Source: a virus. Taken from it: DNA of 43,771 nucleotides. The stretch lies in IMG/VR virus record IMGVR_UViG_3300050132_000105, positions 1 through 43,771 of that record; one strand, written 5' to 3'. Positions 1 through 43,771 of the stretch are shown here, in pieces; position 1 is the stretch's first letter; every line of letters begins with the position of its first letter. The position numbers and the translations under genes are program-made. The notes beneath the pieces are model-generated. The model saw only the letters and a list, made by a program, of their open reading frames with translations, did no database searches and had not been told where the DNA came from.

Positions 1-1
1 G

Positions 2-199
2 GCCCTCACCTCTGTTGGTGGCTACCTCGATGTCAGCGCCGACTTCCAGGCCCCGGCCCTCACCTCGGTTGGTAGCTACCTCGATGTCAGCGCCGACTTC
101 CAGGCCCCGGCCCTCACCTCGGTTGGTGGCTCCCTCTACGTCCGCGCCGACTTCCAGGCCCCGGCCCTCACCTCGGTTGGTAGCTACCTCGATGTCAGC
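2..199 (+). repeat. 54-bp in-frame tandem repeat, about 3.6 copies
   Basis: Near-identical 54-bp units start at 2, 56, 110 and 164, the last one partial. They differ by a few substitutions (for example GGC/AGC and TAC/TCC codons). Each unit encodes 18 residues, so copy-number change keeps the frame. The array is cut by the window edge, so the true copy number is unknown. Confidence 0.95.
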
Positions 200-703
200 T
201 TCATCATCGGGGCTGTGCTTGATCCCGAGTTGGAGAAGGTCTTGTGGGAACTGGGCAATGGTAAGAAGTGGACCATGACCGATGCTGCTTCGGACTTCAT
301 GCTGGCCCGACAGGGCAACGTCACCTACAAGATCAACGATGTGCAGTTTGACAAGGGTTTGTTCCACAAGATCCGCGCTGGCGAGATCACCGCCGCCGAA
401 GTCTTTGTGCTGCCTAACATGGAGCAGCGCCGGGTGGCCTACGAGTGCATGGATAAATCCAAAATGGCAGATCTGGACGGCCTGGAAATACTCCACGAGG
501 TCGCCGACGATGGCCACGGCTACCCGATGAGGGTCGTTCAATTCAGTTTGCCGGACACCCCCCAGCCGTTCCGATACCTGAACTGCCACTGTCCCTCTGG
601 CGGTCGCGAATACTACTTAGAGATACAGCAAACGGATTGCTGGGCGGCGAAGGCTGCGAGTTTCGGTCTGCCGGCAGATGTCGAGTGGATTGCGGAATAT
701 TGA
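2..703 (+). CDS. Leucine-rich-repeat-like protein with conserved C-terminal domain, 5'-truncated by window edge
   Basis: The frame is open from base 2 to the stop at 701-703, so the start lies outside the window. The visible N-terminal part is 3.6 copies of an 18-residue repeat with core ALTSVGSYLDVSADFQAP, regularly spaced L/V/L/V positions that suggest a short leucine-rich or beta-solenoid repeat. About 165 non-repetitive residues follow, ending in a segment (PMRVVQFSLPD, YYLEIQQTDCWAAKAASFGL) that from memory resembles the DUF6745-type C-terminus seen after LRR or solenoid regions. Solenoid repeats often bind proteins or carbohydrates, but the role here is unknown. The frame matches that of the Gly-Ser-Asp repeat gene at the other window end (43632), so the two may be one gene in a circular genome. 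An internal GTG at 215 is an unlikely start because it would cut the protein after the repeats. Confidence 0.75.
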   Translation, partial: ALTSVGGYLDVSADFQAPALTSVGSYLDVSADFQAPALTSVGGSLYVRADFQAPALTSVGSYLDVSFIIGAVLDPELEKVLWELGNGKKWTMTDAASDFMLARQGNVTYKINDVQFDKGLFHKIRAGEITAAEVFVLPNMEQRRVAYECMDKSKMADLDGLEILHEVADDGHGYPMRVVQFSLPDTPQPFRYLNCHCPSGGREYYLEIQQTDCWAAKAASFGLPADVEWIAEY

Positions 704-749
704 CAAGCAAGGAGCCAAAGCACCGGCCCCGTAATTTACTGGAGATCTT

Positions 750-1037
750 ATGACTCGCCAAGAGCACCTACTCGTCATCCTGGCGGAAGAATGCGCCGAG
801 GTTGCCCACCGTTGCAGCAAGGCGTTGCGGTTCGGGTTGGATGATGTTGCACCAGGGCAGGCGTTGACAAACGGGGAGCAGATCCGCAAGGAACTCATGC
901 ACCTCTTAGTTGTGGCTGGATACCTGAACGACGAGGGCTTGGATCTGAGCCACGATCAGGATGTGTCGAATGCCAAGATCGATGCTGTTGAACTTTGGCT
1001 GGAGCACTCCAGGAAGAAAGGGACGCTCCAAGTATGA
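750..1037 (+). CDS. MazG-like all-alpha nucleotide pyrophosphohydrolase-family protein
   Basis: This 95-residue protein begins MTRQEHLLVILAEECAEVAH and contains the EECAEV...KALRFGL...LTN...ELMHL pattern of a common phage family related to all-alpha NTP pyrophosphohydrolases. Such enzymes hydrolyse (d)NTPs to NMP and pyrophosphate using paired ExxE and ExxD metal-binding motifs. The first motif (EECAE, residues 14-18) is intact, while the second reads ELMH, with His where Asp or Asn is usual, so activity is uncertain. GGAG at 741-744 supports the ATG at 750. The stop overlaps the helicase ATG (ATGA, 1034-1037), indicating translational coupling at the head of the replication module. Confidence 0.7.
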   Translation: MTRQEHLLVILAEECAEVAHRCSKALRFGLDDVAPGQALTNGEQIRKELMHLLVVAGYLNDEGLDLSHDQDVSNAKIDAVELWLEHSRKKGTLQV

Positions 1038-2497
1038 GCTTGTCTCTCCGTAAATACCAGCAGGAAGGCGTGGCGCAGATACGTCAAAATATTGCTCGCG
1101 GCGACCAGGTTATCTGTTACCAGGGGCCGACCGGATCAGGAAAGACGCGGATCTTCTCTTACATCACGTACCACGCTGCCGCAAAGAACAACGACACTAT
1201 GATAATCGTTCATCGTAAAGAATTATTAAGACAAGCTCACGACTCGCTTTCAGATCTCGGTGTGCATCACGGATTAATCAGCCCACTTTTCACACCTGAC
1301 CCATTTTCAATGACTCAGGTGGCGTCGATTGACACGCTGAAAAACCGCTATCTGAAAATGGCTCGTATCCCAAAAATAATCATGGTTGACGAGGGGCACC
1401 ACTCGGTGAGTCCTACCTGGCTGAAGGTGCTTTCGTATTTCATTTCCAAGGGATCGCGCATCATTCTGTTTTCTGCGACACCGAATCGGCTTGATAATCG
1501 GGGGCTTGGTAAATCGTCGGGCGGTCTGTGCGATAGTTTGATTGTTGGTCCGCAGCCGCAGGAGCTTATCGACATGGGCTTCCTGGCTTACCCGAAGATC
1601 TACCGACCTACTCTGGCCTCCCCGGAAAACCTGCATTCTAAGTTCGGGGAGTTCAAACAGGACGAGGCCTCCGATATGATGGACAAACCGACCATCATCG
1701 GGGATGCCGTCAAGTCGTATTCCAGCATCTGCCCGAACAAGCCGACCATTGTTTTTGTTCCGTCGCTAAAAATGGCCGAACATGTGCAAACCCAATATCG
1801 TGCAGCCGGATACCAGGCTGCCATGGTCGACGGCTCGATGCACGACAACGAGCGGAAAGGCCGGTTGCTCGCCCTCGGCAACGGCGGCCTGCATATCCTT
1901 ATAAGCTGCCAGTTAATAGACGAGGGCGTTGATGTGCCTATCGTTGAAGGTATCCAGTTGCTAAGCCCTACCATGTCCCTTGGTCGGTTCTTGCAGCGGG
2001 CCGGTCGCGGTGCTCGTATGTTCAAGGGAAAAGACGGCTATTTTTTGCTCGATCATGTCTGCAACACGTTCTACCCGAATATGACGGTGAACCACGGAGA
2101 CCCGGCTTGGAACAGGGAATGGTCGCTGGAAGGTGAGCCGAAGAAAAAAAAGCAGCCACAGGAAGCGAGCAAGCCGTTTTCTCAATGTCTCACATGCTAC
2201 CGAGTTCATGCCAAAGCGCCGGTATGCCCTTACTGTGGGTATCGGTATGAAACCAACGGCAGGTCGCCAGAGCAGGTTGACGGTCAACTGGAAGCCATGG
2301 ACCCGGCAACACTGGCCCGCCTCTCCGAGATCGAAAAGAGCCGCACTTTGTACGCCCGAATGAACGAAGAAAAGGCTTGCAAGACTTACGAAGATTACGC
2401 AGCCCTAGCCAAGAAGCGCGGATATTTGTCTTCATGGGCGGGCATCCGATGGGCGGCTAAAAAGAAACGCATGGCCCCGGCACTGCCGGGCATCTAA
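1034..2497 (+). CDS. SF2 DEAD/DEAH-type helicase with C-terminal zinc ribbon
   Basis: This 487-residue ATP-dependent nucleic-acid helicase shows Walker A GPTGSGKT (31-38), a DEGH Walker B variant in MVDEGHH (D119-H122), SAT motif FSATP (146-150) and motif VI QRAGRGAR (321-328). A four-cysteine ribbon follows (C385, C388, C398, C401). The tail TYEDYAALAKKRGYLSSWAG is an accessory motif that recurs in the next gene. The family acts in phage replication, recombination or transcription-linked unwinding, and the context favours replication. The ATG at 1034 is preferred over an upstream TTG (995) because it overlaps the preceding stop as ATGA and the encoded MSLSLRKYQQEGV is the usual start of the fold. 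Confidence 0.92.
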   Translation: MSLSLRKYQQEGVAQIRQNIARGDQVICYQGPTGSGKTRIFSYITYHAAAKNNDTMIIVHRKELLRQAHDSLSDLGVHHGLISPLFTPDPFSMTQVASIDTLKNRYLKMARIPKIIMVDEGHHSVSPTWLKVLSYFISKGSRIILFSATPNRLDNRGLGKSSGGLCDSLIVGPQPQELIDMGFLAYPKIYRPTLASPENLHSKFGEFKQDEASDMMDKPTIIGDAVKSYSSICPNKPTIVFVPSLKMAEHVQTQYRAAGYQAAMVDGSMHDNERKGRLLALGNGGLHILISCQLIDEGVDVPIVEGIQLLSPTMSLGRFLQRAGRGARMFKGKDGYFLLDHVCNTFYPNMTVNHGDPAWNREWSLEGEPKKKKQPQEASKPFSQCLTCYRVHAKAPVCPYCGYRYETNGRSPEQVDGQLEAMDPATLARLSEIEKSRTLYARMNEEKACKTYEDYAALAKKRGYLSSWAGIRWAAKKKRMAPALPGI

Positions 2498-2509
2498 GGA
2501 GGCGTCACC

Positions 2510-2656
2510 ATGGAACACCAGAAAACCCGAAAAGAAATGATGGACGAATGCGAGTCGTTGGAGGATTATCAGCGCCTGGCCGAGAAGCTGAATTACAAGC
2601 CGGGGTGGGCCGCGCATGTATGGCAGGCCCGGCAGGCCAAGGAAGCACAACAATGA
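2510..2656 (+). CDS. 48-aa protein homologous to the helicase C-terminal tail
   Basis: ATG at 2510 follows AAGGAGG at 2496-2502 with good spacing. The 48-residue product aligns without gaps to the last part of the preceding helicase: residues 14-42 match helicase residues 449-477 with 12 identities in 29 by hand count (shared EDY, LA, Y, WA, W). It therefore looks like a free-standing copy of the helicase tail, perhaps a partner or competitor for whatever the tail binds. That role is inference. The stop overlaps the next ATG (2653-2656). Confidence 0.75.
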   Translation: MEHQKTRKEMMDECESLEDYQRLAEKLNYKPGWAAHVWQARQAKEAQQ

Positions 2657-2811
2657 AATGTCAGCGCTGCCAAGGAACAGGCAGAAACATCACCGCCCTG
2701 CCGATCAAGGCGAAGATGCCCGGAACACTGCCGGGTCTCGACCGCTTCAAGTTGGTGCAGCCGCTTTGCCCGGCCTGCGGCGGGACGGGAAGGAGTATAG
2801 CCGATGAGTGA
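2653..2811 (+). CDS. Small double-CxxC zinc-finger protein (DnaJ-like cysteine motif)
   Basis: A 52-residue protein starting MKCQRCQGTGRN and ending with CPACGGTGRSIADE. Two CxxCxGTG knuckles flank a basic/hydrophobic middle, the pattern of half of a DnaJ-type zinc-binding domain. It probably folds around one Zn ion formed by the four cysteines (residues 3, 6 and two near 40-43). The start overlaps the upstream stop by 4 nt and the 3' end overlaps the nuclease gene by 8 nt, so it belongs to the replication operon. Function is not known. Confidence 0.75.
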   Translation: MKCQRCQGTGRNITALPIKAKMPGTLPGLDRFKLVQPLCPACGGTGRSIADE

Positions 2812-3205
2812 GAAAGACGTCCAAACATCTATCCTATTGGCCCTCGGCAAGCATCCCGGCGTGCGATTATTTAGAAATAATTGCGGGAACGCCGTTACCG
2901 GCGCCCGCTACATCCGCATCGACAAACCGACCACCGTCACGCTGCAGGCCGGCGACTGGATCGTCAAGAACGGCCGCCGTATTCAGTTCGGGCTCCAGGT
3001 CGGAAGCGGGGATCTTATCGGCATGCGCCGGCTCGACGGCGTGGCGCAGTTCCTCTCTGTCGAGGTCAAAGACACCAAGGGCAAGCTTACCGCTGAACAA
3101 GAGAACTGGCTGCAGTTCGTGCGGAGCTTTGGCGGCTGCGGTATCGTCGCCCGGTCGGCCGAGGAAGCTGTTGCTCAGGTCGTCACGGCGGAGCTGGGGC
3201 TGTAG
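2804..3205 (+). CDS. VRR-NUC family nuclease
   Basis: A 133-residue minimal VRR-NUC (PD-(D/E)XK) nuclease. Visible signature: GSGDLIG with the catalytic Asp (D70), FLSVEVKDTKGKLTAEQENW with E87-x-K89 and Q99, and the GGxGxVARS ending typical of phage single-domain members. Such enzymes process branched or flap DNA and are commonly encoded beside phage helicases. The start at 2804 overlaps the preceding gene and the stop abuts the next ATG at 3206 directly. Confidence 0.9.
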   Translation: MSEKDVQTSILLALGKHPGVRLFRNNCGNAVTGARYIRIDKPTTVTLQAGDWIVKNGRRIQFGLQVGSGDLIGMRRLDGVAQFLSVEVKDTKGKLTAEQENWLQFVRSFGGCGIVARSAEEAVAQVVTAELGL

Positions 3206-3505
3206 ATGGACGACCTTGAGGTGAAGCACTACCGGAAGTTCAGAACCGGGTTTTCCTACAAGGAAGTCTCCGACATGCTGTGGAGCTACGATGAGGATCC
3301 GGCAACCTGGCACATCTCGAACGCCACCGGCTACAAGGTCGAAGGGAAGCGCCCGAACACAGTCAAACGTGTCGGCACCCGGCGTCATTCCATCCTCGGC
3401 AAGTGGCGCGAAATCAAGCTGGATATGTGGGCGCGGGTGCTGAACGAGTGCGGCGGGCTTGAGCGGTACATTGAGTGGCAGAATCAGGCCGCAGATGTTT
3501 TTTGA
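3206..3505 (+). CDS. Hypothetical protein in replication operon
   Basis: A 99-residue protein, MDDLEVKHYRKFRTGFSYKE..., starting immediately after the nuclease stop with no spacer, so probably translationally coupled. It is rich in aromatic and basic residues and has no membrane segment, zinc motif or catalytic signature I recognise. Position between the nuclease and the primase-helicase suggests a role in DNA metabolism, but this is only context. Confidence 0.75.
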   Translation: MDDLEVKHYRKFRTGFSYKEVSDMLWSYDEDPATWHISNATGYKVEGKRPNTVKRVGTRRHSILGKWREIKLDMWARVLNECGGLERYIEWQNQAADVF

Positions 3506-3529
3506 TGCAATGAATTCCCGAGGGCACCG

Positions 3530-6211
3530 ATGAGCACAATCCACGATTTCCTGCAAGCCATCCAAGAAGCCGGCATAGGCACGCCCACGGAGATAATACC
3601 CGATGGCAAGCTTCACCGCTTCGATTGCCCCGGCGACAAACCGAAGACCAAGAAGGGCTGGTACATCCTATTCGACGGCGAACCGCTGGCGGGCAGCTTT
3701 GGCCGCTGGCAAGGGCTTGACAACGGCTCTATCACCTGGTGCGGCAAAGTAACCCGCACCCTCAGCCCTGAGGAAAAACGCGCCTACGCCAAACGCATGG
3801 ACGAGGCCCGCCAACAACGCGAGGCCGAGTCTGCCCGGGTGACGGCCGAGTGCCGCGCCTGGTGTGCCCGCATATGGGAGTCTGCGCCTGAGGCACCCGC
3901 GACGCACCCGTACCTGTCCCGCAAGCGGATCCCCGCCAACGGCCTGCGCCTGCTACGGACCAGCGACGATGACGGCGCGCTGATGGTCCCGGTGAAAGAC
4001 TCGGCAAGCGTCATCCAAGGCATGCAGTTCATCTCTCCTGACGGCTCCAAGAAATTCAAGACCGGCACGGCCAAGGCCGGCAACTGCTACCGTATCGGCA
4101 CCGTCAAAGACGACACGATTATTATAGCGGAAGGATTCGCAACCGCAAGCAGTGTCCACCAGGCCACCGGCCATTGCGTCCTGGTGTCGTTCGATGCCGG
4201 CAACCTGCAGCCGGTCGCGGAGCTGATCCGGTCGAAACGCCCCGGCATGCGCATCATCCTCGCCGCGGACAACGACGCATGGGTGAAGATCACCGACGAC
4301 CAGGGCGCCGTCGAGTACAAGAAGGTTCCCTGCAACGTCGCCGGCAAGCGCAGGGTGAATACCGGCGTTGTGAAGGCCACCGAGGCCATGACGGCGTGCT
4401 CCGGCGTGCTGGCGGTCCCGGCCTTCCGCGATGTCTCCGCGCACCCCACCGACTGGAACGACTTGCATCTGCAAGAGGGGATCGAGGCGGTCGCCGCTCA
4501 GTTCGACGCCGTGATGAATCCGCAGGAGTCTCAATACGAAGAGCACCACGAAGCAATCGAGCCGATGCAGTATGAGCAGCCGGAAGAACCGGATCAGGAG
4601 CGGCAGCCGTTTCAGTGCCTCGGCTACGAGCACAACACCTACTACTACCTGCCGCGGGGAAGCAACCAGGTCATACCGTTGCGCGCCGAGCAGCACGGCA
4701 AGAGCCACCTGATCACCCTTGCGCCGATCAACTACTGGGAGGCAGGGTATCCGGCCAAGTCCGGAGCCAACTACGACGCGGCCGCCAATGCCTTGATTCG
4801 CTTTCAGGAACGCAAGGGCGTCTATGACCCTTCCCGTCTGCGCGGTCGAGGCGCATGGGAGGACGGCGGCCGCTCAGTGCTGCATCTCGGGAACTTGATG
4901 TACGTGAACGGGTCGCAACACCATCCGCATGAGATCAGGTCGCATTACATCTACGAGGCGGCCCCCTCGATGGAGTACGACACGCCATGCAAGGCGCTTG
5001 GCACGCCCGAGGCGAACCGGTTCGTTACGCTCTGCGATCAGTTGATGTGGGAGCGCCCCATCTACGGCCGCCTGCTGGCCGGGTGGTGCATCATCGCTCC
5101 GATCTGCGGGGCCTTGAAGTGGCGCCCGCACGTTCACCTGACTGGAGGGGCCGGCGTGGGAAAATCTTGGACCGTTAGCAATATCGTTGCGCTCTCAGTC
5201 GGACCGGCCGCTCTCCAGGTGGTGGGTTCGACAACGGCGGCCGCGATCCGGCAGACCCTTGGCGCCGACGCCCGGCCGGTGATTCACGACGAGTTCGAAG
5301 CCGAGGAGCAGGTAGGAATGAAGCGCATCCAGGAAGAACTAGAGCTTGCCCGCGCCTGTTCCTCAGATTCCGAAGCTCTCACCCTGAAGGGTGGCGCCGA
5401 TGGTCGCGCCAAGGTGTACCGCAGCCGGGCCGCGTTCTGTTTCTCCAGCATCGGAGTGAACATGAGTCAGCAAGCCGATGTTTCCCGGGTGACAGTGCTC
5501 TCGTTGCGGAAGGACGAGAAACAATCAGAGCAGGAACGCCAGGTGCATTTTGACAAGCTGGTTGCCGCCTGGTCGGAAACCATGACGGAAGAATACTGCT
5601 GCGCCCTCCGCGCCCGCACCGTCCACATGATACCGACGATCCGAAAGAACGCCGAGACATTCGCCCGGGCCGCCGCGGTTGATGTTGGGACGCAGCGCAC
5701 CGGCGACCAGTTGGGTGCCATGCTGGCCGGGGTCTACTCGCTATTCAGCATGGGCGAGGTAACGCTGGAGAAGGCCAAGGAGTGGATCAAAAACCAGGAT
5801 TGGAGCGAGTACGCCGTCAAAGAGGACCAGATGGATGAGCAGCGCTGTCTTGCGAAGATCATGCAAACGGTCATCCGCGCGCAGGGCGAAAAAGGAATCT
5901 GCTACGACCAGAGCATCAGCGAGCTGATCAGCATCGCGCAGCACGGGCTACGTTCACATGAGGGGATCTCGGAACTCAGCGCCGACGCCGTGCTGAAGCG
6001 CCACGGTATCAAGGTGTCGCCGTACGATGGCACGTTCGCGATATCGAACACGCACATTGCCATTGAGAAATGCCTGGAAAAAACGCCGTGGTCGAAGAAC
6101 TGGCCGCAGTTGTTGGCCCGGCTGCCGGGGTCGGAGAAGACGGGGAGTATCCGGTTCTCGGCGGGGATCGTTACGAAGGCGGTGCAGTTGCCGCTGGATA
6201 TGTTGGGATAA
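3530..6211 (+). CDS. Primase-helicase: Toprim-like N-terminus, linker domain, AAA+ helicase
   Basis: An 893-residue replication protein. The N-terminal region (about 1-130) ends near HPYLSRKRI, followed by a Toprim-like domain with IIIAEGFATA (E201) and AADND (D247, D249). A linker domain (F361 to about P434) contains GYEHNTYYYLP, LITLAPINYWE and then RGRGAW. The C-terminal AAA+ helicase has Walker A GGAGVGKS (539-546, K545), Walker B VIHDEFE (D587, E588) and an Arg-finger-like DVSRVTV (R653), as in DUF927/D5-type helicases. It likely primes and unwinds the phage origin. The linker has a paralog in the small RHH gene at 42393. ATG at 3530 follows GAGGG at 3517-3521. Confidence 0.9.
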   Translation: MSTIHDFLQAIQEAGIGTPTEIIPDGKLHRFDCPGDKPKTKKGWYILFDGEPLAGSFGRWQGLDNGSITWCGKVTRTLSPEEKRAYAKRMDEARQQREAESARVTAECRAWCARIWESAPEAPATHPYLSRKRIPANGLRLLRTSDDDGALMVPVKDSASVIQGMQFISPDGSKKFKTGTAKAGNCYRIGTVKDDTIIIAEGFATASSVHQATGHCVLVSFDAGNLQPVAELIRSKRPGMRIILAADNDAWVKITDDQGAVEYKKVPCNVAGKRRVNTGVVKATEAMTACSGVLAVPAFRDVSAHPTDWNDLHLQEGIEAVAAQFDAVMNPQESQYEEHHEAIEPMQYEQPEEPDQERQPFQCLGYEHNTYYYLPRGSNQVIPLRAEQHGKSHLITLAPINYWEAGYPAKSGANYDAAANALIRFQERKGVYDPSRLRGRGAWEDGGRSVLHLGNLMYVNGSQHHPHEIRSHYIYEAAPSMEYDTPCKALGTPEANRFVTLCDQLMWERPIYGRLLAGWCIIAPICGALKWRPHVHLTGGAGVGKSWTVSNIVALSVGPAALQVVGSTTAAAIRQTLGADARPVIHDEFEAEEQVGMKRIQEELELARACSSDSEALTLKGGADGRAKVYRSRAAFCFSSIGVNMSQQADVSRVTVLSLRKDEKQSEQERQVHFDKLVAAWSETMTEEYCCALRARTVHMIPTIRKNAETFARAAAVDVGTQRTGDQLGAMLAGVYSLFSMGEVTLEKAKEWIKNQDWSEYAVKEDQMDEQRCLAKIMQTVIRAQGEKGICYDQSISELISIAQHGLRSHEGISELSADAVLKRHGIKVSPYDGTFAISNTHIAIEKCLEKTPWSKNWPQLLARLPGSEKTGSIRFSAGIVTKAVQLPLDMLG

Positions 6212-6223
6212 GGAGGAAGCACC

Positions 6224-6436
6224 ATGCCAGTTATTTTTTACACTCACGACGAGTACAAGGCACTCAATGAGAAATGGGCCGAGGATAATTCGCGGCTCGC
6301 TATGGTGCTGTGCAGAGAGGCTACAGGTCTTGGGTGCGTCAACTCCACTGCGAGCGCTAATGACCGCCTGGCCTACTGTGACAAGTGCCCTGCTGGCGAG
6401 AACTGCCGGCAGGAGCTCAAGGAATATTCTAAGTAA
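6224..6436 (+). CDS. Small cysteine-rich hypothetical protein
   Basis: A 70-residue protein beginning MPVIFYTHDEY. AAGGAGG just after the primase stop gives a clear ribosome site. Five cysteines occur in its second half (LCREATGLGC... AYCDKCPAGENC), resembling a small metal-binding knuckle or Fe-S-type cluster, but no known family is recognised. It is the last gene before a structured non-coding stretch. Confidence 0.7.
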   Translation: MPVIFYTHDEYKALNEKWAEDNSRLAMVLCREATGLGCVNSTASANDRLAYCDKCPAGENCRQELKEYSK

Positions 6437-6447
6437 TTTCAACATAC

Positions 6448-6560
6448 CCGCCCAGCTCACTGGTAAATTTCAGCGACATGGTTTAGTGGGCAACTTAACC
6501 CGCTGGGCGGTCACAGGCCCTGCTCTCTGCCGGATTGGCCGGATCACGGGGAGCGGGGCC
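6448..6560 (+). ncRNA. Candidate structured leader RNA: two consecutive stem-loops
   Basis: A 9-bp perfect stem pairs 6448-6456 with 6502-6510. A second 10-bp stem (one G-U) pairs 6516-6525 with 6551-6560 and encloses a further CCGG/CCGG mini-stem. No coding frame is convincing here. The stems lie 8-120 nt before the AGGAGG (6568-6573) of the next gene, so they could form a 5' leader or attenuator. No family match is claimed, and no T-tract supports simple termination. Confidence 0.4.
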
Positions 6561-6579
6561 GCATATCAGGAGGTTGCCA

Positions 6580-6825
6580 GTGCTTTGCAATTTATCCGTA
6601 AACATGACGCACACAAAATGCGCCACCATGAAGGGCAACACGTCGTGCGGGCAATGCCCCGGTGCGGGGACGGAGCTGATCACCTTCGACGAACCGACCT
6701 ATGAGGCGCTGCGGGAGCTGGCCGAGTTTGAGGGCGTATCCGTGAAGGTGGCGCTGGAACGCTGGGTGACTGAATTGGCAACGGACCTACGGCGCCGAGA
6801 AGAAAGGAGAGTTGAGAATGTGTAA
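6580..6825 (+). CDS. RHH-like small protein with cysteine-rich N-terminus
   Basis: 81 residues. The GTG at 6580 is chosen because AGGAGG ends 6 nt upstream (6568-6573); the in-frame ATG at 6604 has no good ribosome site. Four cysteines lie in the first 26 residues (C3, C14, C23, C26), followed by ELITFDEPTYEALRELAEFE and a second helix, a strand-helix-helix pattern like MetJ/Arc-type RHH DNA-binding proteins. A regulator is plausible, and the zinc site is inferred only from Cys spacing. Confidence 0.6.
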   Translation: MLCNLSVNMTHTKCATMKGNTSCGQCPGAGTELITFDEPTYEALRELAEFEGVSVKVALERWVTELATDLRRREERRVENV

Positions 6826-6898
6826 GGCACGGGGGTGTCTCGCTAAGCTGTTCAACCAGGCCACAAGGCCGCAACCAACAGGAGGAAGCACATGTTAA
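6818..6898 (+). CDS. Possible 26-aa peptide
   Basis: ATG at 6818 overlaps the end of the preceding gene and is preceded by AAAGGAGA (6803-6810), a strong ribosome site. The peptide reads MCKARGCLAKLFNQATRPQP and ends GGSTC, with three cysteines. Its end overlaps the next gene's start at 6892. It may be a real micro-protein or just a translational relay that couples its neighbours. Confidence 0.35.
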   Translation: MCKARGCLAKLFNQATRPQPTGGSTC

Positions 6899-7125
6899 CC
6901 CAGCAAAGAGCAACGCAACTGACCACCGGCTTGAAGATCACCCTCAACCAGATCGAACTGGCCGCGGTCAACGACCCGAGCGCCATATCCGGTCATGTGG
7001 GACAGGCGCGGGAAATGCTCGCCGAGATGGAGGAAGGGCTGAACAGCGGGCCGGAGCCCGCCGCCACTACCGCGGCTTCTTCACCGGAGCCGGAGCCCGG
7101 AGCCGCAGCGTCAACGCCTGCGTAG
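6892..7125 (+). CDS. Hypothetical protein with Pro/Ala/Glu-rich tail
   Basis: 77 residues from an ATG preceded by AGGAGGA. The first 50 residues look helical (QRATQLTTGLKITLNQIELA), and the C-terminus is low-complexity GPEPAATTAASSPEPEPG. This is the last plus-strand gene of the left module. It converges with, and overlaps by 59 nt, the terminal gene of the minus-strand late module. Function unknown. Confidence 0.6.
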   Translation: MLTQQRATQLTTGLKITLNQIELAAVNDPSAISGHVGQAREMLAEMEEGLNSGPEPAATTAASSPEPEPGAAASTPA

Positions 7126-7306
7126 CGTAGTAGAAACATTTGTCCTTGTCGTCTTCTTTACACTGAGGTCCGCCATGTACGCCGACGATTTCAAAATGTC
7201 GCTGTACATGGCGGACCTTTTCGACCAGGCCGGCAAGGGCGCCCTCTACATTTTCCCCGGCGAAATATGCGATATTGTACCCTTCCTCGAACTCGATGTT
7301 TCTCAT
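7067..7306 (-). CDS. Hypothetical protein at 3' end of late module
   Basis: 79 residues, MRNIEFEEGYNIAYFAGENV..., with its ATG overlapping the ATP-grasp stop as ATGA (7306-7303) and TAGGAGG upstream, so it is translationally coupled to that gene. There are two cysteines (CKEDDKDKC) and a basic Pro-rich end. Its tail overlaps the convergent gene ending at 7125. No family recognised. Confidence 0.6.
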   Translation of the reverse strand: MRNIEFEEGYNIAYFAGENVEGALAGLVEKVRHVQRHFEIVGVHGGPQCKEDDKDKCFYYATQALTLRLRAPAPVKKPR

Positions 7307-8604
7307 TTTGGGCCTCCTAAGCCTATGCCGAGTTTGTCGGCTTTCTCCAGGTTCTCGTCCATTCTCTCGAACACATCCTTGCTCCAGTCCTTGCCGACGA
7401 AATCGATCAGCTCAACGGATTCGCGGGCTTCCTGCTGAGCTTCCTCCAAAGAATCTCCGAATCCGATAGCCTCAGCCACCAGGGAGCCGTCCTTCTGCGG
7501 GATACGGTAATAGAGACCGTCGACATCGTTCTTGTAGAACTGGCGCGGGAGTACCCGTGAAAGGTTCTTGTCCTTGATCTCCAGGGCAACGGCCTCGTCG
7601 TTCGCGCTGCTGCTGCTCAAGATGATCTCGGCGCAGTATTCCTTGACCGGCACCGGGCGTACCGGCTCGCCCGTGGCCATGGAGTACATGACTTCAGTGA
7701 TGTTCTTGTAGCCGCGCACCAGCACGCCGGAGGGGGGGCAGCCGAACCTTTGACAGGCATCCCCGAAGTACCCAGTGAGCTTTCCGTTCACCTTGCCAAA
7801 GCGGATCTCCGACGACCGAGCCGATCCGCACCCGCTCTTCGCGAACACCGGTCGCATGGCGTCGGTCACCACCCGCACCGGCGCCGGCAGCTTCCCATAC
7901 TCCATGAAGCGCCCGCCGTAGCCGTCACCTTTAACTTCCGGCCCGTAACAGCCAACTTCCAGAAACTTCCCGCCGGCAAAACTCCAATCGTCCCCCATTT
8001 CAACACCCTTGTCGCCTGGGAACACAGGCTCTTCGACGAGAAAGAGCTGCTGCTCTCGGAAGCAGTCCAGGTCGGCGCTCATCTTTGTCAAGGTGGAAAA
8101 CGCCAGAGGGAGCGTCTTGACGTGGAAGGTCTCTTTGATGCCGCGGCTGTCGTTATTCAGCTTCACCCAAACGTCGGGGTGCTTCTCCAGGTAGTCGTAG
8201 AGCGCGGACATGCCAACGATCTTCTTGTGTGGGGCCACCGGGAGCCCCCGTTGCGCCAGCACCTTGCGGAGATGGAACCGATCGGCCTCCAGCATTTCGG
8301 CGGCGAACCCGCACCCGTAGACGGCCTTACCCCGGCGGCGTAGATCGTCCTGCAGGTCCCCGAAGCCGACATCGGGGAACACGAACACGTCCACCTCGTC
8401 GATCCCCTCGAAGAAGTGCTGGATGCGGGTGACGCCGGGGAGCCCTTCGCCCAGACGGGTCTGGTGAGGCTTGGCGAAGGCTGACACCCAAGGGGTGAAG
8501 TATTCGACGGTCCCGACATCCTCGGCCACGCGCATGGCGATGTGCATGAACAGGCCCAAGTCGAAGAACCGCCACCGCTGTTTTGAAAAAGGTTTCTTAA
8601 CCAT
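7303..8604 (-). CDS. ATP-grasp family protein (GARS-like) in virion module
   Basis: 433 residues. The segment AAEMLEADRFHLRKVLAQRG followed by LPVAP, then VWVKLNNDSRGIKETF, matches the start of the ATP-grasp fold as in phosphoribosylamine-glycine ligase. A later FLEVGCYGPEVKGDGYGG and a C-terminal beta/alpha segment (GDSLEEAQQEARESVELI) echo GARS-like enzymes. ATP-grasp enzymes join a carboxylate to an amine or thiol through an acyl-phosphate. Its place directly after the giant ejection protein suggests it might modify a virion or host peptide rather than make purines, but the substrate is unknown. ATG follows the preceding stop without a gap. Confidence 0.65.
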   Translation of the reverse strand: MVKKPFSKQRWRFFDLGLFMHIAMRVAEDVGTVEYFTPWVSAFAKPHQTRLGEGLPGVTRIQHFFEGIDEVDVFVFPDVGFGDLQDDLRRRGKAVYGCGFAAEMLEADRFHLRKVLAQRGLPVAPHKKIVGMSALYDYLEKHPDVWVKLNNDSRGIKETFHVKTLPLAFSTLTKMSADLDCFREQQLFLVEEPVFPGDKGVEMGDDWSFAGGKFLEVGCYGPEVKGDGYGGRFMEYGKLPAPVRVVTDAMRPVFAKSGCGSARSSEIRFGKVNGKLTGYFGDACQRFGCPPSGVLVRGYKNITEVMYSMATGEPVRPVPVKEYCAEIILSSSSANDEAVALEIKDKNLSRVLPRQFYKNDVDGLYYRIPQKDGSLVAEAIGFGDSLEEAQQEARESVELIDFVGKDWSKDVFERMDENLEKADKLGIGLGGPK

Positions 8605-11600
8605 CTACTCGCTCCTTAAAATGTCGGAATACCGTTCGCGCTCTTCCTGCTCCAAACCATGGGAGTTGCGGAACTTCTTGCGGAATGTCGGCTTTATCTG
8701 GTCTGTAACGCTCGACGGCGCATTCTCCATGATATTGGCGAGTTGGTCAAGCGGCATCTTCTCGACTTTCTTCATGTCGAGGGGGAGCTTTTGCCGGAGA
8801 AACGGGACATCTTGAGCAAACCCGCCCTTGCGAGGAACTGTGACTTCTCCACCAAACTTGTCCATTTTGTTAGCTATCTGGGGGAGCGACGAAGGTAATA
8901 TCAGCGACTCAAGGAGCCTGCGGGAATAGTAACTCATCCCCTCGTACGATTGGGCCGCCTGGTAGAGCCTCAGGGGAGAACTCACAAAGGGCACCTCCTC
9001 CGCAACTCCCATTGCCGCATCCTGGACACCTTCGGCAAAACCATGATCATTTCTTTCGTAAGGTTCACCTTTGCGTGCCGCTTTCTCTTCACGCTTGTCC
9101 TCGCGTCTCTTGTTTAAATCTTCTACGTGGTGAATCATTGAGCCAACTTGGATCACAGATAGCCCAGGAAAAGACAGAAGATTGGCTGGCGCATTCACGC
9201 CGAAGATTCGAGCTTCTCCCGGCTTCAGGTCATGGACTTTACGCTTTTCGCCTCTCTTATAAAAACCGCCGAACTCCTTGTAAAGGGCGTACCCGATGCC
9301 AAGGAGAAAGACACCTATGCCTGCCCTGTTGAGGTTTTTGGCAAAGTTCTCTTTCTCTTCCTCCGTCATCTCGTCGACGGCTTCCTGGTACGCCTGGCCA
9401 ATGGTGCGGCCAAAAATCTCTTTAGCCTTCGCGGTCTTGCCGGCCCTCATGGCCGCCGCTGCAAGCTGGGTGAGTGCCTTGACGGTCCCGACCGGGGGGA
9501 TGTAGGAAAAGGTTTCCCCGACAGCATTCAGAGGCACTTTCATGACAGGCTCTTGAGCTTCAATCAGGGACGCCGACAACATGCCGCCAAGCCCATGTTT
9601 TTTAAGCTGCCCTATGCCTGATCGCCAAATGTTGTTGACCACGTTATCGGCCATAAACTGAGCTTCGTTTGCGTCGGCTTCGGCTGCCGTGAAGATAAGA
9701 TGCCTAACTATTTCGTCATTCATATTCCAATCGTTTCGGATTGCCCATTCGGTTCTGTATTGGAGTGACTTATAGAACTCTTGGATGTACGCAATCGATT
9801 TCAGAGCACTATGCGCCCTGCCGGGAAAGTCCAGAACATACTCGGCGTGGTCAAGCGGTGTCACACCCCACGATGCCAACTCTATCCCGCCTTTTTTGTG
9901 TTTGGCGTATTTTATCTGAATACCATCTTTACCCTGTTTTAAACGGTCCCAAAAGTTGCGGTACATTTCACTTCTGAACAACTGGACGTATCCGGCTGCC
10001 TCCGCTTTTACATTCAGCCCCGAACCGTGCCGCGGTGCGCCCTCGTAAATCTTCCTGAGAGGGGGGAGTAACCTTATGGCAGAGGCCATCGCGTTGCCCG
10101 CAGTTGCAAAGCCTGGACGCCACACTGCGGCAGACGCACTTATTTTCCAGATCACACCAAGGGTAGAAAAGATAGCTCCGCGCTGGGCCTTCTTTTGGAA
10201 CTCCAGGTATTTCTCAAGTTTGCCCCGATTCTGTCTTTCAAGCCGGTACACCTCGGCATCGACTTGTTCCTTCAGTTTCGCAACTCGCTCCTTGAGCCTT
10301 TCGGACTCCGGGTCCATCTGGAGCACCCGCCGCGCCCGCTTCTCGAAGTTGCCAGTTGTCAACATTTCCTGAAGGTCGGCGGCACGCTTCATGGTCCTGG
10401 TCTTGTACGCTTTGAGCGCGGCTTCCATCGGGTCTTTGGTCGGGCGGGCGTCCTTCTGCATCTGCTTAAACTGCTCGGCCAGGGCATCACGGCGCGCGCG
10501 GAGCATCTTTAGAGCGGGTGTTTCTACCGCAGGGGCACCTTTGGGCCGGGGTTTCAGGTCGTACTGTGCGATTCTGCGCTCATAATCGCTGATCGACTTC
10601 TGTACCGCACTCTCGGCAGCCCTGACGCGCTGCTCGTCGGACATGCCCTTCTTGCCCTCGATCTCGTCGAGCGACTTCTTGAGCCGGTCACGAACAGCCT
10701 TCAGTGTGTTGGCCTCCTCGTCGTACTTCAGGCCGATTACCTTCTTACCCGCCTTCTTGCCGGTCTTCAGCTCTTCGGTGATGTCATGGATCTGGTTCTT
10801 GAGCCGGGTCTTGGCCGCGTCGAGCGCCGTCTTCCACTGCTGCTCCGGAGAGCGGGTCGACGTGGAGTCGATACCACTTTCCCGCATGGCCTCCTTGATC
10901 TCCTTTTGCAACTCGCGCACCTTCTCTGACACTGCGTCACGCTGCAGTCCGGAATGCGCGGGGATAACACCGTCTTCGGCGTCTTCAAGAGCGGAGATAA
11001 GCCGCATCTGACGGCGAGCCTCACGCAGGTTCACGTTGATCTCGTCCTGGGACATTTTGAACGACTCGCCGTACCCTGATATCGCGTCTCGGATGTCGCG
11101 GGGCTCCAGGTCAGGGATATCCTTCAAGTCCTCGTAGATGTCGGCAATTATCTCCTTGGCGTCGGTGATGCCGGCAATCACCCGGTTGCGCGCCATCTCT
11201 GCCAGTACCACGGCCATCTCGGGGTCGATGTTCATGGAAAGCTTGCCGGCCATCACCCTGAACTTGTCGGCAAGCGAATGGAACTCGGCATCCATACCGG
11301 AGCGGTCGGCCTTCTTCGCCGCGCGCCGGCGCTTCACTTCCGGTGGCGCCGCATCCTCTTCGTTGCGCATCTGCCGGACCCGGCGCTGTGCCTCCAGTTC
11401 GGCAATACGTTCTTCGTGCGCCTTGGACTGCGCAAGAGCCTCTTCGAGCTGCTTGGTAAGCGACTCGATCCGCGCTCGAATCTCCTCTGGGATTTCTCTC
11501 TTGCCAATGGCTGCCCGTACCCTGTTAGCGGTCCTGATGTAACTGTAATCTTCAGCCATGAGTAGCTGTCTCGCTCGTCCAGACGCGCTCCATTCGGTAC

Positions 11601-14600
11601 CTACACGCCGGGCTGCAACATCGTTGTCGTTAAAATTATCCTCAAGGGCCGCAAGACGCTGCCGGAGTTTGAGCGCCCTGTCAGAATCACCGGACTCCTG
11701 GGCTTCGATAAGCAATTCCATGACGGAGTTGCTGTCGTTGCGGATCTTAACCCGGTCGTGAAGAAGCGCAACCTGTTCGGCTGCTGAGATCGGCCGGGGC
11801 TTCTCGGCCAAAGCCTTCGCCTGTTCCCTAGGGTCATAACCGGGATCATTGACCAGTTTCATCCCCTCGGCGTAGGCAACCGGGTCAGTGTACTTCATGT
11901 GCTGCTCAACCGGGTCAAGACCGCGTTCTGCCCGTTCCTCTTCAGTTACCGCGTTTTTGGTGCTGGTGGTGCGCTGGTCTTCCTCCTGTAGTTCGCCGGC
12001 CACGGGTTCAGGTTCCACTGCTGCCGGTTCTGGCTGCGCTGAAGGTGCTGACATCTTCATAAACTGCTGCTCGATCTCGTCGGCGCGGGCTATCCACTCA
12101 TCGGCCGCCGACAAGTCGCGGGCTTCGACGGCCTTGTCGGCTTTGTCCAGGGCGTCAAGGTACCGCTCTCGCATAGCCTTCTTGATGTCCCGGCCAACGG
12201 CGCCGACTTCGTTCCCGACGATCCGCTTTACCCGTTCAAAGGTGGCTTCGACCATGCCTTTGAACTTCTGCCAGAGGTCGCCCAGTTTCTCGCGCATCGC
12301 CCGGGCGAAGTCCTGCCATTTGCGTGCTCCTTCCTCGTAGGCAGCGCGGCCTATGGCTTCCAGGTGCGGCATGGCTTCCCGGCCAGCCTTGGCGAGTTTG
12401 CGAAGGGATTCGTAGGCTTGTTGCAGGCCCATGAAGTCAAGGGTCTGCTGCCCGTTGTGCTTTGCAATAACCCGGTCCAGCACGCCTCCTGTTACGCTCT
12501 GGCGCATCGGCATAACGATTGCCACCACTTCGCCGTTTTCCACGGAAATAACCGATTCATCTGGGCCATTTATGCGGATTTCCGCTTTAGGAAAGTGCTG
12601 TTTTGCATAAACGTAGTATTTTTGGTCTACATCCGCCGTTTTCCCCTCGGCATCTTTGAGCCTCACATACCCGTTTTCATCCTTGCCGAGTTTTATCGGC
12701 TGGTCGGAACTGGCCTCGAACTTGCCGTTGTCGAGCTTCTTGTCACCCGCTCCAAATGCCGTGAAAATAGTTTTTGTGACGGGCTTGCCTCTGGTCGGTT
12801 TGGGGGTGACTCGGTTAATAGCGTCTTGGTTCTCCTCGGGAGTTCTTCCCGCAAAACGGTCTCCTTCTTTGCCCTTGAAAGGAACTTGCTCTTTACCCTT
12901 GACCATGACATGGCCGTTGCCGTGCCATAGGCCATTGGTGGCCGGCATCTGAAAACCACCTTCCAGACCTTCGGCCTTTACTGCACTCGGTTTCGGTGGG
13001 TTGCCGTATCCGGTTTTACCGCCCCTGGATTCAGCAGCAGGGAACAACTTGTCTACTTGAGCCTTGAACGCCTTGAGTGCGCCTTTGGTATTGTAGACCT
13101 CGAACGTGCCGTCATCAGGAACGTGGATTGTCACATAGGCGTCGGCATCGCGGAGCGCCTGCTGTGCGTCCTTAACGAGCGGTTGAATCCGGTCTTGGTC
13201 TGCCGTGGCAACATCAAGGGCTTTCTGAAAGGTGTCAACCTGCTCCTGCCGGTCTTCGGGGGAGTGGTCCTTAAATATCTCGGGGTTCTGCCAGAGTTCC
13301 AGTTTACTGGCTGCTTCGGCCTTGCGCATATTCGCTGCCGTGAGGCCGCCACGAAGCTCGTCTAGTTCGTTTCTCAGTGCAATCTGCTCACGACTGTTAT
13401 CGTCCGGAGCGGACTTCACCGCCTCCTCAATATTCGCCAACAGGTATTTCTTCTGCTCCTTCAGCGGGGTCCCTTCACCCTTGGCAGTCTTCACAGCCTC
13501 CTTCACCACCTCTGCCGCCGTGTCGGGAACGGCGGGTTCAGGCGTTACCCGGGCGGATTCGTAGGCGGAGCGGGCGGCTTCTGTGGTGGGTTCTACGGCC
13601 TCGACAGGCGCTTCCTCCGGCAAAGTGCCGGTGAGCACCTTATTGAGCCGACCGGGCATCTTGCGGATATACTCCAGCGCTTCGGTCATCTTGTTGTCAG
13701 CGGCATCCATTTTCTTACGGTTGCGGTCGGTGGGAAACCGGGCAGGGCCGACGATCATCGCACTCATGACGTTGCCGTGGGAAGACAGGTAAGCCCGGCT
13801 CATGTCGCCGTACTTTGCCGCCATGGTGTTAAATGTGTCGATGAAAGCGGCTTGTCGGTCCTCGTCGGCCTCGTTGTACCGCTTCTCGAACTGCTGCCAG
13901 ATGTCCGTGAGTTCCTGGCGGAAACCTTCCCTGAACGACTGGCCGCGCCTCTCGGGGGAATGCGACGTGCCGTTAAATGCTCTGTTGGCGAGGTCTGAGG
14001 GGATTGAGGGAATGGTAACGGGCGGGGCGCTCGGATTCTCCGCCTTCTCCAACCCCTTATCAATAGCTTCCTGCATCCCAACACTGAACGCGTCCTCTCG
14101 TTCCCGCTCCGCTTCCAGCACCTCCTGCTTCTTCCCCAACTCATCGGCCTTCTTCTCGATCACCTTCATCTGCCGGTCCAGTTCCCGCCGCGGCACCATC
14201 GCGCTGCGGCGGTCCTTCTCCCTCTTGGCCCGGAGGGTGTTCAGTTCGGTTTCCAGTGCGCGGATGTCGTCTTCGATTTCGGCAGCGAGTTGGGCGGTGG
14301 GGGCATCGTAGTTGTCGGCCGGTTCAGGTTCGGCGTCCATCTTACGGGCAGCATCCGCTATCTTCTCGTTCGCGGCTTTCCTCTTGACTTCCTGCTGCTT
14401 GCCTTGAAGGGTGTTGGGGTCTTTTGCACTGCGCGGGTCTGCCGGTATCGTCTTCGCGCCCTCGTTCTTCGCTTCCTGAACCACCACCGGCTGCTCGACG
14501 GGCGGCCCATCCCCGACTAGGCCGGTCGGGCGGCCTTTCGCCTCCGGTTTCGCTGCTTCCGTAGGTCGTTCCACTCCAGCGCTAGCGGGAGGAGTAGCGA

Positions 14601-17055
14601 CACCATCACCAGAAAGAGAAACGTTATCACCCACACCTCCATGTACTGGCTTTGATCCATCTTGCACCTCCTGTGCGGGTCTATACCCGTACAGGGCAGC
14701 TTTAGCCTTAGCTGCCATAGCTTTAGTCTTCGCGTAATCCTTGATGGTGTCGGGGTTTATATGCTTGCCTCTAAGCATCCGGCCTTCACCGTTTTCAGGG
14801 TTATATAGTCCACCCTCAGTGCCGCGCCCCTTCTCTTTTGGATTCTCCCGGTATTCGGTGTAGCCAGCATCGAACAACTCGTCAATTTTGGCGGCAAGGT
14901 TGGAATCACCAATCTTAACTGCCTCTGCGTCTTTCTTGGCGCGGCTGTGCGCTTTTGCCGACTTTGTGTGCGCGTCGATCAACCCTTCCTTCGCCGGGTC
15001 GAGTCCGCCCCAATCCATGAGCGCTTCCCACGTCTTGCCTTGCAGTTTCGGGAGTTTTACACCTGTTGCCGCCGTGAACGCCTGCTTACCCTTCTCGTTC
15101 AAACCATTGGCGAGATACTGAAGACGTCGGGCATCTTTATTCTGGACAGCATCGGCAAAGTCCCGGTGGAAGCCAGACAAGTCTTGTCCGAGGCTATCGG
15201 CATAATTTTTGGCGATCTTGTCTCTTTCTGAGCCGTCAGGCTCAATCTTACCGCCAGTGACCTTGCCCCACTTCGGGCCGTCCGATTCAAGGCTGAGAGG
15301 GGCGAATTTTGTGTCTTCCTGTTTTGCCACTTCATTCGTGGCCTTATTCAGATCCTGCGAATGCAGTTCCCCCCCGTCGATCTCCTCAAACTTCGCAAAC
15401 GTGGCAGGGTCGTTCTCCTTAAGCCACGTCTTGGCCTCGGCACGGGTCATAAACTCGCCGTCGCCCGCCACAAAACCGCGCTCGGCGTCCGCGGGAAGGT
15501 CCTCATTTGCCGCTAAGACCTCGGGGTGTGTGCTTCCGGCCTCTCCGACAACGGTGTCCTGGCCGGATCGTATGGCTGGCTTGAGAGATACTGCCGGTAC
15601 TTCGTCAAGTCCAGGTTCAGCGTCGACGGGCGGCTGCTCGACGGGCTCTGCTGCTGGAGCCTTCTTTGCTCTCGTTCTCTGTTTCTTATCAACCTTCTGC
15701 TCCTGTGCTACGGGTTCGGGTGTTGCTTCCGCTGCAGGTTCGTCCTCGATCAGCCACCGGCTGGCGGTGCGACGCTCGTTGATCTTGGCGGCGCGTTCAG
15801 TGAAGGGATCGGATTCAGGTGCCTGTACCTCAGATGCCGGCGCAGGTGTTCCTCCTGAGACATCTTCATCGGTTCCCCTTTTCGCCATATCTTCTTGCAC
15901 GCTGTCAGAAACCTGTCCGCCAGTTCCTTGTCGGTTGGCGCCTTCATTGTCCACCTCCTGTGCCATCTTGCGCCGGGAAGACATGACCGGTTTTGGCTTA
16001 ACTTCCTGCGCTGGCGGTTCGTACCCCTCAACCTGAATCCTCTTCTTGAGTGCCGCTTGGAACGTTTCAGGGTCCAGCCGAGCGATCTTCGCTTCCACCC
16101 GACCATCATCCCATCCTTGGCCCTTGAGCCCGGCCCGCACGTCGTCAAGGGACTGCACGACAAGACCGCGCTCCTTGTTGGTGAGCATTCGCCACCACTC
16201 GGAACTCCGGACGGCGGCGGGGATTTCAAGCGCCCCGGAAAGCAAGCCCGCGCCAGCGGCACCGACGACCACAGGGCTGTCCCATGGCTGATCACCAACG
16301 ATATCCTTGCCCTCATTCTGCGCCATCTCGCCGCCGACAATGCCGCCTGTCGCCGCCTGGGTTGCGATCCGGCCAACACGCCCGGCGTTCACTAGGCCGA
16401 AGGTGTTGCCGACAACGCTGGCGATTCCTTCCCACGGGGCCACTACCCCGGCGAACTCCCCGGCACCTTCAGCCAGCTTCGAGGGCGTGAGGCCAAGCGA
16501 CGGCATGGCCGCTGTCGCGCGGTCAACCTGATCACTCATAAGCCCGAGAGTCGCGCCCTTGGCAACGCCCATTGCCCCGCTGATTGATGCGCCTACCGGA
16601 TGTTCCAGAATGTTGGCGATAGGCTCAAGCTGCCGGCGGGCGGCGGGCGCTGAAGGGTCGCTGCCGAACCCCCGCGTTTCCATCCTGGCGCGTGCGCGGG
16701 AAAGAGCGCCCACTTGCGGCGAGGCCGGGCGGGGGAGCGCCGCTGCGGTCGCCAACAGGTCGCCGGTCTCCTGCTGCGGCTGTTGGCGCTGGATATCGGG
16801 GCGTCTGTACTGTAATGCCTGAAGTGCGTCCGGTTGCTGGTATGTCTGGAGAGGGCGCTCGATGCGGGGTGCCCGGGAGATGTCCTGCGCTCGCTGGATG
16901 CCCGGACGGTTCACGTCCTCGGCGCCGGGGATAGCGCGGGGAACAATGGATGACTTCGGTGCGGGGAGGGGTTCTTCTATGGTGTAGCGGCTGGAGGCTG
17001 CCGGCTTCGCTGCGGGTTGACTGTCGTCGTCTTCAATCACATAGCGGCCGGCCAT
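8605..17055 (-). CDS. Giant 2816-aa internal virion / ejection-type polyvalent protein
   Basis: The largest gene, 19 percent of the window. The N-terminus is low-complexity and Gln/Pro/Arg-rich, then a Gly/Ala-rich possibly membrane-active stretch (about 150-290). A polyvalent-protein-like segment contains GEFMTRAEAKTWLKEND, and long charged coiled-coil regions follow (about 930-1060 and 1900-2270). Hydrophobic segments lie near the C-terminus (for example IGVFLLGIGYALYKEFGG). Such huge, mosaic proteins at the end of podovirus structural modules are usually packaged and ejected with the DNA, forming a trans-envelope conduit or carrying enzymes. No RNA polymerase or lytic transglycosylase motif is evident by eye. 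AGGAGA precedes the ATG. Confidence 0.75.
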   Translation of the reverse strand: MAGRYVIEDDDSQPAAKPAASSRYTIEEPLPAPKSSIVPRAIPGAEDVNRPGIQRAQDISRAPRIERPLQTYQQPDALQALQYRRPDIQRQQPQQETGDLLATAAALPRPASPQVGALSRARARMETRGFGSDPSAPAARRQLEPIANILEHPVGASISGAMGVAKGATLGLMSDQVDRATAAMPSLGLTPSKLAEGAGEFAGVVAPWEGIASVVGNTFGLVNAGRVGRIATQAATGGIVGGEMAQNEGKDIVGDQPWDSPVVVGAAGAGLLSGALEIPAAVRSSEWWRMLTNKERGLVVQSLDDVRAGLKGQGWDDGRVEAKIARLDPETFQAALKKRIQVEGYEPPAQEVKPKPVMSSRRKMAQEVDNEGANRQGTGGQVSDSVQEDMAKRGTDEDVSGGTPAPASEVQAPESDPFTERAAKINERRTASRWLIEDEPAAEATPEPVAQEQKVDKKQRTRAKKAPAAEPVEQPPVDAEPGLDEVPAVSLKPAIRSGQDTVVGEAGSTHPEVLAANEDLPADAERGFVAGDGEFMTRAEAKTWLKENDPATFAKFEEIDGGELHSQDLNKATNEVAKQEDTKFAPLSLESDGPKWGKVTGGKIEPDGSERDKIAKNYADSLGQDLSGFHRDFADAVQNKDARRLQYLANGLNEKGKQAFTAATGVKLPKLQGKTWEALMDWGGLDPAKEGLIDAHTKSAKAHSRAKKDAEAVKIGDSNLAAKIDELFDAGYTEYRENPKEKGRGTEGGLYNPENGEGRMLRGKHINPDTIKDYAKTKAMAAKAKAALYGYRPAQEVQDGSKPVHGGVGDNVSLSGDGVATPPASAGVERPTEAAKPEAKGRPTGLVGDGPPVEQPVVVQEAKNEGAKTIPADPRSAKDPNTLQGKQQEVKRKAANEKIADAARKMDAEPEPADNYDAPTAQLAAEIEDDIRALETELNTLRAKREKDRRSAMVPRRELDRQMKVIEKKADELGKKQEVLEAEREREDAFSVGMQEAIDKGLEKAENPSAPPVTIPSIPSDLANRAFNGTSHSPERRGQSFREGFRQELTDIWQQFEKRYNEADEDRQAAFIDTFNTMAAKYGDMSRAYLSSHGNVMSAMIVGPARFPTDRNRKKMDAADNKMTEALEYIRKMPGRLNKVLTGTLPEEAPVEAVEPTTEAARSAYESARVTPEPAVPDTAAEVVKEAVKTAKGEGTPLKEQKKYLLANIEEAVKSAPDDNSREQIALRNELDELRGGLTAANMRKAEAASKLELWQNPEIFKDHSPEDRQEQVDTFQKALDVATADQDRIQPLVKDAQQALRDADAYVTIHVPDDGTFEVYNTKGALKAFKAQVDKLFPAAESRGGKTGYGNPPKPSAVKAEGLEGGFQMPATNGLWHGNGHVMVKGKEQVPFKGKEGDRFAGRTPEENQDAINRVTPKPTRGKPVTKTIFTAFGAGDKKLDNGKFEASSDQPIKLGKDENGYVRLKDAEGKTADVDQKYYVYAKQHFPKAEIRINGPDESVISVENGEVVAIVMPMRQSVTGGVLDRVIAKHNGQQTLDFMGLQQAYESLRKLAKAGREAMPHLEAIGRAAYEEGARKWQDFARAMREKLGDLWQKFKGMVEATFERVKRIVGNEVGAVGRDIKKAMRERYLDALDKADKAVEARDLSAADEWIARADEIEQQFMKMSAPSAQPEPAAVEPEPVAGELQEEDQRTTSTKNAVTEEERAERGLDPVEQHMKYTDPVAYAEGMKLVNDPGYDPREQAKALAEKPRPISAAEQVALLHDRVKIRNDSNSVMELLIEAQESGDSDRALKLRQRLAALEDNFNDNDVAARRVGTEWSASGRARQLLMAEDYSYIRTANRVRAAIGKREIPEEIRARIESLTKQLEEALAQSKAHEERIAELEAQRRVRQMRNEEDAAPPEVKRRRAAKKADRSGMDAEFHSLADKFRVMAGKLSMNIDPEMAVVLAEMARNRVIAGITDAKEIIADIYEDLKDIPDLEPRDIRDAISGYGESFKMSQDEINVNLREARRQMRLISALEDAEDGVIPAHSGLQRDAVSEKVRELQKEIKEAMRESGIDSTSTRSPEQQWKTALDAAKTRLKNQIHDITEELKTGKKAGKKVIGLKYDEEANTLKAVRDRLKKSLDEIEGKKGMSDEQRVRAAESAVQKSISDYERRIAQYDLKPRPKGAPAVETPALKMLRARRDALAEQFKQMQKDARPTKDPMEAALKAYKTRTMKRAADLQEMLTTGNFEKRARRVLQMDPESERLKERVAKLKEQVDAEVYRLERQNRGKLEKYLEFQKKAQRGAIFSTLGVIWKISASAAVWRPGFATAGNAMASAIRLLPPLRKIYEGAPRHGSGLNVKAEAAGYVQLFRSEMYRNFWDRLKQGKDGIQIKYAKHKKGGIELASWGVTPLDHAEYVLDFPGRAHSALKSIAYIQEFYKSLQYRTEWAIRNDWNMNDEIVRHLIFTAAEADANEAQFMADNVVNNIWRSGIGQLKKHGLGGMLSASLIEAQEPVMKVPLNAVGETFSYIPPVGTVKALTQLAAAAMRAGKTAKAKEIFGRTIGQAYQEAVDEMTEEEKENFAKNLNRAGIGVFLLGIGYALYKEFGGFYKRGEKRKVHDLKPGEARIFGVNAPANLLSFPGLSVIQVGSMIHHVEDLNKRREDKREEKAARKGEPYERNDHGFAEGVQDAAMGVAEEVPFVSSPLRLYQAAQSYEGMSYYSRRLLESLILPSSLPQIANKMDKFGGEVTVPRKGGFAQDVPFLRQKLPLDMKKVEKMPLDQLANIMENAPSSVTDQIKPTFRKKFRNSHGLEQEERERYSDILRSE

Positions 17056-17071
17056 AGTGTCTCCTGCTTAA

Positions 17072-18640
17072 TTAAGATAGTTCATTCCATGATTTACCGT
17101 CCGATTTATACCGTTTTCCGCTCTGTTTGTCAGTAAGAATCTCGCCTTTGTACTGCGCGGGTGCGGGTTTTTCATCGGTGCCGTTGATTGCCTTTAAAAG
17201 TTGGTTCTTACGCTTGATGTCGTCCTCGGACTTGGCCGGCAAGCTGTTGGCGGCAGCGCGGAGATCCGCAACGGTGTGGCCCTGGTCAATGGCCCCCTTG
17301 ACCGTTTCTTTCATGTTTGTGCCTGAGAAGGTGCCTTCCGGTGCCAAGCCCTTCATCCATCCGGTGAGGGTCTTCACGTTGCCCGCGCCCTGTTGCTTCG
17401 GTGCCGGTTTGCCGGATATCTGCGCGTCGGCCTGAGTCTCTGCCTCGTTCTGCCGCTCTGCGAATTCCTTGTCTTGCCAGTTGGGGTCTTTGTTCAGGAT
17501 AGCGAGCTTCTCCTTAACCAGCGTGTCCCGGCGCTTAGAGGTGTCCTTCTCCTTGCGGTCATCGGCACGCTGCCGCCTGCTCTCAGAAACGTAGGGGTCG
17601 GCTTCCTTCTTCGGTTGAGGAGCACCCTTCCAGACTTCCTTCGGGCCGCCCTCCGCCTCGGGGTCTACAAGCACTTCGCTTGTCCCGCTGGTCACCTTCA
17701 TGAGGTTGCGTGTCTTGGCCGGTTTCTCTTCGACGAACTCCTTGGCGAGTGCCGCACGCTCCTTCACCGGGACCGAGCTTCCGAGATCCGCCAAAGCCTG
17801 GAGGAACTGCTTGCGCTGTTCGCTGGTGCTGGCTTCGGTGTCTACTTTGGAAAGCGCGTGCTGCTGGATAATGTTCTCCTTCTGCGTCAAAGCCTCCTTC
17901 TCAACAGCCTTGCGATAATCGGGGTCGGTGTTCATGCGAGCGGTCTGAACGATACCCGAGGCGATGCCATGTTGCAGCACGTCCTTGATTACCTTGTCGG
18001 CGGGGAGTTGGAGGACGTACTTGCCTTCCTTGTCGGTGAGAGGTTCTGTGCCGCCCTTACCATCGTCCACACCAAAGGCAAAAGCGTTCCTGTCCTTGTC
18101 GAAGTAGACGGCCTTGGCCGCTTTCCCGCCAAGCTGCTGCCCGTAGGTCCTATTGAAGTCCTCGATAATCTTCGGATCGTCAATCTTGATCTGCTTTTGC
18201 GGAGACTGCTGGACTGCCCCCATCCACTTCGGGAGGTGCGCGGCCAAGTCGTTGACCGCTTCCAGATCCACCTTTGACCGCTTCGCCGCCACTTCCACCG
18301 CCGCCGTCTGCGCTGGGGTGAATGCCGGTTGCCGCCCCTCGGTCGCCGCCGTATGGAACTCCTGCTCGGCACTCTGCCAGTGCGGGCCGTACTCGGCCGT
18401 CTCGATGTCCTGGAGCTTCTTCTTGTGCTCCCCCTCCCTGATAGGCGCGTCAGCCTCCCACTCCTGTTGCTTTTGCTCGTCCATGCGCCCGCGCCGGTCG
18501 CTCTCCTGCTGCGCCCGGTCGTTTTGCTGCTGTTCGAGCTTCATACGGTCGTTGGAGTTGAAGACACTGTTGAGCTTGACAAAGGTGTCAACGCCGGATT
18601 CTATCGGGTTTGCATAGGGGGAAAGACCAAAGCGCGCCAT
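17072..18640 (-). CDS. Putative internal virion protein, charged coiled-coil
   Basis: 522 residues, MARFGLSPYANPIESGVDTF..., rich in Gln, Glu, Lys and Asp, with long predicted helices and few aromatic residues, ending with YKGEILTDKQSGKRYKSDGK then SWNELS. This compact ending is common at the C-termini of phage structural proteins. It sits between small Ala/Gln-rich genes and the giant protein, the usual place of podovirus ejection proteins. AAGGAG precedes the ATG. Confidence 0.65.
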   Translation of the reverse strand: MARFGLSPYANPIESGVDTFVKLNSVFNSNDRMKLEQQQNDRAQQESDRRGRMDEQKQQEWEADAPIREGEHKKKLQDIETAEYGPHWQSAEQEFHTAATEGRQPAFTPAQTAAVEVAAKRSKVDLEAVNDLAAHLPKWMGAVQQSPQKQIKIDDPKIIEDFNRTYGQQLGGKAAKAVYFDKDRNAFAFGVDDGKGGTEPLTDKEGKYVLQLPADKVIKDVLQHGIASGIVQTARMNTDPDYRKAVEKEALTQKENIIQQHALSKVDTEASTSEQRKQFLQALADLGSSVPVKERAALAKEFVEEKPAKTRNLMKVTSGTSEVLVDPEAEGGPKEVWKGAPQPKKEADPYVSESRRQRADDRKEKDTSKRRDTLVKEKLAILNKDPNWQDKEFAERQNEAETQADAQISGKPAPKQQGAGNVKTLTGWMKGLAPEGTFSGTNMKETVKGAIDQGHTVADLRAAANSLPAKSEDDIKRKNQLLKAINGTDEKPAPAQYKGEILTDKQSGKRYKSDGKSWNELS

Positions 18641-18654
18641 AATATGGTACTCCT

Positions 18655-18858
18655 TTAAGCTGCCAGCAAGGCATAGCCGAGGTACGCCATGACTCCGACA
18701 GAGGCCGCCTGCGCCCCTAACTGTATGTTTTGCTGCTCTGCTGTGGCATCAGCCTGCCGATTGGCGGTCTCCCTCGTTTGCTCCTGTTGTGAAGCCCGGG
18801 CGAAGCCTGCAAGCGCGTTCGATTGATACCCTGTTCCCGTTCCGATCATACCCGGCAT
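18655..18858 (-). CDS. Small Gln/Ala-rich virion-associated protein with hydrophobic C-terminus
   Basis: 67 residues: a Gln/Thr/Ala-rich middle (ARASQQEQTRETANRQADAT) and a hydrophobic end (VGVMAYLGYALLAA) that could enter a membrane. AAGGAGG lies before the ATG. The composition and neighbours match small internal virion or pilot proteins of podoviruses, but no specific family is recognised. Confidence 0.6.
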   Translation of the reverse strand: MPGMIGTGTGYQSNALAGFARASQQEQTRETANRQADATAEQQNIQLGAQAASVGVMAYLGYALLAA

Positions 18859-18869
18859 AATGGGCCTCC

Positions 18870-19343
18870 TTATTGGCCGCCGCTGTACTTGGCGTTGGCT
18901 GACTGCGTTGCGATGTTGGGGTTTGGTGCGCTTCCGATGGCAATCAGTTCGTCCTGCGTGGATACCTGCTGCCGTGCCTGGTTCTGCGCTCCGGCTACAC
19001 TGGCCGCTCTGGAAAGCCCGTTCAGCCGGGTGTTCACCATCTGCTGCTGCGCCGTGGGAGCGATCCCTCTTGACTCCATGGCCCGTTGCTCAACGCCCTG
19101 CATGGTGTCAGCGGTTTGGCCGGCTGCTGTCCCTGCCTGGCTTACGGCATCAGTAAGAATGTTCGGGTCCTGGAGCGATGACTGACCGAGCAAGGTCTGC
19201 TCAATGGGCTTGAACTGCTGTTCCCAGTTGGAATACTCTGCGGCCAAGATCTGAGCGGACATATCCGCTGCGCTGCCGGTCGGGGAAATTAAGCCTGGAG
19301 CGGGTTGCTGTATTGCCACCGTAGGTTGCGGCGCTACTCCCAT
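18870..19343 (-). CDS. Putative internal virion protein
   Basis: 157 residues, Gln/Ala/Thr-rich and largely helical (for example ILAAEYSNWEQQFKPIEQTL). It resembles the P22 gp7/gp20-type class of small ejected proteins in composition and position, although I see no diagnostic motif. GAGGTG precedes the ATG. It lies in a run of four similar Gln/Ala-rich genes (17072-19996). Confidence 0.6.
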   Translation of the reverse strand: MGVAPQPTVAIQQPAPGLISPTGSAADMSAQILAAEYSNWEQQFKPIEQTLLGQSSLQDPNILTDAVSQAGTAAGQTADTMQGVEQRAMESRGIAPTAQQQMVNTRLNGLSRAASVAGAQNQARQQVSTQDELIAIGSAPNPNIATQSANAKYSGGQ

Positions 19344-19354
19344 AAATCACCTCG

Positions 19355-19996
19355 CTATTTGATACGGTTGCCGAAACTATCGAACATCCCGCTGTCGAGA
19401 TCCCCGCCCGCACCGGCGCCGGTGTAGTTCGGGACGCTGCCAGTGTCGGTGATTGCCGACTTGTTCAACCCCGATCTGTAGTACCCGGCCGCTACCGCGC
19501 CGGCGACGGAGCCCGCTGCGTTCTCAACCGCCCCGGTGGTCTGTTGGTCCATCTGCTGGTTCTGCATTTCCGTTTGTAGCGATTGCTCGGCGATATCTTG
19601 TTGCCCCCGCTGCGCCTGGGTCTGCTGGCCGCGGCCGATGTCCACGATGTTTTGCAGGCTCCCCATCTGCTGCTGCCTTACCTTGCCCTGCGCTGTGCCT
19701 TGAGCCGATGCGTCTACCATGGCGGCCTTGTCCATCTGTTTGGTCAGCGCAACGGGATTGGTTTGTCCCGGCTGCATGGCGGCCTTGGTCGCTCCCTTCA
19801 TCACCTCGGCGTTGACTTGCCCTTTTGCATTTGCCGTTTGGGTTCCCGACGCGGCGTCTCCGGTCTTTTGGGCGATAAACTTGTCGATGAACGGCTTGTA
19901 GGTAGTCGTGTAATAGTTCTGCAGGTTCACGTTGTTCTTCTGTTCCTGCACTTGGTCCGCCGTCTCCTGGACCCCGCCTCCGCCTCCGCCACTCAT
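19355..19996 (-). CDS. Putative internal virion protein, Gln/Ala-rich
   Basis: 213 residues beginning with a Gly run (MSGGGGGG) and continuing VQETADQVQEQKNNVNLQNY. The middle is highly Gln-rich (QTQAQRGQQDIAEQSLQTEM), then an Ala/Gly segment (AAGSVAGAVAAGYYRSGL) that may contact a membrane. GGAGG at good spacing supports the ATG. Likely an ejected protein by context. Confidence 0.6.
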   Translation of the reverse strand: MSGGGGGGVQETADQVQEQKNNVNLQNYYTTTYKPFIDKFIAQKTGDAASGTQTANAKGQVNAEVMKGATKAAMQPGQTNPVALTKQMDKAAMVDASAQGTAQGKVRQQQMGSLQNIVDIGRGQQTQAQRGQQDIAEQSLQTEMQNQQMDQQTTGAVENAAGSVAGAVAAGYYRSGLNKSAITDTGSVPNYTGAGAGGDLDSGMFDSFGNRIK

Positions 19997-19997
19997 A

Positions 19998-20381
19998 CTA
20001 CGCCTCCATGCTATAGGTAGTCATGCCGCGCTGGCACACCTTCACCCTGTCAAACCCTCGCCGCGGCGATTCCCATTCGATGCGGCAGGCGCCAACGTTG
20101 CGGGCGATCTCTCTCGCCAGTTCCAAGTTCTGGGACATCTTACCGGTCGGGCCGCAACCTATCCAGATAAACAGGATCTTACACGCGCCCCGGTACTTGG
20201 TCTTGCAGACGCAGAAGCTCCCATCGTCATCGTTGCAGAATAGGAAAGCACGGTTGGACCAGAGAGCTACGAACACATCGTTCGGTTGCCAGTCCAGGTG
20301 AGCGGCGAACCTACGGTGCAATGCCTCTATCTCCGGCAGGATCACCGGCCAGATATCTTTGATTGGGTGCGAAGCGATCAC
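19998..20381 (-). CDS. Hypothetical virion-module protein, possibly GNAT-fold
   Basis: 127 residues if GTG at 20381 is used. AGGAGG lies a few bases upstream, whereas the longer TTG start (20420) lies inside the previous gene without a ribosome site. The core KILFIWIGCGPTGKMSQNLE, then REIARNVGACRIEW, has strand-loop-helix spacing reminiscent of the acyltransferase-like small proteins encoded near the internal core genes of T7-like phages. That comparison is tentative. Confidence 0.5.
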   Translation of the reverse strand: MIASHPIKDIWPVILPEIEALHRRFAAHLDWQPNDVFVALWSNRAFLFCNDDDGSFCVCKTKYRGACKILFIWIGCGPTGKMSQNLELAREIARNVGACRIEWESPRRGFDRVKVCQRGMTTYSMEA

Positions 20382-20389
20382 TGGCCCTC

Positions 20390-20716
20390 CTACGACATCG
20401 GCAATTTCTCTATGGACCAAGAACCGGACCTTGACACCAAAATATAAACCTGCCCGTCTTCAGGCAATGCTGGCAGGTTGAAAAGTTCGCCAAGCGTCAC
20501 CGTCGGCGTAACCGGCGTGGCCGGCGTGGCCGTTGCGGGTTTCACCAGCCCGTTGTTGACAAGCTTGGCGTCCACCAGGTCTTGCTTCGTCACCAAACCA
20601 CCGTTGTCCGCTGCCTGCTTGAAGTAGGACCGCAGGTTGTTCAGTGCTGTCACGGCGTCCTGTTGCGACTGCTGCGAAGGAATCACAGGATGTTTGACTT
20701 TGGTGGCTGCGCTCAC
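20390..20716 (-). CDS. Hypothetical virion-module protein
   Basis: 108 residues from a GTG that overlaps the stop of the large upstream tail gene (GTGA, 20716-20713), with GGAGAG upstream. The N-terminal half is helical (QDAVTALNNLRSYFKQAADN), then a Thr/Pro/Ala linker (ATATPATPVTPTVT) and a C-terminal beta segment QVYILVSRSGSWSIEKL. It looks like a helical stalk plus small beta domain, as in minor tail or fibre-attachment proteins. No family assigned. Confidence 0.6.
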   Translation of the reverse strand: MSAATKVKHPVIPSQQSQQDAVTALNNLRSYFKQAADNGGLVTKQDLVDAKLVNNGLVKPATATPATPVTPTVTLGELFNLPALPEDGQVYILVSRSGSWSIEKLPMS

Positions 20717-23073
20717 AGCGGTAACTCTCCGATAGAAGACGCCAAATAGACGACCGTTACGCCATTCGCACCATAAACCCGGACATCGCAGTTGTCAACG
20801 AGCGTTTTGGGCCTTTTAACTCGCTGAGGGTCGGACGAAGTGACCGAAACGGCCATGGTCTCGCCCGTGTCCGGATAGACGATGTCGACCGACACCGGGT
20901 AGCTTTTCGCCAAGACCATGATTGCAGAGAACGTCGTCTGCTTGAACTGTTCGCGCCGGGAAACGCTGTCCATCGTGCGCGGCGTGCCGGGAACCGTGGC
21001 GAACGAAACGATGTGCGTTCCCACCTGCAGGTAAAGGATGCCGGTAGCCGGGTCCCGGTAGCCTGCCGTGGCGTAGAAATCCAGATCGATGAAGTTATCC
21101 GTCTTCGGGTCGAACAGGAAGCCCGCCTGCTTGGCACCGGTGTCGTAAAAACCGATGTAATGCCCCTCCCATGCGTAAGCCGAGATTGACGCCGGTGCGT
21201 AGGCAGTCCAGTCGTCACGGGTGAACAGGTCGGCGGTCAGCACCTTATTGAGACCCGGCCCGATGGCGACAAGCCCTTCAGGTGACGAGTAGGCGGCATA
21301 CTGTCCCATGTCCACCAGGCTGCGCTTCGACATGTTGGCGAGCCCGCTGCCGATCTTCTCCGGGACGCTGTTGGCCGGGTCGGTGAAGGTGATGGCTTCC
21401 GGTAGCCCCGTGGTGAGAGCGACGACGGTCGTGCCCCACGACACCAGCCCCATGATCGACTTCTCCGTGGTCTTCTGGTACGCTACTGGCCAAGCATGAG
21501 GGAAGCCGGGAACGGAAAGGCATATGGTGTTGCCGACGTAGCACGCCATGCCGGCGCCGGGGGTCGGGATCAGCCCGGTTACGCCGGCCGGCGCCCCGTC
21601 CCACTCCGTGGTGGCGAGAACTTCCGCCAGAGCAGCAGAAGCAGTCGTGTCGCTGAATGTCCCCGTGGCCACCGGCTGATCGGCTCCGGTGGAGGGGCTG
21701 AACGGCACCTCCTGATAAATCTCCGAGCCGGTGGCGTCCAGGTTTAGCCGGTAGAGGCGCTTCGACACGATGCCATATCCTGCAGTAGGGGCCGTGTTCG
21801 TGTCAGTGACAGTGACCTGATCTCCGTCGTAGACATCAATCAGGGTCGACACGGCAGAGGGGGGGCCTTCATCGCCGTAGGAATTAACGTAAGTCTGAAC
21901 GTACCCCCGCGTTTGGACCGTGGTCGGGTCCTGGACCGGGCTGTACGACGACGCCTGAACGTAATATCCGGATACGAATGCAGTGAAAGTCGAACTGTCG
22001 ACTCCGTCCAGTGAAAAGTTGTCGGCGTCCAGGACGGTGATGGAAGCTATTTTGCCTTCAAGCTGGACCATTCCCACCATGCCGGAGAATTTCAGGGTGT
22101 CGCCGGTTTTCTTCCCATGGGCGGCATGCTTGACGGCTGCGGGGTTTGCCTGGGAGATTGAGTCTCCACCGGTAGCTGAGATCGAGACGGTCGCCCATGA
22201 CGCCGATACGGGTCTGTACACCAGGTCCCATGTCCCGTTGACGAAGGTGGTGTATAGCGTCGAGTCGACCCCGAACAGTGAAAAACTATTGGCGTCTATC
22301 GGTTGAACCAGTGCGGTTATGCCGTCAACCTGCGTCATGCCCGTGGCGTGAACCTTTATCTGGTCCCCGGTTAGCAGCCCGTGATTCGCGCTCCCCACGA
22401 CCGCAGGGTTCGCCTTGGAGATGCTCTGAATCGGCATGCTGTTGAGCGCGGCCAGAGTGCCGAGGGTGAACGACTGAACGCCGGCCACGACGGCGACGTT
22501 GGAAAACGAGAACAAGTTGCCGTCGATTGCGGGAATGCCGGTGGCGTGCATTAAAATATTGGTTCCGGAGGCCACTCTTGCCAGGTCGACAAAACCAGAA
22601 ACACCCGTCACCACGACGGCGCCAGCGACAACGGCAACCGTCGCTATTAGTGAAAATGAAACTCTGTCGAGGTATGTCGCCACGGGCGCGGCGGCCGGCG
22701 CCGGCGGTGAGGGGAGGAGGCTTGCCATAGGGTAGGCCGTGCCGCCCTGGTTGAACAGTGTGTGGTCGGTGACCTTGAGCACGCCTGACTCGGTGAAGTA
22801 CACCCTTTTGAAAGAATCGTTGGAGACCGGAGTAAGGACGGCATCCACATCTGACGCCCACGCCAGCCAGTACAGGCTTTGGTACAGGTAGATCGTTTCC
22901 AGAGTCCCGGCGTTGGTCGGGGTGTTCACGGTGGCGTCGGTGCCAAGCGGCACCACCCCGCCGTGGTCGAAGCGGCAGTTCTTCGCCAGTTGCCCCTTTC
23001 CTGCGGGGATCAGGACCGGGTCGTAGATCTTCGGGATCACCCCTCCCCACTTGTCCAACGTGACCAGTCCCAT
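20713..23073 (-). CDS. Large tail protein with two FCCH-like beta repeats
   Basis: 786 residues. The ATG at 23073 overlaps the upstream stop (TGATG) and gives MGLVTLDKWGGVIPKIYDPV, the usual opening of a phage structural family that continues LIPAGKGQLAKNCRFD. Two homologous domains (ANHGLLTGDQIKVHATGMTQ... and AAHGKKTGDTLKFSGMVGMV...) match the E1-FCCH-like beta domain found in many tail proteins. The C-terminal half looks like a beta-propeller or tubular tail domain (TTEKSIMGLVSWGTTVVALT). Position next to the adaptor suggests a tail tube/hub or stabilisation role. Confidence 0.75.
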   Translation of the reverse strand: MGLVTLDKWGGVIPKIYDPVLIPAGKGQLAKNCRFDHGGVVPLGTDATVNTPTNAGTLETIYLYQSLYWLAWASDVDAVLTPVSNDSFKRVYFTESGVLKVTDHTLFNQGGTAYPMASLLPSPPAPAAAPVATYLDRVSFSLIATVAVVAGAVVVTGVSGFVDLARVASGTNILMHATGIPAIDGNLFSFSNVAVVAGVQSFTLGTLAALNSMPIQSISKANPAVVGSANHGLLTGDQIKVHATGMTQVDGITALVQPIDANSFSLFGVDSTLYTTFVNGTWDLVYRPVSASWATVSISATGGDSISQANPAAVKHAAHGKKTGDTLKFSGMVGMVQLEGKIASITVLDADNFSLDGVDSSTFTAFVSGYYVQASSYSPVQDPTTVQTRGYVQTYVNSYGDEGPPSAVSTLIDVYDGDQVTVTDTNTAPTAGYGIVSKRLYRLNLDATGSEIYQEVPFSPSTGADQPVATGTFSDTTASAALAEVLATTEWDGAPAGVTGLIPTPGAGMACYVGNTICLSVPGFPHAWPVAYQKTTEKSIMGLVSWGTTVVALTTGLPEAITFTDPANSVPEKIGSGLANMSKRSLVDMGQYAAYSSPEGLVAIGPGLNKVLTADLFTRDDWTAYAPASISAYAWEGHYIGFYDTGAKQAGFLFDPKTDNFIDLDFYATAGYRDPATGILYLQVGTHIVSFATVPGTPRTMDSVSRREQFKQTTFSAIMVLAKSYPVSVDIVYPDTGETMAVSVTSSDPQRVKRPKTLVDNCDVRVYGANGVTVVYLASSIGELPL

Positions 23074-23786
23074 CAAACCCCCTTGGCGTCGTTCTTCGCC
23101 CTGACGTTCTTGCCTATGCCGAGGTCTTGCATGAACTGCTGGTAGCATGCCGCAGATTTCGCCTGCGCGCCGGGGATGGTTGTCTCTTCCCGCAGCGCCA
23201 TGTAAATAACGTAGTTGATGGCTGCCGGCACGTAAGCGAGCGGCAGCGGGAACGGCTGCGACACGTCCGTCACGTCAGGCTTGTGCGAGGAGATGACCAG
23301 CGTAATGCGCCGGGTCGTCGCCACCGGCTGCGGAGGAAACGTGTAATATGTAAGCGGGTTACGCTCGTCCCTTGCGACCAACAGCACCTCGTCGTTGGTC
23401 GGCCAGACCCTCCAGTCTGGGAGCGCGCTGTCGATCACCTCTTTTGCGATGATCCTGATTGCAGACTGCAGACTGCCGTCAATGGATATGTTCCCCTCGG
23501 CGTCGATCAGGAAGATTGACCCGGGGGGGAGCGCCTGCCGCACGCCGGGGAGCAGCGGCACGTCGATAGACGCCGGGGAGGATTCCGGCACCTTGTTGGC
23601 GATCTCTTTGACGGCCATGTTCAGGTACGGTAAGAGAACGGCGGTCGCGTCCCAAGTGATTCCGGTAACGTCCTGGAGCTGTTGCGACACTACCCCGAGC
23701 AGAGCAGAGCAAAGTCCCGAGGTGACGGATATCGGGGGTGGTGCCGAACCCGCAGCGTTGCCCCCGCTGAAGATGATGTTTGCCAT
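23073..23786 (-). CDS. Head-tail adaptor-like protein (DUF6682-like)
   Basis: 237 residues. The core contains VTGITWDATAVLLPYLNMAV and later PLAYVPAAINYVIYMALREE, followed by YQQFMQDLG, the layout of phage adaptor-like proteins resembling DUF6682. These bind under the portal in podoviruses. The stop overlaps the ATG of the large tail protein. TAGGAGC precedes the start. Confidence 0.6.
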   Translation of the reverse strand: MANIIFSGGNAAGSAPPPISVTSGLCSALLGVVSQQLQDVTGITWDATAVLLPYLNMAVKEIANKVPESSPASIDVPLLPGVRQALPPGSIFLIDAEGNISIDGSLQSAIRIIAKEVIDSALPDWRVWPTNDEVLLVARDERNPLTYYTFPPQPVATTRRITLVISSHKPDVTDVSQPFPLPLAYVPAAINYVIYMALREETTIPGAQAKSAACYQQFMQDLGIGKNVRAKNDAKGV

Positions 23787-23795
23787 GGTGAGCTC

Positions 23796-24212
23796 CTATT
23801 TTACGTGCCAAACGCCGCCCTGACGCGAAAGCGTCGCGCACTCCCACTGCACTGATAGTGGGGCAAGTGGGATATAACGTGAAGCGGAATCGAAGATCGT
23901 CAGCCCTGTCGCAGAGGCATCCGACTTGCAGACGGTAACCGCGCTGAACAGCGCCACGTCGAAGGGGTTCGTAGCCCCGACCGTTGCATCAAGGTCGAAT
24001 TCCGGGGGGCCGGTGATTACCAGAGTCGGCTTCCCGCCTGGTTTTGACGTTACCGCGCCTTGAATGTAGAGGGTATTCGTTCCCTGCTTGGCTGCGTTGA
24101 TGGTTACCCCGCCGCCGCTGATATTCCCAAATGCTGCCCCTATCGCAGCAGCCCCCCAGCTTGGCACCGCAAGGGCGACGAGCGCCCCCGCGATGAGCAG
24201 AATTTTCTTCAT
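23796..24212 (-). CDS. Exported hypothetical protein with Sec signal peptide
   Basis: 138 residues. The N-terminus MKKILLIAGALVALAVPSWG is a textbook signal peptide (basic n-region, hydrophobic h-region, small residues at cleavage). The mature part is a beta-rich domain (NTLYIQGAVTSKPGGKPTLV) with two cysteines. A signal peptide in a virion-module protein is unusual. The first 56 nt of this gene and its leader recur in degraded form at 24816-24871. AAGGAG precedes the ATG. Confidence 0.7.
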   Translation of the reverse strand: MKKILLIAGALVALAVPSWGAAAIGAAFGNISGGGVTINAAKQGTNTLYIQGAVTSKPGGKPTLVITGPPEFDLDATVGATNPFDVALFSAVTVCKSDASATGLTIFDSASRYIPLAPLSVQWECATLSRQGGVWHVK

Positions 24213-24221
24213 GATTTCTCC

Positions 24222-24308
24222 TTAGTGACAAGTTCCAGCGGTTGCTTCAGTAGGGGTTGCGTATCCTACACCAAAGTGGCGTTGAACGGCCGGTAAAAAA
24301 TCAGACAT
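24222..24308 (-). CDS. Possible 28-aa peptide
   Basis: ATG at 24308 preceded by AGGGG encodes MSDFLPAVQRHFGVGYATPT and stops at 24222. Its start (FLPA) is loosely like the endolysin's MAEFLPA. It fills the only gap between the two neighbouring genes and may be a real micro-gene, a remnant, or chance. Confidence 0.25.
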   Translation of the reverse strand: MSDFLPAVQRHFGVGYATPTEATAGTCH

Positions 24309-24315
24309 GTTGCCC

Positions 24316-24795
24316 CTATTTAGTCACCGTCACATAGTAGTTATTCCCGCTAGGGTCGATGGTTGACCCGCTGACGTTGGTCATGTAGACCGTCACCGAG
24401 TCGTTGACTGTGCAGATACCCGACAGCATCGCTACTCCAGCCAGGCCGTCTCCCGTATAGACCCCCACTGATACCCTGTCACCCGCCCTTGCCCCCGTTA
24501 CTGTCCCGGTAAACGATGCCGTGGCCCCGGCCAAGATCGGCGGGAAGTTATCGCCCAGCACTGCGAAAATATCGGTTGTCGGCGTGATCTTCGCCTCCAG
24601 CCATCGCACTGTGTTATTCAGGATTATGCGCATGAAGTACAAATCGGGGCTGACGCCTTCGGGGATCTGGAACCATGCCCGCTCGCTGGGTGCCTTACAG
24701 CCGTAGCCGTAACTGAACTGCTTAATGTCCCACTTGGCTTTTGCTTGGAACCCTTCATCCTCTTTCAACTGACACAACAATCGGTCTCGGTCCAT
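24316..24795 (-). CDS. Chimeric protein: GH24 lysozyme-like N-terminus fused to a beta-rich domain
   Basis: 159 residues. The first 33 residues (LKEDEGFQAKAKWDIKQFSY, then GYGC) match the start of T4-type GH24 phage lysozymes, including the catalytic-position Glu (E14) and Asp eight residues later (D23). The rest of the lysozyme fold is missing. From about residue 70 a beta domain begins (GDNFPPILAGATASFTGTVT, then GARAGD, later VTVYMTNVSGSTID), typical of small virion decoration or tail-associated domains. It is probably not an active lysozyme, and the separate GH108 endolysin at 30119 supplies that activity. GAGGAG precedes the ATG. Confidence 0.6.
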   Translation of the reverse strand: MDRDRLLCQLKEDEGFQAKAKWDIKQFSYGYGCKAPSERAWFQIPEGVSPDLYFMRIILNNTVRWLEAKITPTTDIFAVLGDNFPPILAGATASFTGTVTGARAGDRVSVGVYTGDGLAGVAMLSGICTVNDSVTVYMTNVSGSTIDPSGNNYYVTVTK

Positions 24796-24871
24796 TTATG
24801 ACTCCTCTGATACTGCGAGGGCCACAAGCGCCCCCGCGATGAGTAGAATTTTGTGTGTGTTGCCTCCTTAG
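24796..24871 (-). pseudogene. Decayed copy of a signal-peptide gene start
   Basis: On the minus strand this gap encodes KILLIAGALVALAVSEES then stop, nearly the signal peptide of the gene starting at 24212. The DNA matches the 24168-24223 region in 34 of 38 aligned positions over the core, plus the same CTCCTTA ribosome-site complement, but the ATG has become ACA, so no start remains. It sits between two intact genes and looks like a leftover from duplication or gene replacement. Confidence 0.6.
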
Positions 24872-24883
24872 TTCCCAACTCCC

Positions 24884-26467
24884 TTACGGCCAAAGGTTAT
24901 AGGTGACAGTAGTTGCCAGAATGCCCTTAGTGCCGCTCGATCCAAAGACATCACCGTTGGCGTTTTTACCGAAACCGATGCCGCCTGGGCCGATTACCAC
25001 GACACCGAAAGTGTTAGTGCTGCCATCAAGGACCCTTACCGGGAAAATCTTATTCGACGTCGGTAACAGCGCGGCAGGTAGGCCGGTAATCCCCATGGCC
25101 CCACTGTTGCTAGTGCCGCTCTGATCGGTCCATGAGAGCGTCACAGAAGACCCACTGCGATGGTACGAGAGTGTCGTGGGCAGGTTCGATACCGTGAACC
25201 CCGTCACCGTCCCGGTCACCTGGTCGTTGTTCCGTTTCAGCCCCACGGAAACGTTGCCGAATGAGGAAAAATCCCCCTGCGAGATCAGCCCTTCCCCCCC
25301 GGCGACTGTCATGAGGTCGTCTTTGTAGAGGTTCCCTGCCGCAAAGTTACCGCTCCCGGTGACACCGTAGGATGTTCCGCAGTCGACGGCGTAATAGCCA
25401 GAAGCAGTTGAGGTATTGAAGACACTACCCACGATATCAACCGAGGCCGACGCACCGAGCTTCAGGACGCTGTTCGTCACGTTCTCGTAATAGCCCTGGA
25501 CGAACCCGCCAAGGAAGCCAGCTGTGGTCTGGATGAACGGCCCGGCTACGTCCTCAAACTGCGTAGAGATGAACGAGCTGCCAGCGATGTTCCCGGTAGC
25601 CGACAAAAGACCGGTAGGATTCACCATATCGCTGGCACCGATGTATAGGCTGTACGTGCTGGAATCATTAACGTCACCTGCCGCACTGAGCAGGAATCCG
25701 CTAATTCCCAACACCTGACACCGATTCAGAAAATTCCATGACTGGAGGTAGTTGGCTGTAGCGGCGCACTTGATCTTGATGAAGCTGCACCCGTTAAATT
25801 TCATCCGTAGGAATTTATCGCCTTGAGTGACCCATGCGGCTAGGGAGTTGCTCGATGCCTCAAATTTTACGCCTTCGAACGAAATAAACTCTGATACGGG
25901 GTAGAGGGTATGCGGGATGGACGAGCTGAACATCCAGATCCCTGACGAAGTGTAAAACCCGGCATTCGCCCCGGCTGCGATGATCCTAAACTCGTTGGTG
26001 TTGCCGTCCACCGGACGGTCGATGAATACCGACGATACCAGCGTGTAGACGCGGGGGATAGCAACAGGTATCCACCCCGACGCTTTCGACACGTTGACGG
26101 CCTGCTGGACGAGCGCCGTGTCGTTATTGCCGCCGAACCATTCAGGGGAAATGGATGGAATAGCCCCCGGTGCGAATCCCCATACAGTATTAGGATTCAT
26201 GCTGCCGCCATGTTCGAAAATCAGCCCCCGGTTGGTGGGCCACGGGCCTAAAATGTTGCTCTGCTCTGCGGACAACCCCCCGCGAACGTGGATAGTTTTA
26301 CCGAGTGTATCGGCGCGTGTCCGAGCTTCTTCTAGGGTCGCGCACGTTTCCTTTTCGGGGCCATTAAGGCTATCAACGGTGATTGTACCCGCGACGACGC
26401 TAGTCGGGCGGAGTGTAGCACATGCGCAAAGCAGGCCAGCGAGGATGATGATTATGAGTTTTTGCAT
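24884..26467 (-). CDS. Predicted lipoprotein with beta-helix-like domain (tailspike/depolymerase-like)
   Basis: 527 residues. The N-terminus MQKLIIIILAGLLCACATLR carries a lipoprotein signal (lipobox LCAC, acylated Cys 16 by prediction). The body is Gly/Ser/Asn-rich with repeating beta patterns (ISPEWFGGNNDTALVQQAVN resembles the opening of pectate-lyase-like tailspikes), followed by a C-terminal beta domain that could trimerise. A spike-like protein with a lipoprotein signal is odd: it may be displayed on the host surface rather than, or before being, built into the virion. AAAGGAG precedes the ATG. Confidence 0.6.
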   Translation of the reverse strand: MQKLIIIILAGLLCACATLRPTSVVAGTITVDSLNGPEKETCATLEEARTRADTLGKTIHVRGGLSAEQSNILGPWPTNRGLIFEHGGSMNPNTVWGFAPGAIPSISPEWFGGNNDTALVQQAVNVSKASGWIPVAIPRVYTLVSSVFIDRPVDGNTNEFRIIAAGANAGFYTSSGIWMFSSSIPHTLYPVSEFISFEGVKFEASSNSLAAWVTQGDKFLRMKFNGCSFIKIKCAATANYLQSWNFLNRCQVLGISGFLLSAAGDVNDSSTYSLYIGASDMVNPTGLLSATGNIAGSSFISTQFEDVAGPFIQTTAGFLGGFVQGYYENVTNSVLKLGASASVDIVGSVFNTSTASGYYAVDCGTSYGVTGSGNFAAGNLYKDDLMTVAGGEGLISQGDFSSFGNVSVGLKRNNDQVTGTVTGFTVSNLPTTLSYHRSGSSVTLSWTDQSGTSNSGAMGITGLPAALLPTSNKIFPVRVLDGSTNTFGVVVIGPGGIGFGKNANGDVFGSSGTKGILATTVTYNLWP

Positions 26468-26477
26468 GTTGGCTCCT

Positions 26478-28058
26478 TTACCAAGTTGATGCTAAGTGCG
26501 GGTCGATCCACCCGCTGGTGTATGAATAGACCTGACCGCTGGTCATATAGTATAGTTGTGCCGATGTGTTCGTCAGATGTATCGGTGGGAGATATTGAGT
26601 AACCTCTATCTGGTTCATGGAGCTACTATTTGTGTCCTGCATCCCCTGTTCCAGCGACAACGCATTTAACGCCGAAGATGTACCAGTGACCGGGCTCCAT
26701 AGCTTGACGTTAACCAAAGCCGGGGTTGTAATCGCGTACACGGTAATGACACCTATAGGGAGTACCGATACGCCTGTCGGTACCGAAAGCGTGAAAAGTG
26801 CCGCCACCGTGGAACTGTTGCCGCCAAGGTCCTGTAGTGCGGTACCCCACGTTATTTGGTTCCCGGTCTGCACAAACGCCAAAATATGAGAGCTGCCATC
26901 CGTTTTGAAGCTCCCGATTCTCCTGAAATACGTTGTCCCTGATGGTGCGTGCGCAGCGGCGGCAGAAGTGTCGAAATAAATATCGAATGCCCCTGACTTG
27001 ACAATAGCGAAAACGTGGTACCACGTCGAGACTGTGATAGTTAGCCCCGTTCCCATCCCGTTAGCGTTTGTCCCTGCCGCCCACGCACCGCCTGTCTTTT
27101 TGGTGAATGCCGTGCCAGTAATCATAGCGGCATTGGTCAAGTCGGCGGCACACCCTGCGGCGATGTCAAGGATCGTGTTTGGTGTCGTAGCGTCGTTGCT
27201 GAGAGTAAAACCGTTGATATAGCCAGGTATTACCGATCCGCCGCTGGCTGGGGTCGTGAATGTGCCTGCCCCGTTTAGAAATTTGGCAGCATCGTTCGGA
27301 GGCGTCGGCACTGCCCCGCCCACGGTCGCCGTCATGGCGGGCAGGTCGGTAGCTGCCAGCGTAGTCCCGCTCGTCACTCGGCCTTGCGCATCCGTAGTCA
27401 CTTTTGTATAGGTTCCCGCTGTGCCGGTGGATGGTAGGATATACGTCCCTGTAGGCGTAAAACACCCTTCAGCGTTACCCGATGCATCCACCCCGAGTGC
27501 CGCCTGTCCTGCGCTGCAGTTGGTACCGTTGGTGGCGAGGGCAGTTGCGGTCCCTGCGTTACCGCTGATCGTGGTCACTGCCGCCGCCGCGCCTGCTGCG
27601 TCGTAGCGCCCACGGAGCGCGGTTGATTGGTTCGCGAACGGGACGCTCCCAAGTGCCAGAGTAGGTGCTGTAGCCGTGCCTCCGACGACAATCGGACCAG
27701 ACGCCGTGAGGCTCGATAGGTATGTGCCAATCGGCTGGAACACGCTGCCGAGCGCGGAGAGGATATTCGACCACGAAAGCTGCCTCCACCCCCCGGTGAG
27801 AGAGTCGAAGAAATTCCATCTATCGGCGGATACCGGGATCGGCTTCGCTGTTGCGGCGGCTGATCCAGTGCGAAGACCGGTTGACATGTTGGCGTAGGTG
27901 CGGCTTGCCGAGCTTGCGACAGATATCGCGTCTATTTTTGCCTGTGCCGCCGTGGACGCATTGAGGAAATGCGGCAGGCTCACGACAGTGGGGACCGTCG
28001 CGGCGTTGGCGCCAGCGGCGAACAGCAACACCATCGCCAAGACAAGGTACGCCCTCAT
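26478..28058 (-). CDS. Tail-fibre-like protein with Sec signal peptide
   Basis: 526 residues from the ATG at 28058, which overlaps the upstream stop as ATGA. The start MRAYLVLAMVLLFAAGANAA is a signal peptide ending in AxA. The body has repetitive Ala/Thr/Gly-rich fibre-like sequence (GTYTKVTTDAQGRVTSGTTL) common in phage tail fibres, and a C-terminal beta domain. The fibre repeats suggest host attachment or a surface appendage, while the signal peptide implies export. Both features are read directly from the sequence; how they combine is unclear. Confidence 0.65.
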   Translation of the reverse strand: MRAYLVLAMVLLFAAGANAATVPTVVSLPHFLNASTAAQAKIDAISVASSASRTYANMSTGLRTGSAAATAKPIPVSADRWNFFDSLTGGWRQLSWSNILSALGSVFQPIGTYLSSLTASGPIVVGGTATAPTLALGSVPFANQSTALRGRYDAAGAAAAVTTISGNAGTATALATNGTNCSAGQAALGVDASGNAEGCFTPTGTYILPSTGTAGTYTKVTTDAQGRVTSGTTLAATDLPAMTATVGGAVPTPPNDAAKFLNGAGTFTTPASGGSVIPGYINGFTLSNDATTPNTILDIAAGCAADLTNAAMITGTAFTKKTGGAWAAGTNANGMGTGLTITVSTWYHVFAIVKSGAFDIYFDTSAAAAHAPSGTTYFRRIGSFKTDGSSHILAFVQTGNQITWGTALQDLGGNSSTVAALFTLSVPTGVSVLPIGVITVYAITTPALVNVKLWSPVTGTSSALNALSLEQGMQDTNSSSMNQIEVTQYLPPIHLTNTSAQLYYMTSGQVYSYTSGWIDPHLASTW

Positions 28059-28363
28059 GACACCACCGTCGTCAACCTGAGATCCCATATGTCGATCCCT
28101 TCATCATCCTGCCCGATTATCTCCCCAGACAGTACTCCATATTTGACCCTGCCGATGCTGTCAAAGATCGCTACCGCCGGCAGGCCCTGAATGAGATAGT
28201 AAGGCAGGCTGTTCCATACGGACACCCCGTCCCCTATCTTCTTGCTCCGGGTGTCCCGCTCATACCCCTCTTCTCCGAGGAGCAAGACAGGGTTGGCTTC
28301 CGTCCAATTCGCGGCAGTGTCAACCCGCAGCACAATGTTAATAGGGACGACGGTTGCACTCAT
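28055..28363 (-). CDS. Mtd-like head-binding domain protein
   Basis: 102 residues: INIVLRVDTAANWTEANPVL, then LLGEEGYERDT, KKIGDGVSVWNSLPYY, the typical N-terminal virion-binding module of fibres such as Mtd (here without the receptor-binding part). It may anchor a fibre encoded by the next gene, to which it is coupled by a 4-nt overlap. Its own start overlaps the upstream adaptor stop in the same way. Confidence 0.75.
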   Translation of the reverse strand: MSATVVPINIVLRVDTAANWTEANPVLLLGEEGYERDTRSKKIGDGVSVWNSLPYYLIQGLPAVAIFDSIGRVKYGVLSGEIIGQDDEGIDIWDLRLTTVVS

Positions 28364-29043
28364 AAGAAACTCCTCCTTCGCATCCGGTTATCAGGGAGCG
28401 GCACCGATCTGGCAACGAGCACAGAGTCAACTTCAGCACTAAGGAACGCTTCAAAATCGGCGTCAGCCTGAATAACAGCCAAGCCCTTGACCATGACCCT
28501 CGGGACCCCCTGAAAGTATGCCTGGTCGAACATGCCGTTGAAGGGGATGGCCCCGGACGGGCCGGATATGGGCGCCGGCACTCCGCGGTATCTTGCCACG
28601 ACGATGACACTCGTTACGCTCGGGTCAATCGGCGGGTAAAAGACGATCTGTTGCCCGAGTAGTTCATATCTGCGCGGCACCAGCGCTGTGCGGTGCTGGT
28701 AGTAGGACCGGTGCTTGTCGAGAGGCTCGATGTCGGAATGCCCGAGGTGGTAGTCGCCGCCGTCACCGTAATCGAAATCGTCCCCGCCCCCGGCGTACTG
28801 TGGGGAGAATGGGTTCTCGGCCAGTGAGACGAAACCGGTAGGGAGATTGTAATACTGGCCCGCCGGCGTCACTGTCCAAGTCGTCTCCAACGACACCAGT
28901 AAGTCGCTCCTGCGGTTGATGATCCGCTTGGCCAGCATAGAGGTGACGTAGTTGATCGCCTGGTAGAGCGTCGTCCCGGTCGGCTTCTGCCCGGCGAGCC
29001 GAGGTAGCGCGTCCATTACTAGAGTTGAGACGGTGGTCGCCAT
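28360..29043 (-). CDS. Head-tail adaptor / gp6-like protein
   Basis: 227 residues. The motif pattern LVMDALPRLAGQKPTGTTLY..., then GQYYNLPTGFVSLAENPFSP and YELLGQQIVFYPPIDP, is that of phage head-tail adaptor or connector proteins that sit under the portal. Two adaptor-like proteins (this and 23073) would fit a podovirus neck. CGGAG precedes the ATG, and the gene follows the lysis cassette. Confidence 0.65.
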   Translation of the reverse strand: MATTVSTLVMDALPRLAGQKPTGTTLYQAINYVTSMLAKRIINRRSDLLVSLETTWTVTPAGQYYNLPTGFVSLAENPFSPQYAGGGDDFDYGDGGDYHLGHSDIEPLDKHRSYYQHRTALVPRRYELLGQQIVFYPPIDPSVTSVIVVARYRGVPAPISGPSGAIPFNGMFDQAYFQGVPRVMVKGLAVIQADADFEAFLSAEVDSVLVARSVPLPDNRMRRRSFL

Positions 29044-29046
29044 GGC

Positions 29047-29277
29047 TTACTCCGAGAGAGGGGGCTGTCTGCAGGTCAAAAGGCACGCCCTGTTCTTTAC
29101 GAAACAACGCCCGCAACCGAAGAGCTTGGGAAGAAGAGCCAAGATCCTGATGGCGGCGTAGGCCAGAGTGAGGTACAAGACCCAATCCTGGAGCCCTATC
29201 CCGAGCATTGTTGCGGCTGAAATTATTGCAGGAGGGGCTACTTCTTTTACTGCGTCGGTGGCTGCCTTGGTAATCAT
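29047..29277 (-). CDS. Small membrane protein, holin-like
   Basis: 76 residues with one clear hydrophobic segment (LQDWVLYLTLAYAAIRILAL), an acidic/amphipathic N-terminus and a Cys-rich basic tail. Size, topology and position at the end of the lysis cassette suit a holin or antiholin. GGAGGG precedes the ATG. A second candidate holin is at 29707. Confidence 0.55.
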   Translation of the reverse strand: MITKAATDAVKEVAPPAIISAATMLGIGLQDWVLYLTLAYAAIRILALLPKLFGCGRCFVKNRACLLTCRQPPLSE

Positions 29278-29355
29278 ATAAATACCCTCCAGTTGGCTGC
29301 ATCCTCAGACCCCGGCCGCCGCGCCGGGATGACATGGCCGTGGCCATGTTTCGCA

Positions 29356-29604
29356 TTATTTGCACGATCCGGATTCAGCCTTCTCCAGCAGCCTCGCCAG
29401 AGCCTCCGGTCCTAAGCAGAATGCTGGCCCCTGTACATTCATGGAGGCCCCCGAGTAGATCGGCCATACTACGTTCCCTGACAGGATCACCGGAGGCGGC
29501 GGGCGGGGACAACCCGTCAACCCGCTGATCGATAGCAAGCACAGCAGCAGGATCACCGTGAGCCGCCGCATTGATGTCCGTCCTGCCTTGCTGGGTCGCT
29601 TCAT
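29356..29604 (-). CDS. Outer-membrane spanin subunit (Rz1-like lipoprotein)
   Basis: 82 residues. AGGAGG directly precedes ATG 29604. The signal (MRRLTVILLLCLLSISGLTG, then Cys) ends in a lipobox (LTGC) followed by a Pro-rich stretch PRPPPP, hallmarks of Rz1-type o-spanins. It is largely embedded in another frame of the gene at 29375-29707, the classic overlapping Rz/Rz1 layout. It would form, with the i-spanin, the complex that fuses inner and outer membranes in the last lysis step. Confidence 0.75.
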   Translation of the reverse strand: MKRPSKAGRTSMRRLTVILLLCLLSISGLTGCPRPPPPVILSGNVVWPIYSGASMNVQGPAFCLGPEALARLLEKAESGSCK

Positions 29605-29707
29605 TCTTGTCCTCCTGAGTCCTCGCCGGTTGCCCGTCCTGCCAAGTCTTGAACAGGACGAGGAACACGGAGCAGAGGACGGTGAGTAGCGGGCCGATGG
29701 TTGCCAT
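29375..29707 (-). CDS. Inner-membrane spanin subunit (Rz-like)
   Basis: 110 residues with an N-terminal membrane anchor (IGPLLTVLCSVFLVLF) and a polar periplasmic part. Most of the gene overlaps the Rz1-like lipoprotein in another frame, which supports an i-spanin. It is shorter and less clearly coiled-coil than lambda Rz. Its ATG overlaps the stop of the upstream holin-like gene. Confidence 0.65.
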   Translation of the reverse strand: MATIGPLLTVLCSVFLVLFKTWQDGQPARTQEDKNEATQQGRTDINAAAHGDPAAVLAIDQRVDGLSPPAASGDPVRERSMADLLGGLHECTGASILLRTGGSGEAAGEG

Positions 29708-30066
29708 TACCCGAGCTGCACGGCGGCGTCAGGTGCCGGGGATATTGCTGCTTGGACCGGAGCGGCAGCGGCTTGGTTGAGTACGGGGCCGGCACCGGGG
29801 ATGGGCGCGGCGGCGACAACCGGCTTCTGCATGTTCGCCACGGCCTGAGTTAAAGCCTCAAGCTGTGCCAGGCCGTCCTTGTTGCTGGATGCGTCCGGCA
29901 CAAGGTAGCAGAATATCGACCAGATGCCGAGGGCCACGGCCACCGGCCAGGTGAGCCCACCCGCTACGAACTGCTGATAGAGCGCCCCGCCGATTGCAGT
30001 GACGATACCTACGAGAGTTGTTTTCCAGTTTGCCAACGTCGGCAGGTTTACCGTTACCTGTGCCAT
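29707..30066 (-). CDS. Holin-like membrane protein
   Basis: 119 residues: two hydrophobic segments (WKTTLVGIVTAIGGALYQQF and TWPVAVALGIWSIFCYLVPD) separated by a short turn, then an Ala/Pro-rich tail. This resembles phage class II holins, which open the inner membrane for the endolysin. Placed directly between endolysin and spanins. AAGGAG precedes the ATG. Confidence 0.65.
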   Translation of the reverse strand: MAQVTVNLPTLANWKTTLVGIVTAIGGALYQQFVAGGLTWPVAVALGIWSIFCYLVPDASSNKDGLAQLEALTQAVANMQKPVVAAAPIPGAGPVLNQAAAAPVQAAISPAPDAAVQLG

Positions 30067-30118
30067 GTTATTTCTCCTTTTCTTGTGTGGTTGCTGCTTT
30101 GTTGTGCTATTCCGCGCT

Positions 30119-30643
30119 TCACGCCCGGTTCACCATGTCGGCGGGGTACTTTGCTGGGTCTTTAGCGTGGAGTGCCTGGTAGAACTTGACGGCCTGGTCG
30201 TGACACCCCTTGACGAACTGCGCCGGGTCGCACGCGTTGACCGCCGCCAGAGTCGCCGGCCCAAACTTCCCGTCATCCGTCACCCCCGCCGCCCGCTGGA
30301 TCAGCCTGACCGCCTGCCCAAGCCCCATGTTGACCGATTTGTCGAATGCCCAGTTGGCGACGGCCTGCGCGCCGATTTGGCCCATCCATGCCACCCAGAA
30401 GTTGCGCCGGTAGAAGTCCTGCACCAGCGGGGCGAATTGTGCATTGCTGCGTAATGCCGCATTGACACCCTTGCGGTCCAGGCCTTTCGCCTTGAGCGCA
30501 TCGATGATCGGCCAGCCGCCCCACCCCGGCCAGTATGCGCGGTTGATACCGGCGCACACCTCAGCGCCGTTGTTGTCCGTGGCGTAGCCGGGAAACCCTT
30601 CGTTGACCAATGTGGCCGTAAAGGCCGGTAAAAATTCAGCCAT
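30119..30643 (-). CDS. Endolysin: GH108-like muramidase with PG-binding C-terminus
   Basis: 174 residues from ATG 30643 (GGAGG upstream; a longer start at 30679 is not needed). VNEGFPGYATDNNGAEVCAG, then INRAYWPGWGGW, holds the catalytic-position Glu of the GH108 N-acetylmuramidase family, and the C-terminal part (ANWAFDKSVNMGLGQAVRLI, DDGKFGPATLAAVN) resembles the PG_binding_3 domain usually paired with it. It should cleave peptidoglycan during lysis, together with the neighbouring holin and spanins. No signal peptide, so it depends on the holin. Confidence 0.85.
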   Translation of the reverse strand: MAEFLPAFTATLVNEGFPGYATDNNGAEVCAGINRAYWPGWGGWPIIDALKAKGLDRKGVNAALRSNAQFAPLVQDFYRRNFWVAWMGQIGAQAVANWAFDKSVNMGLGQAVRLIQRAAGVTDDGKFGPATLAAVNACDPAQFVKGCHDQAVKFYQALHAKDPAKYPADMVNRA

Positions 30644-30767
30644 GTTGAAAATCCTCCACTTCTTTGGCAATAATGACATCGCCAGAGAGCATCACCATGG
30701 CCGCCACCGATCTGGCCTTCTCGGCCACAACCGGGTCGAGCTTTTGGCATGGCGCGCAGCCTCCGGT
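30636..30767 (-). other. Coding-looking stretch without a start codon; possible -1 frame extension of the upstream gene
   Basis: After the stop of the gene at 30767-31279, the -1 frame stays open through CAPCQKLDPVVAEKARSVAA and ends ...EVEDFQHG at 30636, overlapping the endolysin ATG. The segment has a CxxC motif and protein-like composition. No ATG, GTG or TTG precedes the CxxC in this frame back to the previous stop. It could be a frameshifted C-terminal extension, a sequencing error, or a start at an internal GTG giving about 30 residues. Confidence 0.4.
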
Positions 30768-31279
30768 TAGAAAATCTCGCCATCCTTGCCGGCCACGGGC
30801 GGTTCCGGTTTCGCTCCCAACGGCGAACTGCCAGGGCCGGCCGGGTTCAGGCCTTCAACGTTGCCGGCAGGCTGCTGTTTCCGCCGTCCGTCGACCTTGG
30901 GCGCCGGGACCGATTGCTCGAATACGTGTTCCGGTTCCTGCGCCGGCGTCTTCACAGCCACCATTTCCAGAAGTTCTTCCTGCGTCATGGTCTTGCGAAG
31001 CCGCTGCCACTCCATGAACTCGGCACGCTCCAGCGCCTCAGCAACGCCTTCAACCTTCTTGGTCGGCACGTACTGCCGGTAGTAATTGGCGCACATGCGG
31101 TCTTTCAGCAAGTAGTCCCGGTGCTCCTGGGAGATGACGACGCAGACGCTCGCCTCCATGTCACCGGTGATCTCCGGCCGGGGTGCGAAGATGTACTGCA
31201 CCTTACCGATGTGGAAGATCGTAGGGCCTTCGCGCTTGATTAAGCACTCGACCAGGTTGTTGTAAGCGGACACCGACAT
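30767..31279 (-). CDS. Hypothetical capsid-module protein
   Basis: 170 residues: MSVSAYNNLVECLIKREGPT..., an alpha/beta N-terminal domain with VQYIFAPRPEITGDMEASVC, a helical middle, and a Pro/Gly-rich, likely disordered C-terminus. AGGAGG precedes the ATG. It lies downstream of the capsid genes and upstream of the endolysin. The -1 frame past its stop is unusually protein-like. No family recognised. Confidence 0.65.
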   Translation of the reverse strand: MSVSAYNNLVECLIKREGPTIFHIGKVQYIFAPRPEITGDMEASVCVVISQEHRDYLLKDRMCANYYRQYVPTKKVEGVAEALERAEFMEWQRLRKTMTQEELLEMVAVKTPAQEPEHVFEQSVPAPKVDGRRKQQPAGNVEGLNPAGPGSSPLGAKPEPPVAGKDGEIF

Positions 31280-31312
31280 GATTTGTTCCTCCTATCCTTT
31301 TGGTGGGGTTGC

Positions 31313-31328
31313 GGGGGCCGGAGCCCCC
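31313..31328 (-). promoter_or_regulatory. Stable intergenic hairpin with UNCG-type tetraloop
   Basis: On the minus strand this is GGGGGC-TCCG-GCCCCC: a 6-bp all-GC stem closed by C(UCCG)G, a member of the very stable UNCG tetraloop class. It lies between two late genes. No T-tract follows, so an RNA processing/stability or attenuation element is more likely than a terminator. A near copy is at 31794. Confidence 0.5.
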
Positions 31329-31332
31329 TCAG

Positions 31333-31779
31333 TTAATCGCCGTAGAGTATCCACATGCTGATGTTCGGGGCGCCGGCCGAGGCCTTCAGATAGGTCCCTC
31401 GAACCCACTGGCAAAGCCCATCCGAATCGAAGACAAGCGGGCCGGTGGTCCCGGTAACAGCGTTGGCGGCCATGTCTTTGAGTGGTGCCCACGGGCCAGC
31501 AGAGGAAAGCCCGCACTGGACCGCTGCAGTGCCGGTGAAGGACGCCGCTTCGGTCGTACCCGTGCTGTAGCCCTGGATCATTACCGTCTTTTTCGTGTTG
31601 CGGTCCACCTTTACGGGCAAACTGTAGCGGGTGGTTGCGCCGCCTAACCCGTATCCGGTGTAGTTGGTGAATATCTGGACCGAATAGGCCCCCGCAGGGT
31701 TCTTCATCTGTTCGGCGCTGGCCATGGTCGCCAAGGCTAGCGCCGCGGCAACGGTGATGAGGGTGATGAGGTTCTTCAT
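31333..31779 (-). CDS. Exported capsid-module protein with Sec signal peptide
   Basis: 148 residues. MKNLITLITVAAALALATMA, then SAEQ, is a signal peptide with AxA-type cleavage. The mature domain is beta-rich (AYSVQIFTNYTGYGLGGATT; RYSLPVKVDRNTKKTVMIQG) with two cysteines (89 and 123) that could form a disulfide. The gene sits right after the capsid genes and is flanked by two similar GC hairpins. GGAGG precedes ATG 31779. Function unknown. Confidence 0.7.
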   Translation of the reverse strand: MKNLITLITVAAALALATMASAEQMKNPAGAYSVQIFTNYTGYGLGGATTRYSLPVKVDRNTKKTVMIQGYSTGTTEAASFTGTAAVQCGLSSAGPWAPLKDMAANAVTGTTGPLVFDSDGLCQWVRGTYLKASAGAPNISMWILYGD

Positions 31780-31793
31780 TCCATGCCTCCAAA

Positions 31794-31807
31794 GGGGCCG
31801 GAGCCCC
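31794..31807 (-). promoter_or_regulatory. Second UNCG-type intergenic hairpin
   Basis: On the minus strand GGGGC-TCCG-GCCCC, the same loop and stem core as the element at 31313, located just upstream of the ribosome site of the exported protein gene. Two such elements flank that gene, suggesting a common function in transcript processing or attenuation. Confidence 0.45.
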
Positions 31808-31814
31808 CCTCTTG

Positions 31815-32372
31815 TTATACGTCGGTCCCGGTGATCGCCCGGTAAAACAGTTCCACGGTGAGCACGGCGCCGGAGTTGACCGCCGTGCCGATGCCGGCCG
31901 CACACTTGAGGCCGAACCATCGGGTGGTGGCCGAACCGGCGCCGGTGACGGTTGCCGAGGGGGTGACGGCGGCAATCCTGAATCCTGCCGCGACGCTGGC
32001 TCGCGCGACGCCGCCCGCCTGGGCGACGGTCGATGCGGTAATCAGGTCCGTACCGGACACGATGTCGGTGAAATCCTGGTTGAGCTGGGCCAGGGTGAGC
32101 GCAAGGCCGGTGCCGGTGTCGGTGTCGTCCGCGATAATCATCGCGTCCACCGGGGTATGACCGGGGGGAATGGCAAGGGCGACGAGGATGTCGTTGGTTG
32201 CCAGAGCAAGGGAAGTGACGGTGATCTCGGACCGCACACAAAGAACCTGTCCCTGGGTGAATGCGGTTAACGAAGGGAAGCTCCCCTCGTTGGGATACAA
32301 AGTCCCCGCGCTGTGATTGGCTGCCGGAGTGACCCCGAACGCCTTGTTCATGTACGAAATGACCTGAGTCAT
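31815..32372 (-). CDS. Putative capsid decoration or head-associated protein
   Basis: 185 residues from ATG 32372 (GGAGGA upstream; five codons shorter than the longest frame). Thr/Ala/Gly-rich beta protein (MTQVISYMNKAFGVTPAANH...; NSGAVLTVELFYRAITGTDV) immediately downstream of the major capsid gene. Size, composition and position suit a decoration or head-stabilising protein. No specific family is recognised. Confidence 0.6.
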   Translation of the reverse strand: MTQVISYMNKAFGVTPAANHSAGTLYPNEGSFPSLTAFTQGQVLCVRSEITVTSLALATNDILVALAIPPGHTPVDAMIIADDTDTGTGLALTLAQLNQDFTDIVSGTDLITASTVAQAGGVARASVAAGFRIAAVTPSATVTGAGSATTRWFGLKCAAGIGTAVNSGAVLTVELFYRAITGTDV

Positions 32373-32400
32373 GGCTTGTTCCTCCAAAGAAACGGTTTAA

Positions 32401-32418
32401 GCGGGGATCGCTCCCCGC
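32401..32418 (-). promoter_or_regulatory. GC-rich hairpin just after the capsid gene
   Basis: A 7-bp stem (32401-32407 with 32412-32418) and 4-nt loop, 7 nt past the capsid stop. On the minus strand it is followed by TTAAACCGTTTCTTT, a weak T-rich tract, so it may act as a leaky terminator that sets capsid protein above downstream products. Confidence 0.45.
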
Positions 32419-32424
32419 CGTGGG

Positions 32425-33528
32425 CTACGGACGCTTCGCCGCGGTGTCGATGGCCATGACGCCGAAGTCCAAGCCGTTGAAGGTTACCTTTTTGATCCCC
32501 ATGATCACGTTGGTGTAGATGGCAATCTTGTTGCCGGCGTCCTTCTCTTCTTCGCGCCAGCCGAAGCGAAGGTCTTTCCCCGGGGAACCGAAAGCCAGGG
32601 TGGCCGCCTGGACGCCGCAGAACAGCGCGCGGGACGCGGCGACGTTGGAACCTGCGCCGTAGTCGGTGAACCGGACCACGTTCTGGTGCTTGTGGATGAC
32701 GACATCGTTGTGGATGCCGATGGCACCGGTGATGAAGTTGGATTTGGAACCCAGCGCGGTCGCCAGCGCCTTCTGGATCTCGGCCCAGCCGTTGGTGTCG
32801 GTACCATTCCGCAGGTCGTAGGACTGGTACGGGTCGATCACGCAAAGGTAACGCTTCTCGCCCTCCACCTCTGCCGGCTGGATCTGCGGAAGCCCCTGGG
32901 TGCCGCCGCCCATCATCTCGGCGTAGGCCACGCAGCGGTCGATAGCTGTCAGGCTGAACTTGTCGGTGGCCGCCAGGCTCGCCTTGCTCGTTGCCGTGCC
33001 GCCGTAGACCAAGTGCTGGCTGTCCGGGGTGGTGAACGAGTTGTTGGCGTAGCCGGCGAACGTGGTCGGCTCGATGTACTCGACGTTGGTGCCGCGGCTG
33101 CCGGAGAGGTACATGAAGTGCGTCTCGTCGAACAGGCGCGCCCAGTAGTCAGTCTGGCGAGCCTTGCCGATCTTCCGCAGGTCGTGCAGGGTCCGCTTGC
33201 GGGTCATGCGGCCGCCGCAGTCGACGCCGTGGCGGAGCTGGTCGATGTAAACCACGTCCGTGTAGAAGGTCAGGCTCTCTTCCTTGCCCTCGATCACGTT
33301 GTCGCCCTGGGTCGGCGCAGCCTTGAGCTGCATGGAGAGGTCATAGGTGATCTGCTCCCCGGAGTCCGCCTCCAGGTTGGTGAGTTTCCAGATCGGCTTG
33401 GTGGGAACATCCCCGGAGCCCATGAACTTGTTCGTCCAGTAGCCCTTTCTGCCGATGTCGACCGCAAGATTGCCCGAGTAAATCTTGACGGCCATAGCGT
33501 TGTTGAGACCGATTATGGTCTGTGCCAT
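32425..33528 (-). CDS. Major capsid protein, N4-gp56 family
   Basis: 367 residues, MAQTIIGLNNAMAVKIYSGN..., with IWKLTNLEADSGEQITYDLS, YIDQLRHGVDCGGRMTRKRT and ARLFDETHFMYLSGSRGTN, the family pattern of N4 gp56-type capsid proteins (HK97 fold). It forms the icosahedral shell. GGGAGG precedes the ATG. Its start overlaps a small Cys-containing gene by 16 nt, and a leaky-terminator-like hairpin follows. Confidence 0.9.
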   Translation of the reverse strand: MAQTIIGLNNAMAVKIYSGNLAVDIGRKGYWTNKFMGSGDVPTKPIWKLTNLEADSGEQITYDLSMQLKAAPTQGDNVIEGKEESLTFYTDVVYIDQLRHGVDCGGRMTRKRTLHDLRKIGKARQTDYWARLFDETHFMYLSGSRGTNVEYIEPTTFAGYANNSFTTPDSQHLVYGGTATSKASLAATDKFSLTAIDRCVAYAEMMGGGTQGLPQIQPAEVEGEKRYLCVIDPYQSYDLRNGTDTNGWAEIQKALATALGSKSNFITGAIGIHNDVVIHKHQNVVRFTDYGAGSNVAASRALFCGVQAATLAFGSPGKDLRFGWREEEKDAGNKIAIYTNVIMGIKKVTFNGLDFGVMAIDTAAKRP

Positions 33529-33692
33529 GGTGATACCTCCCGTTTTACTCGGCGTTCGTCGACCGATGGTTGTGCGGCAAGAGCCGCGGTGGACATGCTA
33601 CCTAAATTCAGTCGGTTTGGATTGCCCCAAAACCCGACGATCTTCGCGGCCCGGACCTGCTTGTGACACTGGTAAAGCGGCAACGGTTCCAT
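33513..33692 (-). CDS. 59-aa hypothetical protein overlapping the capsid gene
   Basis: ATG 33692 follows AAGGAGG. The product starts MEPLPLYQCHKQVRAAKIVG, which contains the YxCHKxVxAxKI motif of a common small phage protein placed near capsid genes. The rest is GFWGNPNRLNLGSMSTAALA and a polar tail. The stop is inside the capsid gene (16-nt overlap). Function unknown. Confidence 0.7.
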   Translation of the reverse strand: MEPLPLYQCHKQVRAAKIVGFWGNPNRLNLGSMSTAALAAQPSVDERRVKREVSPWHRP

Positions 33693-33705
33693 GTGGTGAT
33701 CCTCC

Positions 33706-33906
33706 TTAACTCTCGTGGTCGTCGTAGATCTTCTGTTGCTTGACGTGCGTGATCTTGATGGAGCGGTGCGCCCGGATAACCAGGATATTCGCCGGTCGCG
33801 CCCGCTTGACCATGATGACGGAGATCTGCTTACTGCATCCCGGTTCGGCGTTCGAGAAGTCGAAGATCAGCTCGTCCTCGTCGTTGATGATCTTGGTCAG
33901 CGCCAT
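33706..33906 (-). CDS. Small beta-rich hypothetical protein
   Basis: 66 residues: MALTKIINDEDELIFDFSNA, then alternating strands (KQISVIMVKRARPANILVIR, AHRSIKITHV). The strand pattern faintly recalls small RNA-binding or capsid-associated beta proteins, but no family is assigned. It starts 2 nt after the scaffold gene stop, with GAGGT as ribosome site. Confidence 0.65.
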   Translation of the reverse strand: MALTKIINDEDELIFDFSNAEPGCSKQISVIMVKRARPANILVIRAHRSIKITHVKQQKIYDDHES

Positions 33907-33908
33907 GG

Positions 33909-34985
33909 CTACCTCGACACGAATGCTTCGAACTGTTCCCGCTGCGCCGGCGTCATGCGCTCGATTGCCCGCTCGTACTTCTCGCCGGAGAGCCGGAGGA
34001 TTGCTGAATATGGGTTACCTATCTGCTCGCCTTCAGCAATGGGCGTGTCCTTCAGAGTCGGTGCCGTCCGCTGCGCTGCCGGGGGTTTGACGGCTGGCTT
34101 GGCCGGGGCGGCGGCGGGCGGTGGCTGTGTCACTGCTTTGCCGGGTGCCGGCAGGCTGAATGCCGCCCTGACTGCCTTGTCTGCGGCAACGAGAATCTGC
34201 ATACCGCTCTTGTTGGCGCTGGCCGGGTCTTTCAGTATCCTGGACACCTGGCTGGATAGAGCGCCGAACAACATCTCCGAGCGGCCTGTGAGGGTTTTGC
34301 CGTCCTGCTCGAACTGCTTGTACTCTGCCGGACGGGCCGAGAGGAACGCCGCCTGTTCCCGCTTCCACACCAGATCCTCGCGGGCGTTGTCTCTTGCCAC
34401 GGTCTGGTGTTGCAGCACTTCGATGTTGAGCTTGTTTTGTTCGGTCCTCAGCTCCTTGGCCGACAGGTCGCCATCCTCGAACTTGTCCTCCAGCTCGTCA
34501 AACTTGACCTGGATCTCGTCGGGTATCTCACTGGAGAACGGCAGATCCGCGTTGGAGACGACTGGGCGGAACGAAAGCAGGTCCTCGTCGGAGGGGAGGG
34601 TGACGCCGGCAGTCGCCGCCGTGGTTGCTGCTTCGACTGCCGGCGTGCCGTCCACCGCCGCCAGAGCGGCAAGAACGTCTGTCTCTTCCTTGGTGATGTC
34701 GGCGGGGTCTTTCTCCTCTGCCGCTTCGCCGGCAATGGCCGCCAGCTCTTCATCGGAGAAGTCGGCATCATCGTCAAGCGCGGCCTCTTCATCAGTGCCG
34801 AGGATCTGGTGGGCACCTTCCCCTTCGTCGGTCTCGGTGAGGGCTTCGCGCTCGGACGGCGACAATCCTTCCCACTCGTCGTTGCTGACGTGCGCGGGCT
34901 GCTGCGGGATGACCGCGCTACCGCCTGCGTCGTCGGCGTCCCTGAGTACCCTTATGAACCTGTTCCCGCTGAAACATAAAAACAT
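33909..34985 (-). CDS. Putative scaffold protein
   Basis: 358 residues with a strongly acidic N-terminal half (LGTDEEAALDDDADFSDEEL), a helical coiled-coil middle (EIQVKFDELEDKFEDGDLSA) and a Pro/Ala-rich linker before the C-terminal helix (KYERAIERMTPAQREQFEAF). Acidic, helical and placed between portal and capsid genes, as scaffold proteins usually are. It would guide shell assembly and leave before DNA packaging. AGGAGG precedes the ATG. Confidence 0.75.
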   Translation of the reverse strand: MFLCFSGNRFIRVLRDADDAGGSAVIPQQPAHVSNDEWEGLSPSEREALTETDEGEGAHQILGTDEEAALDDDADFSDEELAAIAGEAAEEKDPADITKEETDVLAALAAVDGTPAVEAATTAATAGVTLPSDEDLLSFRPVVSNADLPFSSEIPDEIQVKFDELEDKFEDGDLSAKELRTEQNKLNIEVLQHQTVARDNAREDLVWKREQAAFLSARPAEYKQFEQDGKTLTGRSEMLFGALSSQVSRILKDPASANKSGMQILVAADKAVRAAFSLPAPGKAVTQPPPAAAPAKPAVKPPAAQRTAPTLKDTPIAEGEQIGNPYSAILRLSGEKYERAIERMTPAQREQFEAFVSR

Positions 34986-35026
34986 GTGTTCCTCCTTGCC
35001 CTGCTTGGTTTACTTGCCATGCTGAT

Positions 35027-35272
35027 TTATGCGTCAAGGCCCATGTCGATCATGGCCTGGGCTTCTTCCTTTTTACGCTTAGACTCGTCCAGCTTCTCTT
35101 TCGCCAGTTTCTTGCATATCGCCATTCTGTCAGGGTCGGACTTAACAGCTTCGGCCCGGCAGAGAGCGTCAAGGTCGCGCTCGATCTCGTACTTCTTGTC
35201 CCAATCCATATTCCCTATCGCTGGGCCATTGCTGGTGGACTTCTTCTTTTTCTTCCGCTCGCCGTGGATCAT
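35027..35272 (-). CDS. Small highly charged helical protein
   Basis: 81 residues, with a basic N-terminus (KKKKKS) then a charged helical region with two cysteines (LDALCRAEAVKSDPDRMAIC, KKLAKEKLDESKRKKEEAQA). ATG overlaps the portal stop as ATGA, so it is coupled to portal translation. Possibly an accessory to assembly, but no family is known to me. Confidence 0.65.
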   Translation of the reverse strand: MIHGERKKKKKSTSNGPAIGNMDWDKKYEIERDLDALCRAEAVKSDPDRMAICKKLAKEKLDESKRKKEEAQAMIDMGLDA

Positions 35273-37542
35273 TGGGGCATCCCTCCTGCCGGTGCTGCCG
35301 GCATCTGTTGCATCTCCAGTTCAGGCGCTGGCTGCTGAACTGGACCGGGTTGCTGAACCCCCTGCTGCCCGCCGCCCGCCGCTGCCTTCGCCTCTTCGAC
35401 TATCGCATCGGCCCCGCCGACGATCCCCGGCGCCACAGCCACCATGCCCGCCGTCTCCATGGCCTTGCTGAACACTTCCATCTGCTTCAGAAGAGCGTCC
35501 ATGCGGTCCTTCATCGCTTTGGCGTCGGTCGCCTCGATCTTAGCCTTCTTGTCGCCCATTTCGAGCTGTAGCATCTCTTCCTGTAGGGCCTGCTGCTTCT
35601 GCTGCGCCTGCTGCTTCTGCTGCTGAGCCTGCGCCTTCGCTTCCTTCTCGGCGGGGCTCATGCCCTCATCGGTGCCTTCCTGCCCGTTCATCTTCCTGAT
35701 CCGGGCGACGATCTCGTCCTTGCCGGGGATGTCGTCCATCATGTCGACGATCATGTCCAGCAAATTGAACGCCGCTTCGGCCATCTTGCCGCCGCTCTTC
35801 GCCATCGACAGCACCATGTTGTTCAATGTGTCGAAGAGCGCCATGCGGATGGTCTCGCGGAAGTCCTGCTTCGAGACGATGAATTCGGACGGATACCGGG
35901 TCATACTGTTCTGCATCTGGCCGTCTTCGCCCGCGGTATTGATACCGACAAACTCGTCCTGCCGCTCGTCGCCGGTGATGCGGAACTCCTTCTCCTGGTC
36001 CCAATACTGTTCTATCAGCTTCAGGATGCATTCGCCTTGGAGCTGGAAGGAGTGGTAGTAGTTGTCGAAGTAAATCCCCGCCGATGTGTGGCTGTTGTTG
36101 TCGCGGGCCTCAATAGCCTTGCCGCTGATCGCGTTGGTCCGGTTGCCGAGTGATTCGTCCATCACCCCCGAGATGCCCTGAATCAACTTCTGATCGTCGC
36201 GGGCGAGCTCCAGGTGGGACATGGCGAGAGCCTGCTCGTTGATGACGTGGATCTTGTTGCCGGTAAGCGCCCCGGTGTTGACTTCGGCAATGCCATCGGG
36301 CCGGTCCATCTCATCCCGGAATGCTGCCGGGTTGTCAATCGCTCCCTTCTCGTGGATCACCCGGTGAGCCGACATCATGAACAACGACTTCGACCGGCGC
36401 TTGTTGAAATCGGACTGCGGGTCTCGGATATCCCGGATGATGCCATAGGGCATACCGTCGCGCTTGCGGCGGTAGCAGAAGATCGGGAAAAAAGGGAAAT
36501 CGTCGTGGTCGTAGGGCGTCAGGCTGTCATGCAGGAACGTCGACCCGGCCCAGATCCCTACACGCGTAGTCATTTTGGTCTGATTCGCCAACGTCGCGTG
36601 GCCGCCCTTGACGAGAAACTGGTGCTCTTCGTCATCCTCGCGGTAGATAGCGCCGTTGCGGGTGCCGTACGGCCCATCCTTGTCTGCCATGCGCATGACC
36701 TTGACCGCAGCCGGCGTGCGATACCACATCTCGCAGAGCTTCACCCGCTCGCGCAGCCCGTCATAGGCTCCACCCAACAGCGAATCCACGTCGTTGTCGT
36801 CGAACTCGCTCGCGTTGTCGCTCATGACCGGATCTTCCGGCAGGTAGGGATACATGCTGTTCACGCCGGTCGACAGCAGTTCCAAAGCCTCAGCCCGTTC
36901 GGGGAACATCGCCTGGGCGACATCCAGGTCGGTCCACTTCTCGCGCAGGACAAACCGCCACGACTTCAGATCGTCGCCGCCGAGGTGGTCGAACCACATG
37001 TAACGCCAGTTCTCCTTGGCGTAGTAGATCGGTTCATCATCCTCGCGGGCGCCGATCTCCACCCAGCCAACTCCAGCGCGGACAGCATCGGCGAATGCTT
37101 CGGACCGGATGTACTCGCCGTGGCTCATGTCCTGGACGTATTTGATGGCTTTGGTCTTGGTCTTCGCTTCTTGGACATCCTGCTTGCGGCGGGGTTTTAC
37201 ACTGAAGTCGATTCGGGACTTGCGCTCGGTGCCGAGCACCCAATTGACCGTGTTCTTCGTGAGGTTGAACACCAGCGGGTCTTGGCCGCGGGCGTCCAGC
37301 TCCATCAGGTCTTCGGTCTCCAACTGGATACCGTCGTAGAAATCTTCGTCGGTCGCCATCTCCTGCCGGTTGTCGGCCTGGGCGACGCGCGCCTGCCGGC
37401 GATACCGCTGCAACTGCACCAGCCGCTCCTGAGCCTCCTCGGAGTCCAGCTCGTGCATGCCGTCATCGGAGTGGTCCGGCTTGCCGGCACGGGCTTCGAT
37501 TGGGATTGCAGTTGCAGGTTTGTTGGTTGACTCGATTGCCAT
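35269..37542 (-). CDS. Portal protein, P22 type
   Basis: 757 residues. Signature segments include QARVAQADNRQEMATDEDFY, QDPLVFNLTKNTVNWVLGTE followed by RKSR, and a long C-terminal Gln/Glu-rich helical region (KEAKAQAQQQKQQAQQKQQA) resembling the barrel helices of P22-type portals. It forms the dodecameric DNA channel at one capsid vertex. GGAG precedes ATG 37542. The C-terminus ends with a Pro/Gln-rich tail. Confidence 0.85.
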   Translation of the reverse strand: MAIESTNKPATAIPIEARAGKPDHSDDGMHELDSEEAQERLVQLQRYRRQARVAQADNRQEMATDEDFYDGIQLETEDLMELDARGQDPLVFNLTKNTVNWVLGTERKSRIDFSVKPRRKQDVQEAKTKTKAIKYVQDMSHGEYIRSEAFADAVRAGVGWVEIGAREDDEPIYYAKENWRYMWFDHLGGDDLKSWRFVLREKWTDLDVAQAMFPERAEALELLSTGVNSMYPYLPEDPVMSDNASEFDDNDVDSLLGGAYDGLRERVKLCEMWYRTPAAVKVMRMADKDGPYGTRNGAIYREDDEEHQFLVKGGHATLANQTKMTTRVGIWAGSTFLHDSLTPYDHDDFPFFPIFCYRRKRDGMPYGIIRDIRDPQSDFNKRRSKSLFMMSAHRVIHEKGAIDNPAAFRDEMDRPDGIAEVNTGALTGNKIHVINEQALAMSHLELARDDQKLIQGISGVMDESLGNRTNAISGKAIEARDNNSHTSAGIYFDNYYHSFQLQGECILKLIEQYWDQEKEFRITGDERQDEFVGINTAGEDGQMQNSMTRYPSEFIVSKQDFRETIRMALFDTLNNMVLSMAKSGGKMAEAAFNLLDMIVDMMDDIPGKDEIVARIRKMNGQEGTDEGMSPAEKEAKAQAQQQKQQAQQKQQALQEEMLQLEMGDKKAKIEATDAKAMKDRMDALLKQMEVFSKAMETAGMVAVAPGIVGGADAIVEEAKAAAGGGQQGVQQPGPVQQPAPELEMQQMPAAPAGGMPQ

Positions 37543-37565
37543 GCAGCTCCGGGTGATCGTGAGGC

Positions 37566-37606
37566 AAAAGAAAAGGCGGGTGTCTCTGTGAAGAGGACAC
37601 CCGCCT
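37566..37606 (-). terminator. Rho-independent terminator upstream of the portal gene
   Basis: Minus-strand reading: an 11-bp perfect stem (37596-37606 with 37574-37584), an 11-nt loop, then TTTTCTTTTGCC. This is a textbook intrinsic terminator for leftward transcripts. It sits between the terminase-side genes and the portal, so the portal, scaffold and capsid genes would need readthrough or another promoter. Confidence 0.75.
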
Positions 37607-37658
37607 GGTTGTAATGCTCTATGCCTTATTACTTTTACAACATCCTGTCAATGAAAAT

Positions 37659-37817
37659 CTACTTCGCGGTATGCCTCGGCTTCGGATCATGCATCGTCGC
37701 ATCCCTCATACATGACCAGCAGGGATCGCATCCGCTGTTGCATCGCTCGTTGCTCCGGCAGGTATAGCACGACTTCAGGTGCTTCGCAGGCGGCGGCACG
37801 GGCCGCTCCATCGTCAT
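37659..37817 (-). CDS. 52-aa cysteine-rich protein
   Basis: ATG 37817 overlaps the upstream stop as ATGA and is preceded by GAGGG. The product, MTMERPVPPPAKHLKSCYTC..., then RSNERCNSGCDPCWSCM, has six cysteines within 27 residues, strongly suggesting one or two bound zinc ions. It ends HDPKPRHTAK. No family known. The terminator at 37566 follows it. Confidence 0.7.
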   Translation of the reverse strand: MTMERPVPPPAKHLKSCYTCRSNERCNSGCDPCWSCMRDATMHDPKPRHTAK

Positions 37818-38389
37818 TGGTTATCCCTCGCCTGGTCGGTCGCAGTGGTCTCGACGGGGATGTGATAGGTTTTCCCGTCGATCCGGATCATCGCCTCGCC
37901 CGACTCCACCTTGTTCTCGGCCTCGGCCGGCGGCATTGCCTTCAGATCCTCCAGACCATCCTGAATGAACATGAGCAACTGCACCAGCGTCGGCGTGCCG
38001 ATCGACAGCCCGAGCAGCGAGCACGCCATGTAGAGCGAGAACCCGGTGCAGAGTAGGATACCGCTGCCGGCGTTCAGCGCCTCGGCGAACACGACCGCTG
38101 CCGACTCCACGGTGAGCTGCGCCCGCGCGTCTCCGATAGCCAACATGCGCCAGTAGTAGGTCCGGCCCGCCAGGCGGTCGAACTCGATCCGGTCCCAGCC
38201 GGCGACATCGTGGTTGTCCTTCGGGTCGAGGTATTTCCACATGCAGGAGAGCGGCACGACGAACGAGCGCCCCATGTTGCCCTCGCGGATCAGGACCATG
38301 GCTGGCTCGTAGTCCTCGTGACCGTCCGCGAGGATCTTTACGTGGTGGAATTGGCGCTTTACATCGCCTAAATAGTTGATTTGGCCCAT
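37814..38389 (-). CDS. Hypothetical structural-module protein
   Basis: 191 residues from ATG 38389 (AGGAGG upstream with a somewhat long spacer). MGQINYLGDVKRQFHHVKIL, an alpha/beta N-terminal half, a helical middle with hydrophobic parts (LCTGFSLYMACSLLGLSIGT) and a C-terminal strand domain (AMIRIDGKTYHIPVETTATD). It lies between terminase and portal genes. Its start overlaps a possible small Cys protein (38368-38499). Confidence 0.6.
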   Translation of the reverse strand: MGQINYLGDVKRQFHHVKILADGHEDYEPAMVLIREGNMGRSFVVPLSCMWKYLDPKDNHDVAGWDRIEFDRLAGRTYYWRMLAIGDARAQLTVESAAVVFAEALNAGSGILLCTGFSLYMACSLLGLSIGTPTLVQLLMFIQDGLEDLKAMPPAEAENKVESGEAMIRIDGKTYHIPVETTATDQARDNQ

Positions 38390-38499
38390 CGTCGGTGCTC
38401 CTCCTGGCTGGTTAAATGGTAATCCCTGCAATGCTGACATTTGTAAATCCGTAACGTGATCCCGCGGGCCAGCCCCGTGACGTTGGCCGACCCGAGCAC
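38368..38499 (-). CDS. Possible 43-aa CxxC protein
   Basis: Frame VLGSANVTGLARGITLRIYK, then CQHCRDYHLTSQEEHRRW, ends at 38368 inside the next gene. The CxxC-x3-HL segment looks like a small zinc-binding knuckle typical of phage proteins. The only usable start is a GTG at 38499, and no strong ribosome site precedes it, so the start is uncertain. Confidence 0.4.
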   Translation of the reverse strand: MLGSANVTGLARGITLRIYKCQHCRDYHLTSQEEHRRWAKSTI

Positions 38500-38542
38500 C
38501 GGCGACGGGTAGGCTCATTCGGCCTGGCGCGGTGTCGGGAAC

Positions 38543-38695
38543 TCACCAGTGGACCCAGACCACATAGCAGATGATCGCGACGATCAGGAACAGCCCGACT
38601 TCGAGGTCGACACTGTGGGGTTTGAACCCGCTACAGTCACAGCTTGGCGTGATGCTCCTTGCTTCGGTAGCTCGCTTCAACAGCTCGTCGGTCAT
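38543..38695 (-). CDS. 50-aa single-pass membrane protein
   Basis: GGAGG precedes ATG 38695, which overlaps the upstream mini-gene stop as ATGA. MTDELLKRATEARSITPSCD, a short Cys/Gly linker, then a C-terminal hydrophobic helix (LEVGLFLIVAIICYVVWVHW). Possibly a membrane-acting phage peptide; role unknown. Confidence 0.7.
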   Translation of the reverse strand: MTDELLKRATEARSITPSCDCSGFKPHSVDLEVGLFLIVAIICYVVWVHW

Positions 38696-38787
38696 TTTAG
38701 CCTCCCACATCCCTTGCAGGCTTCGGACTGGTAGCAGTGGCCGTACTGTCGCAGGATCGGGCATGTGAGCTTGCTTGTGCCGTTCAT
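38692..38787 (-). CDS. 31-aa cysteine-rich mini-protein
   Basis: ATG 38787 overlaps the terminase stop (ATGA), with GGAGG upstream at ideal spacing. Product: MNGTSKLTCPILRQYGHCYQ then SEACKGCGRLK, four cysteines that could hold one zinc ion. It overlaps the following membrane-protein gene by 4 nt. The tight coupling and ribosome site favour a real gene. Confidence 0.65.
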   Translation of the reverse strand: MNGTSKLTCPILRQYGHCYQSEACKGCGRLK

Positions 38788-40244
38788 CTGGACCTCCAGG
38801 AACCGCGGCGAACGTCCTTGTCCCGCCAGTTGGCGCCGGCCACCGTGTCTGCCTCAGTACAAGCGACGGCAAGTCCCGACATGATCAGGTATCGGGTCGC
38901 GTCCATGAGGTGATCGTGGTCCTTGACGATCTTGCCGTTCTGGTCGCGCCGGTAGATTCTGAACTCGTCGAGCCACGGCGTGAGAGACCGAAACACTTTC
39001 AGCCTTCCCGTCGACAGCCTGGTCCATACGGCGAAAATCCCTGCCTCGACGGCATTGACAGCCGGGGTGAGCGTGAGACCACAGTCGAGATACTGTGTGA
39101 TGATTGCTTCACCGTCACTCTGAGACCGCCCGCGGCTCGCCGGGTCGATCACTCCCGGTAGCCACTTGCCTCTAGCCTGAATCGCCGCAGCGTGGATGAT
39201 CGGTTCGGCCTGTCCCTGGTAGTGGCATGACCCGAGATAAACCACATCGCTCTCACGGTCCCACGCTCCCCAGATCACTGCCGTGCGGTTCCACCCCACG
39301 TCCATGCCGTAAGCTCTCGGCCAGTGCGCGGGACATTTAAAGTCGTCGACGACGATCTGTTCCTCGCTCACAGGGTAGATCGCACCCGACCCGAGCTGAG
39401 GGATCCCCTTCGACCTCGCCTCCCTCTCGTGGGGGGGTATGGCTGCCATGAGCTGTTCTTTTGTCTCACGGTCGAGGTGCGGCACGTCGTCCCAGCCGGC
39501 GAACGTGACAGACCTGGAGAGCGTGCTGCTCTCTTCGGGCGGCTTTCCCCCTGGCATGTAGAGCAAAACCACGTCAGACAGACCTTCGAGAGGCGTGAAG
39601 GTGCACATGATCATGCCCTTGCAGGTCATGGTGCGAATCAGCCCCTCAGTGTAAACGTCGGCGGGAGGTTCCTCATCGTACCAGATCACGTCTTTCTCTG
39701 TTCCCTCGAACGCTCCGCGGCCCTGATCATAGCTTTTGAATCCCAGTCGAGAAATCTTGCCGGAGACGTGCCGGACCTGGAGCGTGTCGATGCAGTTAGA
39801 GACGGAGCCCGATGCCTTGGTGTGGCCAATGATGAGTTCGCCGGGGATAACACCGGTCCCCCACTCGCTGTGTTGATCCGGAGGACCGACGAGCTTCGTC
39901 TGCATGATGTCGCGGGTGGTTTTGAGGGTTTTACCTGCGGCCCATGCGTCAATGGCCTCCGTGAATCGCCTGCCGGGCCACCAGATCGGGTAGATGCCAG
40001 TGAGGTGACAGGTCATCTCGTAACCGCCAATCGATTCGGTTTTCCCGATCCTGTTCGCGGCGATTATCGCCCGCTCGCGGCATGTGGCACCGTCAGTAAA
40101 AAACTTGATGTGTTTCGGGTAGAGCTCGCGGCGGTGGACGCCTTCGTCGGGGAAATAGTCGAGGAACTTCCGCCGAGCGTTGCGCCGATTCAGCTCTTGC
40201 AGCAGCAGCAGCAGCTTTATGTTGCGCTCGCGCTCCTCGGCCAT
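38784..40244 (-). CDS. terL: Terminase large subunit
   Basis: 486 residues. ATPase motifs: Walker A AANRIGKTES (about 62-71) and Walker B VIWYDEEPP (D190, E191). The C-terminal RNase H-like nuclease has YGMDVGWN (D315), GVIDPAS (D367) and HDHLMDATRY (D448). It cuts and packages phage DNA through the portal. The start is coupled to the small subunit stop 3 nt upstream. Confidence 0.95.
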   Translation of the reverse strand: MAEERERNIKLLLLLQELNRRNARRKFLDYFPDEGVHRRELYPKHIKFFTDGATCRERAIIAANRIGKTESIGGYEMTCHLTGIYPIWWPGRRFTEAIDAWAAGKTLKTTRDIMQTKLVGPPDQHSEWGTGVIPGELIIGHTKASGSVSNCIDTLQVRHVSGKISRLGFKSYDQGRGAFEGTEKDVIWYDEEPPADVYTEGLIRTMTCKGMIMCTFTPLEGLSDVVLLYMPGGKPPEESSTLSRSVTFAGWDDVPHLDRETKEQLMAAIPPHEREARSKGIPQLGSGAIYPVSEEQIVVDDFKCPAHWPRAYGMDVGWNRTAVIWGAWDRESDVVYLGSCHYQGQAEPIIHAAAIQARGKWLPGVIDPASRGRSQSDGEAIITQYLDCGLTLTPAVNAVEAGIFAVWTRLSTGRLKVFRSLTPWLDEFRIYRRDQNGKIVKDHDHLMDATRYLIMSGLAVACTEADTVAGANWRDKDVRRGSWRSR

Positions 40245-40247
40245 GGT

Positions 40248-40790
40248 TTACCCGTTGATGACTTTGAGGTAGGGGACTTTCTTGACTCCGATGGCCTCCA
40301 GCTCCAGGGAGATCGCCGCACGGAGGTCATCGTCTTTGAGTTGTTCGTATGAGTGCTTCACGTTGAGGTTGACGTTCTCGGAGAACATCCCGAGGTGTTT
40401 ACCGATGAGGGACAACGCCTGGTTGGCTCCCTTGCTGTCAAATTGCCACACTGCGCGGCCTTCCTCGTCCTGGGCCTGGGTCATCCCTTCACCGGGGACG
40501 AAGGCCATCACGGGGACTTTCTGCATGCAGCGATTGGACACTTCCACGAGGTTCGATAGGACCCACTCGGCGTCGATCTCCAGCTTCTTCTCTCTGATCT
40601 CCATCATGCTCTTCACTGCGGAGGCAACCTTAGGAATGCTTAACAGTGTGGAGGCTTGCACTTCAGCCGTTTTTACTGAGTACCCCGCCCTGATAGCCGC
40701 CTGCTTACCGTTTAGATCGATCAGGTATTCCCTGACAAAAACCTGTCTTTTCGGTGATAACGCCAGCATTTCCGGGGTACGTTCACTCAT
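40248..40790 (-). CDS. terS: Terminase small subunit
   Basis: 180 residues from ATG 40790. LSPKRQVFVREYLIDLNGKQ then AAIRAGYSVKTAEVQAS is the N-terminal HTH-type motif of the Terminase_2 family, which recognises packaging DNA; a helical oligomerisation part follows. A longer frame opens at a TTG (40826), but ATG 40790 gives the expected N-terminus. No ribosome site is obvious, and a possible promoter lies only a few bases upstream, so the mRNA may be leaderless. Confidence 0.85.
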   Translation of the reverse strand: MSERTPEMLALSPKRQVFVREYLIDLNGKQAAIRAGYSVKTAEVQASTLLSIPKVASAVKSMMEIREKKLEIDAEWVLSNLVEVSNRCMQKVPVMAFVPGEGMTQAQDEEGRAVWQFDSKGANQALSLIGKHLGMFSENVNLNVKHSYEQLKDDDLRAAISLELEAIGVKKVPYLKVING

Positions 40791-40797
40791 GAATGTG

Positions 40798-40826
40798 TGA
40801 ATACTGGGTTTTCCTTGGGAAGTCAA
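40798..40826 (-). promoter_or_regulatory. Possible sigma70-type late promoter
   Basis: Minus strand: TTGACT (40826-40821), 17-nt spacer, TATTCA (40803-40798). The likely start point is within a few bases of ATG 40790. It would drive the leftward late module starting with terS. It matches consensus moderately, and its closeness to the start codon is odd. Confidence 0.45.
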
Positions 40827-41291
40827 GGGGAATCGCGGGCGCTGCAGGTAGCTGAGAATTATTATGTGACGCTAAGTGTCCAGGATCGGACCACCTGTTA
40901 CAAATGATTTCAACCACTTAGGGTGGAAAATATCAGCATGTCACAAAATGTTTACGCTCTAAACTATTGAAATTACTTGATTTTTACCCCCTTACACTAC
41001 TACTACATAACTAGAAATAGAAATAATAATAATAAGGGGGATTTTTATTTATTTCTGCCTGTATATGTGGTCATGATTATAGATGCAATGGTGGAATAAA
41101 AAATATAAGTTCTAGTATCTTCGAACCCCGGATACGCGTCACATCGTCACATTTTGGACCAAAAGAACCCAAGTACCCGATATATCAAGTAACCATGGAA
41201 CTTGAGTTAAGTCACACTAATCATAAAAAGGTAGCTTTCCCATGTAGATGGTGATATAGGTTGGTTCACTTTTGATAAAAGGAGGTATCGC
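40827..41291 (+). promoter_or_regulatory. AT-rich divergent control region, origin or operator candidate
   Basis: About 465 bp without a convincing gene between the divergent late and right-end modules. It is much more AT-rich than the rest of the window, with an AATAATAATAATAA run near 41026-41035 flanked by CCCCCTTA (40987-40994) and TAAGGGGG (41033-41040). GTCACA or its complement occurs five times (40865, 40940, 41138, 41146, 41211), two of them in a tandem 8-mer CGTCACAT (41137-41152). These suggest bound regulators and possibly a replication origin. Confidence 0.5.
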
Positions 41292-41933
41292 ATGGGAATA
41301 AAAAACTGTACTCGCTGTAGTCATGAATGGCTCCCCCGGCTGATAGACCGGGAACCTGCTAGGTGCCCTAGATGCAACTCGCCATATTGGAACCGTCCGA
41401 GAAGGATAGTGGAATGCTTACCACCCATCGAGCGGATCGACAGGAAAAGTCTTTTCAACTCCATCATGGCAGAGAAAGGCATCACCGTTGAGCAGGCTGC
41501 TATAATGCTTGGAAAATCCGTCACCACCATTTACAACTATACAAAAGCTACAGGGTTTAATGTGCCATTAGAAGCGATAGAAAAAATGAGCAGTATCGAC
41601 ATTTCGCCCAATTCCTCGCGTCAATTTAAGTGTGCTATTCGGGGATGCTCCCATGAATGGACTGCCCGAACGGACGTCCCCCCTGTGGCGTGCCCTAAAT
41701 GCCACAATAAACACTGGCTTTCCGGCCTATCTCCGATAGAGGCAAAAGGGGCTCTCAAGCGCATGGTGAATACCGTTCCCGGATCTCTTGCTGATTTTGC
41801 TCGGGCTGTAGATGTCCCCGCCGAAAAACTGTTGCCTTATATGCAAGGTAAAGCTATGAGCCGCGCACAGTTAGATCAACTTTGTTCGAGATTGCGAAGT
41901 AAGGGATTTACGCTATTCAGGTATCTTGACTGA
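41292..41933 (+). CDS. Duplicated zinc-ribbon plus HTH-like protein, putative regulator
   Basis: 213 residues built as two similar halves. Half 1 has a zinc ribbon (C6, C9, C25, C28; CTRCSHEW...CPRCNSPYW) then a helix-turn-helix-like segment (GITVEQAAIMLGKSVTTIYN). Half 2 repeats it (C114, C119, C134, C137; GCSHEW...CPKCHNKHW) then SLADFARAVDVPAEKLLPYM. Such ribbons in phages usually accompany DNA-binding proteins, so an early regulator is a fair guess. GGAGGT precedes the ATG, and it is the first gene after the control region. Confidence 0.7.
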   Translation: MGIKNCTRCSHEWLPRLIDREPARCPRCNSPYWNRPRRIVECLPPIERIDRKSLFNSIMAEKGITVEQAAIMLGKSVTTIYNYTKATGFNVPLEAIEKMSSIDISPNSSRQFKCAIRGCSHEWTARTDVPPVACPKCHNKHWLSGLSPIEAKGALKRMVNTVPGSLADFARAVDVPAEKLLPYMQGKAMSRAQLDQLCSRLRSKGFTLFRYLD

Positions 41934-41945
41934 AAAGGAGCCACT

Positions 41946-42311
41946 ATGAAAGCTGAACAAAAATACTATTTGCTATCGCCGCAGAAACAGAAGGGGCCTC
42001 AGCGAAAATACCTTGGTAGCGGAGGCCAATACTACGACGATCCCAACAAGGGCCGTCTGGTCACCAGGTCTGAAGCGGGGAGGGTGGCAACTCTCTGGCA
42101 TGAGCCCTTATATACAGTGAACACGGATCGCACCAAAAAGCCGCCAACCCAGGCGCTTCCCGAAAAACATGACCCAAGAGGAAACTACAATATCAGCTTG
42201 CCTGCCTCGTATACCGATATCGTCAACCGCCTGGTGCGAAAGTTTGGTGCTTCCAAGGAGGACGTATTGAGACAGGCGCTTGAACTGTTGGAAGGGTCGA
42301 TTGCTTTTTAA
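41946..42311 (+). CDS. Ribbon-helix-helix protein with basic N-terminal extension
   Basis: 121 residues. The last 43 (NYNISLPASYTDIVNRLVRK..., EDVLRQALELL) form an RHH (MetJ/Arc/CopG) domain: one beta strand for DNA contact and two helices for dimerisation. The N-terminal 75 residues are polar and aromatic (YYLLSPQKQKGPQRKYLGSG). The RHH part resembles that of the gene at 42393, and both genes share the leader AAAAGGAGCCAC, so they are likely duplicates. Likely a DNA-binding regulator. Confidence 0.7.
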   Translation: MKAEQKYYLLSPQKQKGPQRKYLGSGGQYYDDPNKGRLVTRSEAGRVATLWHEPLYTVNTDRTKKPPTQALPEKHDPRGNYNISLPASYTDIVNRLVRKFGASKEDVLRQALELLEGSIAF

Positions 42312-42332
42312 AATAACCCGTAGAAAAATGTA

Positions 42333-42360
42333 TTGACAATGCATATTTTTTGACTATAAT
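42333..42360 (+). promoter_or_regulatory. Near-consensus sigma70 promoter
   Basis: TTGACA (42333-42338), 16-nt spacer, TATAAT (42355-42360): both hexamers are perfect matches. It lies 32 nt before the ATG of the RHH/primase-domain gene and would give it strong host-dependent early or constitutive expression. A nearby ATGCAT palindrome in the spacer might serve as an operator. Confidence 0.8.
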
Positions 42361-42392
42361 CAGCGCAAATCTAGTACAAAAGGAGCCACAAA

Positions 42393-42851
42393 ATGTCAAC
42401 TCGAAATATCAGCCTGCCGGATCATCACGAAAAATTACTGCAAGAGTTCAAACAGAAATTCGGGATTTCGGCATCAGAAGCAATTCGGAGGGGTTTGGAG
42501 GCGCTTGCTTCAAGTTATCCCGACGCCTCCAGGAATACTGGAGGCGTCGGGATAACTTTGCACCAGGAAAATCCGTTCATCTGTGCAGGTTACTCGGGCG
42601 ACACTTACTACTATATTGTGAAGCGCACTCTTAAGATCATCGCGTTAGATCCAGACGACCACGATAAAGAGCATCTTCTCACCTTAGCACCTATAAGCTA
42701 CTGGGAAACCTGTTTCCCTTGCAGAGCTGGAGTCCACTGGGATAGCGCAATCAGCGCCCTTTTCAGGAAGCAGGAAATGGCCGGTATTTTTAACCCTAAT
42801 GGTGCTGATGCGACGGTGGAAGACTTGAAGAAAGGCCTACATTTCCCTTGA
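42393..42851 (+). CDS. RHH protein fused to a paralog of the primase-helicase linker domain
   Basis: 152 residues. Residues 1-40 form an RHH DNA-binding domain (STRNISLPDHHEKLLQEFKQ, then SEAIRRGLEAL). Residues 62-135 align without gaps to residues 361-434 of the phage primase-helicase (gene at 3530), with 33 identities in 74 by hand count, including GY..xTYYY, LxTLAPIxYWE and the P..xGxxxD block. It lacks the primase RGRGAW segment, Toprim and AAA parts. A perfect 21-bp inverted repeat encodes the junction. AAAGGAG precedes the ATG and a strong promoter lies upstream. A regulator that engages the replication machinery is an attractive idea but unproven. Confidence 0.8.
   Translation: MSTRNISLPDHHEKLLQEFKQKFGISASEAIRRGLEALASSYPDASRNTGGVGITLHQENPFICAGYSGDTYYYIVKRTLKIIALDPDDHDKEHLLTLAPISYWETCFPCRAGVHWDSAISALFRKQEMAGIFNPNGADATVEDLKKGLHFP
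42512..42558 (+). repeat. Perfect 21-bp inverted repeat inside a coding sequence
   Basis: Arms 42512-42532 and 42538-42558 are exact reverse complements around a 5-nt loop (GAATA). The core arm is CCCGACGCCTCCAG. It encodes the linker SYPDASRNTGGVGIT between the RHH and primase-like domains. No T-tract follows. It could be a mobile-palindrome scar, an operator for the RHH dimer, or an mRNA hairpin that limits full-length product. Confidence 0.9.
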
Positions 42852-42876
42852 CAGAGAAGAAGAGGGCTGATATTCT
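42848..42876 (+). promoter_or_regulatory. Possible sigma70-type promoter
   Basis: TTGACA (42848-42853), 17-nt spacer, TATTCT (42871-42876). The -35 box overlaps the stop of the preceding gene. It would drive the small genes starting at 42944. Confidence 0.5.
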
Positions 42877-42943
42877 CAGACTATGAAGAAGAGGGAGCCG
42901 ACCCATCGCGAGCCGGCGCGTAATCCGGCAAGGAGGCATCACC

Positions 42944-43177
42944 ATGGCACTCACCCAGATCGCAAGAAAAGACGGCAACGGCACAATGCACCGCGCCCAC
43001 GTCCGGTCGGTAACGCTCGGGAAGGTCGAAGCCGCCGAAGCAGCCGGCGCGGAAATCATCATCAATACAAACTGGCAGTTCAAGGGCAAACAATTCACCC
43101 GTGTCGAAAAATTGAGCCAGACGAATTCCCGGTTCGGTGGGAAACCGAAACATATCATCTGGGCCTGCTACCGCTGA
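42944..43177 (+). CDS. Hypothetical protein
   Basis: 77 residues, MALTQIARKDGNGTMHRAHV..., with AAGGAGG before the ATG. Basic N-terminal half, a central helix-strand region (KVEAAEAAGAEIIINTNWQF) and a polar C-terminus ending HIIWACYR. No family recognised. It starts a short plus-strand group reaching the window end. Confidence 0.65.
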   Translation: MALTQIARKDGNGTMHRAHVRSVTLGKVEAAEAAGAEIIINTNWQFKGKQFTRVEKLSQTNSRFGGKPKHIIWACYR

Positions 43178-43230
43178 CACATTCAGTTCACCCGGCGCAC
43201 TGCGCCATAACCCATCCCATGGAGGGAACA

Positions 43231-43635
43231 ATGATCGACATCGAAAACATGACCGTCAAGCAAGTCCGCGAACTGGCCTCGCAACTGGCCCCGTTCGTCA
43301 CCCCGAACCAGAGCCCCACCGTAGATGCACCCGCGCCTCATCGCTACATCGGCAAATACGTGGTAGTCCGTACCTACTCCGCAGGCGTCCACGTCGGAAC
43401 GCTCTACAGCGTCGCCGACTCTTTGAGCGGGAAGGAAGCAATTCTCACCGGCTGCCGGAGAATCTATTCGTGGGGTGGGGCATTCACGCTGTCTGCTGTG
43501 GCGGATTCCGGTATCAAGTCCGGTAAAATGGAGGTATCCCTGCCCGAAATGGCTATTGAAAACGTCATTGAGATTATCCCTTGCACTGACGAGGCGCGAC
43601 TCAATCTTGTTGGGTTCCCGGTACACCAGCCGTGA
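43231..43635 (+). CDS. Small phage protein, DUF6948-like
   Basis: 134 residues from ATG 43231 (GGAGGG upstream). [20 protein letters not shown], a linker, then [20 protein letters not shown] and [20 protein letters not shown], which match my memory of the DUF6948-type beta domain common in phages, of unknown function. The frame stays open far upstream (from 42883), but that part lacks a ribosome site and overlaps the 42944 gene. Its stop overlaps the next GTG. Confidence 0.65.
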
Positions 43636-43771
43636 AAGGCGAGACGGTTTTGGATAAAAGGGACGGCTCCGGCTCCGGCGACGGCTCCGGCTCCGGCGAC
43701 GGCTCCGGCTCCGGCGACGGCTCCGGCTCCGGCTCCGGCTCCGGCGACGGCTCCGGCTCCGGCGACGGCTC
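43632..43771 (+). CDS. Gly-Ser-Asp repeat protein, 3'-truncated by window edge
   Basis: GTG at 43632 overlaps the preceding stop (GTGA). The product starts [11 protein letters not shown] and continues as GSGSGD hexapeptide repeats to the end of the window. The last codon is split by the edge; joined to base 1 it would read TCG (Ser) and continue in frame into the leucine-rich-repeat-like protein at 2-703. The flexible acidic/Gly-Ser repeat could be a linker or Ca-binding-like tract. Start codon confidence is moderate. Confidence 0.55.
43665..43771 (+). repeat. 18-bp tandem repeat encoding GSGSGD
   Basis: Units of GGCTCCGGCTCCGGCGAC repeat about six times, with one unit expanded by two extra GGCTCC steps. 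Runs to the window edge, so the full length is unknown. Simple repeats like this change length by slippage in multiples of 6 bp, keeping the frame. Confidence 0.95.

Follow-up and report, generated by a model that had tools for sequence, protein, structure and literature searches.

The window analyzed here, i.e., the whole 43,771 nt stretch of the IMG/VR virus record IMGVR_UViG_3300050132_000105, carries a small gene (P0001) at position 42,393–42,851 of the plus strand. The gene starts with ATG behind a good Shine-Dalgarno sequence (AAAGGAGCCACAAAATG) and encodes a 152 aa protein, in which an N-terminal RHH domain (residues 1–39; 42,393–42,509, plus strand) is fused to a subdomain of the primase-helicase type (residues 57–136; 42,561–42,800, plus strand) with three strands and three helices. 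The subdomain ends before the RGRGAW segment that is invariant in the family. Where this segment would be, P0001 has a divergent C-terminal tail, GADATVEDLKKGLHFP (42,801–42,851, plus strand), which reads GADATV at the aligned position and is unrelated, and the most conserved motif of the family is gone. AlphaFold2 models the end of the tail poorly (pLDDT 30–45). The Walker-type ATPase of the helicase module is also absent, the protein ending just after the first subdomain, and Pfam gave neither a Toprim match nor a DUF927 match (E < 1) in P0001. A previous sequence-only reading of this locus had described the ATPase, Toprim and RGRGAW parts as missing, and both Pfam and the alignment agree with it.

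The RHH front was recognized through the adjacent gene. That gene (41,946–42,311, plus strand) encodes a 121 aa protein with a C-terminal RHH domain, which passes the cut-off of Pfam RHH_1 and aligns with residues 5–38 of P0001 (13/34 identical, E-value = 3e-7, 0/1,000 shuffles); P0001 itself has no significant RHH match in Pfam. In the AlphaFold2 model, a NISLP ribbon is followed by predicted helices at residues 10–23 and 27–41, and the homology and the two modeled helices together bear out the earlier view that an RHH domain is fused in front. The NISLP residues are identical in the two proteins. By analogy with Arc, the N and S of the ribbon would presumably face the DNA, so P0001 and its neighbor may recognize similar sites. 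Further upstream, a gene of 213 aa (41,292–41,933, plus strand) combines a zinc-ribbon, an HTH and a second zinc-ribbon. Its HTH_26 match lies at the cut-off (E-value = 2e-4) and its zinc-ribbon-like Pfam matches fall just below theirs, and its product is a probable regulator within the same cassette. The cassette comprises three genes of the DNA-binding type beside an AT-rich region. No homologs of the 213 aa protein were detected in phages and no relatives of the 121 aa protein in viral contigs. Downstream of P0001, the 250 aa ORF at 42,883–43,635 is probably two genes, one at 42,944–43,177 (77 aa, with a good SD) and a DUF6948 gene from about 43,231.

A perfect sigma-70 promoter-like site, TTGACA-N16-TATAAT, is located at 42,333–42,360 (plus strand), 32 bp upstream of the ATG of P0001. 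It is the sole exact match in the 43.8 kb window and none occurred in 100 shuffles, a match to the promoter pattern rather than a proof of use. No inverted-repeat operator was identified at this promoter. The AT-rich intergenic region (40,827–41,291, 38% GC) contains five GTCACA sites, at 40,865 on the minus strand and at 40,940, 41,138, 41,146 and 41,211 on the plus strand, out of 15 in the whole window. The motif was spotted by eye, but the shuffle test took in all hexamers with at least three G/C; none of them reached five copies in 1,000 shuffles of the region. We regard the cluster as a candidate array of operator or origin sites.

The second half of P0001 has its counterpart in the primase-helicase of the same virus (P0002; 3,530–6,211, plus strand), an 893 aa protein with a Toprim and a helicase module. 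BLASTP aligned residues 57–136 of P0001 with residues 356–435 of P0002 (4,595–4,834, plus strand) with 34/80 identities and without gaps (E-value = 3e-24). The alignment scored 209, while the maximum of the shuffles was 56 and 0/1,000 reached 209. The gap-free pairing of residues 62–135 with 361–434 that had been counted by hand was reproduced with exactly 33 of 74 positions identical. A search of the window's own record found the domain in these two places only, the second one at E-value = 2.9e-23, and a domain HMM built here matched only P0001 (E-value = 2.4e-34) and P0002 within the window. Additionally, the PHROG family phrog_35358 (DNA primase) matches residues 60–134 of P0001 (E-value = 1e-10). 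In the Toprim primase-helicases of this family, such as those of Synechococcus phage S-H1, Bordetella phage PY223 and Pararheinheimera phage KLER1-1, the first helicase subdomain is homologous to residues 57–136 and 28–43% identical; in contrast to them, P0001 is without primase, ATPase and RGRGAW and has an RHH domain instead.

As for the nature of the shared piece, the sequence-only reading had called it a linker domain, a description that does not hold. In the relatives, homology runs unbroken from the subdomain through to the C-terminus, and in a 616 aa plasmid protein the subdomain lies almost at the start (residues 44–127) without a Toprim ahead, which places it at the head of the C-terminal helicase module, as its first subdomain. 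Toprim matches are present in P0002 (Pfam), whereas DUF927, under which the primase had also been placed, has no Pfam match there at E < 1. AlphaFold2, supplied with 23 helper sequences, modeled residues 61–136 of P0001 at pLDDT 92–97 as strand-strand-strand-helix-helix-helix, and these elements recur in unchanged order in the P0002 helicase module as modeled. The two proteins share their predicted structure, but the models do not count as evidence apart from the sequences, since both model alignments include the homologous sequences. The modeled subdomain of P0001 had no significant fold match in the PDB, and a comparison with the viral structures of BFVD gave significant matches only to proteins of 696 and 838 aa. 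The whole P0002 module resembles the helicases of NrS-1, SaPI PriRep1 and the D5 type (Foldseek), with 6lrb, 7pds, 8hwa and 7ola as top PDB matches at low TM-scores (0.2–0.35 on the query).

The domain was followed through 109 other phage, plasmid and viral records (50 + 42 + 17), 39 of which are at least 30 kb by their printed length and the rest fragments. Each record has one copy, and the open frame around it is never shorter than 439 aa; since the records were gathered via the helicase, a phage whose sole copy is diverged and stand-alone might have escaped. One copy per record, always within a large frame of the primase-helicase type, means that the domain is not generic. A module found in many unrelated RHH proteins, the explanation that would have refuted the sequence-only reading, was rejected, the domain being confined to large helicases in everything searched. 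The fusion itself has no relative in viral contigs queried with P0001 and no match covering 80% of P0001 among GenBank phages and plasmids. In bacterial and archaeal genomes, two scans with narrow patterns likewise yielded no confirmed relative; one A5 row in these patterns had one residue altered for sharpness (LAPKDYWE to LAPLDYWE). The co-occurrence of the fusion with the primase in related phages, anticipated from the sequence alone, was thus not found, and neither was a close relative of the phage in the collections searched, where primase and terminase queries retrieved none closer than 58% identity. The combination of RHH and helicase subdomain looks rare, a single example.

As to the origin of the captured domain, an initial tree built on a narrow sample grouped P0001 with P0002 (support 97/72). 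With wider sampling they were not sisters: P0001 was placed next to the S-H1-like clade and P0002 next to L103, each of them with weak support. A tree forced to group the two is 2 log units worse (p-AU = 0.345), and the test rejects neither arrangement. P0001 has a GC content of 48% against 62% for P0002, and the neighboring early genes are low too. Identity of the domain pair amounts to 67.5, 52.5, and 37.5% at the second, first and third codon positions, respectively, the third positions looking saturated. A recent duplication from the phage's own primase is not supported, with composition and codon positions arguing against it, and the earlier statement that the protein was made from its own primase domain does not stand as worded, the tree neither backing nor rejecting it. 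Taken together, the weak placement, the GC gap and the 37.5% third-position identity indicate that the domain is either an old paralog or a copy from another phage.

A derivation from another lineage would also suit an inhibitor of competing phages, in which the truncated subdomain, tethered or dimerized by the RHH domain, would poison the primase-helicases that related phages carry (superinfection exclusion by a moron-type gene). The consensus promoter of its own and a GC content below most of the genome are features of P0001 that recall moron genes. Nevertheless, a DNA-binding domain would be superfluous for an inhibitor, none of the PADLOC defence models match P0001 at E < 0.1, and no integrase or lysogeny gene was recognized in the annotated parts, so that a long-lived prophage state is not supported. 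We consider this explanation unlikely.

Within the P0001 ORF, a perfect inverted repeat of 21 bp with a 5 nt loop (42,512–42,558, −44.5 kcal/mol) spans codons 40–56, which encode precisely the linker that joins the two halves of the protein. The longest perfect stem in shuffles was 10 bp. The hairpin was rejected as an intrinsic terminator (it has no T-run and was not called) and as a known RNA element, Rfam matches being at chance level only. It is not a dispersed repeat either, as no copy occurs in the rest of the window, the viral contigs, the fetched loci, the phages or the plasmids. One might see in it a mark of the fusion junction, an element acting on the mRNA (attenuation, RNase III) or the remains of a terminator. 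Another long inverted repeat (26 nt, 85%) lies at 7,166–7,218, just upstream of the point where the minus-strand gene block ends and near the convergent junction.

Such a perfect hairpin at the junction invites the thought that P0001 is a chance recent fusion or a decaying fragment without function, a piece of a primase gene that was attached to the end of an RHH gene at a hairpin, which may once have been a terminator. Its singleton status, the lost RGRGAW and the disordered C-terminal tail would fit this as well. However, the ORF is intact and preceded by an SD and a perfect promoter, the cut in the domain falls on a structural boundary, and the residues of the fold core are kept despite the saturated third positions. 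Of the 24 strongly conserved positions of the family, 18 are kept in P0001, up to residue 136, and the differences from P0002 are fewest at second and most frequent at third codon positions, as expected for a translated, constrained sequence. These two observations argue against decay, short of excluding it, and a fusion without function seems to us decidedly unlikely.

Proteins of the RHH class (Arc/MetJ/CopG-type), including the two-domain NikR, resemble P0001 in having an RHH-type N-terminus and a folded C-terminal domain. The C-terminal domain of P0001 is a helicase subdomain, in contrast to the known sensor domains. RHH proteins with C-terminal modules are already known; a helicase subdomain in this role is undescribed in the open-access literature searched, at the level of titles and abstracts. 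Since RHH plus a C-terminal module is a common architecture, P0001 might be an ordinary autorepressor whose C-terminal domain serves oligomerization or the sensing of a small ligand, as in NikR, with any tie to the primase-helicase gone. The loss of RGRGAW, the most conserved segment, is compatible with this, and so is the fact that the domain is as close to the helicases of other phages as to P0002 (44% identity with L012, 43% with P0002). On the other hand, the module stems from a replication helicase family and not from a known sensor family, and it has no PDB fold match; an autorepressor of this kind is, in our opinion, somewhat doubtful.

With respect to replication systems, the P0002 module belongs to the same general fold class as the self-loading helicases of mobile genetic elements, i.e., SaPI Rep/PriRep1, SCCmec Cch/Cch2, the NrS-1 C-terminal region and the D5 type. 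Those are complete helicases, while P0001 is an accessory subdomain only. A small protein that limits the replication of its own element is Cnr of satellite P4, which acts through the alpha primase-helicase. No homology is expected between it and P0001, and Cnr has been described neither as a fragment of alpha nor as an RHH fusion. The cnr gene of P4 controls plasmid copy number (PMC8628076), and the SCCmec and SaPI helicases have been described as well (PMC7581432).

We favor, at a probability of roughly 40%, the reading that P0001 acts early as an RHH regulator or adaptor and contacts the primase-helicase or its partner through the captured subdomain. The decoy or recruiter proposed in the sequence-only reading stays a hypothetical mechanism. 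P0001 would be transcribed from its own, predictedly strong sigma-70 promoter, and the RHH dimer would bind within the early control region, with its own promoter, the AT-rich intergenic region or both as the likeliest targets. The helicase subdomain would be reused as a protein-contact or oligomerization module, touching either the primase-helicase or whatever that subdomain touches within the helicase. Replication could in this way feed back on early transcription, or the placement of the helicase on DNA could be either assisted or impeded. This reading draws on the homology of the RHH domain with that of the neighbor, including the identical NISLP residues, on the conserved positions that were kept in a confidently modeled fold sharing the elements of P0002, and on the codon-position differences. 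It draws equally on the perfect promoter with SD, on the three-gene DNA-binding cassette adjoining the AT-rich region with its GTCACA cluster, and on the specificity of the domain for this helicase family in everything searched. Counted against it are the missing relatives of the fusion, a tree that leaves origin in the own primase neither supported nor rejected, and the lack of an inverted-repeat operator at the promoter.

A more specific version of the regulator or adaptor reading, which we regard as doubtful, takes the split-off contact subdomain and the RHH domain as an adaptor in trans, tethering or timing the primase-helicase at the GTCACA-rich, AT-rich region or at the promoter of P0001. 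If true, it would be a link from replication to transcription of an undescribed kind. Should P0001 contact the primase-helicase at all, the phage would have built a regulator of replication from a piece of a replication enzyme, and the first subdomain, otherwise unstudied, of a helicase module that is widespread in phages would be a portable contact surface. The two-gene setting and the size of the 152 aa protein make P0001 directly testable.

Elsewhere in the window, a single ORF of 2,816 aa occupies 8,605–17,055 on the minus strand, which is very large for a phage of such size. Near-identical tandem repeats of the GCCCTCACCTCGGTTGGTGGCTCC type fill positions 1–200 at the contig start and encode an LRR-like ALTSVGGYLDVSADFQAP repeat. 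At the other end, an 18 bp tandem repeat (43,662–43,771) encodes a sequence of the DGSGSG type up to the contig end, and the contig probably breaks within it.

Follow-up and report, generated by a model that had tools for sequence, protein, structure and literature searches.

A perfect 21-bp inverted repeat with a 5-nt loop lies in frame within a 152-aa gene (42393..42851, plus strand) of the viral DNA analyzed here (the whole stretch of 43,771 nt, hereafter the window), at the joint between the two domains of the encoded protein, and a known mutational process is the likeliest cause of it. The left arm, AAGTTATCCCGACGCCTCCAG (42512..42532, plus strand), is separated by the loop GAATA (42533..42537, plus strand) from the right arm, CTGGAGGCGTCGGGATAACTT (42538..42558, plus strand), and the arms pair at 21 of 21 positions (100% complementarity), exactly as a first-pass annotation of this DNA had described for 42512-42558. 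The hairpin is a real and rare feature, far beyond chance, which agrees with the earlier statement that such a palindrome is very unlikely to be accidental: base composition predicts only 1.8e-7 hairpins with 21-bp arms and loops of 3-12 nt in the window, and when the gene was resampled synonymously 2000 times, its longest perfect hairpin measured 4-11 bp. It is the sole long perfect inverted repeat within the window, where the runner-up among perfect hairpins with short loops has 11-bp arms, and no perfect hairpin with arms of at least 12 bp and loops of 3-12 nt was found in six whole or partial phage records totaling 270 kb.

The gene that carries the hairpin is preceded by a consensus sigma-70 promoter, TTGACA-16-TATAAT (42333..42360, plus strand), and by an AGGAG ribosome site. 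Its product can be laid out as an RHH-like region (aa 1-41), a linker encoded by the hairpin (aa 40-56), a primase-linker domain (aa 57-136), and a short tail (aa 137-152). Within the first region, the segment of aa 5-41 (42405..42515, plus strand) shares 38% identity over 37 aa with the C-terminal RHH of the upstream gene (41946..42311, plus strand), whose RHH_1 domain scores 22 bits against the Pfam cut-off of 20.5; the RHH evidence of the fused gene in its own right is weak (Pfam DUF6290, 17 bits against a cut-off of 27). Related RHH segments occur in two neighboring genes: the product of 41946-42311 has its segment at the C-terminus, and the fused gene has its own at the N-terminus, within 42393-42515. 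The primase-linker domain (42561..42800, plus strand) has its paralog in aa 356-435 of the primase that the phage itself encodes (43% identity over 80 aa, E 3e-24), which is the stretch between the Toprim domain and the presumed helicase part, and it also matches phrog_35358 DNA primase (E 1e-10). That full phage primase with its Toprim domain (3530..6211, plus strand), which represents the source family of the C-terminal domain, carries no hairpin, and the fused gene contains the linker domain alone, with neither Toprim nor helicase domain present. The fusion of an RHH part with a primase domain, which had been proposed from the first reading of the DNA, is borne out by these matches, and the gene accordingly appears, as judged from homology, to be a free-standing primase middle domain joined to an RHH DNA-binding segment.

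The claimed position of the palindrome at the domain junction was also confirmed. Homology to RHH runs to aa 41 and homology to the primase linker begins at aa 57, and because the hairpin codes for aa 40-56, it fills a joint that matches neither parent. The reading frame is open through the whole hairpin, where no in-frame stop codon occurs, and omitting the right arm does not close it either. A low-confidence AlphaFold model of the protein (mean pLDDT 48) places helices at aa 8-23 and 27-41 and strands from aa 62, with low confidence at aa 41-59, and agrees in outline with the domain layout.

We tentatively favor an explanation, to which we assign somewhat less than an even chance, in which the second arm is the product of a template switch by fold-back, dating from the fusion or from a later time, and was left behind as a translated linker. 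The nascent DNA strand would have paired with itself across the GAATA turn, copied 21 nt from the other arm, and then returned to its template; translation of the resulting sequence would have given a short linker, probably with little structure, and the hairpin would be a mutational by-product rather than a regulatory element. The switch, its timing, and the neutrality of the hairpin are inferred from the product. The reasons for favoring it are the perfection of the 21-bp stem and the 5-nt turn, because a single event gives such a structure while stepwise mutation is very unlikely to, and the reading fits well with the perfect arms, the tight turn, the lack of a family of copies, and the position in a non-homologous linker. 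It is also compatible with the arithmetic of the gene, as a 21-nt inverted copy preserves the reading frame. We also considered whether the 47-nt hairpin could have entered, as a unit, a gene that had been fused before, but this seems unlikely, since 47 is not divisible by 3 and the site shows no convincing target-site duplication; an inverted copy of 21 nt that stays in frame agrees better with the gene. Among the three suggestions of the first-pass annotation, namely a scar of the fusion, an operator, and an mRNA hairpin, the scar fits best, albeit as a scar of fold-back copying. A third, 8-nt copy of part of the right arm, TGGAGGCG (42496..42503, plus strand), is complementary to part of the left arm and may have seeded the switch, while its presence exceeds chance only weakly (about 0.04 by our estimate).

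One-step formation of such structures has precedents. In Escherichia coli and phage T4, quasipalindromes become perfect palindromes by template switching (PMC7202029), and these mutations, in E. coli thyA and lacZ and in T4 rIIB, likewise place a perfect inverted repeat with a short loop inside a gene by a single event, whereas the present event is read from its product only. Single template-switch events also make long perfect stems with a small loop in RNA hairpins (PMC8794818); those came to light when the ancestral sequences of microRNA and rRNA genes were reconstructed, while the phage hairpin lies in a translated gene. The coding palindromes of nematomorph mitochondria (PMC6649704) resemble it in that they are perfect inverted repeats with both arms translated, but there are many of them and the amino acids that they encode are conserved, in contrast with the single palindrome in a non-conserved linker found here.

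The age of the hairpin is constrained by the comparison of the arms with the domains that they join. Both domains are now highly diverged from their paralogs in the genome, whereas the arms are perfect, which implies that the hairpin is younger than the fusion, has been renewed by further template switching, or is under selection. If the fusion is old and the hairpin dates from it, something must have kept the hairpin intact, given the divergence of the domains. Moreover, a strong 21-bp hairpin is perhaps costly and unstable, so that its survival may mean selection. It is mainly the contrast between perfect arms and diverged domains that leads us to keep a function among the possibilities.

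Relatives of the region were sought in several ways. Protein searches of viral contigs with the fused gene, the upstream RHH gene, the terminase, and the primase gave no close relative of the region; the terminase is distantly similar to that of EBPR podovirus 1. The C-terminal domain was present in 16 phage and 7 plasmid records, none with a single match covering 80% of the query. In the four annotated records that were inspected, it lies within proteins of about 840-930 aa, and a fifth inspected record, an Azospirillum plasmid, carries no annotation. A two-row profile search placed the domain in full primases in five viral contigs, with stop-to-stop frames of 859-921 aa, and a search of 369 genomes from a single class and 195 from a single phylum, both chosen as guesses, gave one match in a frame of 964 aa. 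All 10 of the domain copies whose reading frame was read thus belong to large proteins, full primases elsewhere carry the linker domain without the hairpin, and no second RHH-linker fusion was found in the viral contigs, the phage and plasmid records, or the searched genomes. Nor did the viral contigs and the other searches yield any relative of the joint, whether with the pre-event sequence or with an imperfect or missing second arm, which is a point against the template-switch reading.

A repeated palindromic element is not indicated by the same searches. The first-pass annotation had proposed looking for the palindrome in related phages, and the exact 21-nt arm had no match in the viral contigs; in the window, no second copy of the arm was found with up to 3 mismatches, and the arm is therefore not a member of a repeat family. 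A pattern built on the 10-bp core of the hairpin matched at least 118 stretches in genomes and 7 in viral contigs, but these were rejected as relatives because their flanking stems agree over at most 4 bases, and they look like chance or unrelated hairpins. With no multiple copies and no flanking stem common to the core matches, the hairpin does not resemble a REP, RPE, or MITE. Palindromic elements of Rickettsia are known to be inserted in frame in genes. Those elements and the REP and MITE repeats are palindromic DNA as well, but they form repeated families, whereas the phage arm occurs once in the window, is absent from the viral contigs, and lacks a clear target-site duplication.

Another possibility, which we regard as unlikely, is that the hairpin was inherited from a gene border. 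The RHH gene would once have ended near aa 41, and an intergenic hairpin that terminated transcription or stabilized mRNA would have become the linker through an in-frame deletion reaching to the primase domain. The RHH of the upstream gene ends at the position that matches the start of the hairpin in the fused gene, and this paralog stops 3 residues past that point, as would be expected of such an ancestor. In about 1 Mb of bacterial loci, 13 of 21 hairpins with arms of at least 17 bp lie outside the longest ORFs, although these loci were partly picked by the hairpin pattern itself, which biases the hairpin rate in them upwards. The six phage records, intergenic regions included, contain no comparable hairpin, however, and the joint retains no remnant of an in-frame stop codon. 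An intrinsic terminator is unlikely because the G+C-rich stem is followed by the tail ATAACTTTGCACC and a terminator scan made no call on either strand; a U-tract is likewise absent on either strand. An inherited intergenic hairpin that had no U-tract is possible.

The hairpin might instead act in the mRNA. A 21-bp stem in an early transcript, cut by RNase III or slowing ribosomes, would set the ratio of RHH-only to fused protein, an explanation that we consider rather unlikely. The 47-nt hairpin is predicted to fold into a very stable RNA structure (-41.9 kcal/mol, z = -12) situated about 145 nt into the transcript from the consensus promoter, and the predicted 21-bp stem has the approximately two turns of double-stranded RNA expected of an RNase III site. 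GGAGG in the right arm, with CCTCC opposite, precedes an in-frame TTG at aa 56 by 13 nt, but this spacing is long for a Shine-Dalgarno sequence and TTG is a weak start, so the arrangement is poor. The first-pass idea that the hairpin yields an RHH-only product drew no support from the sequence, as there is neither a U-tract nor a stop codon in the hairpin to end such a product, and an Rfam search gave nothing above chance and hence no known RNA family. The predicted stability of the fold by itself makes a role in RNA processing or translation possible. A more elaborate version, to which we give a low probability, is that the hairpin is a selected RNA switch between an RHH-only repressor and the fusion, where the fusion would tether or titrate the phage primase at RHH-bound DNA, so that repression and replication would be coupled through a single early gene.

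Palindromes are also common at repressor sites, and the genes of three putative DNA-binding proteins adjoin one another in this region. The earlier suggestion of an RHH operator inside its own gene, bound by the RHH part of the fusion or, in a wider version, by a neighboring RHH or HTH protein, is in our judgment very improbable. No second arm-like site exists at the 42333-42360 promoter or elsewhere; the best match to the arm is 11/21 in 42300-42511, the same as in shuffled sequences, and 14/21 in the window. In addition, the palindrome sits about 120 bp inside the gene, and a perfect 21+21 palindrome far exceeds the known RHH half-sites, which are much shorter.

An artefact of assembly or amplification, joining two fragments by fold-back, has to be weighed too, as the locus is represented by one metagenome-derived record for which no second record was found, and DNA amplification does give fold-back chimeras. 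On the other hand, the promoter, the ribosome site, the RHH part, and the primase domain are linked up with a single open frame, and the joint shows no step in G+C content, which is even on its two sides. An artefact of this kind is improbable in our view.

If the hairpin is indeed the scar of a template switch, the gene would be a clear case, in a phage, in which fold-back during replication gave a new two-domain protein its linker; a functional hairpin would represent a kind of control element that is uncommon within coding regions. No matter how the hairpin arose, the fusion differs from phage Toprim primase-helicases (phrog_35358) in that its C-terminal 80 aa correspond to the middle domain between their Toprim and helicase parts, here standing alone behind an RHH segment. 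This arrangement suggests that the middle domain of a phage primase can work alone, perhaps as an interaction module.

Several other features were observed around the gene and elsewhere in the window. A second good promoter-like site, TTGACA-17-TATTCT (42848-42876), lies over the stop codon of the fused gene, and farther downstream, the protein encoded at 43183-43635 matches Pfam DUF6948 (PF22253, E 1.6e-21). A stretch of low G+C content, down to 34%, at 40826-41291 separates the minus-strand terminase genes from the plus-strand regulatory genes and is likely a promoter or origin region. At 7166-7218, where plus- and minus-strand genes converge, a 26-nt inverted repeat (85% complementary, 1-nt gap) overlaps a small minus-strand ORF and may act as a two-way terminator. 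The record ends in tandem repeats, with a 54-bp unit at 1-199 and a 6/18-bp GGCTCC-type unit at 43662-43771, which probably explain why the assembly stopped there; the plus-strand early genes may run past the end of the record and into its start, provided that the genome is circular.
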